From Bacteriovoracaceae bacterium (GTDB lineage: Bacteria > Bdellovibrionota > Bacteriovoracia > Bacteriovoracales > Bacteriovoracaceae), in the NCBI GenBank assembly GCA_947446575.1, contig CANFHC010000018.1, positions 1-60,266 on the forward strand: a stretch of 60,266 bases of DNA, in the 5' to 3' direction. The position numbers and the translations under genes are program-made. The stretch's first letter is position 1, and each line of letters opens with the position of its first letter. Below, in pieces: positions 1-60,266 of the stretch. The notes beneath the pieces were generated by a model, which did not search any database, was not told where the DNA came from, and was given only the letters and a program-made list of their open reading frames with translations.

Positions 1-528
1 CTTTTTAATTGTCTCTAAATCAAAGGCCTTTGCAGTTGACTTGGCTCCATCGGGAATCGCTTTCCATGCATCAAAATCAAGAAAGTCATTCAGCTTTCCT
101 AATTTTTTAGTGAACTTTTCGAATTGTTCTGGGCTCATGTGAGTTGTGGAATAAATTTCAAAGACACTGCGTAAAATAATGGCCTGCTTTCTTATACCCT
201 TTAATTCTTCTAAAAGCTCTTCCTTATCTTTTTTAGAATGCTTTAGTTCTTTGATGTTATCTTTTTTCTTTAAATCTTCTAAAATATCAACTAAACGATT
301 CCCATCCTCATTTGTCTTTTCAATTATTTTTAAGAAATTTATTTTCGCATTTTGAAAAGTTTCATCGGCCGTATTTGAATTAATATGAAAAACAGCTTTA
401 TCATCAGGACTATTTTTAAGGACTGACCCTCTTAAAATCTTATTAGTTAATTCTATACAGTCTTCGGCATGTATTGAAGTACACACAAACAAGAATGAAA
501 AAAATAAAATTAAAAAATTAGTTTTCAC
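1..528 (-). CDS. Secreted hypothetical protein, 3' end outside the window
   Basis: An open frame with no stop runs from a GTG at 528 to the window edge (176 codons seen). A strong AGGAG lies just upstream at about 534-539, which decides the GTG start. The N-terminus is a signal peptide: Lys, then a hydrophobic stretch of about 15 residues, ending near S-I-H-A with cleavage before E-D-C. The mature part is rich in Lys and Glu around residues 65-105, probably helical or coiled-coil, followed by an aromatic stretch (LNDFLDFDAW). I do not recognise the family. The start codon overlaps the stop of a small upstream frame as GTGA, so the two may be translationally coupled. Confidence 0.7.
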   Translation of the reverse strand, partial: MKTNFLILFFSFLFVCTSIHAEDCIELTNKILRGSVLKNSPDDKAVFHINSNTADETFQNAKINFLKIIEKTNEDGNRLVDILEDLKKKDNIKELKHSKKDKEELLEELKGIRKQAIILRSVFEIYSTTHMSPEQFEKFTKKLGKLNDFLDFDAWKAIPDGAKSTAKAFDLETIKK

Positions 529-674
529 AGATTACTCCTAGTGACGACTTTTAATATTTTATTATTCATCTCGCGAAATTTAGGATTACTACTCTCAAAA
601 GTATTTTGGTGAGGAACTTTTAATTCTTTTTCTAATTTAAAATGAGTAATATCACTAAAGTGCGATGTTTTCAT
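525..674 (-). CDS. Possible 49-aa small protein upstream of the secreted protein
   Basis: A 50-codon frame starts with MKTSHFSDITHF and ends in a TGA that overlaps the GTG start of the next gene by four bases (GTGA). It is hydrophilic with no signal peptide or membrane segment, and I see no known motif. No convincing Shine-Dalgarno precedes the ATG. The main support is the exact stop-start overlap, typical of co-translated genes. It could equally be leader sequence that is open by chance. Confidence 0.35.
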   Translation of the reverse strand: MKTSHFSDITHFKLEKELKVPHQNTFESSNPKFREMNNKILKVVTRSNL

Positions 675-889
675 TTGATCATTTTAACAAATCAAACAAT
701 CCACTGAGCTATTTTGTAAAAAAGATCGACCTAGAAGGGAAATTGTCTAAAGTTTTGACAAGTTATTTTAGTCTTAAATTTGTAAATGATTGGGTCATCT
801 AAACGAACAAAATAAAACACTCGGTTAATATTTACTGTCATTATGAGGATTTATGTTTAAAATTAAGAGTCAAAATAACTGATTAAACT

Positions 890-2059
890 ATGAATAAAGC
901 CGCCTCTCTTTTAACTATTCTACTATGCTCATATCTTTTTTCAAGTAAGGCTTACTCATACCCTCATTTTATTTCCCATGGATATAACTCATGTATTACA
1001 TGTCACTATAATCCTTTCGGAAACGGTCCAATTAATGATTATGGTCGCGCAGTTTCAGGAACGGCTGTTTCAGGCAGAGAATTTTACGATGAACATAAGC
1101 CTGAAGATTTAATTGCTAGTGAAACAGCTTTTTTCTTTAAAGAGTCCACTAGTAAACATTTTCGCCCCTTCATAGGTTTTAGAGGACTCCTTTATAAGGC
1201 CAATTTAGGACAAGAAGGAAGTAAAACTGATTTTATCAATATGCAACTCGACGCTAATTTAGTTGCAAAATTTGGTGAAAAAGATCAATGGATCATGAGC
1301 GGGACATTTGGATACGCTCCAATTCCACGCGCACTTCAAAATACTGCGGCCGGCGATGCAATGAAAGAGTACCGCACTCGCGAACATTATATCGGATACC
1401 GCCCAAAACCAAATTTTGGAATTTATTTTGGATTAATGGATAAACCATTCGGCATTAGAGTTGTTGAACACAATTCATTCTCGCGAATTACTCCGCAATT
1501 AACAATGGATGATCAGGCTCATGGAATGATTCTCCATTACTCTAATCCAACATTTGAAGCAGGCCTTGATGCTTTTGTTGGAAATCTTTTAAATAAAGAA
1601 GATATTAGAATGAAAGGCATGAGTGCTACTTTTGAACAAACTGTTTTTGAAAAAAATAGAATTGGTGCGAGCTTCATGACTCAAAAAAACACTTATCTAA
1701 AAATGTTATCAACGGCGATTCATTCTCGCTCACAAATTACTCATGGAACAAGTGTCCTTTTTGAATTGGGAAAAGTTGATAAAACGCCCGAAGGAGCAAG
1801 CCCTAAACGAAGTGAATACTATGCTCTTCTACAAAACCATATAAGAACTAACCGTGGACTTTATTTTTTAAACTCTGTTGAATATTACAAAAATAATTTA
1901 GATAAAAATTACCGCGTTCGTTTTGGTCCAGGTCTGCAGTATTTCCCTTTTTCAAAGTTAGAACTTAGAACTGATGTTTATAACACTCGCAATTTTAACC
2001 AGGAAGCTACATCAAAAGATCGTTGGGATCTATTGATGCAAGTTCATGCGTGGTTTTAA
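890..2059 (+). CDS. Outer-membrane beta-barrel protein with one c-type haem site
   Basis: 389 aa with a signal peptide (about residues 1-23, cleavage near AYS-YP). A single haem-attachment motif C35-x-x-C38-H39 sits almost at the mature N-terminus, followed by an N-P-F-G-N-G type loop. The rest alternates short amphipathic, aromatic-rich strands with polar loops and ends in W-F, as expected of an outer-membrane barrel whose terminal aromatic is recognised by BAM. The likely role is a haem-bearing porin-like protein in periplasm-to-surface electron transfer, inferred from architecture. It is the first gene of a compact operon: its TAA overlaps the next ATG by one base (TAATG). I know no gene symbol for this family. 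Confidence 0.75.
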   Translation: MNKAASLLTILLCSYLFSSKAYSYPHFISHGYNSCITCHYNPFGNGPINDYGRAVSGTAVSGREFYDEHKPEDLIASETAFFFKESTSKHFRPFIGFRGLLYKANLGQEGSKTDFINMQLDANLVAKFGEKDQWIMSGTFGYAPIPRALQNTAAGDAMKEYRTREHYIGYRPKPNFGIYFGLMDKPFGIRVVEHNSFSRITPQLTMDDQAHGMILHYSNPTFEAGLDAFVGNLLNKEDIRMKGMSATFEQTVFEKNRIGASFMTQKNTYLKMLSTAIHSRSQITHGTSVLFELGKVDKTPEGASPKRSEYYALLQNHIRTNRGLYFLNSVEYYKNNLDKNYRVRFGPGLQYFPFSKLELRTDVYNTRNFNQEATSKDRWDLLMQVHAWF

Positions 2060-3114
2060 TGAAAAAAATAAACACTCTCATTCTACTTCTATCGATTTCA
2101 CAAGCCTATGCGACTAGTGATGTCGAAACTGATCTTAAAAAAATGCAACTTTCATTGGATAAAAATAATCCCGAGAATGTTGAAGAAATTTTTGACAATA
2201 ACGATTCAGCCTTAGGAAAAAACTGGATGGCCTTAGAGCGCCTTGCTCTAAGTTTTGAGCGCAGAAATAAATTTGAAAAGGCCATTGATGTGTACCGCAA
2301 ACTCATCGTAACATTTAATCAGGATGCCAATAAAGCAATAGTTCAAAATCCTAAGCCTCTTGTAGCAGAAAATTTATACACAACAAATAAACTTCCTTAT
2401 TATTATTACAAGTTAGCTTTTTTAAATGCTCAACTCTTTGTCTCTTCCAATAAATACATGCCGGCCCCAGAACGCATTAAATACAAAGAAAATGCCGAAG
2501 GATATATTGGGTTATTAAAAAAAGTGAATGCTGATGCCGGTGAGATAAAACTCATCGAAGATCAAATAGATGAAAAAATAAAAACTGAAGATCAATTGGC
2601 CTACAAAGGAAATTGGTATGCACTTATGGATATTATCAGCTGGCAAGATAGGGTCTATTTAAAAAATAAAGCTACTGGCTCTAAAACAAATCTTCTAAGT
2701 ACGGCCATTGGATCAAGCATTGGTCTAGGTCGAAAGTGGAGCAATTCTAAATACGAATTTAATATGGAAGGAATGTATTCCTACGCTACTTCTACCATTA
2801 ATTCTGAAGATCCTGCTGTGAATTACATTCAATCCTCTGTTCCTGTGAGCTCAATTATCGTCGGCCCAGGAATGTATTACAAAGTTTTCTCAGAAAAAGT
2901 TTTTGTCGGTGTTCAACTTCCTTTCTCTTACAGAAAAGGTAATTGGACTCTTCCTGCTGGAACTTATGAATTTGAAAACGACATACAATTAGGTGCTGGG
3001 TATTTCTTTCAAGTAAAATTTTATATCGGAAACATTGCCGTGGTTTCACGCTTAGGAAAAATTTTTCCGAATCCGGCTAGCCATTGGTCTATAGGAGCAG
3101 TTTATGATTTCTAA
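2059..3114 (+). CDS. Periplasmic/outer-membrane protein with TPR-like N-terminus and barrel-like C-terminus
   Basis: 351 aa. I start at the ATG overlapping the upstream stop (TAATG) because it gives a proper signal peptide (MKKINTLILLLSISQAYA). Residues about 20-190 are charged helices with tetratricopeptide-like spacing (W-x-A-L-E-R-L-A-x-x-F-E-x-x-x-K-F-E-K-A-I-D-V-Y). From about 200 on the sequence changes to alternating aromatic strands and ends V-Y-D-F, typical of a small outer-membrane barrel. It presumably partners the haem barrel encoded before it. The next gene starts 11 bases before its stop. Confidence 0.7.
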   Translation: MKKINTLILLLSISQAYATSDVETDLKKMQLSLDKNNPENVEEIFDNNDSALGKNWMALERLALSFERRNKFEKAIDVYRKLIVTFNQDANKAIVQNPKPLVAENLYTTNKLPYYYYKLAFLNAQLFVSSNKYMPAPERIKYKENAEGYIGLLKKVNADAGEIKLIEDQIDEKIKTEDQLAYKGNWYALMDIISWQDRVYLKNKATGSKTNLLSTAIGSSIGLGRKWSNSKYEFNMEGMYSYATSTINSEDPAVNYIQSSVPVSSIIVGPGMYYKVFSEKVFVGVQLPFSYRKGNWTLPAGTYEFENDIQLGAGYFFQVKFYIGNIAVVSRLGKIFPNPASHWSIGAVYDF

Positions 3115-3586
3115 AATTCTTATGACTCTGGTAACTTTTTTTTGCGCACAAACATTTGCCAGTGAAGTAACAGTTAAAATGACACTTTCTCCAGCTGGCT
3201 CATTCGAAGCAAAAACAACTAAAGTTCATGGCGAAGTGGTTAAGGCCGGTGAAAAATTTACTGCAGAGTCACTTTGGGTAAAAACAGAAGAACTTAAAAC
3301 TGGAATTGATTTAAGAGATGAGCATTTTCACAAACATTTAAATTTTGACAAATCTCCAAAAATTACTTTTAGTAATATCGAAGCAATAGCGGGTAAAGGA
3401 AGTGGAACACTTACCGTGAATGGTGTTTCTAATAAAGTCAATTTTACCTACAAATCTGTTTCTGATAAAAAACTTTTGGCCTCAATGAAAGTAAAGCCCA
3501 GTGCATTTAAATTAAAAGAAGCAAAATACCTTGAAATTGGGGTTGATGATGAAGTCGAAATTGTTGTTGATATGGATGTAAAATAA
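3104..3586 (+). CDS. YceI family periplasmic protein
   Basis: 160 aa, signal peptide then a lipocalin-like YceI domain across the mature protein. Family marks are the late R-D-E-H-F...L-N-F-D-K-S-P-K-I-T-F block (about residues 70-87) and the G-x-L-T-V-N-G-V-S-x-x-V segment (about 105-117). YceI proteins bind isoprenoid-type lipids or quinones in the periplasm. Next to two CxxCH proteins this suggests a quinone-linked function, which is inference. GGAG lies six bases before the ATG. The start overlaps the previous gene by 11 bases, so expression is coupled. Confidence 0.88.
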   Translation: MISKILMTLVTFFCAQTFASEVTVKMTLSPAGSFEAKTTKVHGEVVKAGEKFTAESLWVKTEELKTGIDLRDEHFHKHLNFDKSPKITFSNIEAIAGKGSGTLTVNGVSNKVNFTYKSVSDKKLLASMKVKPSAFKLKEAKYLEIGVDDEVEIVVDMDVK

Positions 3587-3600
3587 AATATAGATAATTA

Positions 3601-3969
3601 ATGATGAAAAAAAAGTTATTCATAATATTTTTTGCCATATTGTTAAGCTCCTGCGGACAGGATTATAATTCTAATTATAATGACCGTGGGACTTATGCTG
3701 ACATTGGAATTCCTCCAGGGGATCCCCTCTATACCCCGTACGTAATCCTGCAAAACAAATGTTTTTCTTGTCACAGTTCAGAATGGCAAAATTATAAAAC
3801 TTCAGCTCAATGGGTAACTGCTGGTCTTGTGACTGCTGGTAACTATAATATTTCAAAATTAAAAGTGAATTTAAAAAATTATAGTGGAGGAACAATGCCG
3901 CCCGATCCGACTTCTCCACTAACTAGCACTGAATTAGATACGTTAAAAACTTGGATAAACAATTTATAA
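3601..3969 (+). CDS. Small c-type cytochrome lipoprotein
   Basis: 122 aa. The signal peptide ends in a lipobox, L-L-S-S-C18-G, so Cys18 should be lipidated. One haem motif, C54-F-S-C57-H58, is followed by a possible axial Met99 in the G-G-T-M-P-P-D-P motif, as in small single-haem cytochromes of the Planctomycete-cytochrome-like class. The C-terminal helix L-D-T-L-K-T-W-I is typical of that fold. It closes the haem-barrel operon 14 bases after the YceI gene and converges with the M48 protease gene, overlapping it by six bases. Confidence 0.85.
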   Translation: MMKKKLFIIFFAILLSSCGQDYNSNYNDRGTYADIGIPPGDPLYTPYVILQNKCFSCHSSEWQNYKTSAQWVTAGLVTAGNYNISKLKVNLKNYSGGTMPPDPTSPLTSTELDTLKTWINNL

Positions 3970-4722
3970 AGAACAAATACTTTTTAAGTCTTCCCAATCT
4001 CGATCTTCTAAAACATTCACACTTTTCATTTCTAAAAATGGTTTTAACCTATCAATTCTTCTTTGATCACTCGGGTGATCTGAAAAAAGAATCGCCAAAG
4101 TCGAATCCGATTCCATCCGTTTAAAAAAATTATAAATTCCTTTGGGACTCACCTTTGCTTTTTGCAATCGACTAAGACCTTCAATGTCAGCCAATTCTTC
4201 CTCTGATCTCGTAAAGTGCATGTGTAAAAAATTTCCACTTATTTCAGAAACAGATCCACTCGCAATTATTCGTAATCCTTCTATCGTCATCATATGCACT
4301 AACATACCCTCCATGATATGGCGGTTTCTCACATGTTCAATTTCATGAGCCAGAACTCCCGTCAACTCTTCCGCGCTTGTTGCACGCTCCAAGAGTCCAC
4401 GATTAACATAAATTTTCCCACCCAGAGTTGCAAAGGCGTTTACTTCACTGCGATTGATGACTTCAACACTAAGAGGAAATTTTTCATCCCCAACCTTTAC
4501 GGGATAAATTCTTTTGACTAATTTATCTAAGGATTTTTGAGCAGCTATACTTCCTTTGCAAACTCCCCAACTGCTAGGCACACCGTAAACTTGCGCTAAT
4601 TTTTTTTCTATACTCCAAGGAATAAGTTTTACGATGGTACCAAAGCCAAAGGCCAAAGAACTGGCAATAATGATTGCCAGCAAAAGCCAAGTAAGTCCTA
4701 TCATTTTCCCAAAATTATTCAA
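3964..4722 (-). CDS. M48-family zinc metalloprotease, membrane-anchored
   Basis: 252 aa. One N-terminal hydrophobic segment (about residues 8-33) anchors or exports the protein. The zinc motif is H126-E-I-E-H130, with the downstream E-E-L-A-D motif (175-179) supplying the third ligand region. This is the Ste24/HtpX/BepA-like M48 arrangement without TPRs. A late H-P-S-D-Q-R-R motif (about 216-222) is also typical of the family. The likely role is quality control of envelope proteins. It lies three bases after the YbjQ-repeat gene and probably shares its transcript. Confidence 0.88.
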   Translation of the reverse strand: MNNFGKMIGLTWLLLAIIIASSLAFGFGTIVKLIPWSIEKKLAQVYGVPSSWGVCKGSIAAQKSLDKLVKRIYPVKVGDEKFPLSVEVINRSEVNAFATLGGKIYVNRGLLERATSAEELTGVLAHEIEHVRNRHIMEGMLVHMMTIEGLRIIASGSVSEISGNFLHMHFTRSEEELADIEGLSRLQKAKVSPKGIYNFFKRMESDSTLAILFSDHPSDQRRIDRLKPFLEMKSVNVLEDRDWEDLKSICSL

Positions 4723-4724
4723 AT

Positions 4725-5984
4725 CTATCTCATCATGACAAATTTAAAGATATAAAAAAGCACAATAAAAATGGCAAAAATAATCGCCATTGGTCCTTGT
4801 TGCATTCTTCGAGCTGAACTAGCTCCACCTTTAACTAAATCCAACGTCCCACCACCAAAACTTTCAATAAAAGTTTCTCTATCTTGAATAATGGCCTGAG
4901 GAGGAAGATTAGGATTAATTGTCGTTACTTCTCTCACTTTTTTTACAGCAGTCCCGATGGCCATAAATTCCACCATTCCGCCTCCAAGATCGTAGACGCG
5001 AGTTTTTACACCAACCACTTCATCTGCTCCACAATTAATGGCGTCTTGTTGAATACGGGCCAGAGCTTTTTCACGGGCCTCATATAAAATTTCAGTTAGA
5101 CCATCGACTTCCCCACCACCAAGAGATTGCAAGGCCGACATTATTCCACCTGCTAAACCTAGAGAGTACACAGAGACCCCCATGACTAATTGAATAGGAA
5201 GATAACCGATATTTACCATGTTCCACATTTCTTCATTGGTCATATCACTCGTCACTGGATTATTTTTAAATTCGTCTAGTAACGGATGATGAGAAGCAGT
5301 TCCAATCATAAGCATTTCCTGCGCACCCATAAGAGGAGCTAGCGTCGTTTCAATACCAATGACAGCATTGGCCCCTTGCTTTTTTGCTTCATTTTTAAGT
5401 CTGGTCAAGGCCAAGTGGCGAGTCTTATCAAAAATTTCTGTGAACTCTTTGACTTCCCCACGCTTTAAACTTTTAAATGCTCCTGCGATATTTCCTCCCA
5501 CCCCAATAGAATAAGCAACGTTTCCAAACACAAAACTCAATGGTGTAAATCCTGAATCAATTTGGCAATAGAGTTGCTGAACGTTAGCAGCTGTAGAAAA
5601 TTTTAAGGGTTCTTTTACTTCTTCACTATGATCAATGCTTCTCACGGCCGATCCGATGGCTAAAAATTCTAGATTTCCACCATGATTTATCAGTTCGAAT
5701 GAAACTCCAGATAGACCTAGTCCTCCTGCGGCTTTTGCTTCATTTATTAATCTCTCGATTGCTTTTTGTCTTCCATCATGAACCAATTGAGTAATCTCTT
5801 CAACTTCTCCACCACCTAAGTTAGATAGTCCAGCTCCAATCCCTCTGGTTACTCCAAGAGCGACAACGCTATTTCCAACACAAAGTTGACCAGGTCTGTA
5901 ACCTAATTTATTAAGACAAAAAATTTCATTACCGGATAAACCCGTCACCTGACGATGCATGCTACCAAGTTTCATGTTGATCAT
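4725..5984 (-). CDS. Triple YbjQ/UPF0145-domain protein with C-terminal membrane anchor
   Basis: About 419 aa from the ATG at 5984, chosen because AAGGAG stands seven bases before it; an upstream in-frame start lacks an RBS. The protein has three tandem copies of the YbjQ-like heavy-metal-binding-type domain, each with the pattern V-x-x-L-G-x-x-x-G-I-x-x-x-x-x-L-x-G-G-E-V then E-A-x-x-x-G-A-x-x-x-x-G-V. A single hydrophobic segment at the C-terminus (IIFAIFIVLFYIFKFV) is probably a tail anchor. YbjQ domains form pentamers; the function is not established. It is divergent from the thioredoxin gene. Confidence 0.8.
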   Translation of the reverse strand: MINMKLGSMHRQVTGLSGNEIFCLNKLGYRPGQLCVGNSVVALGVTRGIGAGLSNLGGGEVEEITQLVHDGRQKAIERLINEAKAAGGLGLSGVSFELINHGGNLEFLAIGSAVRSIDHSEEVKEPLKFSTAANVQQLYCQIDSGFTPLSFVFGNVAYSIGVGGNIAGAFKSLKRGEVKEFTEIFDKTRHLALTRLKNEAKKQGANAVIGIETTLAPLMGAQEMLMIGTASHHPLLDEFKNNPVTSDMTNEEMWNMVNIGYLPIQLVMGVSVYSLGLAGGIMSALQSLGGGEVDGLTEILYEAREKALARIQQDAINCGADEVVGVKTRVYDLGGGMVEFMAIGTAVKKVREVTTINPNLPPQAIIQDRETFIESFGGGTLDLVKGGASSARRMQQGPMAIIFAIFIVLFYIFKFVMMR

Positions 5985-6067
5985 AAAAACTCCTTCAAAA
6001 AAAGTTAAAGAAATTCTCTCACAGATCACATATTGCTCAAGGAATTTTTTGCGAGTAAAATAAATGT

Positions 6068-6418
6068 ATGACTGTAAAAATCGTCACTGAAAAAAATATC
6101 GAAGAAGTCTTAGAAAAAAACCAAATTATCTTTTTAGATTTTTGGGCCAGCTGGTGTGAGCCTTGCAAAGTTTTTGCTCCTATTTATGAGCGCGTCTCAA
6201 AGACTCATCCCGATCTCTTTTTTGGTAAAGTAAACACCGAAGTTGAGCATCTCTTAGGCTCAGATTTTAATATCCGCTCGATCCCCACTCTTGTGATTTT
6301 GAAAGAAGGTACTATCATTTTTTCAGAATCGGGAGTTATACCGGAATACGTGATGAACAATATCGTTGCGGAATCAAGAAAAATTGATGTTTCCTCACTT
6401 GAAAAATCAGAAGATTAA
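6068..6418 (+). CDS. Thioredoxin family protein
   Basis: 116 aa, one thioredoxin fold. The redox motif W-C-E-P-C is at about residues 29-33, preceded by the usual F-L-D-F-W-A-S. The cis-proline is in the R-S-I-P-T segment (about 74-78). There is no signal peptide, so it should be a cytoplasmic dithiol reductase. Glu instead of Gly in the second position of WCGPC shifts redox potential in other thioredoxins, so this is probably a specialised paralogue rather than main TrxA. Confidence 0.9.
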   Translation: MTVKIVTEKNIEEVLEKNQIIFLDFWASWCEPCKVFAPIYERVSKTHPDLFFGKVNTEVEHLLGSDFNIRSIPTLVILKEGTIIFSESGVIPEYVMNNIVAESRKIDVSSLEKSED

Positions 6419-6738
6419 TTTCCAGGTTACGGATTGATGATCAAAAAATCGGCTAAAGAGCAAGGCTCGTTTTTCTTAATCCCACTATTATAGATATCGA
6501 ATAAATAAAAGCTGGCACAATATAAAAGTATTAACTTGTATTTAGAGGTTAAAGGCAATATTTCTCGGCACTTTTTCATAATGACGAATAAAGTTTTATT
6601 CCTTTAATTTGATAAAATCTTACGAAATTTCAAAAGGTTTGGGTGAACTCAACAAATATTTTAAACATTTCTCCTGGCCATTGAGTTTTGATGTATATTG
6701 TTTTTACCGGTGAACATATTCTCTAGAGAGCCAACGCT
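6419..6738 (+). other. Intergenic stretch, no gene seen
   Basis: About 320 bases of AT-rich sequence with stops in all frames. A TTGATG (about 6684) and a CATATT about 17 bases further could be a weak promoter for the small ORF at 6754. Confidence 0.4.
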
Positions 6739-6753
6739 AAAGGAGTCAAACCA

Positions 6754-6828
6754 ATGACATTTAGAAAGAACATGCACGATGGAATTAAAGTTTCTGAACT
6801 CGAAGAAAGGCGTTACGGCCTAAAATAG
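6754..6828 (+). CDS. Putative 24-residue small protein, frame stays open after an in-frame TAG
   Basis: A perfect AAAGGAG (6739-6745) lies eight bases before an ATG that opens a 24-codon frame beginning MTFRKNMHDGIKVSELEE. The peptide is charged, with no membrane segment. After the TAG at 6826-6828 the same frame continues for 55 lysine-rich codons to a TAG at 6994, but its end lies inside a strong hairpin (6945-6987). Either this is a genuine small ORF with a long structured 3' UTR, or a gene broken by one nonsense mutation. Confidence 0.45.
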   Translation: MTFRKNMHDGIKVSELEERRYGLK

Positions 6829-6944
6829 AAAACGGGAAAAAAGCTATTAGTTTATAAACAGTACCTAGAAACTTTTATTAAAGTTAAAAAAATTAAACTA
6901 GCGAAATTGCCACTAATAGCTTTACGACAGACATTTACGAATAT

Positions 6945-6987
6945 AAAAAAGGCCCTAGCAAACTATAATAGTTTCTGGGCCTTTTTT
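6945..6987 (+). terminator. Long hairpin, likely intrinsic terminator
   Basis: The outer stem AAAAAAGGCCC (6945-6955) pairs with GGGCCTTTTTT (6977-6987), and the inner stem AAACTA (6960-6965) with TAGTTT (6969-6974). With the built-in T run it should end the transcript that carries the 24-residue ORF. The A/T symmetry could let it work both ways. Confidence 0.75.
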
Positions 6988-6996
6988 AATTTATAG

Positions 6997-7319
6997 AACT
7001 CAATTCTTTGTCACCATTTTCTGGCACACACCTTCTTTCCTGGCCCCTACTAAATACCTAATACCCGCTCCCTCATTTTCTACTCCAAGATGGGTCTGCA
7101 ACCCTAGATCATACTAGAAGGCTCTGAGCTATTCTGAAATTTTTAAACAATTCAATTAGATGAAAGAGTAGAGGCAATCAAATCTATATCTCTACAACTA
7201 TAAGCCCTCCCAAATAATTATTTTAGTATTACTAAATTAACTTCATTATAATTTTGCAAATCTAAATAGCACCTGCACTTCGAGCATGTTAAAAATAATT
7301 TAACAATCAGGAGGGCAAT
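6997..7319 (+). other. Intergenic stretch upstream of a secreted-protein gene
   Basis: No coding frame is supported. A TATAAT near 7245 may be the -10 box for the following gene. An AGGAGG directly before the 7320 start is its RBS. Confidence 0.4.
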
Positions 7320-7841
7320 ATGAAAAAATCTTTATTAATCGCTATGCTAACTTTTACTTCTTTCAATGCGTTCAGCTCCACTTTAGTTAAATGTGTGGTG
7401 ATAAACCCGCGAAATGTTCTTGTTCTGGATATTGATCAAAGCCACCTTAAAGGTACATTAACAGAATTAAATGGCCAAACAGCTGCAATCGAAAGCACAA
7501 ATGGTTCCACATTTAATGGTGCTGATTTTTTTGGAGAAATAACATTAGCTCCAGGAGTTTATGCAAGCCCAATTGCAAAAACTCATGCTGTATTAACCGA
7601 TATCAATGGAAACAAACAAATACTTAACTGTATCAAAAGAAATTTACCTATTGCATTTCTAGATAACACTGCAAATATTACTCAAAGTGATATGTCTCAA
7701 TGTAGAGTAACAATTCCTCGTACGGGAAATCCTCATAGAGATTACGACAATAAATTTAGAGCTTGTAGAGCAAAGGCCATAAGCCTAAATCTAGATCCTG
7801 ATCAATCACGAGCTTGTAGTGCAATTTGCATGAAAAGTTAG
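7320..7841 (+). CDS. Secreted protein of unknown function
   Basis: 173 aa. A signal peptide (about residues 1-19, cleavage near FSS) is followed by a beta-rich middle segment and a cysteine-containing C-terminal third. The mature protein has six cysteines, four of them in the last 45 residues, suggesting disulfide bonding in the periplasm or outside. AGGAGG five bases before the ATG is a near-perfect RBS, so the gene is probably well translated. I recognise no family. Confidence 0.75.
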   Translation: MKKSLLIAMLTFTSFNAFSSTLVKCVVINPRNVLVLDIDQSHLKGTLTELNGQTAAIESTNGSTFNGADFFGEITLAPGVYASPIAKTHAVLTDINGNKQILNCIKRNLPIAFLDNTANITQSDMSQCRVTIPRTGNPHRDYDNKFRACRAKAISLNLDPDQSRACSAICMKS

Positions 7842-8001
7842 AGATAAAGTTGACTAATATACTATTGTAGCCTTTTTGTATGGATACCCCAAATAAGATA
7901 ATCTTAATTTTTCAATTCCTTATACATATAATTTCAATTATGACGATCACGTGTAATACAAGAAAATTTTAATCATAATTTTATAGAAGGAATTTAAAAA
8001 A

Positions 8002-9690
8002 ATGGAATGGATGAATCGATTAAGCTTAAAAGCTCGCTTGTTAGTAATAGTCTTTTTTTCAATTAGTATTTGCTCATTTATCGCAATCTCTGGATTTCTT
8101 TATTTTAACAAACAAGAATTTTATCGAGGGATTACTGAGAAATCCCGAGCGATTCACTTAAGGCTTGATGCTGCCGCTCATTACGTTGCTACTCAAGATG
8201 GTCTTGGCCCAGTCATCGATAGGATGAAAGCTAAATATAAATCACCGGAGGAGATGACTAAAGAGGATAAGGAAATAGTTTTAAAACAAGTTCCTATTGT
8301 AGCTGCAATGAAAATTGGTTCTAAAGATGCAGATAAAGATAATTATGAATTTAGAATTTTTTCTGATGAGCCTAGAAATAAAGATAATTCTGCTACAAAA
8401 GAAGAATTAGAAATTTTTATGAAATTTAAAGCCGACTCAGCTTTAAAAGATTTAGTTGTAAATAATGGTGAAACGCTCACCGTTTTCCGTCCAGTTCGTT
8501 TAGAAAAAGAAAAGGGCTGTTTTAAATGTCATGGTGATCCTCAAACAAGTCCTTGGAACAATGGAAAAGATATTCTTGGATATAAAATGGAAAACTGGGA
8601 AGAAGGAAAACTTCATGGCGTATTTGCCATTAAAACTGATTTTAATAAACTTAAACTAGCATCTTCAAATCATGACTTTATTCCACCAGAAGGAATTTTA
8701 ATATTAGGTATAATTTTAGGAGCTGTTATTGCTTTAATCATGGCCACCTTAATGATTAAAAAACCTATTCAGGGCTTAAGTGCTATTACTAATGATCTAA
8801 ATACTTCGGGTACGCAAGTTAGTTCTGCAGCCACTCAAATTGCAACTTCAGCTGAAGAACTTTCACAAGCCACTACACAGCAGGCTGCCTCACTACAAGA
8901 AACTTCTGCTTCTATTGAAGAGATAAGTTCAATGGTAAGTAATAACACTAGTAATGCCCAAGAAGCATCACTGATTTCAGAAAAGAGTTTAGGATCAACT
9001 CAAAGAGGAAAAGAAGTTGTTGATCATATGATCAAGGCCATTGGAGATATCAATATAAGCAACGCAGGTATTGCTGATCAAATAAGTACAACCAATAAAG
9101 AAATTGAAAATATTGTAAAAATTATCAATGAAATTGGAGATAAGACAAAAGTCATTAATGATATTGTATTCCAAACTAAATTGCTCTCTTTCAATGCTTC
9201 AGTTGAGGCAGCTCGTGCCGGTGAACAAGGTAAAGGGTTTGCGGTTGTTGCCGAAGAAGTTGGAAATCTAGCTGCTATGAGTGGAGCCGCGGCTCAAGAA
9301 ATTACTTCAATGCTTGAAAGCAGTATTAGATCAGTTGAAGAAATTGTAAAGAGATCTAAGGATAGTGTTGGCAAGCTTATTATAGAAGGAAAGGATAAAG
9401 TTGATTCTGGAACAAAAATTGCTCATGAATGTGAAGAAGTTTTTAACGACATTCTTTCAAATATTTCGAATGTATCAAGAATGGTTTCAGAAATTTCAAG
9501 TGCAAGTCAGGAACAGTCACAAGGGATCAGAGAAATTACGAAGGCAGTTGCTCAACTTGATCAAGTAACTCATCAAAATACATCTACAGCTTCTCAAAGT
9601 TCAAGTGCAGCTGGAAATTTATCTAGTCAGGCCTCTCAGCTTAATGCGCTTGTTCAGTCGTTGGTTCGAACGATTGAAGGCGATAAATAA
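8002..9690 (+). CDS. Methyl-accepting chemotaxis protein with haem-type (DUF3365/Tll0287-like) sensor domain
   Basis: 562 aa. TM1 is about residues 12-35, a periplasmic sensor about 36-230, and TM2 about 231-251. The conserved signalling tip lies around 395-415 ([24 protein letters not shown]). The sensor carries a c-type haem motif C173-F-K-C176-H177-G-D-P, typical of DUF3365 sensors that bind haem in the periplasm and respond to redox or gases such as O2 or NO. There is little or no HAMP between TM2 and the coiled coil. It signals through CheA/CheW, which are not in the window. An intrinsic terminator follows. Confidence 0.92.
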
Positions 9691-9705
9691 AAAGGTAATT
9701 TTTTT

Positions 9706-9738
9706 AAAAGACCACCCTAAAAGGGTGGTCTTTTTTTT
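9706..9738 (+). terminator. Intrinsic terminator after the chemoreceptor
   Basis: AAAAGACCACCCT (9706-9718) pairs perfectly with AGGGTGGTCTTTT (9722-9734) around a three-base loop, followed by further T. It also lies just after the stop of the convergent hydrolase gene, so it may serve both. Confidence 0.9.
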
Positions 9739-9743
9739 GAATT

Positions 9744-10523
9744 CTATTTAGATAATTCTGCTAAAAATAATTTCATCCCTTCCCAAGATCTCTTATCCGC
9801 AAGTGCATTATAAGCTTGCCCTTTAGTCACATCACTTCCCGCTTTTGTATCAGTGAAGCTGTGAACCGCTCCAGAAAAAGCTGTGAACTGATAAGTTACT
9901 TTAGCCTCATCCATTTCTTTTTTAAATGCTTCTACTTCGGCTGCTGGAACGAATGGATCGATAGCACCATGATAAACCTCTACCTGTCCTTTGATATTTT
10001 TAGCATCTGTTGGTGTAGGGTTAGATAGTCCTCCATGGAAACTTACAGTTCCTAAAAGTGGGGCGCCAGAGCGAGCAAGTTCAAGGGCAGCTGTTCCACC
10101 AAAACAATATCCTGTCGCAAAAAGTTTTTTATCATCTACATTTTTTTGTTTTTCTAAAACACCAAGGGCAGTATTTACTCTTGATCTTAAAAGTTTGCGG
10201 TCATTTTTATACATCCCAGCGAGCTCACCCGCTTCTTTAGCATCTTTTGGTCTAATTCCTTTTCCGTAAACGTCTGCGGCCATCGCGACGTAACCCAATT
10301 TAGCAAGTTCAGTAATTTTTGCTTCAGTTTCATCAGTGATTCCCATCCAATTGTGGAAAACGATTACACCTGGTCTATTGCCTTTAATTGAAGAATCGCG
10401 AGCTACGACACCTTCAAATTTTTTATCCCCTTCTGTGTATTCAACTTTTGTAAGTGTTACTTTCGCTTGTGCATTCATTGACATTAATCCTACTAGAAAC
10501 AGTGTTGAGATAAATTTTTTCAT
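9744..10523 (-). CDS. Secreted dienelactone hydrolase family protein
   Basis: 259 aa from the ATG at 10523, chosen because AAGGAGG precedes it and it yields a signal peptide (MKKFISTLFLVGLMSMNAQA). The alpha/beta-hydrolase fold shows the family triad: nucleophile C140 in G-Y-C-F-G-G, D199 in G-A-I-D-P, and H231 in A-V-H-S-F. The Cys nucleophile is the mark of dienelactone hydrolases, which open lactones of chlorocatechol catabolism. Many members act on other esters, so the substrate here is unknown. Export to the periplasm is less common for this family. Confidence 0.9.
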   Translation of the reverse strand: MKKFISTLFLVGLMSMNAQAKVTLTKVEYTEGDKKFEGVVARDSSIKGNRPGVIVFHNWMGITDETEAKITELAKLGYVAMAADVYGKGIRPKDAKEAGELAGMYKNDRKLLRSRVNTALGVLEKQKNVDDKKLFATGYCFGGTAALELARSGAPLLGTVSFHGGLSNPTPTDAKNIKGQVEVYHGAIDPFVPAAEVEAFKKEMDEAKVTYQFTAFSGAVHSFTDTKAGSDVTKGQAYNALADKRSWEGMKLFLAELSK

Positions 10524-10585
10524 AAAGTAGTCCTCCTTAAAGATTATAAAAATACTATTATATTTAGCTGATTTTTTGAAATAGA

Positions 10586-10612
10586 CAAAGCCTCTGAAAC
10601 ACAGAGACTTTG
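10586..10612 (-). terminator. Hairpin after lpd, possible terminator
   Basis: CAAAG-c-CTCTG (10586-10596) pairs with CAGAG-a-CTTTG (10602-10612) around AAACA, with one mismatch. There is no good T run on the minus side, so function as a terminator of lpd is only possible. Confidence 0.35.
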
Positions 10613-10625
10613 CCAATGATTTTTT

Positions 10626-12029
10626 TTACATATTTAATGAGCGATTATCTGTAGCAGCTAAAGCCGCTTCCTTTAGAGACTCAGAGTAAGTTGGATGCGC
10701 GTGACTTGTGCGACCAATATCTTCCGCTGAAGCTCTGTACTCCATTGCTAGAACTGCTTCGCCTATAACGTCTGCAACTCGAGGCCCAATCATGTGTACG
10801 CCTAAAACTTCATCCGTTTTTTTATCAGCTAAAACTTTTACAAATCCATCTGATTCATTTGAAGCGCGCGCACGTCCACTCGCCTTAAATGGAAATGATC
10901 CTATTTTATATTCACGCCCTGCTTGTTTTAATTGTTCTTCTGTAAGACCAACGCTGGCGACTTCCGGCCATGTGTAAACAACACCAGGAATTAAATTATA
11001 ATCAATATGTGGTTTTTGGCCCATCATGTATTCAGCTACTAAAACACCTTCTTCTTCCGCTTTATGAGCAAGCATTGCCCCTTTAACAACATCTCCAATG
11101 GCATAGATATGTTGAATATTCGTTTGCAGATGAGCATTAGTATCAACGCGACCGCGGTCATCCATTTTTACTCCTGCGGCTGCTAGATTTAATCCATCAG
11201 TATAAGCCTTGCGACCCACGGCCATTAAGCAGTAATCACCTTCTAAAGTAATAATTGCATCCGATTTTTTATCTTTTGCTTTAACAGTAACCTTTTTTCC
11301 ATTTGATTTTGCTTCGGTCACTCCATGACCTAAGTAAAACTCCACTCCATCTTTCTTTAAAATTTTAAGAAGAGACTTTCCTAGTTCAGCATCCATAGTT
11401 CCAATGATAGAATCCGCAAATTCCACCACTGTCACCTCTGTTCCCAATCTTCTAAAGACAGAAGTTAACTCTAATCCAATTACACCACCACCAATTACAA
11501 TAAGTTTTTTGGGAAGTTCTTTTAAAACAAGTGCTTCAGTAGAAGTAATGATTCTCTCTTTATCAATTGTGACACCTGGAAGAGTTGCTGGTTTTGATCC
11601 AGTAGCGATAACAATTTTTGCTCCCCTAATTTCTGCAACTTCTTTATCGCCTTTAATTGATACGACGTTAGCATCTTTAAAAGAGCCAAAGCCTACATAA
11701 ACATCAATCTTATTTTTTTTCATTAAAAAAGAAACACCACCACAAACATCACTTACTACTTTTTTTACTCGTTCACTCATTTTAGCAAAATCAAGAGAGA
11801 CTCCCGTTGAAGTTATTCCATGGTCTTTAAATGTATGAGTCAACTCATGATATTTTTCACTCGAATCAAGCCATGCTTTTGAAGGAATACATCCCACGTT
11901 TAAACAAGTTCCTCCGAGGGTTTTATATTTTTCGACTATGGCAACTTTCATGCCGAGTTGAGCACATCTCACGGCGCATACATATCCACCAGGTCCAGAT
12001 CCAATAATAACTACATCATATTCTTTCAT
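10626..12029 (-). CDS. lpdA: Dihydrolipoyl dehydrogenase (E3)
   Basis: 467 aa, full family length. The FAD-binding G-x-G-x-x-G is at residues 10-15, the redox disulfide is G-G-T-C42-L-N-V-G-C47, and the NAD-binding G-G-G-V-I-G-L-E is near 180. The active-site base is in H443-A-H445-P-T-Y-S-E450. It reoxidises the lipoyl group of the 2-oxoacid dehydrogenase complexes with NAD+. It sits close to sucA and sucB but is separated from sucB by a terminator and a methyltransferase gene, so it may also serve pyruvate dehydrogenase encoded elsewhere. Confidence 0.97.
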   Translation of the reverse strand: MKEYDVVIIGSGPGGYVCAVRCAQLGMKVAIVEKYKTLGGTCLNVGCIPSKAWLDSSEKYHELTHTFKDHGITSTGVSLDFAKMSERVKKVVSDVCGGVSFLMKKNKIDVYVGFGSFKDANVVSIKGDKEVAEIRGAKIVIATGSKPATLPGVTIDKERIITSTEALVLKELPKKLIVIGGGVIGLELTSVFRRLGTEVTVVEFADSIIGTMDAELGKSLLKILKKDGVEFYLGHGVTEAKSNGKKVTVKAKDKKSDAIITLEGDYCLMAVGRKAYTDGLNLAAAGVKMDDRGRVDTNAHLQTNIQHIYAIGDVVKGAMLAHKAEEEGVLVAEYMMGQKPHIDYNLIPGVVYTWPEVASVGLTEEQLKQAGREYKIGSFPFKASGRARASNESDGFVKVLADKKTDEVLGVHMIGPRVADVIGEAVLAMEYRASAEDIGRTSHAHPTYSESLKEAALAATDNRSLNM

Positions 12030-12058
12030 GATAAAGAGCTCTCCTATTACCTATTTAA

Positions 12059-12895
12059 TTAAAACATTCCGTTTCTTGCTTTCGCTTGTATAAAAGAAAA
12101 AAAGAAAACTGCATTGGGATCGTTAGCAACCACACTCATCTCAGTCTTCATTCCATCCACCGTCTTTTGATCGACGTATTTTGCATTTACTAATTGGTCG
12201 CTGGCAGAAAGCAGCAGCTCACTCCAAAATTCGATCATCTCTTTTCTTTTTTGCGGGTGACGATTATCTAAAAACCAAGTTTTTACTTCAGTTTCAATAT
12301 TGCGGTATCCATTTTGAAGCAGCAAATTTCCAAGTTTTGCTCCCATGAAGGGGTCACCTTTTTGATCATATTGATAATCATTAAAGGCCATCCAATACTT
12401 TAAAACATTAGGAGAATAAGGATCTAGGAAAAAAGAAGAATTTAGCACTTCTGTTATATAAATGATTCCGCCTGGACTTAAAACGCGTCTAACTTCCGAG
12501 AGCACTCGCCTTGGATCTGGCACGTGTTCAAGGACAAAACACAAAAAGGCACCATCAAAAGTTTCAGCATCAAATTTTAAATCTTCAGCACTCATTTGTT
12601 GCAATTGAAAGCGACCTTTGGCCAATTCTAATTTTGATAAACTCTCGCGAGCTGCATTTAACTGAATATCAGAAAGATCGATACCCGTTAAATTTAAATC
12701 AGGAAACCTTCTAAGAAGAATTTCCGATTGAGCACCAACACCACAGCCCACTTCCAAAACATTTTTTGTCGCGGAAAAATTTACGTTTTGATAGATCGTG
12801 TGTTCAGCAAAACGTGCTTGTCTGCGAAGACGCTCTTGCTCCACGGGAGAAAAACCATGTAGATAAGGAAAGTCAGACTTTTCTTTTGAGCTCAT
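12059..12895 (-). CDS. Class I SAM-dependent methyltransferase
   Basis: 278 aa. Motif I is V-L-E-V-G-C-G-V-G-A-Q (about residues 45-55). The acidic loop is G-I-D-L-S (about 73-77), and motif II/III is F-D-G-A-F-L-C-F-V-L-E-H-V (about 113-125) then L-x-P-G-G. This is a UbiE/COQ5-like Methyltransf_11/25 domain, and the substrate cannot be read from the sequence. It lies 29 bases upstream of lpd and after the sucB terminator, so it is probably transcribed with lpd. No functional link to the dehydrogenase is evident. Confidence 0.88.
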   Translation of the reverse strand: MSSKEKSDFPYLHGFSPVEQERLRRQARFAEHTIYQNVNFSATKNVLEVGCGVGAQSEILLRRFPDLNLTGIDLSDIQLNAARESLSKLELAKGRFQLQQMSAEDLKFDAETFDGAFLCFVLEHVPDPRRVLSEVRRVLSPGGIIYITEVLNSSFFLDPYSPNVLKYWMAFNDYQYDQKGDPFMGAKLGNLLLQNGYRNIETEVKTWFLDNRHPQKRKEMIEFWSELLLSASDQLVNAKYVDQKTVDGMKTEMSVVANDPNAVFFFSFIQAKARNGMF

Positions 12896-12913
12896 ACTTT
12901 TGCCTCCTAATAT

Positions 12914-12944
12914 GAATAAAGGCCGGGGTTACCGGCCTTTATTC
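12914..12944 (-). terminator. Intrinsic terminator after sucB
   Basis: A perfect 13-bp inverted repeat: GAATAAAGGCCGG (12914-12926), loop of five, CCGGCCTTTATTC (12932-12944). It begins two bases after the sucB stop and separates sucAB from the methyltransferase-lpd pair. Confidence 0.85.
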
Positions 12945-12946
12945 GT

Positions 12947-14158
12947 TTAAACATCAAGTAACAAACGAGAAGGATCTTCTAAGAGCTCCTTTACTTGTTT
13001 CAAGAAACTCACTGATTCGCGACCATCAATAATTCTGTGATCGTAAGAAAGTGCTAAGTACATCATCGGTCTAATGACAACCTGACCATTGATCGCCACT
13101 GGTCTCTCAATAATATTATGCATTCCTAAAATTGCAGATTGTGGAAGATTGAGTATTGGAGTTGAAAGCATAGATCCAAACACACCACCGTTAGTGATTG
13201 AAAAAGTTCCACCTTGCATTTCTTCAATTGTAATTTTTCCATCGCGAGCTTTAGTAGCTAACGCCAGAATTTCTTTTTCAATTTGAGCTAAACTCATGCT
13301 CTCAGCGTTTCTTACTACTGGAACAACAAGTCCTTTAGGAGTTGAAACGGCAATTCCGATATCAGCGTAATCATGATAAATAATTTCATCACCATTAATT
13401 TGCGCGTTCACTGCTGGCCAGTCTTTAAGAGCAACAGTTACTGCTTTTGTAAACAGCGACATGAATCCTAACCCCACACCATGTTTTTTTGTGAAAGCTT
13501 CTTTATATTTTTTTCTTAGATTCATTAGTTCATACATATCAACTTCGTTAAAAGTGGTGAGCATTGCCGTTGTATTTTTGGCTTCGACAAGTTTTGAAGC
13601 AATCGTTTTTCTTAAACGAGTCATCTTCTCCGGACGAGCAGTTCTTGCGCCCGGAACCATTGGGGGCGATGCTTTGGCTGTTATTGGAGCGGCAGCAGGT
13701 TTTGCATTCGCATTCATTGCATCTTCTTTAGTGATGCGACCATCTTTTCCTGATCCACTAACTGCAGTTGCGTCCACTCCTTTTTCATCCAGAATTTTTC
13801 TGGCAGCTGGACTAGGAACATTTACTTCCTTTGAACTTGTTGTCGCTACTGCCGCTGCAGGCGCTGCTGCTGCTTTAGGTGCTTCAAGTTTTGTTGCTGC
13901 TGGTGCACTTGCGGGTTTTGCCGCTGACGTATCAAGCTCACCAATTTTAGCACCAATTTTTAATTCAGCTCCGGCCTCTGCTAAAATTTTTAAAACTCCT
14001 GCACTCGGAGCTGGAAGTTCCATCGACGCTTTGTCAGATTCAATCTCACAAACCGCTTCACCTTCAGCAACATATTCTCCATCTTTTTTAAGCCAAGATG
14101 AAAGTGTGACTTCCGTCACTGACTCTCCGATTACCGGAATTTTTAATTCAACGCTCAT
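12947..14158 (-). CDS. sucB: 2-oxoglutarate dehydrogenase E2, dihydrolipoyl succinyltransferase
   Basis: 403 aa. A single lipoyl domain occupies residues 1-76 with the attachment site E-S-D-K43-A-S-M. An Ala/Pro/Thr/Lys linker follows, then the peripheral-subunit-binding domain (about 110-147, S-P-A-A-R-K-I-L) and a second linker. The catalytic acyltransferase core carries H374 and D378 in [10 protein letters not shown]. It transfers succinyl groups to CoA in the TCA cycle. It lies 10 bases after sucA and is followed at once by a terminator. Confidence 0.97.
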
Positions 14159-14168
14159 AATAGATTCC

Positions 14169-16904
14169 TTATTTTGTAAAAGCTTTAGTTATAATATCTG
14201 CTTGCTCTTTTTTATGAACATTTGAAAATCCTGTCGCTGGAGCAGCCGAAGCTTTTCTGCTGACAAGTTTAAATGTTCCGAAAATATCTAGGTATCTTAA
14301 AAGGTATGTCCAATATCCCATATTGGCCGGTTCTTCTTGAACCCACATGCATTCAGCGCCTTTATATTTTTTAAGAACAATATCAATTTGATTAGCTGGC
14401 AATGGATGAAGTTGTTCTAAGCGAACAATCGCTACATCATCGCGAATATCGGCAATCTTTTTTTCATAAAGATCGTAATAAATTTTTCCGGAGCAAAAAA
14501 GAATGCGTGTAACGTTTTTTCCAGTATTCGGGTCATCAATTAATTCTTGGAATTTGCCATTGATGAATTCATCTTTCGTAGACGTACATCGTGGATCTCT
14601 GAGAAGTGACTTAGGAGTCATGACAATCGCGGGTTTTCTAAAATCCCATTTAATTTGCCTTCTCAAAAGGTGAAACATATTTCCAGGAGTCGTACAATTT
14701 GCAATGACCATATTATTGTCTGCCGCTAATTGCAGGTATCTCTCAGGGCGAGCACTTGAATGCTCAGGTCCCGCTCCTTCATGTCCGTGTGGAAGAAGCA
14801 TCACAAGACCGCTCATTCTCTGCCATTTAACTTCAGAAGAAGAAATGTATTGATCGATTACGATTTGAGCACCGTTAGAGAAATCTCCAAATTGTGCTTC
14901 CCAAATAGTAAGTGCTTTGGGAGTGGCCCATGAATAACCAAACTCAAATCCTAAAACAGCATATTCAGATAAAAGTGAATTGTATAAACTCACTTTCCCT
15001 TGGTTCGTTGATATGAATTCTAATCCACAATAAGCTGCGTTTGTCCTTTCATCAAAAACTTTAGCGTGACGGTGAGAAAATGTTCCGCGGATAACATCTT
15101 GGCCAGTGAATCGCAGAGGATTTCCTTCGTACAATAAACTTCCGTAAGCTAAAAGTTCAGCACTTGCCCAGTCTAGTTTATCAGACTTATAAGCTTCCAT
15201 TCTATCATCTAAAACTTTTTGGGTTTTTTTGATTACTTGAATTTCAGCAGGAATAGTATTGATGGCCGCTACAACCTTATCTAATACTTCCTTTTTCACT
15301 CCTGTGGCTGGCGACTCTAAAAAAGAATCCGCTTTCGCATAAGTGATATCATCCCAATCTTTATGTGGGCCTTTCTTTTTAGTTGGAATATCTTTTTGAC
15401 GAACATTGTTGAATCGATCAGAAAGAAGTTGTTTATAAGAATCGATCATCTCGTTTGCTAATGCCGCTTCGATTTTTCCTGAAGCTAACAATTGATCAAG
15501 ATACATCTCTCTTGGGTTTTTATGTTTTGTGATCATGTCATAAAGAATTGGTTGAGTATAACGAGGTTCATCCCCTTCGTTGTGACCATATTTTCTATAA
15601 CAAACCATATCGATAAAAATATCTTCTTTAAATTTTTGTCTAAATTCTACGGCCAATTCTACTGCGTAAACGACTGCTTCCGGATCATCTCCGTTGACTT
15701 GAATGATTGGCGCTTCAACAGTTTTAGCAACTGAATCACAGTAGTGACTTGATCTTCCGTCTTCAAAGTCTGTCGTGAATCCAATTTGGTTATTGATAAC
15801 AAAATGGATTGATCCACCAACAGCGTAACCTTTTAGTTTACTCATCTGAAGAGTTTCATACACTACTCCTTGGCCCGCTACTGAAGCGTCGCCATGAATA
15901 ATGATTGGAATTATTTTCGACATGTCTCCCGCGTATTGCATGTCTTGAATTGCGCGGCAGTATCCGATAGCAACAGGGGCCACTGTCTCTAAGTGCGATG
16001 GGTTCGGAAGAAGCTTTACGTAAACTTCTTGATCGTCCATAGTCTTTTGCACAGTCGTAAATCCCATATGGTATTTTACGTCTCCGCTGTGCCCTTGAAG
16101 TTCAGCTTCAGAGCCACCTTCAAATTCAGTGAAGATGTATTCGTAACTTTTTCCAACAGTGTTTGCTAAAACATTTAAGCGACCTCTGTGGGCCATACCG
16201 ATAACAAATTCATGAGCACCAAGGTCTGCACCTTTATTGATAATGGCATCAAGAGCGGCAATGGTTGTTTCTCCACCTTCTAGTGAAAATCTTTTTTGGC
16301 CCACATATTTTGTCTGAAGAAAATTTTCAAATACGTTTGCTTCATTTAATTTTTGCAGAATTCTTTTTTTCTTATCAATGCTAATTTCAATATTTTTTGC
16401 ACCTGATTCAACTTTTTCTCTCATCCAACGACGGATTTCAGTGTTGTTTGAGTGCATGTATTGAAATCCAATTTTTCCACAGTAGATTTTTTTCATGTGA
16501 TCTAAAATCACATCAAGAGAGACAGGACCTAATCCTAAAAACTCTCCACACTGAAACATGCTCGCACGATCTGCGTCTGATAGACCATATTCTTCTAAAC
16601 TTAAATGGGCCTTGCGATCTTTTCTCGGACGAATGGGATTGGTATCAGCTAGAAGATGTCCTCTTGTTCTGAAAGATTGAATTAAGCGAAAGACACTAAA
16701 TTCTTTTCGCAATTTTTCATCAGTGACTCCAGCACCAGTGCCAGATGAAGTTCCAAAGCTAGTTGAAGAAAATTCAAAGCCCTGAAAAAATCTTTGCCAC
16801 GATTCATCGACGGCCGTGGCCTCAGTTCGATAAGTTTCATAAAGAGAATCAATAAAAGTGATGTCTGAACTAGAGAGATGAGAGAAGTCGATATTCTTCG
16901 CCAT
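14169..16904 (-). CDS. sucA: 2-oxoglutarate dehydrogenase E1 component
   Basis: 911 aa, usual length for a single-function SucA. The N-terminal motif F-I-D-S-L-Y-E-T-Y (about 18-26) docks E1 onto E2. Substrate and thiamine-diphosphate residues are recognisable in M-A-H239-R-G-R-L-N-V-L, the ThDP/Mg motif [10 protein letters not shown] (about 337-346), and N-N-Q-I-G-F-T-T (about 371-378). It decarboxylates 2-oxoglutarate and passes the succinyl group to SucB. It heads the sucAB unit, with about 140 bases of non-coding DNA upstream for its promoter. Confidence 0.98.
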
Positions 16905-17043
16905 AAGCTTCCTATAGATAAAAACGGGTTCGCGAGCGTTTTACTCGGTCATAAAAAAAGATACCCTAATATAAATCTAAGATATCAAAAATTTAAGTCT
17001 TTTTTCTAATAAGGAAGAAATGTCTTAGTCTTCTTTCAAACTA

Positions 17044-17529
17044 TTATTGATGGCAGCATTTTTTTGCTTTTTTGCCAGACCCACACGGACATGGATCATT
17101 GCGCCCGACTTTAGGCTCGCTTCTGCGAACTGTATTGTTTCTTAGTGCGCCGTCAACGAAGAACCATTGGTCTTTTTCTTTCACAAATGTACTTAGTTCA
17201 TGGTGAGATTGAACTTTATCGTTGAAGTTGAACTTACAAACGAACTCAACCTGCCCTTCTGTATCTTTTTCAGTCCCTTTTTGAGTTTCGCGAATCTCTA
17301 AACCAAGCCATTCAGAATTTAGGGCCCATGACTTTACGGAGTCCATATCAAGTTCGCCTCTCGTAGATTCATGGTGAGTGTTATAAATATAATCCATATT
17401 ACCCACAGCAAAAGCTGAGTAACGCGAGCGCATTAACGCGACTGCCGTAGGAGCTTTCTTTTTACCTAGGATAAAAGGCTCACAACAATCACTATAAGAT
17501 TTCTCACTAGCGCACGGACATAAACTCAT
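17044..17529 (-). CDS. YchJ-family SEC-C motif protein
   Basis: 161 aa. Cysteine clusters stand at both ends: [13 protein letters not shown] (about 4-16) and the SEC-C zinc motif [16 protein letters not shown] at the C-terminus. In between is the YchJ domain (A[12 protein letters not shown] near 28-41). This matches YchJ-type proteins, probable zinc proteins without a firmly assigned function. It is the last gene of a short run with a methyltransferase and a small membrane protein. Confidence 0.88.
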
Positions 17530-17548
17530 ATCTCTCTCCTTAAATTAA

Positions 17549-18220
17549 TTAAAAACGAAATAATAAATCAGTAAAACTGGTCGTATCTTCATCGAAGTGA
17601 ATTTTACTTTCTAAGAGTCTACTCGAAATTATAGTGAAATGGGGATGAATAAATTTGAGATATTTCTCTCTGCTTCTATGAATTGCATACTTATCGTGAA
17701 ACTCGACATCTTCGATCTGTCTTTTTAATTCCAAGTCAGTCGGCACTGATAAATAAAGATAACGAATTCTGCGCGCTAAAACCGGCATCACAATTTTTAA
17801 TTCTTCATCGCTCAAGTACTGCAAAACGGATGTGCAAATGCCTAAATCAAAAATACGCTCGCGCTTCATTTCTTTTTGGCACCATGATAATAAATCAGTA
17901 TTTTCCAAAACTAATTTTGTACTTTCAACAGGAGCAATTCCCCTCTTGCTTACATGTTTAAAAGCATAATCAGAAGGCTCTATTCCATGTGCTCGATAAG
18001 GCATAAACGTTTGCAAGACTTGTTCAAACAAGACACCTAAGCCAAATCCTAAATCGATCACACTGCTGATATCGACGCGCTCGAGATCAAAAATCCCCTT
18101 CATATAGGCTGCATGCTCGCGGGCATTCATGATATTGTCCATCTCTTCTGGTTCAGCGTAATTGATGGTCCAGTACTCATCTTCAAAGCCCTGGGCCCCA
18201 TGTGTGATTTTTTTACTCAT
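17549..18220 (-). CDS. Class I SAM-dependent methyltransferase (short)
   Basis: 223 aa. A Rossmann methyltransferase core is visible: V-I-D-L-G-F-G-L-G-V-L (about 54-64) as motif I, an acidic E at G-I-E-P-S (about 78-82), and D-L-G-I-C-T-S-V-L-Q-Y-L (about 123-134) as motif IV. The family and substrate are not recognisable. It starts four bases inside the preceding gene (ATGA-type overlap, 18217-18220), so the two are translationally coupled. Confidence 0.82.
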   Translation of the reverse strand: MSKKITHGAQGFEDEYWTINYAEPEEMDNIMNAREHAAYMKGIFDLERVDISSVIDLGFGLGVLFEQVLQTFMPYRAHGIEPSDYAFKHVSKRGIAPVESTKLVLENTDLLSWCQKEMKRERIFDLGICTSVLQYLSDEELKIVMPVLARRIRYLYLSVPTDLELKRQIEDVEFHDKYAIHRSREKYLKFIHPHFTIISSRLLESKIHFDEDTTSFTDLLFRF

Positions 18221-18579
18221 ATTGGTTTATTGATTACTACCCAAGTAGTAGTTGCTCCAATCAAGAGAATTAATAGCGATATGATGGCCTTATGCTTAAG
18301 GTTTTCTAATTTAAATAGAAAAACAAATAAAATATTAATCACCAACCAATTAAGCATTTTTAAATAGATCCACAGGGGAAACCCTTGGTTATGCTTAAAA
18401 CCTAGGCGCGCAATCAAGCCCATTCCGGCCACAAAAATTAAAAAACTAATCACTCCAGTAATTATTTTTCCTGTTTTATTGGCAATTAGAGGTGAAGCAC
18501 TGGCCGCTAGTCCCAGGCTTGCAAAAAAAGTAATGATGAAAAAAAGATGCAAGAACTTATAAGTTTCGTAACTGATCAT
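18217..18579 (-). CDS. Small four-helix inner-membrane protein
   Basis: 120 aa from the ATG at 18579 (MISYETYKFLHL), preferred over an upstream in-frame start because GAGGG lies just before it. Four hydrophobic helices lie at about 8-28, 36-55, 70-89 and 97-116, with short basic loops. The start Y-x-x-Y-K-F-L-H-L is reminiscent of SirB- or DUF420-like membrane proteins, but the match is weak and I assign no function. It overlaps the methyltransferase gene by four bases. Confidence 0.7.
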   Translation of the reverse strand: MISYETYKFLHLFFIITFFASLGLAASASPLIANKTGKIITGVISFLIFVAGMGLIARLGFKHNQGFPLWIYLKMLNWLVINILFVFLFKLENLKHKAIISLLILLIGATTTWVVINKPI

Positions 18580-18666
18580 GAAAACCCTCGCTAATAGTAT
18601 AAGCAACCATTATAGTCCAATATCTTAAGCTTTCAAGTTAACAAAATACCATTTAAAATAAAGCCT

Positions 18667-19410
18667 ATGCAAACATGGACTTCAAAAACTTACAGAAAAG
18701 ACGATAAAATATTTCGAGGCGCCTTTAATTATTTTAGGAATGAAAATTCTTATGCTGAAGAAATCTTTGACGTCTACCGCGATAAAAAAGAGCAAAGTTA
18801 TCATTATGTTTCAGAGGCTGTCGTAAAAGTGACGACCGGTGAAGTTCTCAATCTGCATGTCGAATATGTGGTCAATAAAGATTATATTCCTCAATTAGTT
18901 ATTGTTGAAAAACTGATGGGTAAAGAAGCTACCCGCGAGGTTTATGAATATAGTGTGCGAAAAAATCACCTCACTTATAAATTCACCAACTCTAAAGGTG
19001 AAGAACATATTGATGAAATCGCAACTGCTCCCAAATACCATATTACAACTCCAACGGCTGCAAGCTCTATGCTTTTTTTGCGCTCTAAAAAATTTGATGC
19101 CAGTGGAAAAAACTCATTTAATATTCTAGTGGCCAGTAATCAATGGGATTACAAAGAAGTTCCAAAATTTAAAAATGTCATTATGGAACGTGCGAATTTA
19201 ACGGCAGAAAAAATGAATATCGACGGTCAAAACGTCCAGGCCACTCAGTATAAAATGTTTGATGATGAAACTGATTTTAAAGCAGCAAAAGACCCTCAAC
19301 ACATTAAAATATTTTTAAGCCAGCACGGTGCGGTTCCTTATATGATTCGCACCGACGACGGAACAAAAATTCAAATCAAGTATCTCAATGATCTCACTGA
19401 GAAAGAGTAG
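18667..19410 (+). CDS. Conserved hypothetical protein, cytoplasmic
   Basis: 247 aa with no signal peptide or membrane helices. The sequence is beta-rich with regular aromatic/charged alternation (DVYRDKKEQSYHYVSEAVVKV...). The pattern resembles lipocalin- or DUF6134-like single-domain proteins, but I cannot name a family. Its last 17 bases overlap the end of the convergent helicase gene. The upstream gap (about 60 bases) is shared with the divergent membrane-protein gene. Confidence 0.65.
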   Translation: MQTWTSKTYRKDDKIFRGAFNYFRNENSYAEEIFDVYRDKKEQSYHYVSEAVVKVTTGEVLNLHVEYVVNKDYIPQLVIVEKLMGKEATREVYEYSVRKNHLTYKFTNSKGEEHIDEIATAPKYHITTPTAASSMLFLRSKKFDASGKNSFNILVASNQWDYKEVPKFKNVIMERANLTAEKMNIDGQNVQATQYKMFDDETDFKAAKDPQHIKIFLSQHGAVPYMIRTDDGTKIQIKYLNDLTEKE

Positions 19411-22321
19411 AAACGGGACTGGCCCTACTTAAAATAAATTCTTCAATCTCCAGGCAAGCTTCTTCGATAGGCGCTCTTAAAAGTGAGTATGGCTCCATTA
19501 GTTTAACCATTTTTTCCATGGTTTTTCCTTTCCAACTCTTCACCCGATTATCGACAATAATGACTCCACCGAAATCACTTTCAGTGCGCAGTAGTCTTCC
19601 TAATTTTTGATGAAGCGAGCGCGTTCTGTGAGCCAGGTAATAATCGGTAAATTCATTTCCTAAATTAGCTTCAAAAAAATCTCTTCTTTCATTCACAACC
19701 AAATCCATTCTTAAATCTGGAATTTTATCAATAAAAATAAATTGAAGAGCGTCTCCTGGAATATCAATCCCTTCTCCAAAAGATTCCATTCCTAAAAGAA
19801 TTCCCGAAGATGATCGTTTGTAGTCCTCAACGACGTTTGTTCCCATTCCTTGAATGAATAATGGGATCTGCCCTTCAAATTCTTTCAACAATATTTCTCG
19901 AGCTATTTCAAAACGTGCTTTAGCTGAAAATAAAAGCAATGTCTTACCATTGAGTTTTCTGATCAGCGGTTTGATTTTTGCTAAATTATGTTCCACAAAA
20001 TTTGATTGATATAAAGAAGGCCCATCATCACAAAGAAAAATTTTTGTCATAGCTTTATAGTCATAAGTAAATGGCAGGTATGTTCCAGTCTTGAATCTTT
20101 TTTCTGGCTCTAAATAAGCATATCCTGTCGCCCATTCAATTCCTTTTGCTCCCGTATCTCCCGTTCCATTGGCAAGAGTGGCCGAAGTAAAAATAACTGA
20201 CGCTGATGTTGCAAGTAATTGCTCTTTCACAATTCTCCCCACATCTATAGGAGACGAAGAAAATAAATAGCCAAAGCTTTCAATAAACTTCATAGATCGA
20301 CAATAATTTTCAGTCGGTACAATCAGTTTATCAAAACAAGTTACATAATCTGTAAGCTGCGAAAAAAACGATTCAAAACGAGTAAAAGCAATAATTTCAT
20401 TTTCTGATTTTAAATTTTTTGCCTCAAACCTTCCCGCATAAGGAATAAAATAATTTAAATAGGTCTGCAATATAAAATGCACACTCTCCAAATGATTTAA
20501 AATCGCCTGTGCATTACTTTCGGTATTCGTAATGCGATTGAGCATCGGCAACTCATTCCAAAAAATTTCCGTGTATTTTGGCATTCGCTTAAAATACATT
20601 TCAATATGATCGCGCATGGGCTTTAAATGATCTGTAATCATCTGATAGGCCTTAAGTGTTTCCTCTCGAAGTTTTCTAATCACTTCACTTGATTCACCTT
20701 CCACCATTTCATTTTGTGCCAATAAATAAAATAAAGAACCCACTCCTTGTAAGTGCTGTAGGCTATTGGTGAAAGCTTCAAATCCCACTTGATCAATTTC
20801 AAGAGAAAAAGCCTTTGTCGCTTCATCTTCAATTTTATGGGCCTCGTCGACGACGATATTTAAAGGACGAGGCATGCCCTTAGGCCATGAGAACATCAGG
20901 GAGTGATTTCCAATGATAATATGAGCTTCTTTAGCCTCTCGCAACCCCGTTATATAACTGCAGTTCCCTTTAAAAGGACAATTCGATCCTGAACAAGATC
21001 TAAAATCCACGGCCACTTCTTTTTCTCTTCTGTGAAGTGGTTCAATTTTTTTCTTTAAAACGTACGGAAGGTCATCGCGCAAAATTTTATCATTACTTTT
21101 TAAGCGAGCATTAAAAAAGAAAATCGATTCTAAATACATTGAAGTAAAAAGTTCGTGGAAATCTTCTGAAAATCCCATGAGGGTATTTTCACTTTCTTCC
21201 TGACGAAATAGTGATTCACATAAATGGTTATTAGAGCCGACTAAAAGCTTGATTTTAATTTCGTCTTCATTTAATCCCAAAAACTCTCTGACTTGAGGAA
21301 CGTCTTTGTTGAAAGCTTGATGTTGTAGCGTTTTGGTTCCCGTTGCTATAAGCACGGGCTTTTTTTCTTGAAGAGCAAAGAGTACTGAGGGGATCAGGTA
21401 ACCAAAAGTCTTCCCTGTACCGGTAGGAGCTTGAATTAAGCTGTGTATACTATTTTTAAATGACTGTCCCGATTTTACAGCCAAGTCAATTTGCGACTGT
21501 CTTTTTCTGTAACTTGGAAACAGAGTTTTAATTTTTTCTTCGTCACTGAAAATATTTTTTATATTCTGACCTGAAAACTCCATGTCAAAATTTTTCGTCA
21601 ATTTCTTTGGTGGTTGAATTTCAGGAAAACGTTTGGCCCAAATTTTCTCTTTAGCTAGAAGTACGGATGTAGCAAGATCGAAATCAATTGATGTTGCCAG
21701 CGCTTGCAGCTCACTATCTTCCAGATGCAAAAAATTGGCGAGCCAAAAGTTATCTAACTTCTTTTCTAATAATTGCAATTTTATAAATTGGTAATAGGCC
21801 TTATCAAGTCTTGTCAGAACGCTTGCCACCAACACTACTTTCAATAAATCGCGCGCGTCTTCATAGCCTCGGTGCATTTCGGTTTCAGCGATGCCCCAGT
21901 CTTGAATGAAATGCTCTAATTTTAATGATGCATATTCTGGAAATAATAAACCTAAAAACAAAAGTGTGTCACAATACTCTTCTCGCGTACTTCCATCATC
22001 AATTTTATCAAATGAGCGCTTTAAAAAACTTTCTTCAAAATCAGCATTGTGAGCAACCAGTTTTACCCCAAATAATTCTTGGACATCACCTTCGACTTCG
22101 CGCCAAGTCGGAGCATGTACCAACATTTTTGTAGTAATCCCAGTAAGTTTTTGGATGAAACTAGAAAGCTCCCCTTGGTATTGAACTAAAGAAGAGAATT
22201 TTTTGACGAGAGTAATTCCGTCGTACAAAAGAAAACCAATATCAATAACTTGATCAAAACTAGCGTCAGTTCCCGAAGTCTCAACGTCGATAACGGCCCA
22301 AATTCCAAGACGGTGACTCAT
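19394..22321 (-). CDS. dinG: DinG-family helicase with N-terminal DEDDh exonuclease domain
   Basis: 975 aa. Residues 1-170 form a DnaQ-like exonuclease (D12-V-E14, H91-N-A-D94, H150...D155: a complete DEDDh set). From about 270 an XPD/DinG-like superfamily 2 helicase follows: Walker A A298-P-T-G-T-G-K-T, D492-E-A-H box, and late motif VI H-Q-x-x-G-R-L-L-R. Four cysteines, C368, C443, C448 and C454, match the spacing of the Fe-S cluster of E. coli DinG. The protein should unwind 5'-3' on ssDNA-tailed, R-loop or D-loop substrates. Having both the exonuclease and the Fe-S cysteines is unusual (see findings). Confidence 0.92.
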   Translation of the reverse strand: MSHRLGIWAVIDVETSGTDASFDQVIDIGFLLYDGITLVKKFSSLVQYQGELSSFIQKLTGITTKMLVHAPTWREVEGDVQELFGVKLVAHNADFEESFLKRSFDKIDDGSTREEYCDTLLFLGLLFPEYASLKLEHFIQDWGIAETEMHRGYEDARDLLKVVLVASVLTRLDKAYYQFIKLQLLEKKLDNFWLANFLHLEDSELQALATSIDFDLATSVLLAKEKIWAKRFPEIQPPKKLTKNFDMEFSGQNIKNIFSDEEKIKTLFPSYRKRQSQIDLAVKSGQSFKNSIHSLIQAPTGTGKTFGYLIPSVLFALQEKKPVLIATGTKTLQHQAFNKDVPQVREFLGLNEDEIKIKLLVGSNNHLCESLFRQEESENTLMGFSEDFHELFTSMYLESIFFFNARLKSNDKILRDDLPYVLKKKIEPLHRREKEVAVDFRSCSGSNCPFKGNCSYITGLREAKEAHIIIGNHSLMFSWPKGMPRPLNIVVDEAHKIEDEATKAFSLEIDQVGFEAFTNSLQHLQGVGSLFYLLAQNEMVEGESSEVIRKLREETLKAYQMITDHLKPMRDHIEMYFKRMPKYTEIFWNELPMLNRITNTESNAQAILNHLESVHFILQTYLNYFIPYAGRFEAKNLKSENEIIAFTRFESFFSQLTDYVTCFDKLIVPTENYCRSMKFIESFGYLFSSSPIDVGRIVKEQLLATSASVIFTSATLANGTGDTGAKGIEWATGYAYLEPEKRFKTGTYLPFTYDYKAMTKIFLCDDGPSLYQSNFVEHNLAKIKPLIRKLNGKTLLLFSAKARFEIAREILLKEFEGQIPLFIQGMGTNVVEDYKRSSSGILLGMESFGEGIDIPGDALQFIFIDKIPDLRMDLVVNERRDFFEANLGNEFTDYYLAHRTRSLHQKLGRLLRTESDFGGVIIVDNRVKSWKGKTMEKMVKLMEPYSLLRAPIEEACLEIEEFILSRASPVSTLSQ

Positions 22322-22433
22322 TTCATTTCCTTTTATAGATTATTAGGACTTTTTATCACATTGGGAGCTATTAGAATATTGATGAAGCTCGTTTTTTCCT
22401 TTATTGTTAGTTTTTATTTTAAAGGTGAAAATT

Positions 22434-22823
22434 ATGACGAGTGCCGTTGTTTTCCAAATTCAATCTTTTTGCGTTTATGCCCTAATGGTCTTTGGAATCA
22501 CTAAACGAAAAAAGAGAAAAATTCATGTGCCAACGATGATTACCGTACTCGTGTGGGATATTATTCTTATTTTACAAATTGAACTAGGGCGATCGGCAGT
22601 TGAAAAAGCTTCAAAGGCTCTAGCTAATCCCTGGATATTAAATGTACATGTCTCTTTTGCAATTTCATGTGTAATTTTCTATTTTCTTCTTATCTTCACA
22701 GGGAGAAAATTACTCAACGGACAAAATGAATACCGCATGCGCCACCGACTTTTTGGCTGGAGTGCTTTTGCTCTGCGTACTCTAACTTTGATCACCAGCT
22801 TTTATGCTGTTGTTCCCAAATAG
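22434..22823 (+). CDS. Small membrane protein, DUF420-like
   Basis: 129 aa from the ATG at 22434, favoured by AAAGGTGA five bases upstream. Four hydrophobic helices with conserved-looking polar residues (H-V-P-T-M-I..W-D, a second H in N-V-H-V-S-F-A, H-R-L-F-G in the last loop, then R-T-L-T). The histidine placement is like DUF420/cytochrome-oxidase-assembly-type or b561-like proteins, so haem or metal binding is conceivable but unproven. It is followed nine bases later by bolA. Confidence 0.6.
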   Translation: MTSAVVFQIQSFCVYALMVFGITKRKKRKIHVPTMITVLVWDIILILQIELGRSAVEKASKALANPWILNVHVSFAISCVIFYFLLIFTGRKLLNGQNEYRMRHRLFGWSAFALRTLTLITSFYAVVPK

Positions 22824-22831
22824 GATCATCT

Positions 22832-23092
22832 ATGGAATTTGAAAACGTAAAAAATATTATTAAAGCAGGCTTAACAGACGCCTATGTTGAAGTCCAAGAC
22901 ATGACTGGGACAAGAGATCACCTGGACCTATTAATTGTGAGTGATCAGTTCGCAGGAATTAGGTTGATTCAACAACACCAACTCGTCATGAACTTATTAA
23001 GCGATAGTTTAAAAGCCGAAATTCACGCAGTTCAATTAAAGACTATGAGTTTTGCTGATGCCGAAAAGCGCGGAATCAAAACAAATAAATAA
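22832..23092 (+). CDS. BolA family protein
   Basis: 86 aa with the class II KH-like BolA fold. Visible marks are A-Y-V-E-V-Q-D (beta 1), the variable loop with D-H-L-D-L-L-I-V, R-L-I-Q-Q-H-Q-L-V near residue 48-56, and the ending L-K-T-M-S. A His in the 48-56 segment could be a cluster ligand. BolA proteins pair with CGFS glutaredoxins to hold a [2Fe-2S] cluster. The next gene, 19 bases on, is exactly such a glutaredoxin, so the partners are encoded together. Confidence 0.93.
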   Translation: MEFENVKNIIKAGLTDAYVEVQDMTGTRDHLDLLIVSDQFAGIRLIQQHQLVMNLLSDSLKAEIHAVQLKTMSFADAEKRGIKTNK

Positions 23093-23111
23093 GTAAAGAA
23101 GGAGAAATATT

Positions 23112-23480
23112 ATGAGCAATCCATTCCAAGTAGTAGGCGGAAACGCTATTTCTGAATTAGAACAAAATAAGAGTCTAGACCTCGCAACTCGTCTAACGAA
23201 CTTAGTAAACTCTGCTCCAATCATGCTTTTCATGAAAGGGACTCCTGATATGCCTCAGTGCGGTTTCTCAGCTAATGTTTGCAAGATTCTCAACCACGTA
23301 GGCGTAACTTACAACACTTTCAACATTCTTTCTGACATGGACATTAGAGAAGGTTTAAAAGAATTTTCCAAGTGGCCAACGTATCCACAATTGTATGTTA
23401 AAGGACAATTAGTTGGTGGAAACGACATCATCACTGAAATGATGAACAACGGTGAGTTACAAGAAGTTTTAAAAATGTAA
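23112..23480 (+). CDS. grxD: Monothiol glutaredoxin, Grx4/GrxD type
   Basis: 122 aa. A glutaredoxin fold with the monothiol active site C50-G-F-S53, preceded by M-K-G-T-P-D-M-P-Q, and the later W-P-T-Y-P-Q-L-Y-V-K-G-Q-L-V-G-G segment that binds glutathione. It carries or transfers Fe-S clusters with BolA. A slightly longer N-terminus (about 20 residues) than the E. coli protein is present. RBS AGAAGGAGAA lies upstream. A perfect palindromic terminator follows. Confidence 0.96.
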   Translation: MSNPFQVVGGNAISELEQNKSLDLATRLTNLVNSAPIMLFMKGTPDMPQCGFSANVCKILNHVGVTYNTFNILSDMDIREGLKEFSKWPTYPQLYVKGQLVGGNDIITEMMNNGELQEVLKM

Positions 23481-23486
23481 TTTGAT

Positions 23487-23516
23487 AAAAAAAGCCCTCA
23501 ATTGAGGGCTTTTTTT
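23487..23516. terminator. Perfect 30-bp bidirectional terminator
   Basis: AAAAAAAGCCCTCAA (23487-23501) and its exact complement (23502-23516) form a full palindrome with T runs on both strands. It serves grxD on the plus strand and the convergent response-regulator gene, whose TAA stop overlaps the palindrome. Confidence 0.93.
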
Positions 23517-23889
23517 ATGCTAATTTAATATCGCTTTCAATTTCTTTTATGAGTTCATCCAAATCAAAAGGCTTCGAGAAAAACTTTTTTGCCCCTGCTC
23601 TTAGCGCATCTTCCACACTCACATCTGCTTGTCCTGAAACAAAAAAGAAAATAGGATGCACAGACATTTTATTAACGTGCCCTAGAACGGCCATGCCGTT
23701 TCCGTTTGGCATTTTGTAATCTGAAACAACAATATCAATTTTTTCTGTATCGAGAATTTTTATAGCGTCATTACCACAGATAGCAGTAATCGTATTATAA
23801 CCGCAGTACTTAAACTCTTCTTCCATCAATTCAAGAATATCGGGCTCATCATCCACGATTAGTACTGTTAAGTTTTTCTTATCAAGCAT
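23515..23889 (-). CDS. Stand-alone response regulator receiver (CheY-like)
   Basis: 124 aa, a single receiver domain. Acid pocket D13-D14, phospho-acceptor D57 in V-V-S-D-Y-K-M-P, conserved Ser85 in place of Thr (F-V-S-G), and K106 in F-S-K-P-F are all present, so it should be phosphorylatable. There is no output domain, so it must act by protein contact. No kinase is adjacent. It lies downstream of, and in the same direction as, the CFI-box gene. Confidence 0.92.
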   Translation of the reverse strand: MLDKKNLTVLIVDDEPDILELMEEEFKYCGYNTITAICGNDAIKILDTEKIDIVVSDYKMPNGNGMAVLGHVNKMSVHPIFFFVSGQADVSVEDALRAGAKKFFSKPFDLDELIKEIESDIKLA

Positions 23890-23932
23890 TTTAAATTCCT
23901 AAATTCATTAGTTAGCTCTTTATTATAAATGA

Positions 23933-25222
23933 TTATTTTTCCATTAAAATTTTATTTTTCCTTAAAATATTAAGGTAGTAAAAAGTTAAAATGAATACGA
24001 GAACCGTCCATCCAAAGTTAAATAAAAAATACAGAGTGTAAGCAAAAGCTCTAATACCCAACCTAACTAATGGGTGATTGTATATAATCACGGCATAATG
24101 CGGAGCTGAACTGTAGTAAATCTTAATAAACTTTCTACCTATCCATGAATTTGCCAGCACGCGATCACGGTAGCTTCTGAAAAAGTTAGTTACGTAGTGT
24201 TCTTCTCCGAAGCCAGCAGTCAATATAAAGCAAGCCTGTTTTTTTAACAGTTCCTGAATCTCTGTTGGTTGCTCAGTAATATCGTCCGACAAAGTAGTGA
24301 GAAAGCCAAATTTGTCCATAAAAGCAACGGAGAGGGTAACTGGAGTTCCATTGGTTAAATCATTCACAACGATAGAGCCTGATTGCGAAGTGGAATAGTC
24401 ATGACTAATAAGAGCACCAGCATAGCCTGCGTCCCCTATTGGTTTATTGGTAACTCCGGGTGCTGAAGAATGATTAAAGACCACGATCTTTTTAAAATCC
24501 AACATTGAATTATCAGAAGTATAATCCATCAGAATTCTTTTATCCCCTTTGCGAGGATTCGTTATAAAAACTTTTAAATCTGTATCCAGATAAATGCGAT
24601 TACTTAAAACAACTTCAAAAAAAACTCCGCCTGTAGAAGTAGACGGAACAACAGTATCTCCCAACGCAATATTAACAGTGGGAGAAATAAAGAAATAAAG
24701 AGTGAAAGTTGTTTTAGATGTATTCGTACCGATAGTCGGACTAATGGATACACAGTCTGTTGTATATTGCGCGCAAATTGAACTTGGTGACACGTTAAAA
24801 TAGGCAATTTCTTGGGTGCCACTTAGTGTTGAATCAGTATATTTTTTAATGAGTTTATAAGTTGTTCCAGTTGATAGTTTAGCAGCGACATATAAATATT
24901 TCGTTCCCGTAACAGCTGTTGTAAGTGGAAACTTGATAACGTGAGATACGTCAGTTGAATTAAAAAGTGCAGTCACTCCTGATTTGTATTGTGAAAAATA
25001 TTTATCATGGTCTGCAGGTGTATTATTGGTCAGTGGAACATAAACGCGCGCTGGAGCACTTTCGGCCGTAGCATCTCCGCTGGGCTTATCAACATTTAAA
25101 TTATATGTTGCTCCCGAAAAGCCGGATACCACCAGATCAGTGAGCGCCGTGATGCGGACTGTATCATCGGCAAATACACATGAAGATGCAAAAATGATGA
25201 ATAAAGAAATAAGAACTTTCAT
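23933..25222 (-). CDS. Exported protein with CFI-box C-terminal domain
   Basis: 429 aa. A signal peptide (1-18, cleavage near VFA-DD) is followed by a Ser/Thr-rich extracellular-type region of repeated beta strands (20-320). The C-terminal block starts at C331-F-I-L-T-A-G-F-G and includes Y351-R-D and Y-Y-S-S-A-P (369-374). It ends with hydrophobic segments (about 388-418) and a basic tail (RKNKILMEK). This layout is the CFI-box-CTERM type, a C-terminal domain repeated in Bdellovibrionota exported proteins and thought to be an anchoring or sorting signal. The N-terminal region is not recognised. Confidence 0.72.
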   Translation of the reverse strand: MKVLISLFIIFASSCVFADDTVRITALTDLVVSGFSGATYNLNVDKPSGDATAESAPARVYVPLTNNTPADHDKYFSQYKSGVTALFNSTDVSHVIKFPLTTAVTGTKYLYVAAKLSTGTTYKLIKKYTDSTLSGTQEIAYFNVSPSSICAQYTTDCVSISPTIGTNTSKTTFTLYFFISPTVNIALGDTVVPSTSTGGVFFEVVLSNRIYLDTDLKVFITNPRKGDKRILMDYTSDNSMLDFKKIVVFNHSSAPGVTNKPIGDAGYAGALISHDYSTSQSGSIVVNDLTNGTPVTLSVAFMDKFGFLTTLSDDITEQPTEIQELLKKQACFILTAGFGEEHYVTNFFRSYRDRVLANSWIGRKFIKIYYSSAPHYAVIIYNHPLVRLGIRAFAYTLYFLFNFGWTVLVFILTFYYLNILRKNKILMEK

Positions 25223-25305
25223 CTAAAAATTATCGCTTTAATGCAGAGGCCTCGTCAAATAATTAAGCCATTGATTTATGCATTCAAATTCACTATTTTA
25301 ATCCT

Positions 25306-26178
25306 ATGGGAAAATTCTTGATCAACATTAACGGTGAACTTTTTGATGAAACGACCGGAAAAATTTCCGTCTTTGATCGCGGTTTTCTCTATGGAGATTC
25401 TGTTTACGAGGCTACCCGAACATTTAATCGAATTCCCTTTCGCATTCATCAACATCTTGAGCGCCTTTTTGATTCCGCTGAAAAAATTGCTCTCTCTCCC
25501 ACCCTTAGCCGAGCTGAAATTTTAACGTCCATTACTCAAACGATTGCCGCTTCTCTTCACGAAAATATTAGTTTGCGAATTATCCTGACCCGCGGAACCA
25601 ATAGCGATATTGGCCTGGATCCAGAATTATCTTCTGCTAATAATTTAATCATTATTACCAAGGCCATTTTACCCAATCCAGCTTGGTGGCTCACGACTGG
25701 CCTTTCAATGGTCTTTTATAAAAAAAAGAGCTCACAAAAAGGTTCACTTCCAAAGTCAGGCAATTATCAGGAGAATATTCTCGCCAATAAAGAGGCCCTC
25801 GCTCGCGGAGCCTACGATGCCATTATGGTCAATGCAGATGGCCACGTTACCGAGAGCTCCACTAGTAATATTTGGATGGTTAAAGACGGCGTCATTTATA
25901 CTCCAGCTCTAAAAGATGGAGTGCTAGAAGGCCTTACGCGAAAAACAATTTTCGAGATGGCGTCGCACAAAAACCTAAATATCAAAGAAGCTACTCTGAC
26001 TCCCCAAGATTTTCTTACAGCAGACGAGTGCTTTATAACCAGCACCACTCGAAACATTGTTCCAGTTACCAAAATTGAAGGACATCCCATCGGAGGCGCA
26101 ATGCCAGGAAAACTCACCATGGAACTTCTGTCTACCTATTTGGAGTACGTTAGCGTTGGTCACCCTAAAGAAATTTAA
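25306..26178 (+). CDS. Class IV PLP aminotransferase (branched-chain / D-amino-acid / ADC-lyase fold)
   Basis: 290 aa. The fold-type IV pattern is clear: F-D-R-G-F-L-Y-G-D-S-V-Y-E near 23-35, R-x-x-x-H-L-x-R-L near 46-55, and the PLP lysine in the P-K-S-G-N-Y-Q-E-N segment near 149-157. The glutamate motif is V-T-E-S-S-T-S-N-I-W (about 185-194), then G-L-T-R-K. Substrate choice among IlvE, D-alanine aminotransferase and aminodeoxychorismate lyase cannot be made by eye. No clear RBS; the gene stands alone upstream of rpsD. Confidence 0.88.
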   Translation: MGKFLININGELFDETTGKISVFDRGFLYGDSVYEATRTFNRIPFRIHQHLERLFDSAEKIALSPTLSRAEILTSITQTIAASLHENISLRIILTRGTNSDIGLDPELSSANNLIIITKAILPNPAWWLTTGLSMVFYKKKSSQKGSLPKSGNYQENILANKEALARGAYDAIMVNADGHVTESSTSNIWMVKDGVIYTPALKDGVLEGLTRKTIFEMASHKNLNIKEATLTPQDFLTADECFITSTTRNIVPVTKIEGHPIGGAMPGKLTMELLSTYLEYVSVGHPKEI

Positions 26179-26305
26179 AGTATGCAAGCGATTTCAAATT
26201 GACATCGCTTCTAGCTGCAAGTATTACTAACGGACGTATTTTTTTAAATTACAGCTCCAAAAAGCTAAGATTGTTAATAGTTAATTATATTAGGGGAATG
26301 TTTGC

Positions 26306-26926
26306 ATGGCACGAAGTACTACAGGAAGAAGCCGTTTTAAAATCCAAAGATCACTAGGAATTGAAATTCCAGGTCTAGGAAAAGCTGGCGCTTTAGAAAG
26401 AAGACCATACGGTCCAGGTCAACACGGTAACAAAAGAAAGAAAATTTCTGACTTTGCTGTTCGTATGAAAGAAAAGCAAAAACTTAGATATCACTATGGT
26501 ATTCGTGAAGGTCAATTAGTTAACTACGTAAAGAAAGCTAAAAAAGATAAGTCACGTGCATGGATGGAAACTCTATTAATCACTCTTGAGCGAAGATTGG
26601 CTAACGTAGTTTTCAGACTTAACTGGGCTCCATCAATGCCAGCAGCAAACCAAATGGTTTCTCATGGTCTTGTTCTAGTTAATGGTAAAAAAATCAACGT
26701 TGCTGGATATACTATTGCTAAAGGCGATACTATTTCATTATCTGAACGTGGATTTGCTTCACTTAACTATACTCAAGCTCATGCAACTCCAAGACTACCA
26801 TCTATCCCTGCTTGTTACACAATCGAAGGGAAGATTGCTAAAGTTGTTGATATGCCACTTCCATCTGACATCCCATTCGAATACGAAGGACAGTTGGTAA
26901 CGGAATATTACTGGAAAGTTAAATAA
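26306..26926 (+). CDS. rpsD: 30S ribosomal protein S4
   Basis: 206 aa, normal length. The N-terminal part has R-R-P-Y-G-P-G-Q-H-G and the central block E-K-Q-K-L-R-Y-H-Y-G. The S4 RNA-binding domain spans about 97-160 (L-E-R-R-L-A-N-V-V-F-R-L ... H-G-L-V-L-V-N-G-K-K-I-N). The zinc-cysteine set of some S4 proteins is absent (C-minus form). It nucleates 30S assembly by binding 16S rRNA. It stands alone here, not beside rpsK/rpoA, and is closed by a strong terminator. Confidence 0.98.
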   Translation: MARSTTGRSRFKIQRSLGIEIPGLGKAGALERRPYGPGQHGNKRKKISDFAVRMKEKQKLRYHYGIREGQLVNYVKKAKKDKSRAWMETLLITLERRLANVVFRLNWAPSMPAANQMVSHGLVLVNGKKINVAGYTIAKGDTISLSERGFASLNYTQAHATPRLPSIPACYTIEGKIAKVVDMPLPSDIPFEYEGQLVTEYYWKVK

Positions 26927-26943
26927 TTTTTTAAATTATATAA

Positions 26944-26971
26944 GGCCACTCGAAAGAGTGGCCTTTTTTTT
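26944..26971 (+). terminator. Intrinsic terminator of rpsD
   Basis: GGCCACTC (26944-26951), GAAA tetraloop, GAGTGGCC (26956-26963), then eight T. The sequence after it up to 27021 is conspicuously GC-rich for this genome but codes for nothing visible. Confidence 0.93.
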
Positions 26972-27021
26972 GTCCAGGATGGACGGTATGCACGCGAGAG
27001 GCAGGGGCCAGAGCGGGCTGT

Positions 27022-27636
27022 TTATGTTCTAAGTGCAGTTGAAGAAAGATTTTTATACGGGTGATCCGCAAGATAATGCACTTCAAGTCGCGGATTAAAT
27101 TTTAAAATTTCAATTTCTTGTTTTAGGTAATCGGCTTTACTAAAATTTCTTGGAACCACATAAAGTTTAGTAAGAGCAGAAATAATCACAGCAGGATTTT
27201 TCCATTTCAATAAACTCATAAAAGAGTCGTCCCCCATCAAAAAATTTTTCTCCGTCATTTTTACTTTTGGAAGCCAAGCTGAAGTGGGATTAGTTTCTTT
27301 TTTAGCGAGAAAACCTGGATAGAGTGAATAATTTGTTTCTTTTAATAATTCTGCCAGTGCTACAAATTCATCGAAAACATTTTCTTCTTCAGAAAGGGGT
27401 TTTAGTGGATTGCGATCTGGAACAATCAAAATATTTTTTTCTGGGCAAAGTTCAAGGCAACTGCGATGACCTAAATGAAAAGGATTAAATGAGCCTCCAA
27501 AAAAAGTAACTGAGTCCGTTAATGGATGTTTTAAAAAAAGTTTTGGGAGTTCAGCTTGTGAATGCATTCCATCGCTGTCAGGCATGAATTCAAAACAATT
27601 AGCAACCTCTAAACATTTTTTAAATTGATCACTCAT
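27022..27636 (-). CDS. nadD: Nicotinate-nucleotide adenylyltransferase-like protein
   Basis: 204 aa. The nucleotidyltransferase signature G-G-S-F-N-P-F-H-L-G-H (about 44-54) and the C-terminal S-S-T-A-L-R motif are both present. The first 40 residues form an extra N-terminal extension, and the protein stops one residue after S-S-T-A-L-R, lacking the closing helix common to NadD. It should adenylylate NaMN in NAD synthesis, with some doubt because of the short end. Its start overlaps the histone-fold gene by eight bases. Confidence 0.8.
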   Translation of the reverse strand: MSDQFKKCLEVANCFEFMPDSDGMHSQAELPKLFLKHPLTDSVTFFGGSFNPFHLGHRSCLELCPEKNILIVPDRNPLKPLSEEENVFDEFVALAELLKETNYSLYPGFLAKKETNPTSAWLPKVKMTEKNFLMGDDSFMSLLKWKNPAVIISALTKLYVVPRNFSKADYLKQEIEILKFNPRLEVHYLADHPYKNLSSTALRT

Positions 27637-28111
27637 AATCTCGATCCATCAATGTTTTCCGTCCTTCTGCGCGCGCTTTTTCTACGGCCCGATCAGTTAG
27701 CCGTCTGACTTTATGAGAGAGTATTTCCATCACATTGGCCGATGTATTCATATCGTGTTTGTCTTTAATGTATTGCTTGAGTTTAGAAGCAACGATAAGA
27801 ATCTCTTGTTCGTCGAACAATGAAGTTGAATTCGATGCGGAAAGAACTGGCTTACTAGCGACAATTATGCGTCTGCCTCCCCCTTCAACTTCCGGGACAA
27901 AGTTTTCTTTTCGGGGGGAGCGGTTTTCTTCGGCCCAAGAACTTTTATGATTCATAACCGGATTGTGCATATTCCAGCAATCCACTGAGCAATAAACCCA
28001 TTTTTTACAAGTGCTGACGTTGCAGACTTGGTAGATGGTATTAAAACCAATCTCCTTTTTGCAGGTTGAGCATTTGCGCCAATAATTTTGTGTGCCTTGT
28101 ATGTCTTCCAC
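27629..28111 (-). CDS. Zinc-finger / histone-fold fusion protein
   Basis: 160 aa from a GTG at 28111 preceded by AAAAGGAG. Residues 14-54 form a zinc-finger-like cluster (C14, C17, C30, C35, C41, C45, H49, H54). A polar linker (55-98) with basic R-R/K sites leads to a C-terminal histone-fold region (about 101-160): helix 1 I-L-I-V-A-S-K-L-K-Q-Y-I, a long helix 2 (about 126-150), then G-R151-K-T153-L-M-D-R-D158. The R-x-T-x(4)-D spacing is exactly that of archaeal histones; helix 3 is nearly absent. Likely a DNA-binding chromatin protein; the fold is inferred by eye. Co-transcribed with nadD. Confidence 0.75.
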   Translation of the reverse strand: MEDIQGTQNYWRKCSTCKKEIGFNTIYQVCNVSTCKKWVYCSVDCWNMHNPVMNHKSSWAEENRSPRKENFVPEVEGGGRRIIVASKPVLSASNSTSLFDEQEILIVASKLKQYIKDKHDMNTSANVMEILSHKVRRLTDRAVEKARAEGRKTLMDRDYE

Positions 28112-28143
28112 TCTTACTCCTTTTCAGATAAACTCATTTTATC

Positions 28144-28503
28144 ATGAATTTTGAAACCGAATATAAAAACATAAAATTTCACATTACTCTTGAAAAGGCT
28201 GAGATCTTAGATGCCTCAGTGCTTCTAGGAGATAAATTTAATCGCCTTCCTAACCAAACGATGATCGCGATAAAAAAAGGGATGCTGATCCCTTTTAACC
28301 TCATAATTAAATCCACCAACGATCAAATGGAAGTCTCTGAGCTCACTCATTACTGGAGCAATATTCTACTAACTTCAAAAGCGGATGAACTCTTAGAAGA
28401 GTTGGGGCATTTTTTAGATGATGAAGATATTTTGGAATCAATCGTTACTAACTGGCAATTGGGCGGAAGCCTCGAAGGGCCAGCTTGGAAGCTGACCCCT
28501 TAA
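28144..28503 (+). CDS. Hypothetical protein, 119 aa
   Basis: Acidic soluble protein without signal peptide. The C-terminal half has helices with L-L-E-E-L-G-H-F-L-D-D-E-D-I-L-E. No motif is recognised. No Shine-Dalgarno is visible before the ATG, so the start is uncertain. It is divergent from the histone-fold gene with only about 30 bases between, so promoters must overlap the coding ends. Confidence 0.6.
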   Translation: MNFETEYKNIKFHITLEKAEILDASVLLGDKFNRLPNQTMIAIKKGMLIPFNLIIKSTNDQMEVSELTHYWSNILLTSKADELLEELGHFLDDEDILESIVTNWQLGGSLEGPAWKLTP

Positions 28504-28513
28504 AACTTTTTGA

Positions 28514-29110
28514 TTATCTACAAGGCATTTGGTTAACAATAATTCTTTCAACCCATGAAGCATTTCCTAAGAATTGTGCTGATTCTTCAGAAGATCCAGC
28601 AGCAGCAATTGATAGAGTGATGTTTTGAGTTGAAGAGCGGTCGTAGTATCTAGTCCACTGAGATCCGTAAACTGTTCTCATATAAGTTGAACAAGTCACT
28701 TGTCCTTGAGGACCAGTAGGCTGACAAACAGTGTATGGCTCAGTGTATGTACATGATTGAACTGCTTCTCTTATTGGTGAATCAGTAGAAACAGTCGAAA
28801 CAGTTCCACTTAAATCAACTTTTTGATCAATTTGAGAAGATGATAATTTAAAAGATCCATTGTTTGGAATTGTTCCTTTAGGAATTGTGAAATTAAATTT
28901 TTCATCAGCATCGTTATTTAAACGAAGAATGATTTTCTTTCCAAAAGTAGATTGGCGTAAATCAGCAGAATAAGTTCCAACTTTTAAAAGATGAGTGTCA
29001 CCTTTTGAGTTTTCTAATTTTAAATCTTTAGTGATGTTTAGTTGTCCTTCAAGTCTGTCGCAACCAACTAATACAAGTGCAGCTAAAATAACGGGCATTA
29101 AAAATTTCAT
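28514..29110 (-). CDS. Lipoprotein of unknown function
   Basis: 198 aa. The signal peptide ends in a lipobox L-V-L-V-G-C17, so it should be lipid-anchored. The mature part is beta-rich, with a central Cys/Tyr/Pro stretch (A-V-Q-S-C-T-Y-T-E-P-Y-T-V-C) repeated in outline as V-T-C-S-T-Y-M-R-T-V-Y and another Cys near the end, suggesting disulfides. A strong purine RBS lies before the ATG. No family recognised. Confidence 0.78.
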   Translation of the reverse strand: MKFLMPVILAALVLVGCDRLEGQLNITKDLKLENSKGDTHLLKVGTYSADLRQSTFGKKIILRLNNDADEKFNFTIPKGTIPNNGSFKLSSSQIDQKVDLSGTVSTVSTDSPIREAVQSCTYTEPYTVCQPTGPQGQVTCSTYMRTVYGSQWTRYYDRSSTQNITLSIAAAGSSEESAQFLGNASWVERIIVNQMPCR

Positions 29111-29309
29111 ACGTATCCCCCCTCATAATCAAATTTATAGTAAATTTAGAATATCTCAACGAATTCTGCTTTCGCAACGAAAGTGACCTTGATGTAAGAA
29201 ATTAGCTACAGAGTAAGAAATAAAGGTGCAGATTGGCCCTGAATCATAGTTTTTTGCACTTGGACGTTTGATAACTGGAATTGTAAATCTCACTTTGGAG
29301 GATACCAAA

Positions 29310-30617
29310 ATGATTAAAAACACCATTGTTATAGCACTCATAAGTCTATGTTGCTCATGGGCCTATTCTTCTGAGCAAACTGATGCGGACTGGAGAATGT
29401 TAATTGCTACGAGTAAACTTCCCTACTCCGATCAAGCCTATTGTTATACTGATGAATTTGGAAATATTTATGGCGAAAATATCGACATCAAGGTGCGGCT
29501 TGCTTCAGTCTCAAAACTCGTGACGAGTTTATGGGCACTCGATGTCCACGGACCTAATTACAAATACAACACCAAACTATTTATTAAAAATAATCAACTA
29601 CATATTGCAGGGAGTTTTGATCCTTTCATGGGAAATGAAAAAATCTTTTTTCTTCTCTCTCAGTTAAATGATTTAGGATACACCAATTTTGTAAACATAA
29701 CTTTTGATAAAAACTTTTTGGTTTTCCCAAATGCCGAAGGACATATGGATGATTATCCTACGCTAACTCATGAGAGTATTGCAAAAAACATTATGGCGTA
29801 TTTCAATACGGCCACATGGACTCCTGCGATGAAATCGGAGTACAGCAGAATCGCAAAACTTGCGTTGCCAAATCGTATGAGAAAAGAAGTTAAGTTCGAA
29901 TTAGCGGCAGCTACATTCGTGGAAAAGAATCCACTTGAAGGTGATCCACTTGCTCGATCACTTACATTATCTTCACCAGCTCTTTATAAATATTTAAAAG
30001 AGATGAATGTTGAATCCAATAATTTTGTCGCTCATACTCTGTACTTAGAGCTTGGTGGTGAACAAAAATTTACAGATTATCTGCTAAATCAATTCGGACT
30101 TACCAGTGAAACAATTCATTTTTGGTCTGGCAGTGGGCTCCCTGCAATCGTAAACAATGAAAGAAAAGACAATTATGCGACCTGCTCGTCTATGCTAGAA
30201 CTAATTAAATCATTGAAAAATGTCAGTGAAAAAGAAGGAAGAGAAATTGAAGACATCGTAGCAGTTCCTGGCAGCGACGAAGGAACTTTTCGCAACCGAA
30301 TTTTTCCAGCTGATTATAAAAATGCTTTTGTCGCTAAAACTGGAACCCTTATGCATACTTCCACATTGGCCGGGGCCATGAGTACCAAACGTGGATTTAA
30401 TTTTTATGGAATTTTTAATCAAAGCAAAGATATTGAAGGTTCAAAGATAGTTCAGAATGCAATGGTGAGATCTATCATGACAGACATGGGAGGCCCAAAG
30501 GCATTTAATTATATCGTGAGCGATTTTGATACTTACGGGAATGATAATGTTAAAAACCTTTTAAAATTGTTATTGGAAAAAAGCGATTTTATGCCGTTTG
30601 AAAATAATCTCTATTAA
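29310..30617 (+). CDS. dacB: D-alanyl-D-alanine carboxypeptidase/endopeptidase, PBP4 (S13) family
   Basis: 435 aa from the ATG at 29310, chosen because GGAGG stands nine bases upstream and it begins a signal peptide. Penicillin-binding motifs are complete: S66-V-S-K69 (SxxK), S236-N-N238 (SxN) and K343-T-G345. Between the first two lies the insertion typical of S13 enzymes. It trims or cleaves peptidoglycan cross-links in the periplasm. PBP4-type enzymes are used by Bdellovibrio when it remodels prey peptidoglycan; such a role here is only suggestive. Its end overlaps the convergent dedA gene by four bases. Confidence 0.88.
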   Translation: MIKNTIVIALISLCCSWAYSSEQTDADWRMLIATSKLPYSDQAYCYTDEFGNIYGENIDIKVRLASVSKLVTSLWALDVHGPNYKYNTKLFIKNNQLHIAGSFDPFMGNEKIFFLLSQLNDLGYTNFVNITFDKNFLVFPNAEGHMDDYPTLTHESIAKNIMAYFNTATWTPAMKSEYSRIAKLALPNRMRKEVKFELAAATFVEKNPLEGDPLARSLTLSSPALYKYLKEMNVESNNFVAHTLYLELGGEQKFTDYLLNQFGLTSETIHFWSGSGLPAIVNNERKDNYATCSSMLELIKSLKNVSEKEGREIEDIVAVPGSDEGTFRNRIFPADYKNAFVAKTGTLMHTSTLAGAMSTKRGFNFYGIFNQSKDIEGSKIVQNAMVRSIMTDMGGPKAFNYIVSDFDTYGNDNVKNLLKLLLEKSDFMPFENNLY

Positions 30618-31261
30618 GCGACCTTTTTCTTTTGGTGCTCGCGATAGTATTCAATGACTCCAGGAAGAATGGAGATGAAAATAATTGCGAGCATGACAAT
30701 TTTAAAATTATTTTTTACGGCAGGAAGATCACCGAAAAAATATCCGGCCGCAATAAAAACATAAATCCAAAGCAGGCCACCGATAATATTAAAGGTCATA
30801 AATTTTTTATAATTCATTCTCCCAATACCAGCGACAAAGGGAGCAAATGTTCTCACAATCGGAATAAAGCGCGCGAGAATGATGGCCTTCATCCCATATT
30901 TTTCATAAAAATGAAAAGCACGATCTAAGTGTTCTTTATGAAATAGTGGGCCCGTTTCTTTTGAAAAAACTTTGGGACCAATATATTTTCCAATAGTATA
31001 ATTGACAGAGTCCCCTATTACGGCGGCAATAAAGAGTGTTGTACTGATGGTCCAAAATTCAAAAGTGCCACGAGAAGCAAAAGCACCAATCATAAAAAGC
31101 AGCGAGTCCCCTGGAAGAAAGGGCATAATGACTAAACCTGTCTCGATAAAAATAATCAAAAATAAAATCAGATAGGTCCAAGCGTGATAATGAGTAATCA
31201 CAAAATCTAAATGCACTTCAAAGTGCAGTAAATAATCTAGAACCGAGTGAACAATTTCCAT
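30614..31261 (-). CDS. DedA family membrane protein (SNARE-associated/VTT domain)
   Basis: 215 aa from the ATG at 31261 (MEIVHSVLDYLL), preferred because AAAAGG precedes it. Family marks are the E-T-G-L-V-I-M-P-F-L-P-G-D-S-L-L motif (about 42-57) and the G-x-x-x-x-F-x-R-F-I-P-x-x-R-T-F-A-P-x-x-A-G block (about 125-150, R-F-I-P-I-V-R-T-F-A-P-F-V-A-G). Re-entrant loops with acidic and arginine residues underlie lipid scrambling or proton-coupled function. DedA proteins flip polyprenyl-phosphate or phospholipids in other bacteria; the specific substrate here is unknown. Confidence 0.93.
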   Translation of the reverse strand: MEIVHSVLDYLLHFEVHLDFVITHYHAWTYLILFLIIFIETGLVIMPFLPGDSLLFMIGAFASRGTFEFWTISTTLFIAAVIGDSVNYTIGKYIGPKVFSKETGPLFHKEHLDRAFHFYEKYGMKAIILARFIPIVRTFAPFVAGIGRMNYKKFMTFNIIGGLLWIYVFIAAGYFFGDLPAVKNNFKIVMLAIIFISILPGVIEYYREHQKKKVA

Positions 31262-31345
31262 AGTTAGACCTTTTAAAAAACCAATCAAGTAATTCATTTT
31301 CTGGTATAATACCTACTAAAACAATACAAATTTTTTGGAGTTCTT

Positions 31346-31675
31346 ATGCTTAAAAAATCCTTTGCTCTGTTAATATTGTTGAATTCGATCAATGCTTTTG
31401 CTCATTGTCCTCTAGTCTTTAAAGCTGAAAATGCATGCCTGATGTTAGATCAAAATATAATTTATGTTTACGACGTGAAGGCAGAACATAATGGTCCTTA
31501 TAAAGACTTTAAAGACAGCTCGATTGCATCGGTAAAATCAGAAGGTAATAATCTGAAGGTTGATCGCGTAGCTCGTGGTGTTTATAAAATTAATACAGAA
31601 AAGTTTGTGAAGATAATCGATATAGAACTTTTAAACAATAAAAAGACTGTGAAATTAAAACTCGCTGAGAAGTAA
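31346..31675 (+). CDS. Small secreted protein of unknown function
   Basis: 109 aa with a signal peptide (about 1-19, cleavage NAFA-HC). The mature 90 residues are basic and beta-rich, with two cysteines close to the N-terminus (H-C-P-L... N-A-C-L). The RBS TTGGAG is placed well. No family recognised. A terminator overlaps the region just after the stop. Confidence 0.72.
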   Translation: MLKKSFALLILLNSINAFAHCPLVFKAENACLMLDQNIIYVYDVKAEHNGPYKDFKDSSIASVKSEGNNLKVDRVARGVYKINTEKFVKIIDIELLNNKKTVKLKLAEK

Positions 31676-31677
31676 AA

Positions 31678-31706
31678 AAAGGCCCTCAAAGAAAGGGCCT
31701 TTATTT
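31678..31706. terminator. Bidirectional terminator between convergent genes
   Basis: AAAGGCCCT (31678-31686) pairs with AGGGCCTTT (31694-31702). A-rich and T-rich flanks on both sides fit termination of the small secreted-protein gene and of the convergent DUF3465 gene. Confidence 0.85.
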
Positions 31707-31713
31707 ATTTGTA

Positions 31714-32181
31714 TTAGTAAACGTTAAAGCCTGGAACTTCTTTATCACCGTAAAGAGCACCGTTTACGATAGTGAAACCATCAGCATGTCCACCATGTGG
31801 ATCGAAATGAGTCCAGTGAATCATTCCTTGGCCAACATTTTTATATTCTCCGCAAACTGAAAGCGTCTGACCTACTTGAAGAGGAACGCGACCGAAATCA
31901 AGATTACTTACGATAAGAAGTTTAATTTGTCCGTCTACGGTAAGTGTATATTTTTGGTGAGGAAGACCTGCGTGATCTTCAGGAAGAATTTGAGTTACCA
32001 CACCTGTGGCCATTACTTGCGGACGATCAAGACGAGATCTCATAACAACTTTTAATTGATCAACAGATCCGTTAAGAATATTTCCTTTAACATCTTTACA
32101 GCTTGGTAGAGTTACAAGAGATCCAGCAAATGCTGAGAACGAAAGAAGAGCAAAAAGTGTAGTTGCGATCACAGATTTCAT
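31714..32181 (-). CDS. DUF3465 family secreted protein
   Basis: 155 aa, signal peptide 1-19 (AFA-GS). The family core is visible: G-V-V-T-Q-I-L-P-E-D-H-A-G-L-P-H-Q-K-Y, then L-I-V-S-N-L-D, G-E-Y, and the histidine-rich W-T-H-F-D-P-H-G-G-H-A-D-G-F motif near the end. The fold is OB-like. The family is exported and of unknown function; the H-x-F-D-P-H-x-x-H arrangement may bind metal. Confidence 0.86.
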   Translation of the reverse strand: MKSVIATTLFALLSFSAFAGSLVTLPSCKDVKGNILNGSVDQLKVVMRSRLDRPQVMATGVVTQILPEDHAGLPHQKYTLTVDGQIKLLIVSNLDFGRVPLQVGQTLSVCGEYKNVGQGMIHWTHFDPHGGHADGFTIVNGALYGDKEVPGFNVY

Positions 32182-32263
32182 AAAGCCTCGCTAATAGGTT
32201 GTATTAGGAAAACTAACGAAACTACCAAAGTCTGTCTAGTATTTTATCTGAGTTAACAAAAAC

Positions 32264-33169
32264 TTAATAAAGTCTCTTGATCCCTGTAAGGTTTTGTTCC
32301 ATATGGCCTTCCAAATAAGCATTATATCGGACACTTATGCCCTTATTGGCCCCTAAACTTTCTTCATCGACTAACTTTTTATAGGCATCTTTTTTAATGG
32401 GAAAAGCCGTGATGAGAATTTCCTTATGCAACTTGGGCTTCCAAATAGAGTAAATCAACAGGTAATCATTTTCTTCTTTTTCGCTTTTAAAGGGAAACTT
32501 AACCAGCGTTGTTCTAAGGATATTTCCGTGTACACCATTTTGAATAATCTCCTCTTCTACTTTTTGAATTTCTAATTTGGAGTAATCAAATTTTTTCACT
32601 TCACTCGAAACATTTTGAAGTGCTTGCAAGTCCTTTCGATCTTTTATTTCTTTAAAGGCGATAGAACCAGCGAAATACGTGATATTTGAAAACATTCCCC
32701 CTTCCGTAGTCTGCGGACCAAGACTGTTTCCAGAAAAAGCAAATGCGAAATTTAGAGTTGGGTCAATCCATCTTTTTCTTTTATAACCATAAGGAGTGTT
32801 GAGCACACTAAAGAGGTAGCCGTAAGTGTGCGTGATACCCGCGTGAACAATTTTATTATCGTTTGAAATATTAAACTTTGCTTGAAGTTCATTGATAATT
32901 TTATCATCTATAATTTGTTTTTTGGCACCAGAATCGAAATTATAACTTTGCCCCCAAAAACTTATAAGCTTCAAATCTTTAGAATCATTTTCAATTTGAT
33001 TGTATAAATGAGGATTGGTATTTTTCAAAGTTGTTAGAAACGAAGTTTTATTAGCTAAGGATGAGGCAACTAACTCACTCCAATACTGATCAGTGGATTC
33101 TGAATAAGACTTTGATTTTAATTGTGCACATGAAACTAAAAGTAAAAAAGAAAAAAGTACAAACTTCAT
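32264..33169 (-). CDS. Lipoprotein encoded at the end of the efflux operon
   Basis: 301 aa from the ATG at 33169; a TTG four codons upstream is also open. The signal peptide ends in a lipobox (L-L-L-V-S-C14). The mature protein is charged, with a G-I-T-H-T-Y-G-Y-L-F motif near the middle. I do not recognise the family. It lies only 14 bases after the tetR gene and is probably the fifth gene of the tolC-hlyD-emrB-tetR operon. Confidence 0.72.
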   Translation of the reverse strand: MKFVLFSFLLLVSCAQLKSKSYSESTDQYWSELVASSLANKTSFLTTLKNTNPHLYNQIENDSKDLKLISFWGQSYNFDSGAKKQIIDDKIINELQAKFNISNDNKIVHAGITHTYGYLFSVLNTPYGYKRKRWIDPTLNFAFAFSGNSLGPQTTEGGMFSNITYFAGSIAFKEIKDRKDLQALQNVSSEVKKFDYSKLEIQKVEEEIIQNGVHGNILRTTLVKFPFKSEKEENDYLLIYSIWKPKLHKEILITAFPIKKDAYKKLVDEESLGANKGISVRYNAYLEGHMEQNLTGIKRLY

Positions 33170-33183
33170 TGTTAATCCCAAAT

Positions 33184-33840
33184 CTATAAATTTTTATAAG
33201 AGCTAAATAAATTTCTCACGTGATGAACATAAAGGCGACGAAAAAATACTTCATCGATTTTTTCAAATCCATGAATTTTTGTGCCAACTTGGTTTGAAAT
33301 GCATGAACAAGTGACGGCACTTATGAGAGTTAAACCTACGATGTTGATATCAACATCTTCTGCCAATTTTTTTTGAGCTATAAAATGACGAAGTTTATTA
33401 TGGATAAGCGGCACAACCCCATTGGCATTTTTTACTAATGCATTCAACATGAGTTTTCCACCCGACATAGCATCTCTAATCATTATTTGATGAATTTCTC
33501 GATTAGCGTAAGCGTAATTTCCAAAAGCACATAAGGCCTTACAAAATTGTCTTATCTCGGGATCCTTAAATTCTGGATATTCTAGAGCTAGATCTTCACC
33601 AACAGCTGCAAAACTAGAATAGACATGCATTGCTTCTTTAAAATAAGAATCAAGAATCGTATCTAAGAGTCCTTCTTTACTTCCAAAATAATAACCAATC
33701 ATCGCAACGTTGCAACCAACGCCTTCGGCAATTTGTCTGGTACTTGCTCCAGAAAAACCGCGTTCAGCAAATAGAGTGCGGGCCACTTTCATGATTTGGT
33801 TTTTATCTACTTCAGTAGGTCTCCCTAATTTTTTTGCCAT
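33184..33840 (-). CDS. TetR-family repressor of the efflux operon
   Basis: 218 aa from the ATG at 33840. The N-terminal DNA-binding domain is typical (A-R-T-L-F-A-E-R-G-F-S-G-A-S-T-R-Q-I-A ... Y-Y-F-G-S-K-E-G-L-L). The C-terminal ligand domain resembles the CerR/YbiH-like type (I-H-Q-I-M-I-R-D-A-M-S-G). It is co-transcribed with the pump genes. Two matching palindromes flank the operon promoter at 37643-37710, so it very likely represses its own operon until a drug-like ligand binds. Confidence 0.9.
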   Translation of the reverse strand: MAKKLGRPTEVDKNQIMKVARTLFAERGFSGASTRQIAEGVGCNVAMIGYYFGSKEGLLDTILDSYFKEAMHVYSSFAAVGEDLALEYPEFKDPEIRQFCKALCAFGNYAYANREIHQIMIRDAMSGGKLMLNALVKNANGVVPLIHNKLRHFIAQKKLAEDVDINIVGLTLISAVTCSCISNQVGTKIHGFEKIDEVFFRRLYVHHVRNLFSSYKNL

Positions 33841-33862
33841 AATTATATCATCCTCATAATAA

Positions 33863-35455
33863 TTAATGCGCATCCATAGCAGGCCCGCTAGCAGTGCCTT
33901 CTTTTTTCTTTAGTAGAATTAATGGAAGAAGCGATAACAAATATCCAAATGCTATTATTCTTACAATTTTTTGATAGCCAATAACAAACGCTTGTTTGTG
34001 GGCCATACCAGTAAGTATTTTAACTGAGTCCATTGCACTCGTCCCCATCCCTACAACATCTGCCATCTTCCCTTGCATACTCATTTGAATTTGATGAGCC
34101 ACTCTCCAAGCCTCATGATCGAGTGAAGTGATATGGGTTGTAAGAACTGAATAAGACAGAACTTGATAACGCTGGAAAAAAGTTGAGATCAATGCAATTC
34201 CAACACTTCCTCCGAGTTGCCGGCACAGATTTAATAAACCTGCTGCTTGCCCGATTTCGTTTCCTGAAAATTGAGAAAGAACAACTGTGTTGATCGGAAC
34301 AAATAAAAATGCCAGTGCTGCTCCTCTAAATAGCAAAGGGACAAACATCCCATCTACTGAAGTGAAGGAATCAAAATAAGATATTTTAAAAACCGCAATT
34401 GAAAGAGTAATAACTCCAGTGGCAATTAAAAAACGTGCGTCTATTTTTCTTAAACTCGCTCCAATTATCGGCATAATCATTGCTGCCAATAAAGCTCCAG
34501 GGATAAAGAGAGCTCCTGTTTGAGTAGCTGTTAAACCTTGAATCGTCGAAACAAAAACTGGAATAATAAAGATAAGTCCGTAGAGAACAACGCCCACTCC
34601 ACTCATCAGAAGAACTCCCCCTGTGAAACTTTTATTTTTAAAATGGCGAAGTTCCAAAATTGGATGAGGAGCTTTTTTAAGTTCCCACCAGATTAGACCT
34701 ACTATTGAAGTAACTGCAATAATCGCAGTGATTAAAATAAGTTTTGAATCAAACCAATCATCAGCTTGCCCGCGCTCTAAAACAAATTGCAAACAGCCGA
34801 TTCCGGAAATAAGAAAGACCAACCCCCAAACATCAATGGGAGTTTTTTGTGTTTTTCTTTTTGCTTTAAGTTCTTCTTTCGTTTGATTTGCCGCAGGATC
34901 AAAGCCCACATCTTCCACCAACAAAAAGGAAAGAATAGCAACGACGATACCAATGGGAAGATTGATATTAAAAATCATTCTCCAGCCAAAATGATCTGTT
35001 AGGTATCCACCTAAAACTGGCCCCACAGTAGGACCTACCATTACACTCATTCCGTAAATAGCGCTGGCGATTCCCGCTTTTTCCTTAGGGAAAGATTCAA
35101 AAATGAGAGCTTGAGAAGTTGGCAGAAGGGCGCCACCTGCTAATCCTTGAAGAATTCTAAAAAAGACCAGCATGCCTAAACTAGTAGAGAGTCCACAAGC
35201 AACTGAAGCTGCAGTAAAAAGAATGATACAACTTGTATAATAAAGTTTTCGACCGAATTGAGCCGAAAGCCAACTAGAAATAGGAAGCACAATTGCGTTA
35301 GCAATAATGTATCCAGTTACTACCCAGCTAATTTCATCAAGAGTTGCTCCAAGGTTTCCCATCATAGAGGGAATGGCCACGTTAACAATCGATGTATCAA
35401 TAATCTCTAGTAATGATGCAAGCACTGCTGTGAGAACAATTAATTTTGAGCGCAT
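33863..35455 (-). CDS. emrB: MFS drug transporter, DHA2 / EmrB type
   Basis: 530 aa, about 14 transmembrane helices. The DHA2 marks are L-D-x-x-I-V-N-V-A-I-P (helix 1, about 19-29, with I-D-T-S-I), R-I-L-Q-G-L-A-G-G-A-L-L-P (about 88-100, motif B), and G-P-T-V-G-P-V-L-G-G-Y-L (about 141-152, motif C of antiporters). It exports hydrophobic compounds by proton antiport across the inner membrane. Its membrane-fusion and outer-membrane partners are encoded directly upstream. Confidence 0.93.
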   Translation of the reverse strand: MRSKLIVLTAVLASLLEIIDTSIVNVAIPSMMGNLGATLDEISWVVTGYIIANAIVLPISSWLSAQFGRKLYYTSCIILFTAASVACGLSTSLGMLVFFRILQGLAGGALLPTSQALIFESFPKEKAGIASAIYGMSVMVGPTVGPVLGGYLTDHFGWRMIFNINLPIGIVVAILSFLLVEDVGFDPAANQTKEELKAKRKTQKTPIDVWGLVFLISGIGCLQFVLERGQADDWFDSKLILITAIIAVTSIVGLIWWELKKAPHPILELRHFKNKSFTGGVLLMSGVGVVLYGLIFIIPVFVSTIQGLTATQTGALFIPGALLAAMIMPIIGASLRKIDARFLIATGVITLSIAVFKISYFDSFTSVDGMFVPLLFRGAALAFLFVPINTVVLSQFSGNEIGQAAGLLNLCRQLGGSVGIALISTFFQRYQVLSYSVLTTHITSLDHEAWRVAHQIQMSMQGKMADVVGMGTSAMDSVKILTGMAHKQAFVIGYQKIVRIIAFGYLLSLLPLILLKKKEGTASGPAMDAH

Positions 35456-35468
35456 ATAATTACCCTAA

Positions 35469-36320
35469 TTAATGAACAAGAATAGAAACCACTGCCGATA
35501 ATCCTAATTGAAGGGCGTCGATATCTTTTTCTGAAAGATTTACGAATTCAATTTTTACTGGCACTCTTTGAACAACTTTCGTAAAGTTTCCAGTAGCATT
35601 ATCTGGTGGCAATAAACTAAAAACAGCTCCAGTGCTTGGAGCAATGCTCACAACTTTGCCTTCGAATTTTTCACCGGCAAGAGCGTCCACTTCAATTTTT
35701 ACTTTTTGTCCCAAGTGAATATCTTTAAGTTCTGTTTCTTTTAAATTCGCAAGCACCCATCTTTTATTTTCAGCAACAAAACCAAATAATGGTTGTCCTG
35801 CTGGAACAAATTGCCCCGGCTCAACTGCTTTTCTAGCAATAATACCATCACTTGGTGCAATGATACGAGTGTATGATTCGTTTAGATCTGCTTGCTCTGC
35901 TTGAGATTTAGCAGCCTTTAATTTTGCATCCAAATCTTTAGCATCAGCGCTGGCCTTATCAAAACGTTCTTTGCTGATGGCCTGAGTTTTAAATAATTCG
36001 TTAGCACGTACTAAATTTGTTCTCGCTTCCATTACGCGTGCTTCAAGTGAAGTTACTTGAGCGCCAGCTGCCGTTTTGGCATTGGAGTAATCTGAAGTAT
36101 CAATTTGAGCGAGGATATCACCGGCCTTTACTTTTTGGTGATCTTCAACAAAAACTTTACTAATTGTTCCATTGACTCTTGAAGAAAGCATTAAGAAATG
36201 TGCTGCGACTTGAGCGTTATCAGTGCTCACGTGCATATAACTTTCGTAACTTAAATAAGCCGTGATTGCGACTAAAATGATGATAACTGGTGCTGCAAAT
36301 TTTTTTAATTTTGATGGCAT
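35469..36320 (-). CDS. emrA: HlyD/EmrA-type membrane fusion protein
   Basis: 283 aa. A single N-terminal transmembrane helix (about 10-25) is followed by a lipoyl-like half (A-A-H-F-M-L-L-S-S-R-V-N-G-T-I ... G-D-I-L-A-Q-I-D) and a short helical hairpin (about 78-150). The second lipoyl half is I-I-A-P-S-D-G-I-I-A-R-K-A-V-E-P-G-Q-F-V, and a beta-barrel domain closes the protein. It bridges the MFS pump and the TolC-like channel. It is shorter than E. coli EmrA (about 390) because the hairpin is short. It starts one base after tolC ends. Confidence 0.93.
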   Translation of the reverse strand: MPSKLKKFAAPVIIILVAITAYLSYESYMHVSTDNAQVAAHFLMLSSRVNGTISKVFVEDHQKVKAGDILAQIDTSDYSNAKTAAGAQVTSLEARVMEARTNLVRANELFKTQAISKERFDKASADAKDLDAKLKAAKSQAEQADLNESYTRIIAPSDGIIARKAVEPGQFVPAGQPLFGFVAENKRWVLANLKETELKDIHLGQKVKIEVDALAGEKFEGKVVSIAPSTGAVFSLLPPDNATGNFTKVVQRVPVKIEFVNLSEKDIDALQLGLSAVVSILVH

Positions 36321-36321
36321 A

Positions 36322-37614
36322 TTAAATTCTCCTTCCCATTGCTAATTCTAAATTGAGTAATGCTTCTACTGCATCAATTTGAGCTTTGATGACTCCTGCT
36401 TCTGACCTATCAAGATCGAGTTCAGCATCTAATAAGTCTGAGTTAGTGCGAGTTCCGGCCTTAAGTCCATTTTGATAAATTCGAACACTTTCCTTGGATG
36501 CATCGACTGATCGAAGTTTAGCTGAATATAAAACCGCACTGTTGATATAACGACGTTTCCAAAATTCTATTTCATTACTTGAATTCATTGCAAGCTTGCG
36601 AGCTTTTTGTTCTTGTTGCAGTTTTTGATAATAACTTCCTTCAAGGCGAGCAAAACTAGCTCCCCCATCAAAAAGATTCCAAACAAAATTCACTCCTAGA
36701 GCATATGAATTTCTAAATTTTTCTGTTTCTGAAAATGAATAATTGCGATTGTTGTAATATTGATAATCAGCCACCAAATTAACTTTTGGCATCCAAATTG
36801 AACGATTAGCTTTATAGAGGTCATCACTTGCTTCGACTCTTTTTTCTAGAGCTTTTAAATCAAGTCTATTTTTTGCTAAATCAGAAGAATTTGTGTCTAG
36901 ATTTTTTACAACCTCAACTTTAGGAACTGGCAGAGTATCAAGCAGAGGGCGTTCATCATTTTCAACTCCCATGGCTTCTGAGAGTGCCTTGCGGGTTAAA
37001 TAAACATTGTCAGCTGCGGCTAATTTTTCTGGAATAGCTTGCTCTAATTGCACTTGAATTTTTAAAACATCGACCTTTGTAAATTCACCAAGTCTATAAA
37101 GTTCTTGAGCTCGCTTTAAATGATCACTGAGTGTTTTTACGTTGGTTTCAGCGACACTCGCCAAAACTTGAGCACCAAGGGCCTGAACAAATTTTAAGCG
37201 AATAGTATTTTCTGTACTCATTAGGGTGTGGGCCAATTCAAAGTCAGCTGCAACAACCAGAGACTTACTACCCGAATAAGAATAAGTTGTTTTAAAACCG
37301 TCGAATAAATTAATTTCTGCTCGAGCGCCAAAAGAGGTTTTTGGATATGTACTTTCGAAAACTGAAGTCGGTGAAATTTGAATTTCTTGATACTTCAATT
37401 TGAAAACATGGTTGGCTAAAATATCTACTTTAGGAAGATAAGAGCCAAATGTTTCGCGTTTTTTAGCGCGCGCTTCCTCAAGGGCTGCTTTGCTCATTTT
37501 TAGAGATGGGTTATTATCAATCCCTTCTTGCATTGCCTGATTTAAAGTAAGTCCATTATCAGCATGGGCCGATGTTAAACTATGAAGCAATAGGTAAATT
37601 AGTGGGTGAATCAT
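36322..37614 (-). CDS. TolC-family outer-membrane efflux channel
   Basis: 430 aa from the ATG at 37614, fixed by AAGGAAG just upstream and the signal peptide that follows (ends A-H-A). Two OEP repeats are seen: L-T-L-N-Q-A-M-Q-E-G-I-D-N-N-P-S-L near the N-terminus, and the barrel plus helical hairpins with A-x-x-x-x-x-V-A-E-T-N-V and L-Y-R-L-G-E-F-T-K-V-D-V in each half. The C-terminal half repeats the pattern Y-Q-N-G-L-K-A-G-T-R-T-N-S-D-L-L-D-A-E. It forms the trimeric exit duct of the pump and is the first gene of the five-gene operon. Confidence 0.93.
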   Translation of the reverse strand: MIHPLIYLLLHSLTSAHADNGLTLNQAMQEGIDNNPSLKMSKAALEEARAKKRETFGSYLPKVDILANHVFKLKYQEIQISPTSVFESTYPKTSFGARAEINLFDGFKTTYSYSGSKSLVVAADFELAHTLMSTENTIRLKFVQALGAQVLASVAETNVKTLSDHLKRAQELYRLGEFTKVDVLKIQVQLEQAIPEKLAAADNVYLTRKALSEAMGVENDERPLLDTLPVPKVEVVKNLDTNSSDLAKNRLDLKALEKRVEASDDLYKANRSIWMPKVNLVADYQYYNNRNYSFSETEKFRNSYALGVNFVWNLFDGGASFARLEGSYYQKLQQEQKARKLAMNSSNEIEFWKRRYINSAVLYSAKLRSVDASKESVRIYQNGLKAGTRTNSDLLDAELDLDRSEAGVIKAQIDAVEALLNLELAMGRRI

Positions 37615-37642
37615 GGTCACTTCCTTAAGCGGGTTTTTAATT

Positions 37643-37660
37643 TTTAAACATTTGTTTAAA
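37643..37660. promoter_or_regulatory. TetR operator 1 (perfect palindrome)
   Basis: TTTAAACATTTGTTTAAA, an 18-bp palindrome with 8-bp arms, overlapping the -10 box and start region. It is typical in size and symmetry for a TetR dimer. Confidence 0.75.
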
Positions 37661-37686
37661 TATAGGCTTTTGAGCTTTGCTGTCAA
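37659..37686 (-). promoter_or_regulatory. Sigma70-type promoter of the efflux operon
   Basis: On the minus strand a consensus TTGACA (37686-37681), a 16-base spacer and TATATT (37664-37659) lie about 45 bases before the tolC start. The -10 box overlaps operator 1 and the -35 box lies just inside operator 2. Confidence 0.8.
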
Positions 37687-37692
37687 CTCATT

Positions 37693-37710
37693 ATTAAACG
37701 GTTGTTTGAA
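37693..37710. promoter_or_regulatory. TetR operator 2 (imperfect copy)
   Basis: ATTAAACGGTTGTTTGAA matches operator 1 in 14 of 18 positions. Centres are 50 bp apart, close to five helical turns, so both sites face the same side of the DNA. It lies directly upstream of the -35 box. Confidence 0.68.
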
Positions 37711-37765
37711 AATAATCGTAATCTTAGATTAGACAATCTCATTGGGAAAAAGCTATCCTTTGGTA

Positions 37766-38446
37766 ATGTCAAAACACTTGAGTATTTCAATTATTTTTGT
37801 TTTATCGGTCACTTTTCTGTGCCCTAGTTATGCCGCATCGATCGGTGAAAAAATAAAAGATCAATTACAGACTGATTTAAAAACAAATTATTTAAAAAAA
37901 ATGGAAACACAATTTGGCGATTGTGGAAGTACTCCTGAATCTTGTCTTTCAGTTAAAGATGATTACATTATTGCCAATTTTCCAAAGAAAAAAGCAGCAT
38001 GCTTTCCTTATACGATGTGTGGATTTTATCATTGTATGGAAGAAGAATATCATTGCAGTGACGTTGGAGTGAATTACTTTACTCAATTGGCTTTTCCTAC
38101 ATGTAACGCCTATGAATCAAATATCAAGAAAGGATATTTTAGTGACAAAGGTGTGGAGTGGATTTATTCAGTGATGGTTTGTTTGCAAAAAGGTTTAATA
38201 GATGAATGCCTATTAAACGGGAATTGCAAAGTCTCTAACGATTCACAACAAAAGATTATAACTTGTAATCATATAACTGAATTCACACTCGCCTACCATC
38301 CGGGATGTTATATCAATAGCGGAGTTGGTGTCTGTCATCTGCCTTTAAAGGACAAATTGAATATCTGGAAAACAGTTAATCCTTTTATGACTGCGAGAGA
38401 AAGACAAGAAGCTTATAAAGTTATCTTTGATTGTTTTATTCCATGA
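37766..38446 (+). CDS. Cysteine-rich secreted protein
   Basis: 226 aa from the ATG at 37766; an upstream TTG start is also possible. The signal peptide ends near S-Y-A-A-S. The mature part has about 16 cysteines, many in short spacings (C-F-P-Y-T-M-C-G-F-Y-H-C-M-E-E-E-Y-H-C), so an extracellular disulfide-rich fold is likely. No family recognised. The stop TGA overlaps the next ATG (ATGA). Confidence 0.7.
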   Translation: MSKHLSISIIFVLSVTFLCPSYAASIGEKIKDQLQTDLKTNYLKKMETQFGDCGSTPESCLSVKDDYIIANFPKKKAACFPYTMCGFYHCMEEEYHCSDVGVNYFTQLAFPTCNAYESNIKKGYFSDKGVEWIYSVMVCLQKGLIDECLLNGNCKVSNDSQQKIITCNHITEFTLAYHPGCYINSGVGVCHLPLKDKLNIWKTVNPFMTARERQEAYKVIFDCFIP

Positions 38447-38820
38447 GAAATTTTAAAGTAAACTCAGAACTCCTACCAAAAAACTTCAATCGTGAATTTG
38501 ATGCTCATATTTATTTCAATGAGACACAATTGAATCTTGCCCACCTCTTAAGAGAAAAATTACTTGCTCACTTTGTAGATCCTAAAGTGTTTATTGGTCC
38601 GATGATCAATGAACTAATTGGTCCTCATCCAACGTCCATGTTTGAAGTTAATTTTGGCGTGGAGCACTTTAGTGACGTAGTGTTATGGCTTATGAAAGAG
38701 CATGGTGAACTTTCCATTCTCATTCACCGTTTGACAGGAAATGATTATATCGACCATACTCGTGAAGCATTATGGCTGGGCGCTATACTGGCCCTCGATT
38801 TTTCAAAATTCACTTTGTAG
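38443..38820 (+). CDS. DOPA 4,5-dioxygenase-family protein (small, PF08883 type)
   Basis: 125 aa from the ATG at 38443, in ATGA overlap with the upstream gene. The family pattern is present: F-D-A-H-I-Y-F near residue 19-25, G-P-H-P-T-S-M-F-E-V near 63-72, and S-I-L-I-H-R-L-T-G-N-D-Y-I-D-H-T near 90-105 followed by A-L-W-L-G. The conserved histidines are probable iron ligands. Members cleave catechol rings extradiol-fashion; the real bacterial substrate is not known. Confidence 0.82.
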   Translation: MRNFKVNSELLPKNFNREFDAHIYFNETQLNLAHLLREKLLAHFVDPKVFIGPMINELIGPHPTSMFEVNFGVEHFSDVVLWLMKEHGELSILIHRLTGNDYIDHTREALWLGAILALDFSKFTL

Positions 38821-38850
38821 CAAAGTGATCATTACTATATACTTCTATTC

Positions 38851-39816
38851 ATGAACGACCATCACCATAATTGTAAACATGATCAGGAAACTCAAGCACA
38901 ATCTCACTCCCATGATCACCACCATCATCATCACGCGCCTAAAAATTATAATAATGCTTTTATTATAGGTATCGCGCTCAATTTTATTTTTGTTATTGTT
39001 GAAGCTGTCTACGGATTTTTTTCGCACTCACTTGCTTTGATGGCAGATGCTGGACACAACTTAAGTGATGTCGCGGGACTTTTATTAGCTTGGGGTGCAT
39101 TCTGGCTAGTGAGAAAAAAACCTAATACTCAATTTACCTTTGGGCTTAGAAAATCTACCATCTTCTCAGCACTTTTAAATTCAATTATATTGTTGATGGC
39201 CGTAGGAATTATTATTTGGGAAGCAATTCATAGACTCTTTTCTCCCAATATTATCGAATCAAAAACAGTTATGATCGTTGCCGGTATAGGTATTCTTGTA
39301 AATGCCATGACAGCGCTGCTGTTTTTTAAAGATAAAGATGATGATATGAATATTAAAGGAGCCTACCTGCACATGGCAGCTGACGCCCTCATTTCATTAG
39401 GCGTAGTAATCTCCGCCTTGATCATTTCATATACTTCTTGGTATTGGTTGGATCCAATTATCAGTATTGTAATTTCGTTAATCATTATTTATGGAACATG
39501 GGACTTGCTTGTTGGTTCGCTTAAACTTTCAATGGATGCTGTTCCGGAAGGAATAAATCCACTCGAAGTTAAAAAATATCTTGAAAGCCTCGAATATGTT
39601 ACAGATGTTCATGATTTGCATATTTGGGGATTAAGCACAACGGAGACAGCATTAAGTGTGCATCTCACGGTTAAAAATAACATCATAGATAATAAAAATT
39701 TAGTTCAGATCAATGAGCACTTAAAAAAACATTTTAAAATTCATCACCCCACCATTCAAATTGAAATTTTTGATGAAAACTTCGAATGCCATTTAAAACC
39801 TGAGGACGTCGTTTGA
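38851..39816 (+). CDS. Cation diffusion facilitator (zinc-type exporter)
   Basis: 321 aa. A histidine-rich cytosolic N-terminus (about 15 His in the first 30 residues) precedes six TM helices. Metal sites are H/D residues in A-L-M-A-D-A-G-H-N-L-S-D-V and H-M-A-A-D-A-L-I-S-L-G, the CzcD/ZitB pattern. The C-terminal cytosolic domain (about 230-305) has H-D-L-H-I-W-G-L-S. It expels Zn2+/Co2+/Cd2+ by proton exchange. Its stop overlaps the TTG start of glsA by four bases. Confidence 0.95.
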   Translation: MNDHHHNCKHDQETQAQSHSHDHHHHHHAPKNYNNAFIIGIALNFIFVIVEAVYGFFSHSLALMADAGHNLSDVAGLLLAWGAFWLVRKKPNTQFTFGLRKSTIFSALLNSIILLMAVGIIIWEAIHRLFSPNIIESKTVMIVAGIGILVNAMTALLFFKDKDDDMNIKGAYLHMAADALISLGVVISALIISYTSWYWLDPIISIVISLIIIYGTWDLLVGSLKLSMDAVPEGINPLEVKKYLESLEYVTDVHDLHIWGLSTTETALSVHLTVKNNIIDNKNLVQINEHLKKHFKIHHPTIQIEIFDENFECHLKPEDVV

Positions 39817-40760
39817 AAAACAATTTTTCAGATATCCAAAATACAATTGAAGAACTTCATTGTAAATATTTGCCCTTTAAAGATGGTCACACTGCCGACT
39901 ATATTCCCGAACTTGCTCACGCCAATACTAATCATTTTGGTATTGCCGTAGTGACAACCGAAGGTGAAGTTTTTAAAGTTGGAAATTGCGAAGCCTCATT
40001 TACATTGCAATCAACATCAAAGCCATTCGTTTACGGATTAGCACTAGAGCAAAATGGGCAAGAAAAAATGCTTTCTAAAGTCGGAGTTGAACCCACGGGA
40101 GACGCTTTTAATTCCATCATTGAATTAGAGAAACAATCTCACCGCCCTTATAATCCCATGATTAATTCAGGTGCCATTGCAGTAAGCAGTTTAATTCAAG
40201 GAACAAGCTTTCATGATAAAATTGCTACAATTATTAAAGCTTTTGAAAGTTATGTTGGTCACGCATTGGTCGTTGATGAAAATGTTTTTTTGTCTGAGAA
40301 AAAAACGGCCCATAGAAATAGAGCGATTGCTCATCTTTTAAGACATTTTGGAATTATTGAAGAAGATAATATTGAAGAAATATTAGATCTTTATTTTAAA
40401 CAATGTTCTATCCTCGTTAATACGATTGATCTTGCAACCATTGCAGCAACCATCGCTGGTGGTGGAGTTCAACCTTTTACAAAGAATCAAGTTGTTCACT
40501 CCAATACCGCTCGCGATATTTTGAGCCTGATGTTTACTTGTGGGATGTATGACTCAACTGGTGAGTGGGCCTATACTGTAGGCTTGCCAGCTAAAAGTGG
40601 TGTGAGCGGAGGACTTCTTGCTGCCCTTCCCGGAAAAATGGGTATTGCTGTTTACTCTCCTTTAATAGACGAGCGCGGACACTCGCTGCGGGCGGTAAAA
40701 GTTTTTCAAGAACTTGCCAAAAAATATTCTTTAAGTGTTTTTTCTCATGAGGATAATTAA
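39813..40760 (+). CDS. glsA: Glutaminase A
   Basis: 315 aa, starting with TTG at 39813 (no better start, and it makes a 4-base overlap with the CDF stop). The serine-dependent beta-lactamase-like motif Q-S67-T-S-K70 and conserved N-x-x-N-S-G-A-I-A (Y-N-P-M-I-N-S-G-A-I) identify glutaminase. The late motif P-A-K-S-G-V-S-G-G fits too. It hydrolyses glutamine to glutamate and ammonia. It is followed immediately by the MscS gene. Confidence 0.94.
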   Translation: MKNNFSDIQNTIEELHCKYLPFKDGHTADYIPELAHANTNHFGIAVVTTEGEVFKVGNCEASFTLQSTSKPFVYGLALEQNGQEKMLSKVGVEPTGDAFNSIIELEKQSHRPYNPMINSGAIAVSSLIQGTSFHDKIATIIKAFESYVGHALVVDENVFLSEKKTAHRNRAIAHLLRHFGIIEEDNIEEILDLYFKQCSILVNTIDLATIAATIAGGGVQPFTKNQVVHSNTARDILSLMFTCGMYDSTGEWAYTVGLPAKSGVSGGLLAALPGKMGIAVYSPLIDERGHSLRAVKVFQELAKKYSLSVFSHEDN

Positions 40761-41819
40761 ATGCGCGATCAATGGATTCCGGTTGAAAAAATTCAATATC
40801 TCATTCAATTTGAATCGTTTGCTATTTTTTGGGCATTGCTCCCATTAGCATTTTTATTCTACAAATTATTTTTAAAGACTATAACTGAAAAGCGACACGC
40901 TAATTTGCGCCACCGATTTATTCGAACTTTTTCTTTTTTATTAATCACTACCGTTCTTTCTTTTTTACATTGGACTATTTTCAATAATGCTTATCATTCG
41001 GTAAGTGAATACACATTAGTAAAATTTTCTAGTTATTTGAGTTTAATTGCACTTATTTTTGGTGTGATCTCAATTGTTCGATTAGCTCAAATTTATGTTT
41101 ACCTTTATTTATTTTTTATGAATATGAGCGTGGGTGTTCCGAGGCTTATGGCGAATATGTTCACTTTAGGTTTTTCGTTGGTCATTGTCAGTTGGCTGGC
41201 CGCGGATGTTTTCGGTTTTCAACTAGCAGCAGTTCTTGCGACATCTGCTGTTTTTTCATTGGTTCTAGGATTGGCCTTACAAGACACATTAGGAAATTTA
41301 TTTTCAGGCGTTGCCTTGCAAATTGATCGTCCTTTTAAAATCGGAGACTGGGTTGAAATTCATAATGGTTCTGAAAAATGGAATGGACAGGTTCAAGAAG
41401 TGAGCTGGAGAGCTACAACCTTAATGGGTTTTGCAGATGAACTTATTCTTATTCCAAATCGCATGATTGCTCAGAGTCAGCTGCTTAATTTTTCTCATCT
41501 ACAGCGTCCAGCCAGACTTAATCAGATGTTTCGTTTTCGATTTGATGCTTCTATTGCAATGGCCCGTAAATCTCTGCTTGATGGACTTAATAATATTCCT
41601 GATATTTTGCAAGACCCTCCCCCTCGAACACTGATTACTGAAGTAACTGAGTCGTGGATAACCATTAAAGTTTTTTATTCCTTGAAAGATTATGGAATGA
41701 GATACCGCATTGGAGATGTTGTAATTACGCAAATCTTAGAGCAAATAAAAAAGAATCAGCTAGCATTAGCAACGCCAGTTATAAACTTAATGAATCATTC
41801 AGATGAATATGATTATTAG
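40761..41819 (+). CDS. MscS-type mechanosensitive channel
   Basis: 352 aa starting on the base after the glsA stop. About four TM helices precede the pore segment A-A-V-L-A-T-S-A-V-F-S-L-V-L-G-L-A-L-Q-D (about 150-172). The MscS beta domain follows with R-P-F-K-I-G-D-W-V-E-I, N-G-Q-V-Q-E-V-S-W-R-A-T and L-I-P-N-R-M-I. It releases solutes on osmotic downshock. It is transcribed with the CDF and glutaminase genes. Confidence 0.92.
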   Translation: MRDQWIPVEKIQYLIQFESFAIFWALLPLAFLFYKLFLKTITEKRHANLRHRFIRTFSFLLITTVLSFLHWTIFNNAYHSVSEYTLVKFSSYLSLIALIFGVISIVRLAQIYVYLYLFFMNMSVGVPRLMANMFTLGFSLVIVSWLAADVFGFQLAAVLATSAVFSLVLGLALQDTLGNLFSGVALQIDRPFKIGDWVEIHNGSEKWNGQVQEVSWRATTLMGFADELILIPNRMIAQSQLLNFSHLQRPARLNQMFRFRFDASIAMARKSLLDGLNNIPDILQDPPPRTLITEVTESWITIKVFYSLKDYGMRYRIGDVVITQILEQIKKNQLALATPVINLMNHSDEYDY

Positions 41820-41885
41820 CACTACCCTACTAAAAAACTAAATTTTCTAAAAAATAACTTAAGTTTTCTTAACCTCAATTTTATT

Positions 41886-41904
41886 ATCCAATAAATTATT
41901 GGAT
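41886..41904 (+). promoter_or_regulatory. Short hairpin in the leader of the universal-stress gene
   Basis: ATCCAAT, loop AAATT, ATTGGAT: a perfect 7-bp stem ending about 6 bases before the GGAGG of the next gene. A regulator half-site or weak terminator for MscS are both possible. Confidence 0.35.
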
Positions 41905-41923
41905 CTTTTAATGGAGGTTTCCA

Positions 41924-42370
41924 ATGAGAAACATTGTTATTTGTGCAGATATAAACGAAAAGAGTATCGAAACACTAAAATCACTTAATCAAAATATTTA
42001 TTTAGAAAATAGCCAGGTTCACTTGCTCCACGTTTTTGAAATCCAAATGTACAATGCAGATATTGTGCCTGTGATTTTTCCTACCGAAGTACAATACCCA
42101 GATATAGAATTAAGCACTATTCGTAATCTCGATAAACTGGCAATTGATTTGGGAATAAGAAGTGATCAGACTCACTTAAAATGCTTTTTCACACATTCAC
42201 GTGAAGAAAAAATTATTAGCTATATCAATGAAGTAAATGCTGATCTCGTTATTGTGGCCACTCGAGGAAAACATGGTATTGAGGGATTTTTCTCTTCTTC
42301 GCTATCAGATTTCCTCTGCAAATATTCACCATGTGATGTCCTCGTTATTCGACCGAAACATCATAAATAG
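41924..42370 (+). CDS. Universal stress protein (UspA-type)
   Basis: 148 aa, single Usp domain. The N-terminal strand I-V-I-C-A-D-I-N-E-K-S and the L-H-V-F-E near residue 42 fit. So does the C-terminal V-I-V-A-T-R-G-K-H-G-I-E-G-F-F-S-S-S-L-S-D-F-L-C (about 109-132), a G-x(2)-G-x(9)-G(S/T)-like ATP-binding loop in altered form. RBS ATGGAGG lies at normal distance. It opens a run of genes that look stress-related. Confidence 0.88.
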   Translation: MRNIVICADINEKSIETLKSLNQNIYLENSQVHLLHVFEIQMYNADIVPVIFPTEVQYPDIELSTIRNLDKLAIDLGIRSDQTHLKCFFTHSREEKIISYINEVNADLVIVATRGKHGIEGFFSSSLSDFLCKYSPCDVLVIRPKHHK

Positions 42371-42446
42371 TGTCAAATATAAGCATTAAAGTTCATGTAC
42401 TAGCGGTTGCTTGACCCAAATCATAATTGGATGTTAAAATAATTGT

Positions 42447-43907
42447 ATGAGTATTACCGTTATCGACCAGGGTCCTGAGTTGTATTGGTTTGTGAGCAAT
42501 GCTCTCCTTCAAGAAGATATTGTCTTAAAACATATCCAAAATATTTCTGCAGGTGAAAAAAACATTCTTCAAGATCTTCCTACAATTGTCATAATGAATG
42601 GAGATGATAAATCACTTCAACCAGAAGTATTTATCAACAGAATGCGCAACCACGTCTTTGCTAGAAATACTCTTTTTATCGTAATTACTGCTGATACATC
42701 AGTAGATTATAAGAAAGATCTACTAATCGCTGGTGCAGGACAAATTCTTTATCGTGGAAGAGGTTTTTCTCCTTCCCCTAAATTTTTTGCGAGTCTTATA
42801 AAATGGTTCTTAACCAATAAAGACCCTGATCCACAAATTTTTGATTTCAAACCTGCTCCATTTCAAGCTGAAGCTGAATTTACTAGCTATGGTCGCATTG
42901 GTTGGATTAATTCTACTCAATGTATGATCGAAACTAATGTTAATTTAAATCCCGGTCAAAGCATAGAAATCAAAAATACACTTTTCGATGAATTAGAAAT
43001 AAGAAATACAAAGCTAGAATGCATTGAAAAAAACAAAGTTGGTCGCTACTATCAATACGCCAATAGTATACTATGTAAAATTGTCTCAAAGGATCAGTTC
43101 AAAGATCCCAAAAAAATTTCTGCTTGGATCGAAAATAATTGCGATACATCAAGACATAAACCAATCAAACTGGTTTACTTTGAAGCGGATTCTGACTACA
43201 GAGATGAAATTAAATCTATGATTAAATCTGACAAGCGCTACTGTGCTAGAGGATATGATACAATTGATAATCTACAAGAAGTCTTGAACTATCAAATCCC
43301 GCAACTCGTTTTAATCAATCGCGCTTTAATTCAAAAAGATAAAGCTAAATTTGAAGCAATGAAAAACTTTATTCAATCAAATTTTTGCTATTGTGTGACT
43401 TACTCAAATAGCGATATTTTTAAAATTGAAGATTTTAAAAAGAATTATGAATTTGCTATGCACTCTCCTACTCCTATTGATTTAACTCTTTTAGAATCAA
43501 TGATCTTTAAACTTGAAAATAAACTACCTGATAATTTGAAAACTGATAAAAATAAAATCTACTTTAATAAACATTCAAATTATAGTCGATTAAGTTTTCA
43601 TTCTCCATGCCAATTAAAAGAAATTGCCCTGAACGGAGCTGGGGTCGATCTTCCTTTTTCTGTGAGTAATTTTTGTGCATGTGAAATTTCATCTAATGCA
43701 TTTGCTACTGCTGAAATGAATCGCAGTCAATTTTTTAGAGTGTTTAATAACAAGGTAACTGCCAATGGCGTTTATCACCGCATGGTCTTTATGGGACAAA
43801 ACGTAAAAGATAATGAACAAGTAAGAAATTCAATCGAAAAAATAAATGAAGTTGGGTTTGAGCGTTGGCTTAACGGCGATACGGACAGTGAAAAGAAAAA
43901 ATCATAA
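42447..43907 (+). CDS. Multi-domain regulator: two degenerate receivers around a PilZ-like domain
   Basis: 486 aa, cytoplasmic. Residues about 1-125 resemble a receiver domain in which the phospho-acceptor strand reads T-I-V-I-M-N-G-D-D, so the acceptor Asp seems to be Asn. Residues about 140-215 are PilZ-like (F-T-S-Y-G-R-I-G-W-I-N-S-T-Q-C-M-I-E-T). A second receiver-like fold follows (about 240-340, P-Q-L-V-L-I-N-R). The last 130 residues are unassigned. Regulation by cyclic-di-GMP is possible, but the PilZ arginines are not clearly present. Assigned by fold pattern only. Confidence 0.5.
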   Translation: MSITVIDQGPELYWFVSNALLQEDIVLKHIQNISAGEKNILQDLPTIVIMNGDDKSLQPEVFINRMRNHVFARNTLFIVITADTSVDYKKDLLIAGAGQILYRGRGFSPSPKFFASLIKWFLTNKDPDPQIFDFKPAPFQAEAEFTSYGRIGWINSTQCMIETNVNLNPGQSIEIKNTLFDELEIRNTKLECIEKNKVGRYYQYANSILCKIVSKDQFKDPKKISAWIENNCDTSRHKPIKLVYFEADSDYRDEIKSMIKSDKRYCARGYDTIDNLQEVLNYQIPQLVLINRALIQKDKAKFEAMKNFIQSNFCYCVTYSNSDIFKIEDFKKNYEFAMHSPTPIDLTLLESMIFKLENKLPDNLKTDKNKIYFNKHSNYSRLSFHSPCQLKEIALNGAGVDLPFSVSNFCACEISSNAFATAEMNRSQFFRVFNNKVTANGVYHRMVFMGQNVKDNEQVRNSIEKINEVGFERWLNGDTDSEKKKS

Positions 43908-44007
43908 CTAAATTCTTATTAAACTATATCAATTATATATTTTTATTATTTTTTCTATTGGTGCAAGTTATATCGTACTAATCGGTTTATTTTAATCGGA
44001 GAAAAAA

Positions 44008-44151
44008 ATGGCAGAAAATAAAAAAGATAAATCCAAAGAAAAAAAAATAAAAGAAATGCGTGATAAAGAATTTAAAAAAAGACAATCTCGAGAAAAAGAC
44101 TTAGCTAGAGAGCGTTCTGAAGATTTTGAGAAAAAAATTGCAGGGGAATAG
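44008..44151 (+). CDS. 47-aa highly charged small protein
   Basis: The frame MAENKKDKSKEKKIKEMR... is almost all Lys, Glu, Arg and Asp, with a perfect GGAG six bases before the ATG. It is probably a disordered or single-helix protein. Composition suggests RNA or membrane surface contact, but no function can be stated. Too short for most annotation pipelines. Confidence 0.6.
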   Translation: MAENKKDKSKEKKIKEMRDKEFKKRQSREKDLARERSEDFEKKIAGE

Positions 44152-44326
44152 GTTTATTACGCGAGATTTTCTCTCGCTGAGACCAACGGCCTTACATTTT
44201 CTTACAATAGGTTCTTTTAATTTAATGTCATCAAGTTTTAATGAAATCCTAACCTAAGATAACTATTCAAAGCGAATGTGTTAGTTTAGATTTAGAATCA
44301 ATTAACTTCCATGAAGGAAAATTGAA

Positions 44327-45199
44327 ATGAAAAAGCTACAGAAAAAACTATTTCTCTCAAGTATTTTTCTCTTCACGATTTCTTTTCAAATAGTAGCATT
44401 AGCTAAAGTAGAAATTGTTCTAGGCTTACCACTTGATCAAAATCTCAACCTAAAAGCCTCTATTCCAGAAACATCAGTATCAGAAATAATTCTTTCTCGC
44501 GAACAATACGTTCTTTCTTATAATAAAAATCGTCGATCACCAAATTGGGTTGCTTGGAAACTTGAAAGAAATCTAATCGGTAGCTCAGGTAGATCGAACA
44601 ACTTTATGATTGATCCCGAATTAGAAATTTATTTAAAACAAACAAATGCCACTAAGTCTCCTGTCAATGAAACTGAATATAGAGGAAGTTGCTACGATCG
44701 CGGACATCAAATACCATCAGCAGATAGAACGGATACTCAAACGAATAATGAAACTACATTTCTAATGAGTAATATGATTCCACAAACAGCATTTTTAAAC
44801 AGAGTTGTTTGGGAACATCTAGAACAATACTCACGCGACTTAGTCCAAAAACAAGGCAAAAAACTTTATATCATTGCTGGTCCGATTTATGATCATGATT
44901 TAGGGTTTATCGGCCCACAAAAAGATATTCCAGTCCCTTCAAAAGATTTTAAAATTATTTATGTTTTAAATGCTGGCCAAAATATTTCTGATATCAATGC
45001 TGATACACCTACCATCTCTGTAATTATGCCAAATATTCTGCAAGACGGAAGTTTGCCTGATCAAAATCCACAAGATCTGTGTAAACCGTTAAATATAAAA
45101 AGTGCAGATAAAAAAGATTGGGAAAAATACAAAACAACAATCAATGAGATAGAAAATATTTCAGGCCTAAAATTTTCGACTAATGAAGCAAAGATATAA
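44327..45199 (+). CDS. Secreted DNA/RNA non-specific endonuclease (NUC family)
   Basis: 290 aa with a signal peptide (about 1-26). The beta-beta-alpha-metal motif D124-R-G-H127 is complete, followed by N149 and N158-x-x-x-W-x-x-L-E164 for Mg2+ binding. A pair of Cys (122 and one near 270) may form a disulfide. It resembles Serratia nuclease/NucA and would degrade nucleic acids outside the inner membrane, useful to a predator or for nutrient scavenging (inference). Confidence 0.93.
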   Translation: MKKLQKKLFLSSIFLFTISFQIVALAKVEIVLGLPLDQNLNLKASIPETSVSEIILSREQYVLSYNKNRRSPNWVAWKLERNLIGSSGRSNNFMIDPELEIYLKQTNATKSPVNETEYRGSCYDRGHQIPSADRTDTQTNNETTFLMSNMIPQTAFLNRVVWEHLEQYSRDLVQKQGKKLYIIAGPIYDHDLGFIGPQKDIPVPSKDFKIIYVLNAGQNISDINADTPTISVIMPNILQDGSLPDQNPQDLCKPLNIKSADKKDWEKYKTTINEIENISGLKFSTNEAKI

Positions 45200-45320
45200 T
45201 ATTTCTCTCAAGAGCTATATAAGGCATTTGAATAAAGTATTTTTTTTAAAAAAATCCCTACGACATAATTAAACCAATTGAAAACTACAACAGTTTTCTC
45301 ATTTAGAATTAGGAGTCATT

Positions 45321-45623
45321 ATGTCAAACTACAATGGCAGTAACCAAAGCAGCAAACCAAATCAATCCGATAAAAAAGACTCACAACCATCAGGACAACC
45401 CAATAAAGGTGCCAATCAACAACAGACAAACAAGACACAAAATATGGCACAATCTAATGTTGGTGGTGGGGCCAGTAAGCCAAGCCAAACTGGTACTAAC
45501 CAATCTGGCCTAGGTAATAAAAATGGAATTAATAAGGGTGCCGGACAAAAAGAAGACCAAAAAAAAGGGAGCTTCTCACCGGAAAAACCAATGAATGAAG
45601 ATAAAGCTTCTTGGGATAAATAA
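45321..45623 (+). CDS. Low-complexity hydrophilic protein
   Basis: 100 aa made almost entirely of Ser, Asn, Gln, Gly, Lys and Pro (SNYNGSNQSSKPNQ... GQPNKGANQQQ), no hydrophobic core, no signal peptide. Such proteins resemble hydrophilins or LEA-like desiccation protectants. RBS AGGAG is clear and an intrinsic terminator follows. The stress-related neighbourhood supports a protective role, by inference only. Confidence 0.7.
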   Translation: MSNYNGSNQSSKPNQSDKKDSQPSGQPNKGANQQQTNKTQNMAQSNVGGGASKPSQTGTNQSGLGNKNGINKGAGQKEDQKKGSFSPEKPMNEDKASWDK

Positions 45624-45656
45624 CCAAAAGAAGTTAGTATTTTTTAGAATGAAACT

Positions 45657-45684
45657 GGGGCAATTTTTAATTGCCCCTTCTTTT
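45657..45684 (+). terminator. Intrinsic terminator
   Basis: GGGGCAATT (45657-45665), TTT loop, AATTGCCCC (45669-45677) and a T-rich tail. It ends the hydrophilic-protein transcript. Confidence 0.88.
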
Positions 45685-45810
45685 ATCGAATTACTACATT
45701 ACAAAAAATAAATCACTTCATAAATATTCAGATAATTCATAGATAAATTAAGATGACTGTAATTAAGCCAAAAGAATAAAATAAGGTAAGTCCAAATAGC
45801 GGAGGTTGTA

Positions 45811-46155
45811 GTGTCTACATTCAATTTCTTCGAACCAAATCCGAATCAAATTGTTGAATATTTTCATGCTGGGGAATATATCTTTCACAATGGAACTCCT
45901 TCTTATGGTGCATTTGGAATATGCAAAGGTAGAGTTGAGTTGATTACGAAAAATGATGAAGGCTTCTTTTTAAAAGAAATTAAGAAGTCTGGAGATATTA
46001 TCGGAGAAGATAATTTGGACATTCATTATTTTATTTATGATGCTCTAGCTTTAGAAGATACTGAAGTGATTTTTTATGACAAAAATTTTATTATAGATGT
46101 ACTAGAACCTGACGATGACACTGATGAGGAGCCGTATGAAGACGATGATGAATAG
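45811..46155 (+). CDS. Small cyclic-nucleotide-binding-fold protein (1 of 2)
   Basis: 114 aa, GTG start with GGAGG five bases upstream. Residues 10-100 match the CAP/CRP sensor core: H-A-G-E-Y-I-F-H-N-G-T-P ... G-I-C-K-G-R-V-E-L-I-T ... G-D-I-I-G-E-D-N. The phosphate-binding R-S/T of a true cAMP pocket is not evident. There is no DNA-binding domain; the tail is a run of Asp/Glu. It overlaps the next gene, a relative, by 20 bases, so the two are probably made together. Confidence 0.7.
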   Translation: MSTFNFFEPNPNQIVEYFHAGEYIFHNGTPSYGAFGICKGRVELITKNDEGFFLKEIKKSGDIIGEDNLDIHYFIYDALALEDTEVIFYDKNFIIDVLEPDDDTDEEPYEDDDE

Positions 46156-46531
46156 ATTCTCATTCGTAATTAGTAAATTCTTTTTATATTTATATAAGCG
46201 AAAGGAAAAAGTTCATCATCTTTATAAATACAATACTGATGCCCTGTTAATTCCTGCTGGACATATCCCTTATATGTCATACCGCTTATTGAGTGGATCT
46301 GTAGTTGTTTTTTACCAAAATAAAATCATTGCAGAGTATGGACCACATACTACTTGGGGCGCTCAAGAAATTTTAAACGCTCAAGTGGCAAGATACAGTG
46401 TTTATATAAAAAAAGGATCTTTAGTGTGTGCCATCGGAAAATCAGAATTGCAAAAAGTATGGATGCGAATATTCTTTCTTTTAGAAAAAGACATGTTGGC
46501 AGAAATAAAAAAAACCCCGGGTCTTTCTTAG
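46136..46531 (+). CDS. Small cyclic-nucleotide-binding-fold protein (2 of 2)
   Basis: 131 aa. I chose the ATG at 46136 because GAGGAG lies five bases before it. The pattern I-P-A-G-H-I-P ... L-L-S-G-S-V-V-V-F-Y-Q ... G-P-H-T-T-W-G-A-Q-E-I-L matches the same cupin-like sensor core as the preceding gene, in shortened form. The N-terminus is basic with a hydrophobic patch (F-F-L-Y-L-Y-K-R). It lacks an HTH. The last codons overlap a hairpin that should terminate the opposite gene. Confidence 0.6.
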   Translation: MKTMMNRFSFVISKFFLYLYKRKEKVHHLYKYNTDALLIPAGHIPYMSYRLLSGSVVVFYQNKIIAEYGPHTTWGAQEILNAQVARYSVYIKKGSLVCAIGKSELQKVWMRIFFLLEKDMLAEIKKTPGLS

Positions 46532-46549
46532 GCCAGCCAGAAAGACCCG
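46505..46549 (-). terminator. Terminator of the 84-aa gene, inside the opposite gene's last codons
   Basis: GGGTCTTTCT and AGAAAGACCC (within 46518-46549) form a 10-bp stem. On the minus strand it is followed by CGGGG and eight T (46513-46505), giving an intrinsic terminator for the gene ending at 46567. Confidence 0.75.
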
Positions 46550-46566
46550 ATGCTCTCTTCATCACA

Positions 46567-46821
46567 TCATCCCGATTTTTCATTATTATATGAATGATGA
46601 AACTTTTTTCTCATCGTATTCTTCGATTTGAAAAGTTCTTTGCGAGTACGGTCCTTGGCATGTTGATAAACCTTCCCAATATTGTGTCCAATATTCAAAG
46701 CGATAAGATCAACATGCTCCCTTAATTCTTCTAGTTCATGTTCGTGCATTTTTATTTTTTTTCTTTTGGTGTTTTGTTCTAAACTTGTATCTTCCCAAAA
46801 TTTATCAATAACTGACTTCAC
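46567..46821 (-). CDS. Small basic hypothetical protein, 84 aa
   Basis: GTG start with AGGAGGGAT before it. The sequence is mostly alpha-helical by pattern (H-E-L-E-E-L-R-E-H-V-D-L-I-A-L-N-I-G-H-N-I-G-K-V-Y) with a Lys/Arg/His-rich C-terminal half. No motif recognised. It lies 21 bases after the LysR-type gene and is probably co-transcribed with it. Confidence 0.65.
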   Translation of the reverse strand: MKSVIDKFWEDTSLEQNTKRKKIKMHEHELEELREHVDLIALNIGHNIGKVYQHAKDRTRKELFKSKNTMRKKFHHSYNNEKSG

Positions 46822-46841
46822 ACAATCCCTCCTAAGAATAT

Positions 46842-47834
46842 TTATGCATTAATTTGTACCGGTTCAATTAAAGGAATACTCACATGCTTAGCAGGAGTTT
46901 TTATATCTTCAAAAAGATCCTTAAAGGCTTTCGAAAATGTTTTAATGACTTCATCTTCTTTATTGTAAACGTGACACCCTAAAGTAATTCCATAATCCCA
47001 AAACCCTTCAGGCGACCCTAAACGTTTTAGATATTTTCCTTTTATCTCGTTAGCAATATGCATAAGAGGTAAAAAAGAAAAACCTAATTCATTATGCACT
47101 GACCTAACCAACGCAGAAATGCTGTCACTTTCAAAAACAATTCTCTTATTAATTTTATTACTATCTAAAAAGCGATCAACTTGCGATCTAAGTTCAATTT
47201 GAGATGAAGGAAGCACCCATTGGACATCTTTACTCCTTAAAAGTTCATCTATTACTTCCTCGTTGTTCATTCCATCTAAATGATTTGAAGTGGTGTTGTG
47301 CCATTTACTAGAGCAGCAAAGAACAATTGGAACTTTCATTTGTTCAAGACTAATAAACTCATTATCACTGATACTTTGAGTAGTAATAATTGTGTCGATT
47401 TCCTTGAAATGGAGATGATCTAATAATTGATGTAAACTTCCAGTAGAAAGTAGCACCTGAGGTCTTTCATCGGCCGGATAATTGCTTAAGAACTTACTAA
47501 TAACTTCCGTTACGAATTCTTTTTCTATTTCCTCAGATACACCAATTTGAATTTTCCTTTTTGCAGTAGGTGTACTTTTAGAAACAACTTCAGTCATTTT
47601 TTCTGCGAGCTCAAACATTTGTCGGCAATAACTGTAAATAACAATTCCAGTTGGAGTTAATTGGTTTTTTCTCCCAACTTTTTCGAACAACTTTACATCT
47701 AGCGACTCTTCCAAAACTTTTAGTTGACTAGAAAGACTTGGCTGACTGATGTGCAGATGATCAGCGGCAATTGTAATGCCGCCAGACTTTGCAGCGATGT
47801 AGAAATAATAGAGATGATTGTAATTATAGTTCAT
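46842..47834 (-). CDS. LysR-family regulator, NhaR-like
   Basis: 330 aa from the ATG at 47834, with GTGAGG before it. The N-terminal winged HTH is M-N-Y-N-Y-N-H-L-Y-Y-F-Y-I-A-A-K-S-G-G-I-T-x-A-A followed by H-I-S-Q-P-S-L-S-S-Q-L-K-V-L-E. The N-Y-N-H-L-Y-Y-F wording is the hallmark of the NhaR subgroup, which activates Na+/H+ antiporter genes on Na+. A CPA2 antiporter operon begins 320 bases away on the other strand. That makes it the probable target, which is inference. Confidence 0.85.
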   Translation of the reverse strand: MNYNYNHLYYFYIAAKSGGITIAADHLHISQPSLSSQLKVLEESLDVKLFEKVGRKNQLTPTGIVIYSYCRQMFELAEKMTEVVSKSTPTAKRKIQIGVSEEIEKEFVTEVISKFLSNYPADERPQVLLSTGSLHQLLDHLHFKEIDTIITTQSISDNEFISLEQMKVPIVLCCSSKWHNTTSNHLDGMNNEEVIDELLRSKDVQWVLPSSQIELRSQVDRFLDSNKINKRIVFESDSISALVRSVHNELGFSFLPLMHIANEIKGKYLKRLGSPEGFWDYGITLGCHVYNKEDEVIKTFSKAFKDLFEDIKTPAKHVSIPLIEPVQINA

Positions 47835-48153
47835 AGAAGCCTCACTGATTAAAGAGGAACAAGAAGAACGTGACGATGGCATAATTAAAAACACTTTATC
47901 AAGGCAGTTGTTGTAAAATATTTTTTGTTCATTTTAATTTATTTTTCTGGGACTTTATTCTTTCAATATGGGGCAGAATCACTCGTTACATTTCATAATT
48001 TTAATTTTAATGCAGACTCAAACTATACAACCCATAAAAAAAAGGTCTCATTCATGACTAGATTACTCTGGCAGTTTGATTGCAATACTAAAAGTAACTT
48101 ACAAACTTAAGTAAAATTCTGTTGATTAGATTATAGATTATAAGGAGAGCAAA
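47835..48153. other. Divergent intergenic region between the NhaR-like gene and the BON-antiporter operon
   Basis: About 320 bases without a supported gene. It probably holds both promoters and LysR sites. Near 48121-48142 a GATTAGATTATAGATTATAAGG stretch contains direct copies of GATTATA/GATTA, possibly a regulator site overlapping a -10 region. Confidence 0.4.
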
Positions 48154-48537
48154 ATGAAAAAGTGGACTATGGCATTTGTTGTTTGCTTAGAATTATTATC
48201 AAATGCAACGAGAGCATATGAACCAAAGCAAATAAAAGTTATACCTCATAAAGTTGCAGCGGAATTAAAAGTAGAAACGGCAGAGCAAGTTAAAATGGAT
48301 CGCTTACAAAACACTCCAAAAAACCTAGCGCTTGTTCAAAATATTCGCCGTAATCTTTTAAATGATAATTACATTTCTAAAAATGGAAAAAAGGTGCAAA
48401 TAATTGCATTGGATAAAGAGATAACACTAAAAGGATTGGTTAATTCTGACGGTGAAAAGACTAGAATTATTAATATTGCCAACAAATTTTCTGAGCATAG
48501 AAAAATTAGAAACCAACTAGAAGTGAGTAGACAATAA
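48154..48537 (+). CDS. BON-domain periplasmic protein
   Basis: 127 aa. The signal peptide ends near T-R-A-Y. The BON-like core spans about 60-125: N-I-R-R-N-L-L-N-D...V-Q-I-I-A-L-D-K-E-I-T-L-K-G-L-V-N-S-D-G-E-K...I-A-N-K-F. BON domains bind phospholipid membranes, as in OsmY/Kbp. RBS AAGGAG is strong. It heads a three-gene operon with the glycine-zipper protein and the antiporter. Confidence 0.82.
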   Translation: MKKWTMAFVVCLELLSNATRAYEPKQIKVIPHKVAAELKVETAEQVKMDRLQNTPKNLALVQNIRRNLLNDNYISKNGKKVQIIALDKEITLKGLVNSDGEKTRIINIANKFSEHRKIRNQLEVSRQ

Positions 48538-48556
48538 TTTAAATGAGGAGACTAGT

Positions 48557-49129
48557 ATGAGCCTACAATCGATTGCCCCTCCTGATTGGCGAAATTTAAA
48601 TACCGAACAAAAATCTTCAGTGATAGGAATATATGACACTAAAGACTCCAGTAAAAAGGCACTAGATAAATTAATTGAGCAAGGCTTTACGACTGAAGAA
48701 ATTACTCTTTCAAGTACATCTAAAATTAAGTCTCACGGGACGATTGAAAAAGAACTTTTGAAAAAAAAAGCAATTGAAGGAGCGTCTGCAGGTGCCGCAA
48801 CAGGTGCAGTCATTGGGGGGACGCTTGGTTGGTTGATTGGTATCGGTGCTTTCACTTTATCTACTGCCAATAAACTTCCTATGGGCGGTCCAATAACTTC
48901 TGCAATAGCAGGGTTGTTGCTAGGTACTCTCGCTGGAGCAATCGGAGGAGCTCTCATTGATTACTTCCTGCCTGATTCTCAAGTTGAATCATCAGCTAAT
49001 GAATATACAACCAGCGAAAGTATTTTGCTTTCTATAAAATGTGCAAATTCAGATGTGATAAATCATGCAAGAAAATTACTTGAGACTACGGGAGCACACG
49101 ACATTGCTTCATTTTATGAAACAAATTAG
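48557..49129 (+). CDS. Stress-type protein with glycine-zipper membrane segments
   Basis: 190 aa. The N-terminal part (about 20-70) has the pattern G-I-Y-D-T-K-D-S-S-K-K-A-L-D-K-L-I-E-Q-G-F, like DUF1269/YflT general-stress domains. Then two Gly/Ala-rich hydrophobic helices (A-S-A-G-A-A-T-G-A-V-I-G-G-T-L-G and L-L-L-G-T-L-A-G-A-I-G-G-A-L) form a glycine zipper. A short cytosolic end follows. Function is unknown; such proteins are often induced by osmotic stress. The antiporter starts 14 bases later. Confidence 0.78.
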   Translation: MSLQSIAPPDWRNLNTEQKSSVIGIYDTKDSSKKALDKLIEQGFTTEEITLSSTSKIKSHGTIEKELLKKKAIEGASAGAATGAVIGGTLGWLIGIGAFTLSTANKLPMGGPITSAIAGLLLGTLAGAIGGALIDYFLPDSQVESSANEYTTSESILLSIKCANSDVINHARKLLETTGAHDIASFYETN

Positions 49130-49143
49130 TATCCAGGCCTATA

Positions 49144-51318
49144 ATGATTAACCTTCCAACATTTATCCAAGACCTATCACTCATTCTTATTACAGCTGGA
49201 ATTGTGGCAGTCATTTTCCGAAGAATAGGCCAGCCCGTTGTTCTTGGATACATTATTGCGGGCTTTCTTGTGAGCTCCCATATTTGGCTTATTCCAACGG
49301 TTCAAGATCTACCCAACATACAAGTCTTTGCGGATATAGGTGTAATCTTTCTTCTCTTCTCATTGGGATTAGAGTTTAGTTTCAAAAAATTATTAAAAGT
49401 AGGATGGCCTGCTGCCACTACTGCAATCTTTGAAGTCATAGGAATGATTGGATTAGGAATGTTAAGTGGATATTTTTTTGGTTGGTCTCTTTTAAATAGT
49501 TTATTTCTAGGAGGAATTCTTGCGATTTCATCGACAACGATTATTGTTCGCACATTAGGTGAAACCGGAATGAAAGGACGTGGTTTCATCGATTTTGTTT
49601 TTGGTATTTTAATCATTGAAGATTTAGTGGCCGTTTTGCTTTTAGTATTACTATCTACTGTGGCAGTAACAAATCAATTTATTGGCGCTGAGCTTGTTAC
49701 TTCTGCATTAAAACTCTTAACTTTTGTCGTCTTTTGTTTTGTTTCAGGAATATTTATACTTCCTTCATTGTTTCATTTAATTCACCAGCACTTAAATGAA
49801 GAAATGATGTTAATTGTTGCATTGGGACTTTGCTTTTTCATGGTTAAGCTCTCAACTCTTGCTGGATTCTCCCCTGCTTTGGGCGCATTTATGATGGGTT
49901 CCATAATTGCAGAAACAAACGAAGTTAAAAAGATAGAGCACCTAATAAAACCTGTGCGAGATTTATTTGGTGCAATTTTTTTTGTTTCTGTCGGCATTTT
50001 AATAGACCCAATCATTTTATTTGAATACAGCGGCCCCATAGCTATTTTAACACTTGTCACCTTATTTGGTAAATTCATAACTATTGTAATGGGTGGACTC
50101 ATCTCCAAAAGAAGTCTTAGGCATAGTGTGCAAGCAGGATTAAGCCTTGCTCAAATTGGAGAATTTTCATTTATCATCGCAGCATTAGGTCTAAACTTAA
50201 AAGTGACGAGTGCTTTTTTATATCCAATTGCTGTTGGAGTATCAGTTATCACGACTTTCACTACTCCTTACCTTATAAAAAATATTGATCCCATTTATAT
50301 TTGGATGGAAAAATTTATTCCACATTCGACTAGTCACAACTTGAGCCTTATACAATCAAATATTATGCCCAAAAAAATGTGGAGAGAAAATTTCTCATCT
50401 TCTCTAATCTTAATTGTCCTAAATTCTGTCATTATATATGCCATCTTTTTTTTCATTACGTGGCTCTTTCCCAAAAAAGGTGATTTAGTTTGTTTTGGGT
50501 TAACAGTTATTTTTTCAGCTCCTTTTTTCTGGGCCATTTTAATGAAAAAAAGAGCGATCACTGCAAATAACAAAGAAGAACGTATTTCCTTTGTTGTGTT
50601 AGAAGTTTTAAGAGTCGTAACAGTTTGGGCCCTTTTTAGATATATAGCTACGGATTATATCTCCCCTAAATATAAAACTTCCTTCGTTTTGTTTTTTACT
50701 TTGCTACTAATATTCTTTTTCTCTTCTTATTTGAAAAGAATTTATCACGTATTTGAAAAACATTTTTTAAAAAATTATTCTGAGTCTGACTTAGGCTCTA
50801 ACCCTGAAAAAGAATACGCATTTAATTCCTTTTCACAATGGGATGCTCACATAACTAATTTTGTCATCCCTGCTGAATCTGATGCGGTTGGAAAAACTCT
50901 GCATGAATTGAAGATTAGAGAAACTTTTGGTATTTCCATTGCTTTAATTGAAAGGGGTGAATTATTTATTGCGGCACCGGGAAGAGACGAGAAGCTATTT
51001 CCTAATGACCGCATTGCTTTAATTGGTAGTGATGATAAGTTGGAAGTCTTTACTAACTTTTTAAAAATAAAAAAAGATTCGTTTCTCAATAATCAAGTCA
51101 GTGATTATTCACTCCATCGAATTTTTGTCACAGATAAAAAAACCTTTGTTTTTAAAACAATTAAAAAATCGGGCATACGAGAAAAGACAGATGGAATGGT
51201 TGCCGGTATTGAGCGCCATGGAGAAAAAATATTAAATCCTGATTCAAATTTAGTAATACTTCCAGAAGATATTCTTTGGATAGTTGGAAACTCAAATAAA
51301 ATACAAAATCTAAACTAA
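49144..51318 (+). CDS. CPA2-family cation:proton antiporter with two TrkA-C domains
   Basis: 724 aa. A 13-helix Na+/H+-exchanger domain occupies about 1-380 (I-A-G-F, L-L-F-S-L-G-L-E-F-S, A-I-S-S-T-T-I-I-V-R, I-L-I-I-E-D-L-V, A-G-F-S-P-A-L-G-A-F). A further four-helix block follows (about 410-530). Then come two soluble RCK_C/TrkA-C-like domains, about 565-640 (F-V-I-P-A-E-S-D-A-V-G-K-T-L-H-E-L) and 650-720. It resembles KefB/RosB-type K+ or Na+ exporters gated by ligand. The extra domain makes it longer than KefB (about 600). Confidence 0.93.
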   Translation: MINLPTFIQDLSLILITAGIVAVIFRRIGQPVVLGYIIAGFLVSSHIWLIPTVQDLPNIQVFADIGVIFLLFSLGLEFSFKKLLKVGWPAATTAIFEVIGMIGLGMLSGYFFGWSLLNSLFLGGILAISSTTIIVRTLGETGMKGRGFIDFVFGILIIEDLVAVLLLVLLSTVAVTNQFIGAELVTSALKLLTFVVFCFVSGIFILPSLFHLIHQHLNEEMMLIVALGLCFFMVKLSTLAGFSPALGAFMMGSIIAETNEVKKIEHLIKPVRDLFGAIFFVSVGILIDPIILFEYSGPIAILTLVTLFGKFITIVMGGLISKRSLRHSVQAGLSLAQIGEFSFIIAALGLNLKVTSAFLYPIAVGVSVITTFTTPYLIKNIDPIYIWMEKFIPHSTSHNLSLIQSNIMPKKMWRENFSSSLILIVLNSVIIYAIFFFITWLFPKKGDLVCFGLTVIFSAPFFWAILMKKRAITANNKEERISFVVLEVLRVVTVWALFRYIATDYISPKYKTSFVLFFTLLLIFFFSSYLKRIYHVFEKHFLKNYSESDLGSNPEKEYAFNSFSQWDAHITNFVIPAESDAVGKTLHELKIRETFGISIALIERGELFIAAPGRDEKLFPNDRIALIGSDDKLEVFTNFLKIKKDSFLNNQVSDYSLHRIFVTDKKTFVFKTIKKSGIREKTDGMVAGIERHGEKILNPDSNLVILPEDILWIVGNSNKIQNLN

Positions 51319-51574
51319 ACAAAGGTAGACATTCCAGTAATGGCCCTACCTAATACTCAACTATTAATTCTTTCCTAGTTTTCGGGGACGTGATTGAGCT
51401 TGGAGAAGTTTATTAAGTAGTGAAAACTATATTTTGGTGAAATAAAGTTAAGTGTTTATTATAATTAGTCGATAATCTTTTTTATCAAGCATAATCTCAT
51501 TGGCATTGCCATAGTCATTGAGAGAGATTAAATAATTAAGACTTAGTCAAAAAACAACAAACCACGAGGATAAA
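51319..51574 (+). promoter_or_regulatory. Upstream region of the mgtE leader
   Basis: No gene. A TATAAT (51460-51465) is a possible -10 box, with only a weak -35 candidate TTGGTG (51434-51439). It probably supplies the mgtE promoter, separate from the antiporter operon. Confidence 0.4.
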
Positions 51575-51634
51575 ATGGACGAAGACCCCAATAAGTTTAG
51601 ATCTATTCATTCGGTGGCCTGTCCGCTGAAATAA
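51575..51634 (+). CDS. mgtE leader peptide, acidic-proline start
   Basis: A 19-residue ORF, MDEDPNKFRSIHSVACPLK, with GAGG five bases before the ATG (51566-51569), ends 55 bases before mgtE. The Met-Asp-Glu-Asp-Pro start resembles the Met-Glu-Pro-Asp-Pro start of enterobacterial MgtL. There, runs of acidic and proline residues destabilise the translating ribosome at low Mg2+ and so switch on the downstream Mg2+ transporter gene. The position in front of a Mg2+ transporter makes the same role here an attractive inference; it is not proven. Confidence 0.7.
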   Translation: MDEDPNKFRSIHSVACPLK

Positions 51635-51689
51635 GCGGGAAAGCTCTTATGTCTTTCCCTAAGAACACCCAGAATCTATTGGTGCTTAT
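51623..51689 (+). promoter_or_regulatory. mgtE leader hairpins, last one masking the ribosome-binding site
   Basis: Three hairpins: CCGCT/AGCGG (51623-51638) over the leader stop codon, GGGAAAG/CTTTCCC (51637-51659), and TAAG-aa-CACC / GGTG-CTTA (51660-51688). The first two share bases 51637-51638 and so exclude each other. The third hides GGTG, the only Shine-Dalgarno candidate of mgtE. The arrangement fits translational or attenuation control by ribosome position on the leader peptide. Confidence 0.65.
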
Positions 51690-53015
51690 ATGGAAACGAC
51701 TTTTTTAAATGACGATCTCTCACTAGAAAACTTGCTTGATCACTGGCAAGGGCTAACTCATAATGAGCGGGAAAAAATATTTTCCATGCTAGCTCGTATT
51801 GATCAGGAAGAACTTTTCATCAATCTCTCGAGTGATTACCAAGTCGAAATATTTGAAGAGTTACCGATTGCTGAAAAAAGAAGTTGGATAAGACTGCTCG
51901 CCCCCGATGATATTGCTGATCTTCTGCAAAATATGGAAGAAGACGATCAAAAAGCAACCATGCGACATCTCGACTACCCCACACTTATAGAAGTTAAAGC
52001 ACTGATGGCGTACGCTGAAGATGAGGCCGGTGGATTGATGAATTCCAGGTTTGCTCGCCTGCGTCCCGAAATGACCGTGGAAGAGGCTATTCGTTATTTG
52101 CGAGCTCAATCTAAATCACAAATTGAAACAATTTACTACGCCTATGTGCTTGAGCGCTCGCAAGTTTTATTAGGAGTCGTATCCCTTCGCGAATTATTCT
52201 TGGCCAATGCTGAATCAACAATTCAAGAAATAATGAACACTAACTTAGTCACTATTTTGCAAGATGAAGACCAAGAGAGTATTTCAAAAACTTTTTCTAA
52301 TCACAACTTTCTCGCTATTCCTGTTGTCGATGAACAGAACGTTATGAAAGGGATCATTACGGTCGATGACGTCGTTGAAGTTATTGAAGAAGAAGCTACT
52401 GAAGATATTCAAAAGATGGGAGGTATGGAAGCTCTAGGAGAACCATATCTAGAAATTGCGCTGCCTACGATGATTAAAAAGCGTGCTGGCTGGTTAATGG
52501 CGCTCTTTATTGGTGAGATGTTTACAGCTACGGCCATGAGCCACTATGAACATGACATCGCAAAAGCTGTTGTACTTGCCCTCTTCATTCCTTTGGTCAT
52601 CAGCTCTGGAGGAAATTCGGGATCACAAGCAACTACTCTTATTATCCGTGCTATGGCCTTAGGTGAAGTTCGGCTAAAAGATTGGTGGCGTGTTTTTTCT
52701 AGAGAATTAGTATCCGGATTAAGTTTAGGACTTATTTTAGGCTCAATTGGATTTTGTCGGATCATTTTGTGGCCGAGTAGAGAAACTCTTTACGGTGAAC
52801 ATTATCTTTTGGTCGCTTTGACTGTTGCTTTAAGTTTAGTTGGAATTGTTTTATGGGGAACACTTGCTGGATCCATGCTGCCTTTTGTCTTGCGCAAACT
52901 AGGCCTTGACCCTGCCACCTCTTCAGCGCCTTTTGTAGCAACCTTAGTGGACGTTACAGGACTCGTCATTTATTTTACGGTAGCAAGTTTATTCTTAAAG
53001 GGAATTCTACTTTGA
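51690..53015 (+). CDS. mgtE: Magnesium transporter MgtE
   Basis: 441 aa. The N-terminal helical MgtE_N domain (about 10-120) has F-E-E-L-P and L-L-A-P-D-D-I-A-D-L-L-Q-N-M. Two CBS repeats (about 120-240) carry acidic Mg2+-sensing residues, and five TM helices form the C-terminus. The pore signature is G-G-N-S-G-S-Q-A-T-T-L-I-I-R-A-M-A-L-G-E (about 308-327). The dimeric channel imports Mg2+ and is closed when the CBS/N domains bind Mg2+. With the leader (51575-51689), expression and activity would both be Mg2+-controlled. Confidence 0.97.
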   Translation: METTFLNDDLSLENLLDHWQGLTHNEREKIFSMLARIDQEELFINLSSDYQVEIFEELPIAEKRSWIRLLAPDDIADLLQNMEEDDQKATMRHLDYPTLIEVKALMAYAEDEAGGLMNSRFARLRPEMTVEEAIRYLRAQSKSQIETIYYAYVLERSQVLLGVVSLRELFLANAESTIQEIMNTNLVTILQDEDQESISKTFSNHNFLAIPVVDEQNVMKGIITVDDVVEVIEEEATEDIQKMGGMEALGEPYLEIALPTMIKKRAGWLMALFIGEMFTATAMSHYEHDIAKAVVLALFIPLVISSGGNSGSQATTLIIRAMALGEVRLKDWWRVFSRELVSGLSLGLILGSIGFCRIILWPSRETLYGEHYLLVALTVALSLVGIVLWGTLAGSMLPFVLRKLGLDPATSSAPFVATLVDVTGLVIYFTVASLFLKGILL

Positions 53016-53022
53016 GCTCGTT

Positions 53023-53556
53023 TCAAAAAACCCAAACGAGCATTCCGCAAAGAAGACCTAAAATTGATCCTGCAATGAGATCACTTAAGTAGTGAACGCC
53101 TAAATACAATCTTGAGAAAATAACGAGTAGCGCCCAACATCCAACAAATGAAGCATAAGGATGATGCAAAATAAAAAGACCTGAAAAAAATGCACTTGTA
53201 GAAGCTGCATGCAAAGAAGGAAACGAGTCATCGATTGGTGAATGTGTCAGTGCTTTAAAATTAGCGATTATCTGATAAGGCCTTTTTCTTCTTACGCATT
53301 TTTTGATTATTTTACCAAAGAACCAAGCTAAGAGCGGACAAAATAGTGCCCATAAAATTTGAGTTTGTTTAAAAAATATTTCTGTATAACTTAAAATCAA
53401 AACATTTAAAATTATTGCATAAATACTCCAGGCATATCCTCTGGCAGATTCAGTGAAAATTTTAAACAATAAAACCAAAGGTCCAATTCGCCATGAAGTT
53501 ACTGCAAAGATAATTTTTTGATCTTGCAGATCTATTTGCTTAAATATTTTTTTCAT
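53023..53556 (-). CDS. PAP2-family membrane phosphatase
   Basis: 177 aa with about five TM helices. The three phosphatase motifs are present: K-x6-R-P as K-K-C-V-R-R-K-R-P (about 87-95), P-S-L-H-A (variant of PSGH, about 113-117), and S-R-L-Y-L-G-V-H-Y-L-S-D (about 146-157). It would dephosphorylate lipid phosphates such as undecaprenyl or phosphatidylglycerol phosphate at the outer face. It overlaps the upstream gene by one base. Confidence 0.92.
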   Translation of the reverse strand: MKKIFKQIDLQDQKIIFAVTSWRIGPLVLLFKIFTESARGYAWSIYAIILNVLILSYTEIFFKQTQILWALFCPLLAWFFGKIIKKCVRRKRPYQIIANFKALTHSPIDDSFPSLHAASTSAFFSGLFILHHPYASFVGCWALLVIFSRLYLGVHYLSDLIAGSILGLLCGMLVWVF

Positions 53557-54074
53557 TAGTAAAAGTTGCCACCTCTGTGTTTGATTAGCAAATGTTTTAG
53601 CTTAACTTTCAATAGACCGCTGGATATCCAGAAGTGGGAACTTTTTACTCTCACTAATAAATTGTCCTTCCATAACTTCCAGCGTGGATACCAAAAAGCA
53701 AATTTCTTTATTTTCATTAAAGTGGGAAGATTGAGCTCAAAGAGGCGAGCAAAAAATGCAGTTCCAAAGAGTTTAGAAACAATGATAACTAAAAAACCTG
53801 AGAGCATATGACCTTGTTCAAAAAGATAGAGCCCAAAAAGTTTTACGGGAATTAAAAATGAAAGTGGAAGGACTAAGATTATTAAAGCTCCCCAAGCTGG
53901 CAGATGAGTCATTCTTTCTTCGAGTCGCTTCCATATTGCCAGTTTGTTTAGTCTATCAAATTGCGCTGCTAAAGGCGCCCATCCCCATTCTTCAAATATG
54001 AGCAAAAAGGCAAATGGGTAAAGTAATAAATACGTCCAAAATTTTTTGCTCTTTAATTTTTTTATTTTCAACAT
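53556..54074 (-). CDS. Inner-membrane protein of unknown function
   Basis: About 172 aa from the ATG at 54074 (MLKIKKLKS); a TTG ten codons upstream is also possible and neither has a strong RBS. Basic ends surround three hydrophobic segments (about 14-32, 60-80, 86-110). A W-G-W-A-P-L motif lies just after the first. A very basic C-terminal tail follows. No family recognised. It overlaps the PAP2 gene by one base, so the pair is probably functionally linked. Confidence 0.6.
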   Translation of the reverse strand: MLKIKKLKSKKFWTYLLLYPFAFLLIFEEWGWAPLAAQFDRLNKLAIWKRLEERMTHLPAWGALIILVLPLSFLIPVKLFGLYLFEQGHMLSGFLVIIVSKLFGTAFFARLFELNLPTLMKIKKFAFWYPRWKLWKDNLLVRVKSSHFWISSGLLKVKLKHLLIKHRGGNFY

Positions 54075-54427
54075 CAAATAATTATTTTGCAAATTAAGGA
54101 CCAATTAAGTTTGCTTTTAAGATCTGACCAGCAAAAATGTTCATACATGCTAACATCAGGCTGCCCAGATTGAATTACTGCGCACTAGGCTTGCCGATTT
54201 AATCGTAAGTGAAATTTATATATTTTATTTTTATGCTTAGATTATAAAAAACAAATAATATGAAAGAAGATGAATTGGTAAAGGAGCACACCTTCGTTAA
54301 GGAAGTTCGGCAAGATTATCGCCCCATTTTTCGGGATAAAAAATTTGCGAGACTTTAATTCATGACTGGAATTCGTTCGACTTAAAAAACTAGATAAAAA
54401 GATTTATAGCAAATCCTTAAAATAAAA
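54075..54427 (-). other. Intergenic stretch, no firm gene
   Basis: AT-rich non-coding DNA. A 33-codon plus-strand frame (54260-54358) exists but has no RBS, so I do not call it. Confidence 0.4.
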
Positions 54428-54448
54428 AAGGGCCCCATAAGGGCCCTT
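54420..54448 (-). terminator. Intrinsic terminator of the Ala/Lys-rich protein gene
   Basis: On the minus strand AAGGGCCC and GGGCCCTT (54428-54448) pair around a five-base loop, followed by a T run (A run 54424-54429 on the plus strand). Confidence 0.85.
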
Positions 54449-54475
54449 CTTTATAATATCATCTAAAAATAATAA

Positions 54476-54763
54476 TTATTTTTTAGCTGTTTCAGTAGCT
54501 GGAGCAGTAGTAGCTGCAGCGTTTACAACTTCTTTAGCGTCTTTTTTAGCAGCTTTTGCGTGTTTTTTAGCTTTTTTAGCTGGAACAACAGCAGCAGCGT
54601 CAGTAGTTGGAGCAACTTCTGTAGTTGTAGCAGTTTTAGCTTCTACAGCTTTAGTTTCTACAGCTTTAGCTTCTACAGCTTTAGCAGCTTTAACTTCTTT
54701 TTTGTCATTAGCAAAAGAAACAACTGAAGTAAGAGCAAGAGCGATTACGATAAGAGATTTCAT
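54476..54763 (-). CDS. Secreted Ala/Lys/Thr/Val-rich repeat protein
   Basis: 95 aa. A clear signal peptide (1-18, cleavage S-F-A-N). The mature part is low-complexity, with KAVEAK/KAVETK/KAVEAK repeats (about 28-43), a TTTEVAPTTDAAAVVPA linker, and a basic K-K-A-K-K-H-A-K-A-A-K-K stretch (about 63-74). It has no cysteines or hydrophobic core. It could coat DNA or envelope polymers, but no function is known. AGGAACT precedes the ATG and it is probably highly expressed, given the strong terminator and regular codons. Confidence 0.75.
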   Translation of the reverse strand: MKSLIVIALALTSVVSFANDKKEVKAAKAVEAKAVETKAVEAKTATTTEVAPTTDAAAVVPAKKAKKHAKAAKKDAKEVVNAAATTAPATETAKK

Positions 54764-54989
54764 GAGGAACTCCTTTAGTTAATACTTAAAGCAAGATATT
54801 TTGCTTAAAAAGTAGATTTTTTAATTTTTATGAAATCTACTCTTTTTTCTTATAACGACAAATCAAAAATTGCATAATATATAATTTTTTTATGGTCTAT
54901 AGCAGTATGTAATGATATTGCAATCTTTTTTCTAAAGTAAATTTACTTATTAGGCGATAGTTTTGAAAAAAACCACTCTTCTAAACCAA

Positions 54990-55257
54990 TCAAAAAATTA
55001 GAAAATACCATAAAGCTAGTTCCAATACAGCTGACAGCGCGGACCAGCCAAGCTATGGAATCGTAGACTTAGGTCATACAATTGCCTTCCCATCAAAAAA
55101 AAAGATAAATTTATTGAAGAGCATAAAAAATTAGGAACACTGCCAACAAACGATCGAAAGGCATATTATCCATTTAGTAGGAGCATTCTTTGCATATTAG
55201 AGTGCGATGCTCAAACGAATCTTATTCAATTTATTCTTAGGTTATTCGGTTCACTCT
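54990..55257 (+). pseudogene. Probable frameshifted gene remnant upstream of the MipA-like gene
   Basis: One frame (about 54990-55104) reads T-N-Q-K-I-R-K-Y-H-K-A-S-S ... G-I-V-D-L-G-H-T-I-A-F-P-S-K-K-K. After a nine-A run near 55096-55104 the sense continues in another frame as D-K-F-I-E-E-H-K-K-L-G-T-L-P-T-N-D-R-K-A-Y-Y-P-F-S, running into the next gene's start. It looks like a decayed gene broken at a homopolymer; family unknown. Confidence 0.35.
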
Positions 55258-56376
55258 AGTGCAGAGATCGTTCCACTGTTAAAAGTTCCTTTACATGACG
55301 GTACTTTTTACACCTATTCAGCCAATCTCAAAAAGCATTGCTCATTTACAGGCGTCACTGAAATCATTGCTCCTGAAATAAATATTAAAAGTAAAAAAAA
55401 GTTAACCGACAAAATAAATCTTTTACAAATGAAATTGAATTTTGAAATAAAAAAAATTAAAATTTCTAATGATCTCATTTTACTAACTTTAAATGGATCT
55501 AATAATATTAATTTCGAATTTTCCTTCAATCCAAAAACATGCAAACTTGAAAAAAAAATTCATCTAGATGACGATGTAATCTCTATTGATGAATTAAAAA
55601 TTGAATACAGCAATGCTTTACAGACTCCAGTTGTAAAAAAAATAATCATAAAAAACAATGATGAAAACAAAAATCGAACACTTTACCCGTGGGCGCTTCA
55701 TGGACAAATTTCTACTTATGAATTTAACATAGGTCCGGCAGTGAGCATACGGAGCAATATTAGAAAAAACTCACATGAAGAATTTGAAAAAAATAATCCA
55801 GTGATAGAGCCAATACCTGCTTTCTTATTTCGATATGGACCTTTTTTTCTCAATAAAGATGGATTGGGTTCATTATTATACCATCATGAGGATTTGACTA
55901 TTTTAGGTATAGCCCTGCTTGAAGGTGAACCCTATAGTTCAACAGGAATAACAGACAGAGAAAAAGGATATTTTCTTGGAGGAATTCTAAAATACAACTC
56001 TTTCCAAATTCTCTATTACAACGATTTTTTCACAGAAAAAGGCTACAATATAAAAACGAGTTTCGTACCAGAATATTTCGTCAAAATCGATTGGAAATTA
56101 AATCCACAATTTTTTATTCAATATTGGGATAACAAATATGTTGATTATTATTTCGGCGTGAATGCCAATGAAATGGGAAGCGGTATGCGAAAATATAGCG
56201 GGAAACATACTTTTAATTATGGAGTACTTTTGGAAACCACTCACTATGTAGAGAATTGGACATTTCTTATGTCTTTTGGAACAAAGCTCTACGGCCATGA
56301 AGTTTTCTCTTCTCCCACCGTCACAAAACAAAATGAATTACGATTTATTGGCAGCATTCTCTATAAGTTTTTTTAA
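55207..56376 (+). CDS. Outer-membrane protein, MipA/OmpV-like C-terminal domain
   Basis: 389 aa. A signal peptide (about 1-20) is followed by a non-barrel N-terminal part of about 130 residues. From about 165 a barrel region matches the MipA/OmpV pattern: F-N-I-G-P-A-V-S-I-R, F-L-F-R-Y-G-P-F-F-L-N-K-D-G-L-G, then Y-Y-F-G-V-N and the terminal Y-K-F-F. MipA scaffolds murein synthases in E. coli; others are porins. The N-terminal extension is not part of the usual family. No strong RBS is visible. Confidence 0.65.
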   Translation: MLKRILFNLFLGYSVHSSAEIVPLLKVPLHDGTFYTYSANLKKHCSFTGVTEIIAPEINIKSKKKLTDKINLLQMKLNFEIKKIKISNDLILLTLNGSNNINFEFSFNPKTCKLEKKIHLDDDVISIDELKIEYSNALQTPVVKKIIIKNNDENKNRTLYPWALHGQISTYEFNIGPAVSIRSNIRKNSHEEFEKNNPVIEPIPAFLFRYGPFFLNKDGLGSLLYHHEDLTILGIALLEGEPYSSTGITDREKGYFLGGILKYNSFQILYYNDFFTEKGYNIKTSFVPEYFVKIDWKLNPQFFIQYWDNKYVDYYFGVNANEMGSGMRKYSGKHTFNYGVLLETTHYVENWTFLMSFGTKLYGHEVFSSPTVTKQNELRFIGSILYKFF

Positions 56377-56545
56377 TCGTTTTAGAATTGTCTTATATTT
56401 TTCGATCATTTTCAAAAAGGTAATTTTCAAGAAAACAATATTTATCAGAGACAATAATGGAAGTAAAAACAGTAGTGAGAAAATAATTTTACATTAGATA
56501 TTACAAGGGCGTGCATACATGTGCGCCCAAACTTTTACTCTTGAA

Positions 56546-57352
56546 CTAGATCATTCCAAAACTTATAGATCTCATAGAAATTGAAGCATTATGAATACCT
56601 TCATATTCAAATCGCATTTTTTCATCTTCGTAAGCGGCGCCTAATATATATAAGATTGGATAATAATGATCGGGACTCGGTATACTTAATTTTCCTGCTT
56701 GCGACTTTGTTGCATCATTGACGAGTGCTTTAAAATCTCGGGCAAGAAGTTTTTCTTTCATCCACAAATCGCACTCAACAGCCCAATCGTGAGGTTTTGC
56801 GTTCCTATCCCAATCTATCGTACGTAAATTATGTACTAAATTACCACTCCCAATAATCAATACATCTTCATCTCTCAAAAACTTTAAAGCTTCTCCAAGT
56901 CTAAAATGATATTCACCAGGCTGTTCCATATAAATACTTAATTGCAGTACTGGAATATTTGCTTCTGGGTAAATATGTTTTAGCACTGACCAAGTGCCGT
57001 GATCATATCCCCACATCTCATTGTCCGCTTGTATTTGGGGAGATTTAATTACAGATTGAATACGTTCGGCCAAAGCAATATCCCCATTTGCCGGATATTG
57101 AACATCAAATAGCTCCTTGGGAAATCCATAGAAATCATGAATAGTCCGGGGATTTTTAGTGTGGGTTATCCAAGTTCCTTCGCTCATCCAGTGGGCCGAT
57201 ATGCAAAGAATGCTCTTTGGTGTGGGAATTTTTTTTCCTATGATTGAGAGCATTTCAGTGTAATCACTTTTTTCAATCGCGTTCATAGGAGAGCCGTGAC
57301 CAAAGAAGAAAATAGGCATTCTTTTTTTAGTAAAGGGTAAATTTAAATTCAC
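56546..57352 (-). CDS. ygiD: LigB-family extradiol dioxygenase, YgiD-like
   Basis: 268 aa, normal for the family. The Fe/Zn-binding pattern is visible: F-F-G-H-G-S-P-M-N-A (about 16-25), I-S-A-H-W-M (about 51-56), and the later G-S-G-N-L-V-H-N-L (about 166-174). YgiD is a zinc-dependent DOPA 4,5-extradiol-type dioxygenase of uncertain physiological substrate. It lies 27 bases downstream of a small secreted-protein gene and is probably co-transcribed with it. Confidence 0.88.
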   Translation of the reverse strand: MNLNLPFTKKRMPIFFFGHGSPMNAIEKSDYTEMLSIIGKKIPTPKSILCISAHWMSEGTWITHTKNPRTIHDFYGFPKELFDVQYPANGDIALAERIQSVIKSPQIQADNEMWGYDHGTWSVLKHIYPEANIPVLQLSIYMEQPGEYHFRLGEALKFLRDEDVLIIGSGNLVHNLRTIDWDRNAKPHDWAVECDLWMKEKLLARDFKALVNDATKSQAGKLSIPSPDHYYPILYILGAAYEDEKMRFEYEGIHNASISMRSISFGMI

Positions 57353-57379
57353 TGTTAACTCCCCTTTTGAACTAATGAG

Positions 57380-57970
57380 TTAATAAATCTCAGCTCTAGA
57401 AGCTGTGAGACCAGAAATCATACTTTGATTAAATTCAATTTCCAAATTAGAAGCAATTGTGACTACTCCGTTCACTGAATTTTCTTGAACTTCAAATTGA
57501 TAAATAATATTGTTTCCAGATTCTTTACTTGGTTTTCCTTTTAATCTTTTAACGAGATCTGGCGACATTCCCAAGCTTAAACCATTTATCGCCAACTTTG
57601 TTTTGATGAGTGAAGTTTTTTCACAAAACTTTGATAAACGGTAAGGACTTTGAGATCCTTTAATCGCGATCGCTGTAATCGTTTTTTTATCACTTCCCTT
57701 CTCCTTTGATTCGAAGCTAAGCGTAATACCATTAGAAGCCTTATAACAAAGAAATGAGAGAACATCTCCTTGATCACCTTCGTGATATATTTCTTTGCTC
57801 TTAAATTTTGTCATGACATCGGTTAAAGTTGATTTGCCAATAACAAGCCCCAAGACACTTAACTCACTGTCCGGTTGTTTCTTAGCGATCATAGTCGAAG
57901 TCTCTGCAAACAAAACTTTGGGATAGAAATTGATAATAATGAATGAAATCAAACTGAAAATTTTAAGCAT
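57380..57970 (-). CDS. Small secreted protein with two similar halves
   Basis: 196 aa. A signal peptide (about 1-22, ends L-F-A-E). The mature part contains two related segments: V-L-G-L-V-I-G-K-S-T-L-T-D-V (about 38-51) and I-N-G-L-S-L-G-M-S-P-D-L-V-K (about 127-140), each followed by a K-G-like strand. This recalls tandem repeats of a G-x-S-x-x-x-V-x-x-x-x-G type domain. No family assigned. Confidence 0.72.
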   Translation of the reverse strand: MLKIFSLISFIIINFYPKVLFAETSTMIAKKQPDSELSVLGLVIGKSTLTDVMTKFKSKEIYHEGDQGDVLSFLCYKASNGITLSFESKEKGSDKKTITAIAIKGSQSPYRLSKFCEKTSLIKTKLAINGLSLGMSPDLVKRLKGKPSKESGNNIIYQFEVQENSVNGVVTIASNLEIEFNQSMISGLTASRAEIY

Positions 57971-58291
57971 TCTTTCCTCGATTTTTACAAAAAGCTTTTT
58001 TCATTGCCAATGTGAAAGTTTATCACGCGGAGTTTTACTACTGAAATTAAATTTTATTAAAGATTTCATTTTAAATAAAAAGTTAATAAGTTCAACCTCT
58101 CAACTTTTGAAAGGTAAATTTTTTTAAAAATTTTGGGAATTTTTTAAATCTAGAAAAATGGTGGACTCGTCCTACATTTTTTAATAACTACAACTTAATT
58201 CAATTTCATTTGCAAACTAGGGCGCTCCAGTCATTTTAGGTCATTTATTAGTTTATGGCCTTGTTAAAATAATCAAACACCAAGCTGCCGT
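57971..58291 (-). other. Intergenic stretch
   Basis: About 320 bases, AT-rich, without a supported gene. It marks the change from core genes to the mobile-element-associated right end. Confidence 0.4.
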
Positions 58292-58582
58292 TTACACCAT
58301 TATAATTTCAGGCAAAGAATAATAAGCCCCAATAAAAAGCGGCCCTTCATCATCCAATTTCCATATTAAAACTTTCCCTTCATGAAAAGGATGCCAATAG
58401 CGATCCTCATCAAAAATATTTTTTATGTTTTTTCCAATTCCAGTATTTTGCTCAATTAATTTGCAAACTCTGAGTGCATCTTCAATCACCTTCTTCCCTG
58501 AACTAGGGAACCCAGTAAAGACAGATGCGTTTAAAGCTATACCTTCTAATAATTGCCAACCGTCTTCTGTCCATCTTGCCAC
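58292..58582 (-). CDS. Possible toxin partner of the adjacent antitoxin-like gene
   Basis: 96 aa from a GTG with GGAAGG seven bases upstream. It overlaps the end of the upstream gene by 37 bases, so the two are co-translated. The sequence is compact and mixed (W-T-E-D-G-W-Q-L-L-E-G ... Y-W-H-P-F-H-E-G-K-V-L-I-W-K-L-D-D-E-G). I recognise no toxin family. Size, overlap, operon order and the operator upstream are those of a type II toxin-antitoxin pair. Confidence 0.5.
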   Translation of the reverse strand: MARWTEDGWQLLEGIALNASVFTGFPSSGKKVIEDALRVCKLIEQNTGIGKNIKNIFDEDRYWHPFHEGKVLIWKLDDEGPLFIGAYYSLPEIIMV

Positions 58583-58872
58583 TTACGACCTTCCTCTGAT
58601 TCTTCAGTTGCTTTCATTGCTTTTGAAAGTTTGTCCTCGAATGCTTTCAAACGCTCTTCAACATCAACTGTTTTTTCATCTTTCTTTCCAGCTCTTTTGA
58701 GTAATTCATTTTTGCAGCTTAAAAGATTGAGAAAAAATTCTTGTGAAATAATCACTTTGATATCTGAGCCTTTGGAAACAACTTGAACAACTTCATCTCC
58801 CTTTACATCAATGGCGCTAGGCCCTTTTTCTCTTAGGCTCTTAAAGTTAATCGTTTCTTTTAGATTCATCAT
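58546..58872 (-). CDS. Phd/YefM-like antitoxin candidate
   Basis: 108 aa. The N-terminal 50 residues match a prevent-host-death-type fold: L-K-E-T-I-N-F-K-S-L-R-E-K-G-P-S-A-I-D-V then V-V-Q-V-V-S-K-G-S-D-I-K-V-I-I-S-Q-E-F-F-L-N-L-L. The C-terminal half is charged and probably disordered until toxin bound. It lies first in the pair and is preceded by symmetric operators overlapping its promoter, as in self-repressing antitoxins. The family call is by pattern only. Confidence 0.55.
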   Translation of the reverse strand: MMNLKETINFKSLREKGPSAIDVKGDEVVQVVSKGSDIKVIISQEFFLNLLSCKNELLKRAGKKDEKTVDVEERLKAFEDKLSKAMKATEESEEGRKWQDGQKTVGNY

Positions 58873-58888
58873 AAATTTCTACCTTGTT

Positions 58889-58942
58889 AAGTGACATATA
58901 GAGTATACCAAAGCACCACTTAAATGTCACTTAGATGTCACC
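58889..58942 (-). promoter_or_regulatory. Promoter and operators of the toxin-antitoxin-like pair
   Basis: GTGACA (58930-58925), a 17-base spacer and TATACT (58907-58902) make a near-consensus minus-strand promoter. AAGTGACAT (58889-58897) and its inverse ATGTCACTT (58924-58932) flank the core promoter, with a further direct half-site ATGTCACC (58935-58942). The site symmetry suits an autoregulating antitoxin dimer. Confidence 0.72.
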
Positions 58943-58971
58943 AACCCGTACAACTATACAATTTTACAAAG

Positions 58972-59000
58972 GCAAGCCTAGGTAATTACCCTAGGCTTGC
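58972..59000. terminator. Perfect 11-bp inverted repeat
   Basis: GCAAGCCTAGG (58972-58982), seven-base loop, CCTAGGCTTGC (58990-59000). It stands just after the integrase-fragment stop and before the TA promoter. The T run is weak, so it may be a terminator or a recombination-site relic. Confidence 0.6.
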
Positions 59001-59016
59001 TCTGATTATCGTATCT

Positions 59017-59307
59017 TTAGGCATTTTCATTCTCTAGCACTTTAGTCATCACTCTAAAGTTATCAGTAACCCCTTTCACGTCTATTCCGGCCATACGGAT
59101 ATAGATCTGAAAAGTCTTAAAATCTGCCCAGCCTCCCATCTTCATCACTTGAGTGGGCTCTGCTCCAGATGCCAGAACATGAGTCGCAAAACAGGCCTTG
59201 GGCGCATGAAAGTTAGCATATTTTTTAATTCCGAAACTTCTTAAAAAAGTTCTTAGAATTTTGACGGCTATTCCATGCTCCCAACACGACAACACTAGAA
59301 TAACCAA
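59017..59307 (-). pseudogene. C-terminal fragment of a tyrosine recombinase (integrase)
   Basis: 96 codons remain of a protein normally three to four times longer. The C-terminal catalytic half is recognisable: F-H-A-P-K-A-C-F-A-T-H-V-L, then V-M-K-M-G-G-W-A-D-F-K-T-F and the nucleophile region I-Y-I-R-M-A-G-I-D. The usual H-x-L-R before A-C-F-A-T reads H-A-P-K, so the catalytic arginine is lost. With the missing N-terminal half this must be a dead remnant. Confidence 0.75.
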
Positions 59308-59584
59308 TTTATCATTGACTCTAATTTCTTCTGCATTTGCAAATACTTTTTCGGTTTATCGTTTTGATGATGTTGACACTATAATGGCCAACGGAAAAAC
59401 TATTTTAGTTGAAGATCTTCGAGATGGCTTCACTGCTGTTAAGGGCGTTCAAGTTAATGAAGAATCCGTCACTATATCAAGTGAATCAAAGGCCCTTATT
59501 CTTTTAAGAAATTCTGCTCCAAAAAAAGTTATTCGGCATATCCAAAATGGGTGCAAAGCTCGGTGGGGATATGGACGGGGCTGA
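59308..59584 (+). pseudogene. Secreted-protein gene fragment, start lost
   Basis: An open frame reads T-N-L-S-L-T-L-I-S-S-A-F-A-N-T-F-S-V-Y-R-F, the C-terminal half of a signal peptide with cleavage at A-F-A-N, then a mature region G-K-T-I-L-V-E-D-L-R-D-G-F. There is no start codon at the right place because the opposite-strand integrase fragment abuts it. The end is also disrupted (R-W-G-Y-G-R-G). A mosaic of broken genes. Confidence 0.5.
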
Positions 59585-59651
59585 GTTTTTAGCTTTTATT
59601 TCTAAACTAGTTACTGCCTACAATAATTTAAAAATGAAATTTTGGGTATGA
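59547..59651 (+). pseudogene. Short gene fragment
   Basis: A 34-codon frame, MGAKLGGDMDGAEFLAFISKL..., has a protein-like composition but no RBS and overlaps the end of the previous fragment. It could be the tail of another disrupted gene. Confidence 0.3.
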
Positions 59652-59658
59652 GACCAAT

Positions 59659-59690
59659 TGTGTAGTGTTTAACAAAAAACTTTCCTCTTT
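59659..59690 (+). mobile_element. Possible left end of the IS element
   Basis: The stretch TGTGTAGTGTTTAACAAAA begins with TG, as many IS ends do, and lies about 90 bases before the transposase start. The right end is outside the window, so the inverted repeat cannot be confirmed. Confidence 0.3.
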
Positions 59691-59747
59691 TATATAGTGA
59701 TCACTTAATTCTAATGCCTCTTTTCATATAACAAAAGAGGAGGGATT

Positions 59748-60266
59748 ATGTCGGACATTTTTACCAGAAAAAAGTACAACAAACAGAAAAGAACATTCAC
59801 GGTTGATGACAAAGTCGCCATCGTTAAAGAGTTTCTTGAATCAGGCCTAACTGCTAAAAAGTTTGCACCGATTTATGACATTAGAATGGAAACGCTTGCG
59901 AGGTGGAAGCGTGAAGTTTTAGATAATAGGCCGATGAGCAAACCCACTACGAAACGTGGAGGACCTTATAAACTTCAAGAAAGGTTGAATGCGGTTGAAG
60001 CTTACATAAAAAGTGGAATGTCTCAGAGAAACTTTTCTAAAACCTGGGGCATCGCTGAAGTTACGTTAGGACGCTGGCATTCGCTCTATCAAAAGCATGG
60101 ACCTAAAGGACTTGAAGGCAGTATTTTTCAAGATACGTTTAGAAAGTACAAAGCACGCCATCATAAAAAAATATCAGAGAAGCTTGAAGAAGTTATCATC
60201 AAAACAAAAACTAAAAATCCGACCTTTGGACTCCGAAAAGTTAAGAACTTTTTAAATCGATTTGAA
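59748..60266 (+). CDS. IS-element transposase, N-terminal part (3' end outside the window)
   Basis: 173 codons open to the window edge, with AGGAGGGA before the ATG. Two helix-turn-helix domains in tandem are visible: F-T-V-D-D-K-V-A-I-V-K-E-F-L-E-S-G-L-T (about 18-36) with L-A-R-W-K-R, and Y-K-L-Q-E-R-L-N-A-V (about 76-85) with L-G-R-W-H-S-L-Y. Then N-P-T-F-G-L-R-K-V leads toward a DDE/rve core. This layout fits IS3/IS481-like transposases made as one frame, but the catalytic domain is not in the window. Confidence 0.82.
   Translation, partial: MSDIFTRKKYNKQKRTFTVDDKVAIVKEFLESGLTAKKFAPIYDIRMETLARWKREVLDNRPMSKPTTKRGGPYKLQERLNAVEAYIKSGMSQRNFSKTWGIAEVTLGRWHSLYQKHGPKGLEGSIFQDTFRKYKARHHKKISEKLEEVIIKTKTKNPTFGLRKVKNFLNRFE

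Follow-up and report, generated by a model that had tools for sequence, protein, structure and literature searches.

An acidic-proline leader and a candidate mgtQ-like translation attenuator in front of mgtE in Bacteriovoracaceae

The magnesium transporter gene mgtE of a Bacteriovoracaceae bacterium is preceded by a short open reading frame (ORF) whose product starts with Met-Asp-Glu-Asp-Pro, which raises the question of whether this leader controls the transporter gene and, if so, in what way. We addressed this question in the window, that is, the whole stretch of 60,266 nucleotides analysed (contig CANFHC010000018.1, positions 1 to 60,266 of the forward strand), and compared its leader region with those of related and unrelated genomes.

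Layout of the leader region

The gene mgtE was identified by its match to TIGR00400 (353 bits, cut-off 232.75), together with the three Pfam matches listed in Table 1, and it starts 55 nt past the leader ORF. Judged from its sequence, the upstream neighbour (49144-51318) is a cation:proton antiporter-like gene. Elsewhere in the window, positions 54476-54763 of the minus strand encode a small protein that has degenerate Ala/Lys/Glu repeats (KAVEAKAVETKAVEAK..) and starts like a signal peptide.

An earlier note on this DNA had described a 19-codon ORF with its own ribosome-binding site (RBS), a hairpin over its stop, a second hairpin that excludes the first, and a third one that hides the only Shine-Dalgarno (SD) candidate of mgtE, and all of these elements were found at the locus. 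Hairpins 1 and 2 have bases 51637-51639 in common and are mutually exclusive. In addition, the leader SD region (segment 0) can pair with a stretch inside the ORF when the leader is free of ribosomes, and equivalent pairs are found in relatives (CTCTACTGAG with CTCAGTGGAG in L007; CTCAGGAG with TTCCTGAG in L111). Another helix, sequestor B:C, encloses hairpin 3; its GGAAACGAC arm lies inside mgtE, and the helix is predicted to mask both the SD and the AUG of mgtE. When the window leader was folded whole, its difference from shuffled sequences was not significant (z = -0.90 and -0.75). Since this single-sequence fold is unremarkable, any claim for the locus must rest on comparison.

Table 1 Features of the leader region and of mgtE in the window.
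Feature	Positions	Strand	Remarks
Promoter-like box, TTGCCA-n16-TTAAAT	51506..51533	+	predicted transcription start at about 51540
Segment 0, leader SD region CCACGAGGAT	51562..51571	+	pairs with 51609-51617 (ATTCGGTGG) when the leader is ribosome-free; MFE fold
Leader SD, GAGG	51566-51569	+	precedes leader ATG at 51575
Leader ORF, MDEDPNKFRSIHSVACPLK, 19 codons	51575..51634 (stop included)	+	ATG-GAC-GAA/G-GAC/T(or CAC)-CCC/G common to 8/9 orthologs and the ABC leaders
Hairpin 1, over leader stop	51622..51639	+	TCCGCT 51622-51627 / AGCGGG 51634-51639; same sequence in L003
Hairpin 2, anti-sequestor A:B	51637..51659	+	GGGAAAG 51637-51643 / CTTTCCC 51653-51659
Sequestor B:C	51651..51700	+	GTCTTTCC 51651-51658 / GGAAACGAC 51692-51700; fold with ribosome at stop
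Hairpin 3	51660-51669 / 51681-51688	+	TAAG..CACC / GGTGCTTA; covers the sole SD-like motif of mgtE
mgtE SD candidate, GGTG	51681..51684	+	5 nt before ATG; identical GGTG in 7/9 orthologs
mgtE, target gene	51690..53015	+	magnesium transporter, 441 aa; TIGR00400, PF01769, PF00571, PF03448

Recurrence in the genus and in a second lineage

Within the host genus, which belongs to the Bacteriovoracaceae, 9 of 14 genomes carry a close mgtE ortholog (68-100% identity), the closest named one being that of Bacteriovorax sp. Gw_Eff_bin_80 (L051). The leader start M-D-E-[D/H]-P is retained in eight of the nine, each with a GAG-type SD; seven leaders read MDEDP[N/K/R] and one (L010) reads MDEHP. Past codon 5 the peptide is variable, and its length ranges from 12 to 21 codons over the mgtE leaders and the ABC-transporter leaders described below. 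All eight mgtE leaders have TTGCCA 65-74 nt before the leader ATG, a spacer of 15-16 nt and an A/T-rich -10-like hexamer. Since this promoter-like box is conserved upstream of the ORF, transcription probably starts upstream of the leader ORF and not downstream of position 51575.

The attenuator layout is likewise kept across the genus, though the sequences of the helices differ. Helix A:B is replaced by AGTGGAG/CTCCACT in L005, L007 and L009, by AGTGGA/TCCACT in L006 and L008, and by GCGGAAAG/CTTTCCGC in L010, and a compensatory change from TAAG/CTTA to TTAG/CTAA separates L002 from L003. The earlier note had proposed a check in relatives for conserved acidic/proline codons and covarying hairpins: the codons are conserved and the layout with its exclusive pairing is kept, but strict covariation in the genus is thin at one compensatory pair, with loop lengths too variable for MAFFT-based covariation counting. 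A natural deletion is found in the ninth ortholog, L004 (G003:C62), which has lost the leader and the masking stem and retains a TTGCCT-n16-TTAATT match; its mgtE start is open, at 3.0 kcal/mol, whereas the other mgtE leaders need 7.8-12.0 kcal/mol when a ribosome is at the stop.

A search for the pattern MDE[DH]P led to a second leader, of the MDEHP type (MDEHPTNIFYVPEKNNANF and variants of it), before an ABC-transporter operon in three genomes of the genus (L110, 1501-3014; L111; L112), with the attenuator layout as at mgtE. These three leaders have TTGCCA or TTGCCT at -73/-74 with TATATT. The gene directly after the leader encodes a duplicated ABC permease of 585/586 aa, and in L141 (operon 1641-4860) an AAA_assoc_C-domain ATPase follows. 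This operon is a candidate for an uptake system that responds to Mg2+. The nearest permease relative outside the family (L185, from another family; 57% identity) is preceded by MDDDPAGNSIKIH (L185, 1308-1452), an MDDDP leader with its own SD, whose predicted accessibility curve, tested apart from the 17 leaders considered below, was not as expected. Other ABC-permease relatives (35-55% identity) had no such leader, and there were no Rfam matches around 20 ABC-permease relatives. Separately, MDDDPGQVLLTKSIMN with a strong SD was seen in L230 (G105:C194) before an ORF of 104 aa whose start resembles a signal peptide; this may be chance.

Among 55 mgtE loci, five have leaders beginning MDDPLS; their records carry the titles Myxococcales UBA4248 or Proteobacteria RGIG and are mostly from ruminant gut. 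Within the order to which one of them belongs, MDDPLS stands before mgtE in six of the seven mgtE-bearing genomes (L147-L150, L142/L152 and L153; the sixth genome, G132, is represented by L077/L142), and codons 2-6 show synonymous variation only. Downstream lie mutually exclusive GAGGAAG/CTTCCTC/GAGGAAGAC segments, with A being GAGGAAG-like, B GTCTTCCTC-like and C GAGGAAGAC-like. Here segment C provides the SD for another short ORF, which either lies upstream of mgtE or runs into it, and translation of this second ORF would presumably be coupled to that of mgtE. The helices are unlike those of the Bacteriovoracaceae and the pairing logic is equal; the MDDPLS leaders are unrelated to the genus leaders and are an independent version. 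Its recurrence in front of further transporter genes and in a second lineage gives the layout the look of a magnesium switch that arose independently.

Beyond these groups, the pattern GAGG..MDE[DH]P returned from 369 genomes solely the mgtE leaders of the genus and three chance matches. Outside the genus, the MDE[DH]P matches fell within long ORFs or stood ahead of unrelated genes, and the looser pattern M[DE][DE]xP added nothing convincing. No convincing leader was seen at 20 further Bdellovibrionota mgtE loci, most of which have another gene's end close upstream. The 369-genome search and these 20 loci ruled out phylum-wide conservation of the mgtE leader, and among the mgtE genes inspected the device appears, from sequence patterns, limited to this genus within Bdellovibrionota. 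The earlier proposal that it evolved "in this phylum" instead of the M-box riboswitch is thus too broad, because the other inspected mgtE genes of the phylum are without a leader; there is no phylum-wide replacement, and another lineage has its own, independent version.

Ribosome position and opening of the target start

We computed the opening energy of the target start (positions -10 to +3; in the MDDPLS lineage, of the start of the second ORF) while the ribosome front was varied along the leader. The test set comprised 17 leaders, namely eight mgtE and three ABC leaders of the genus and six of the MDDPLS lineage, with 60 shuffles per leader. In this thermodynamic folding, which ignores co-transcriptional kinetics and assumes a ribosome footprint, the target of all 17 leaders opened more easily with the front at +28, on the early codons, than with a ribosome at the stop; the difference was 2.9-13.5 kcal/mol. 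In upstream-shuffled controls it was about -0.4 +/- 2, and 0-3% of these controls attained the observed value. Relative to the early state, the ribosome-free leader was closed more tightly in 15 of 17 cases (L149 was equal and L153 reversed). In nearly all leaders, opening energy climbed once the front was beyond about +34 to +46 nt, which in this model would fit ribosomes that are halted around codons 2-8. For the window leader, the naked state was the more closed one by just 1.0 kcal/mol relative to the early state, a value attained by 7% of shuffles, and the accessibility curve was non-monotonic, with a second dip at +50 to +62. The curves of L002 and L003 were less clean, with a dip at +50 to +62 and closing at +66. 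Between groups, helices 0:A, A:B and B:C differ in sequence and the pairing logic is retained. The conserved ORF start with its promoter-like box, the exclusive helices and the position-dependent opening of the target are all computed properties of these leaders.

On the strength of the comparison and this modelling, we consider it likely that the region works as a four-segment translation attenuator, in which translation of mgtE would be coupled to the passage of ribosomes over the first leader codons. In this scheme, 0:A together with B:C would be the OFF state and A:B the ON state. Without a ribosome on the leader, segment 0 would pair with A and leave B free for C, so that the SD and AUG of mgtE would be hidden. 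When Mg2+ is ample, ribosomes would clear M-D-E-D-P, reach the stop and cover A, and B:C would again form. When Mg2+ is low, ribosomes would pause or drop off at the acidic-proline codons; newly arriving ribosomes would then cover segment 0 and leave A free, A:B would form, and the mgtE start would be open. What we infer is that the leader is translated, that ribosomes pause or drop off at the D/E/P codons and that Mg2+ is the signal; acidic-proline codons 2-5 would, by analogy with mgtL (PMC11282234 and references) and mgtQ (PMC8092293), for which this has been shown, be a natural place for Mg2+-dependent faltering. Points that speak against this reading are the small naked-state difference and the non-monotonic curve of the window leader, the deviating curve of L185, the thin covariation and the absence of a leader from L004 and L151.

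Alternative readings and known systems

The attenuator could be real and respond to a signal other than Mg2+, such as proline or aspartate charging, the status of EF-P or EttA, polyamines or the general state of the ribosome. EttA relieves pausing at acidic/proline codons (PMC11282234), and the Mg2+ dependence of such codons is known just for enterobacteria; in open-licence PMC papers, Mg2+ sensing by acidic/proline ribosome destabilisation was found only from these bacteria (mgtL and mgtQ, and more weakly corL). However, in two lineages the target belongs to a family of magnesium transporters, MgtE, and the motif combines acidic residues with one proline and has no single-amino-acid run, which makes another signal unlikely in our view.

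The enterobacterial MgtL leader was reportedly studied by Chadani (2017) and Gall (2016). As described in PMC11282234, which cites these studies, MgtL has an EPDP start, and its Mg2+-dependent faltering governs Rho-dependent termination of the P-type ATPase gene mgtA. The leaders described here resemble it in having acidic/proline codons right behind the start, upstream of a Mg2+ transporter gene, although DEDP, DEHP or DDP is analogous to EPDP and not identical. If they worked in the MgtL way, full translation of the leader would expose a Rho site and end transcription, and early drop-off would keep transcription going. We think this quite improbable in spite of the similar peptide logic (PMC11282234), since the target start lies within an exclusive helix in the three sequence groups, which a purely transcriptional device would not need, and no intrinsic terminator was found. 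Also, RBS masking is predicted here in place of Rho-dependent termination, and MgtE (TIGR00400/PF01769) is unrelated to the P-type ATPase MgtA. The view that an acidic-proline leader controls mgtE is well supported by anatomy and comparison, but the mechanism appears nearer to mgtQ/mgtB translation attenuation than to Rho-dependent MgtL, and for the label "MgtL-like" in the earlier note "mgtQ-like attenuator with an acidic-proline leader" would be the better wording.

In other bacteria, the M-box (ykoK) Mg2+ riboswitch is a known 5' regulator of mgtE. The window differs in having no covariance-model match: no Rfam family reached the gathering threshold, and M-box was absent among matches with E<=10. 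With the ORF and hairpins kept in relatives and a promoter-like box ahead of the ORF, none of the three outcomes that the earlier note had named as refuting its proposal was observed. A direct Mg2+-binding riboswitch or an RNA thermometer with an incidental ORF is very doubtful here, even though the structured leader masks the SD and a candidate riboswitch, the "mgtE motif", has been put forward in Thioalkalivibrio (PMC11109978). Compared by description, that motif is similar in lying in an mgtE 5' region with SD and AUG at a stem base, and different in its taxon and its riboswitch-candidate class (PMC11109978). In the present leaders the start of the peptide is conserved, with synonymous changes only in the second lineage, whereas the helices are freely replaced, which is the reverse of an aptamer. 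We give practically no weight to a chance origin of the ORF and hairpins, since, although folding of the single sequence did not surpass that of shuffles, the start, SD and box are conserved in 8/9 orthologs, a second gene and a second lineage have the layout, and the switch goes beyond shuffles.

Returning to the four-segment attenuator, no described mgtE leader peptide was found in open-licence PMC papers, in agreement with the earlier note, which knew of no such case. We hold it an evenly balanced proposition that bacteria have repeatedly and independently evolved acidic-proline leader attenuators for ribosome-based Mg2+ sensing, in at least two lineages outside Enterobacterales and on MgtE and ABC transporters, with the ABC operon to be marked accordingly. 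If Bacteriovoracaceae and another lineage came to this logic separately, on unrelated transporter families, the ribosome would be a general Mg2+ sensor; short MD(E)DP leaders would then serve to find Mg2+-regulated genes, the ABC operon being the first such prediction.

In the classical trp and erm leader attenuators, the position of the ribosome selects between exclusive helices. The ribosome-position logic proposed here is alike, the signal and target differ, and the stall codons would be acidic-proline ones. In Salmonella, the uORF mgtQ of the mgtCBRU operon has eight codons (Asp2, Glu5) and controls the P-type ATPase MgtB; its acidic codons reduce uORF translation, L31 counteracts this, and the alternation of segments 1:2 and 3:4 (OFF) with 2:3 (ON) was shown by mutation (PMC8092293). 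A short SD-led ORF with early acidic codons upstream of a Mg2+ transporter is found here as well, and folding predicts the further likenesses, namely the alternative helices 1:2+3:4 versus 2:3, the transporter RBS in 3:4 and control at the level of translation. In contrast, mgtQ sits between mgtC and mgtB in Enterobacterales and its target is a P-type ATPase, while the present leaders stand at the 5' end behind their own promoter-like box, in another phylum, before MgtE or an ABC transporter. Because mgtQ has the same 1:2/3:4 versus 2:3 scheme and a hidden transporter RBS, the best statement by analogy is that the leader works like mgtQ; given its 5' position before mgtE in another phylum, no membership by descent is implied.
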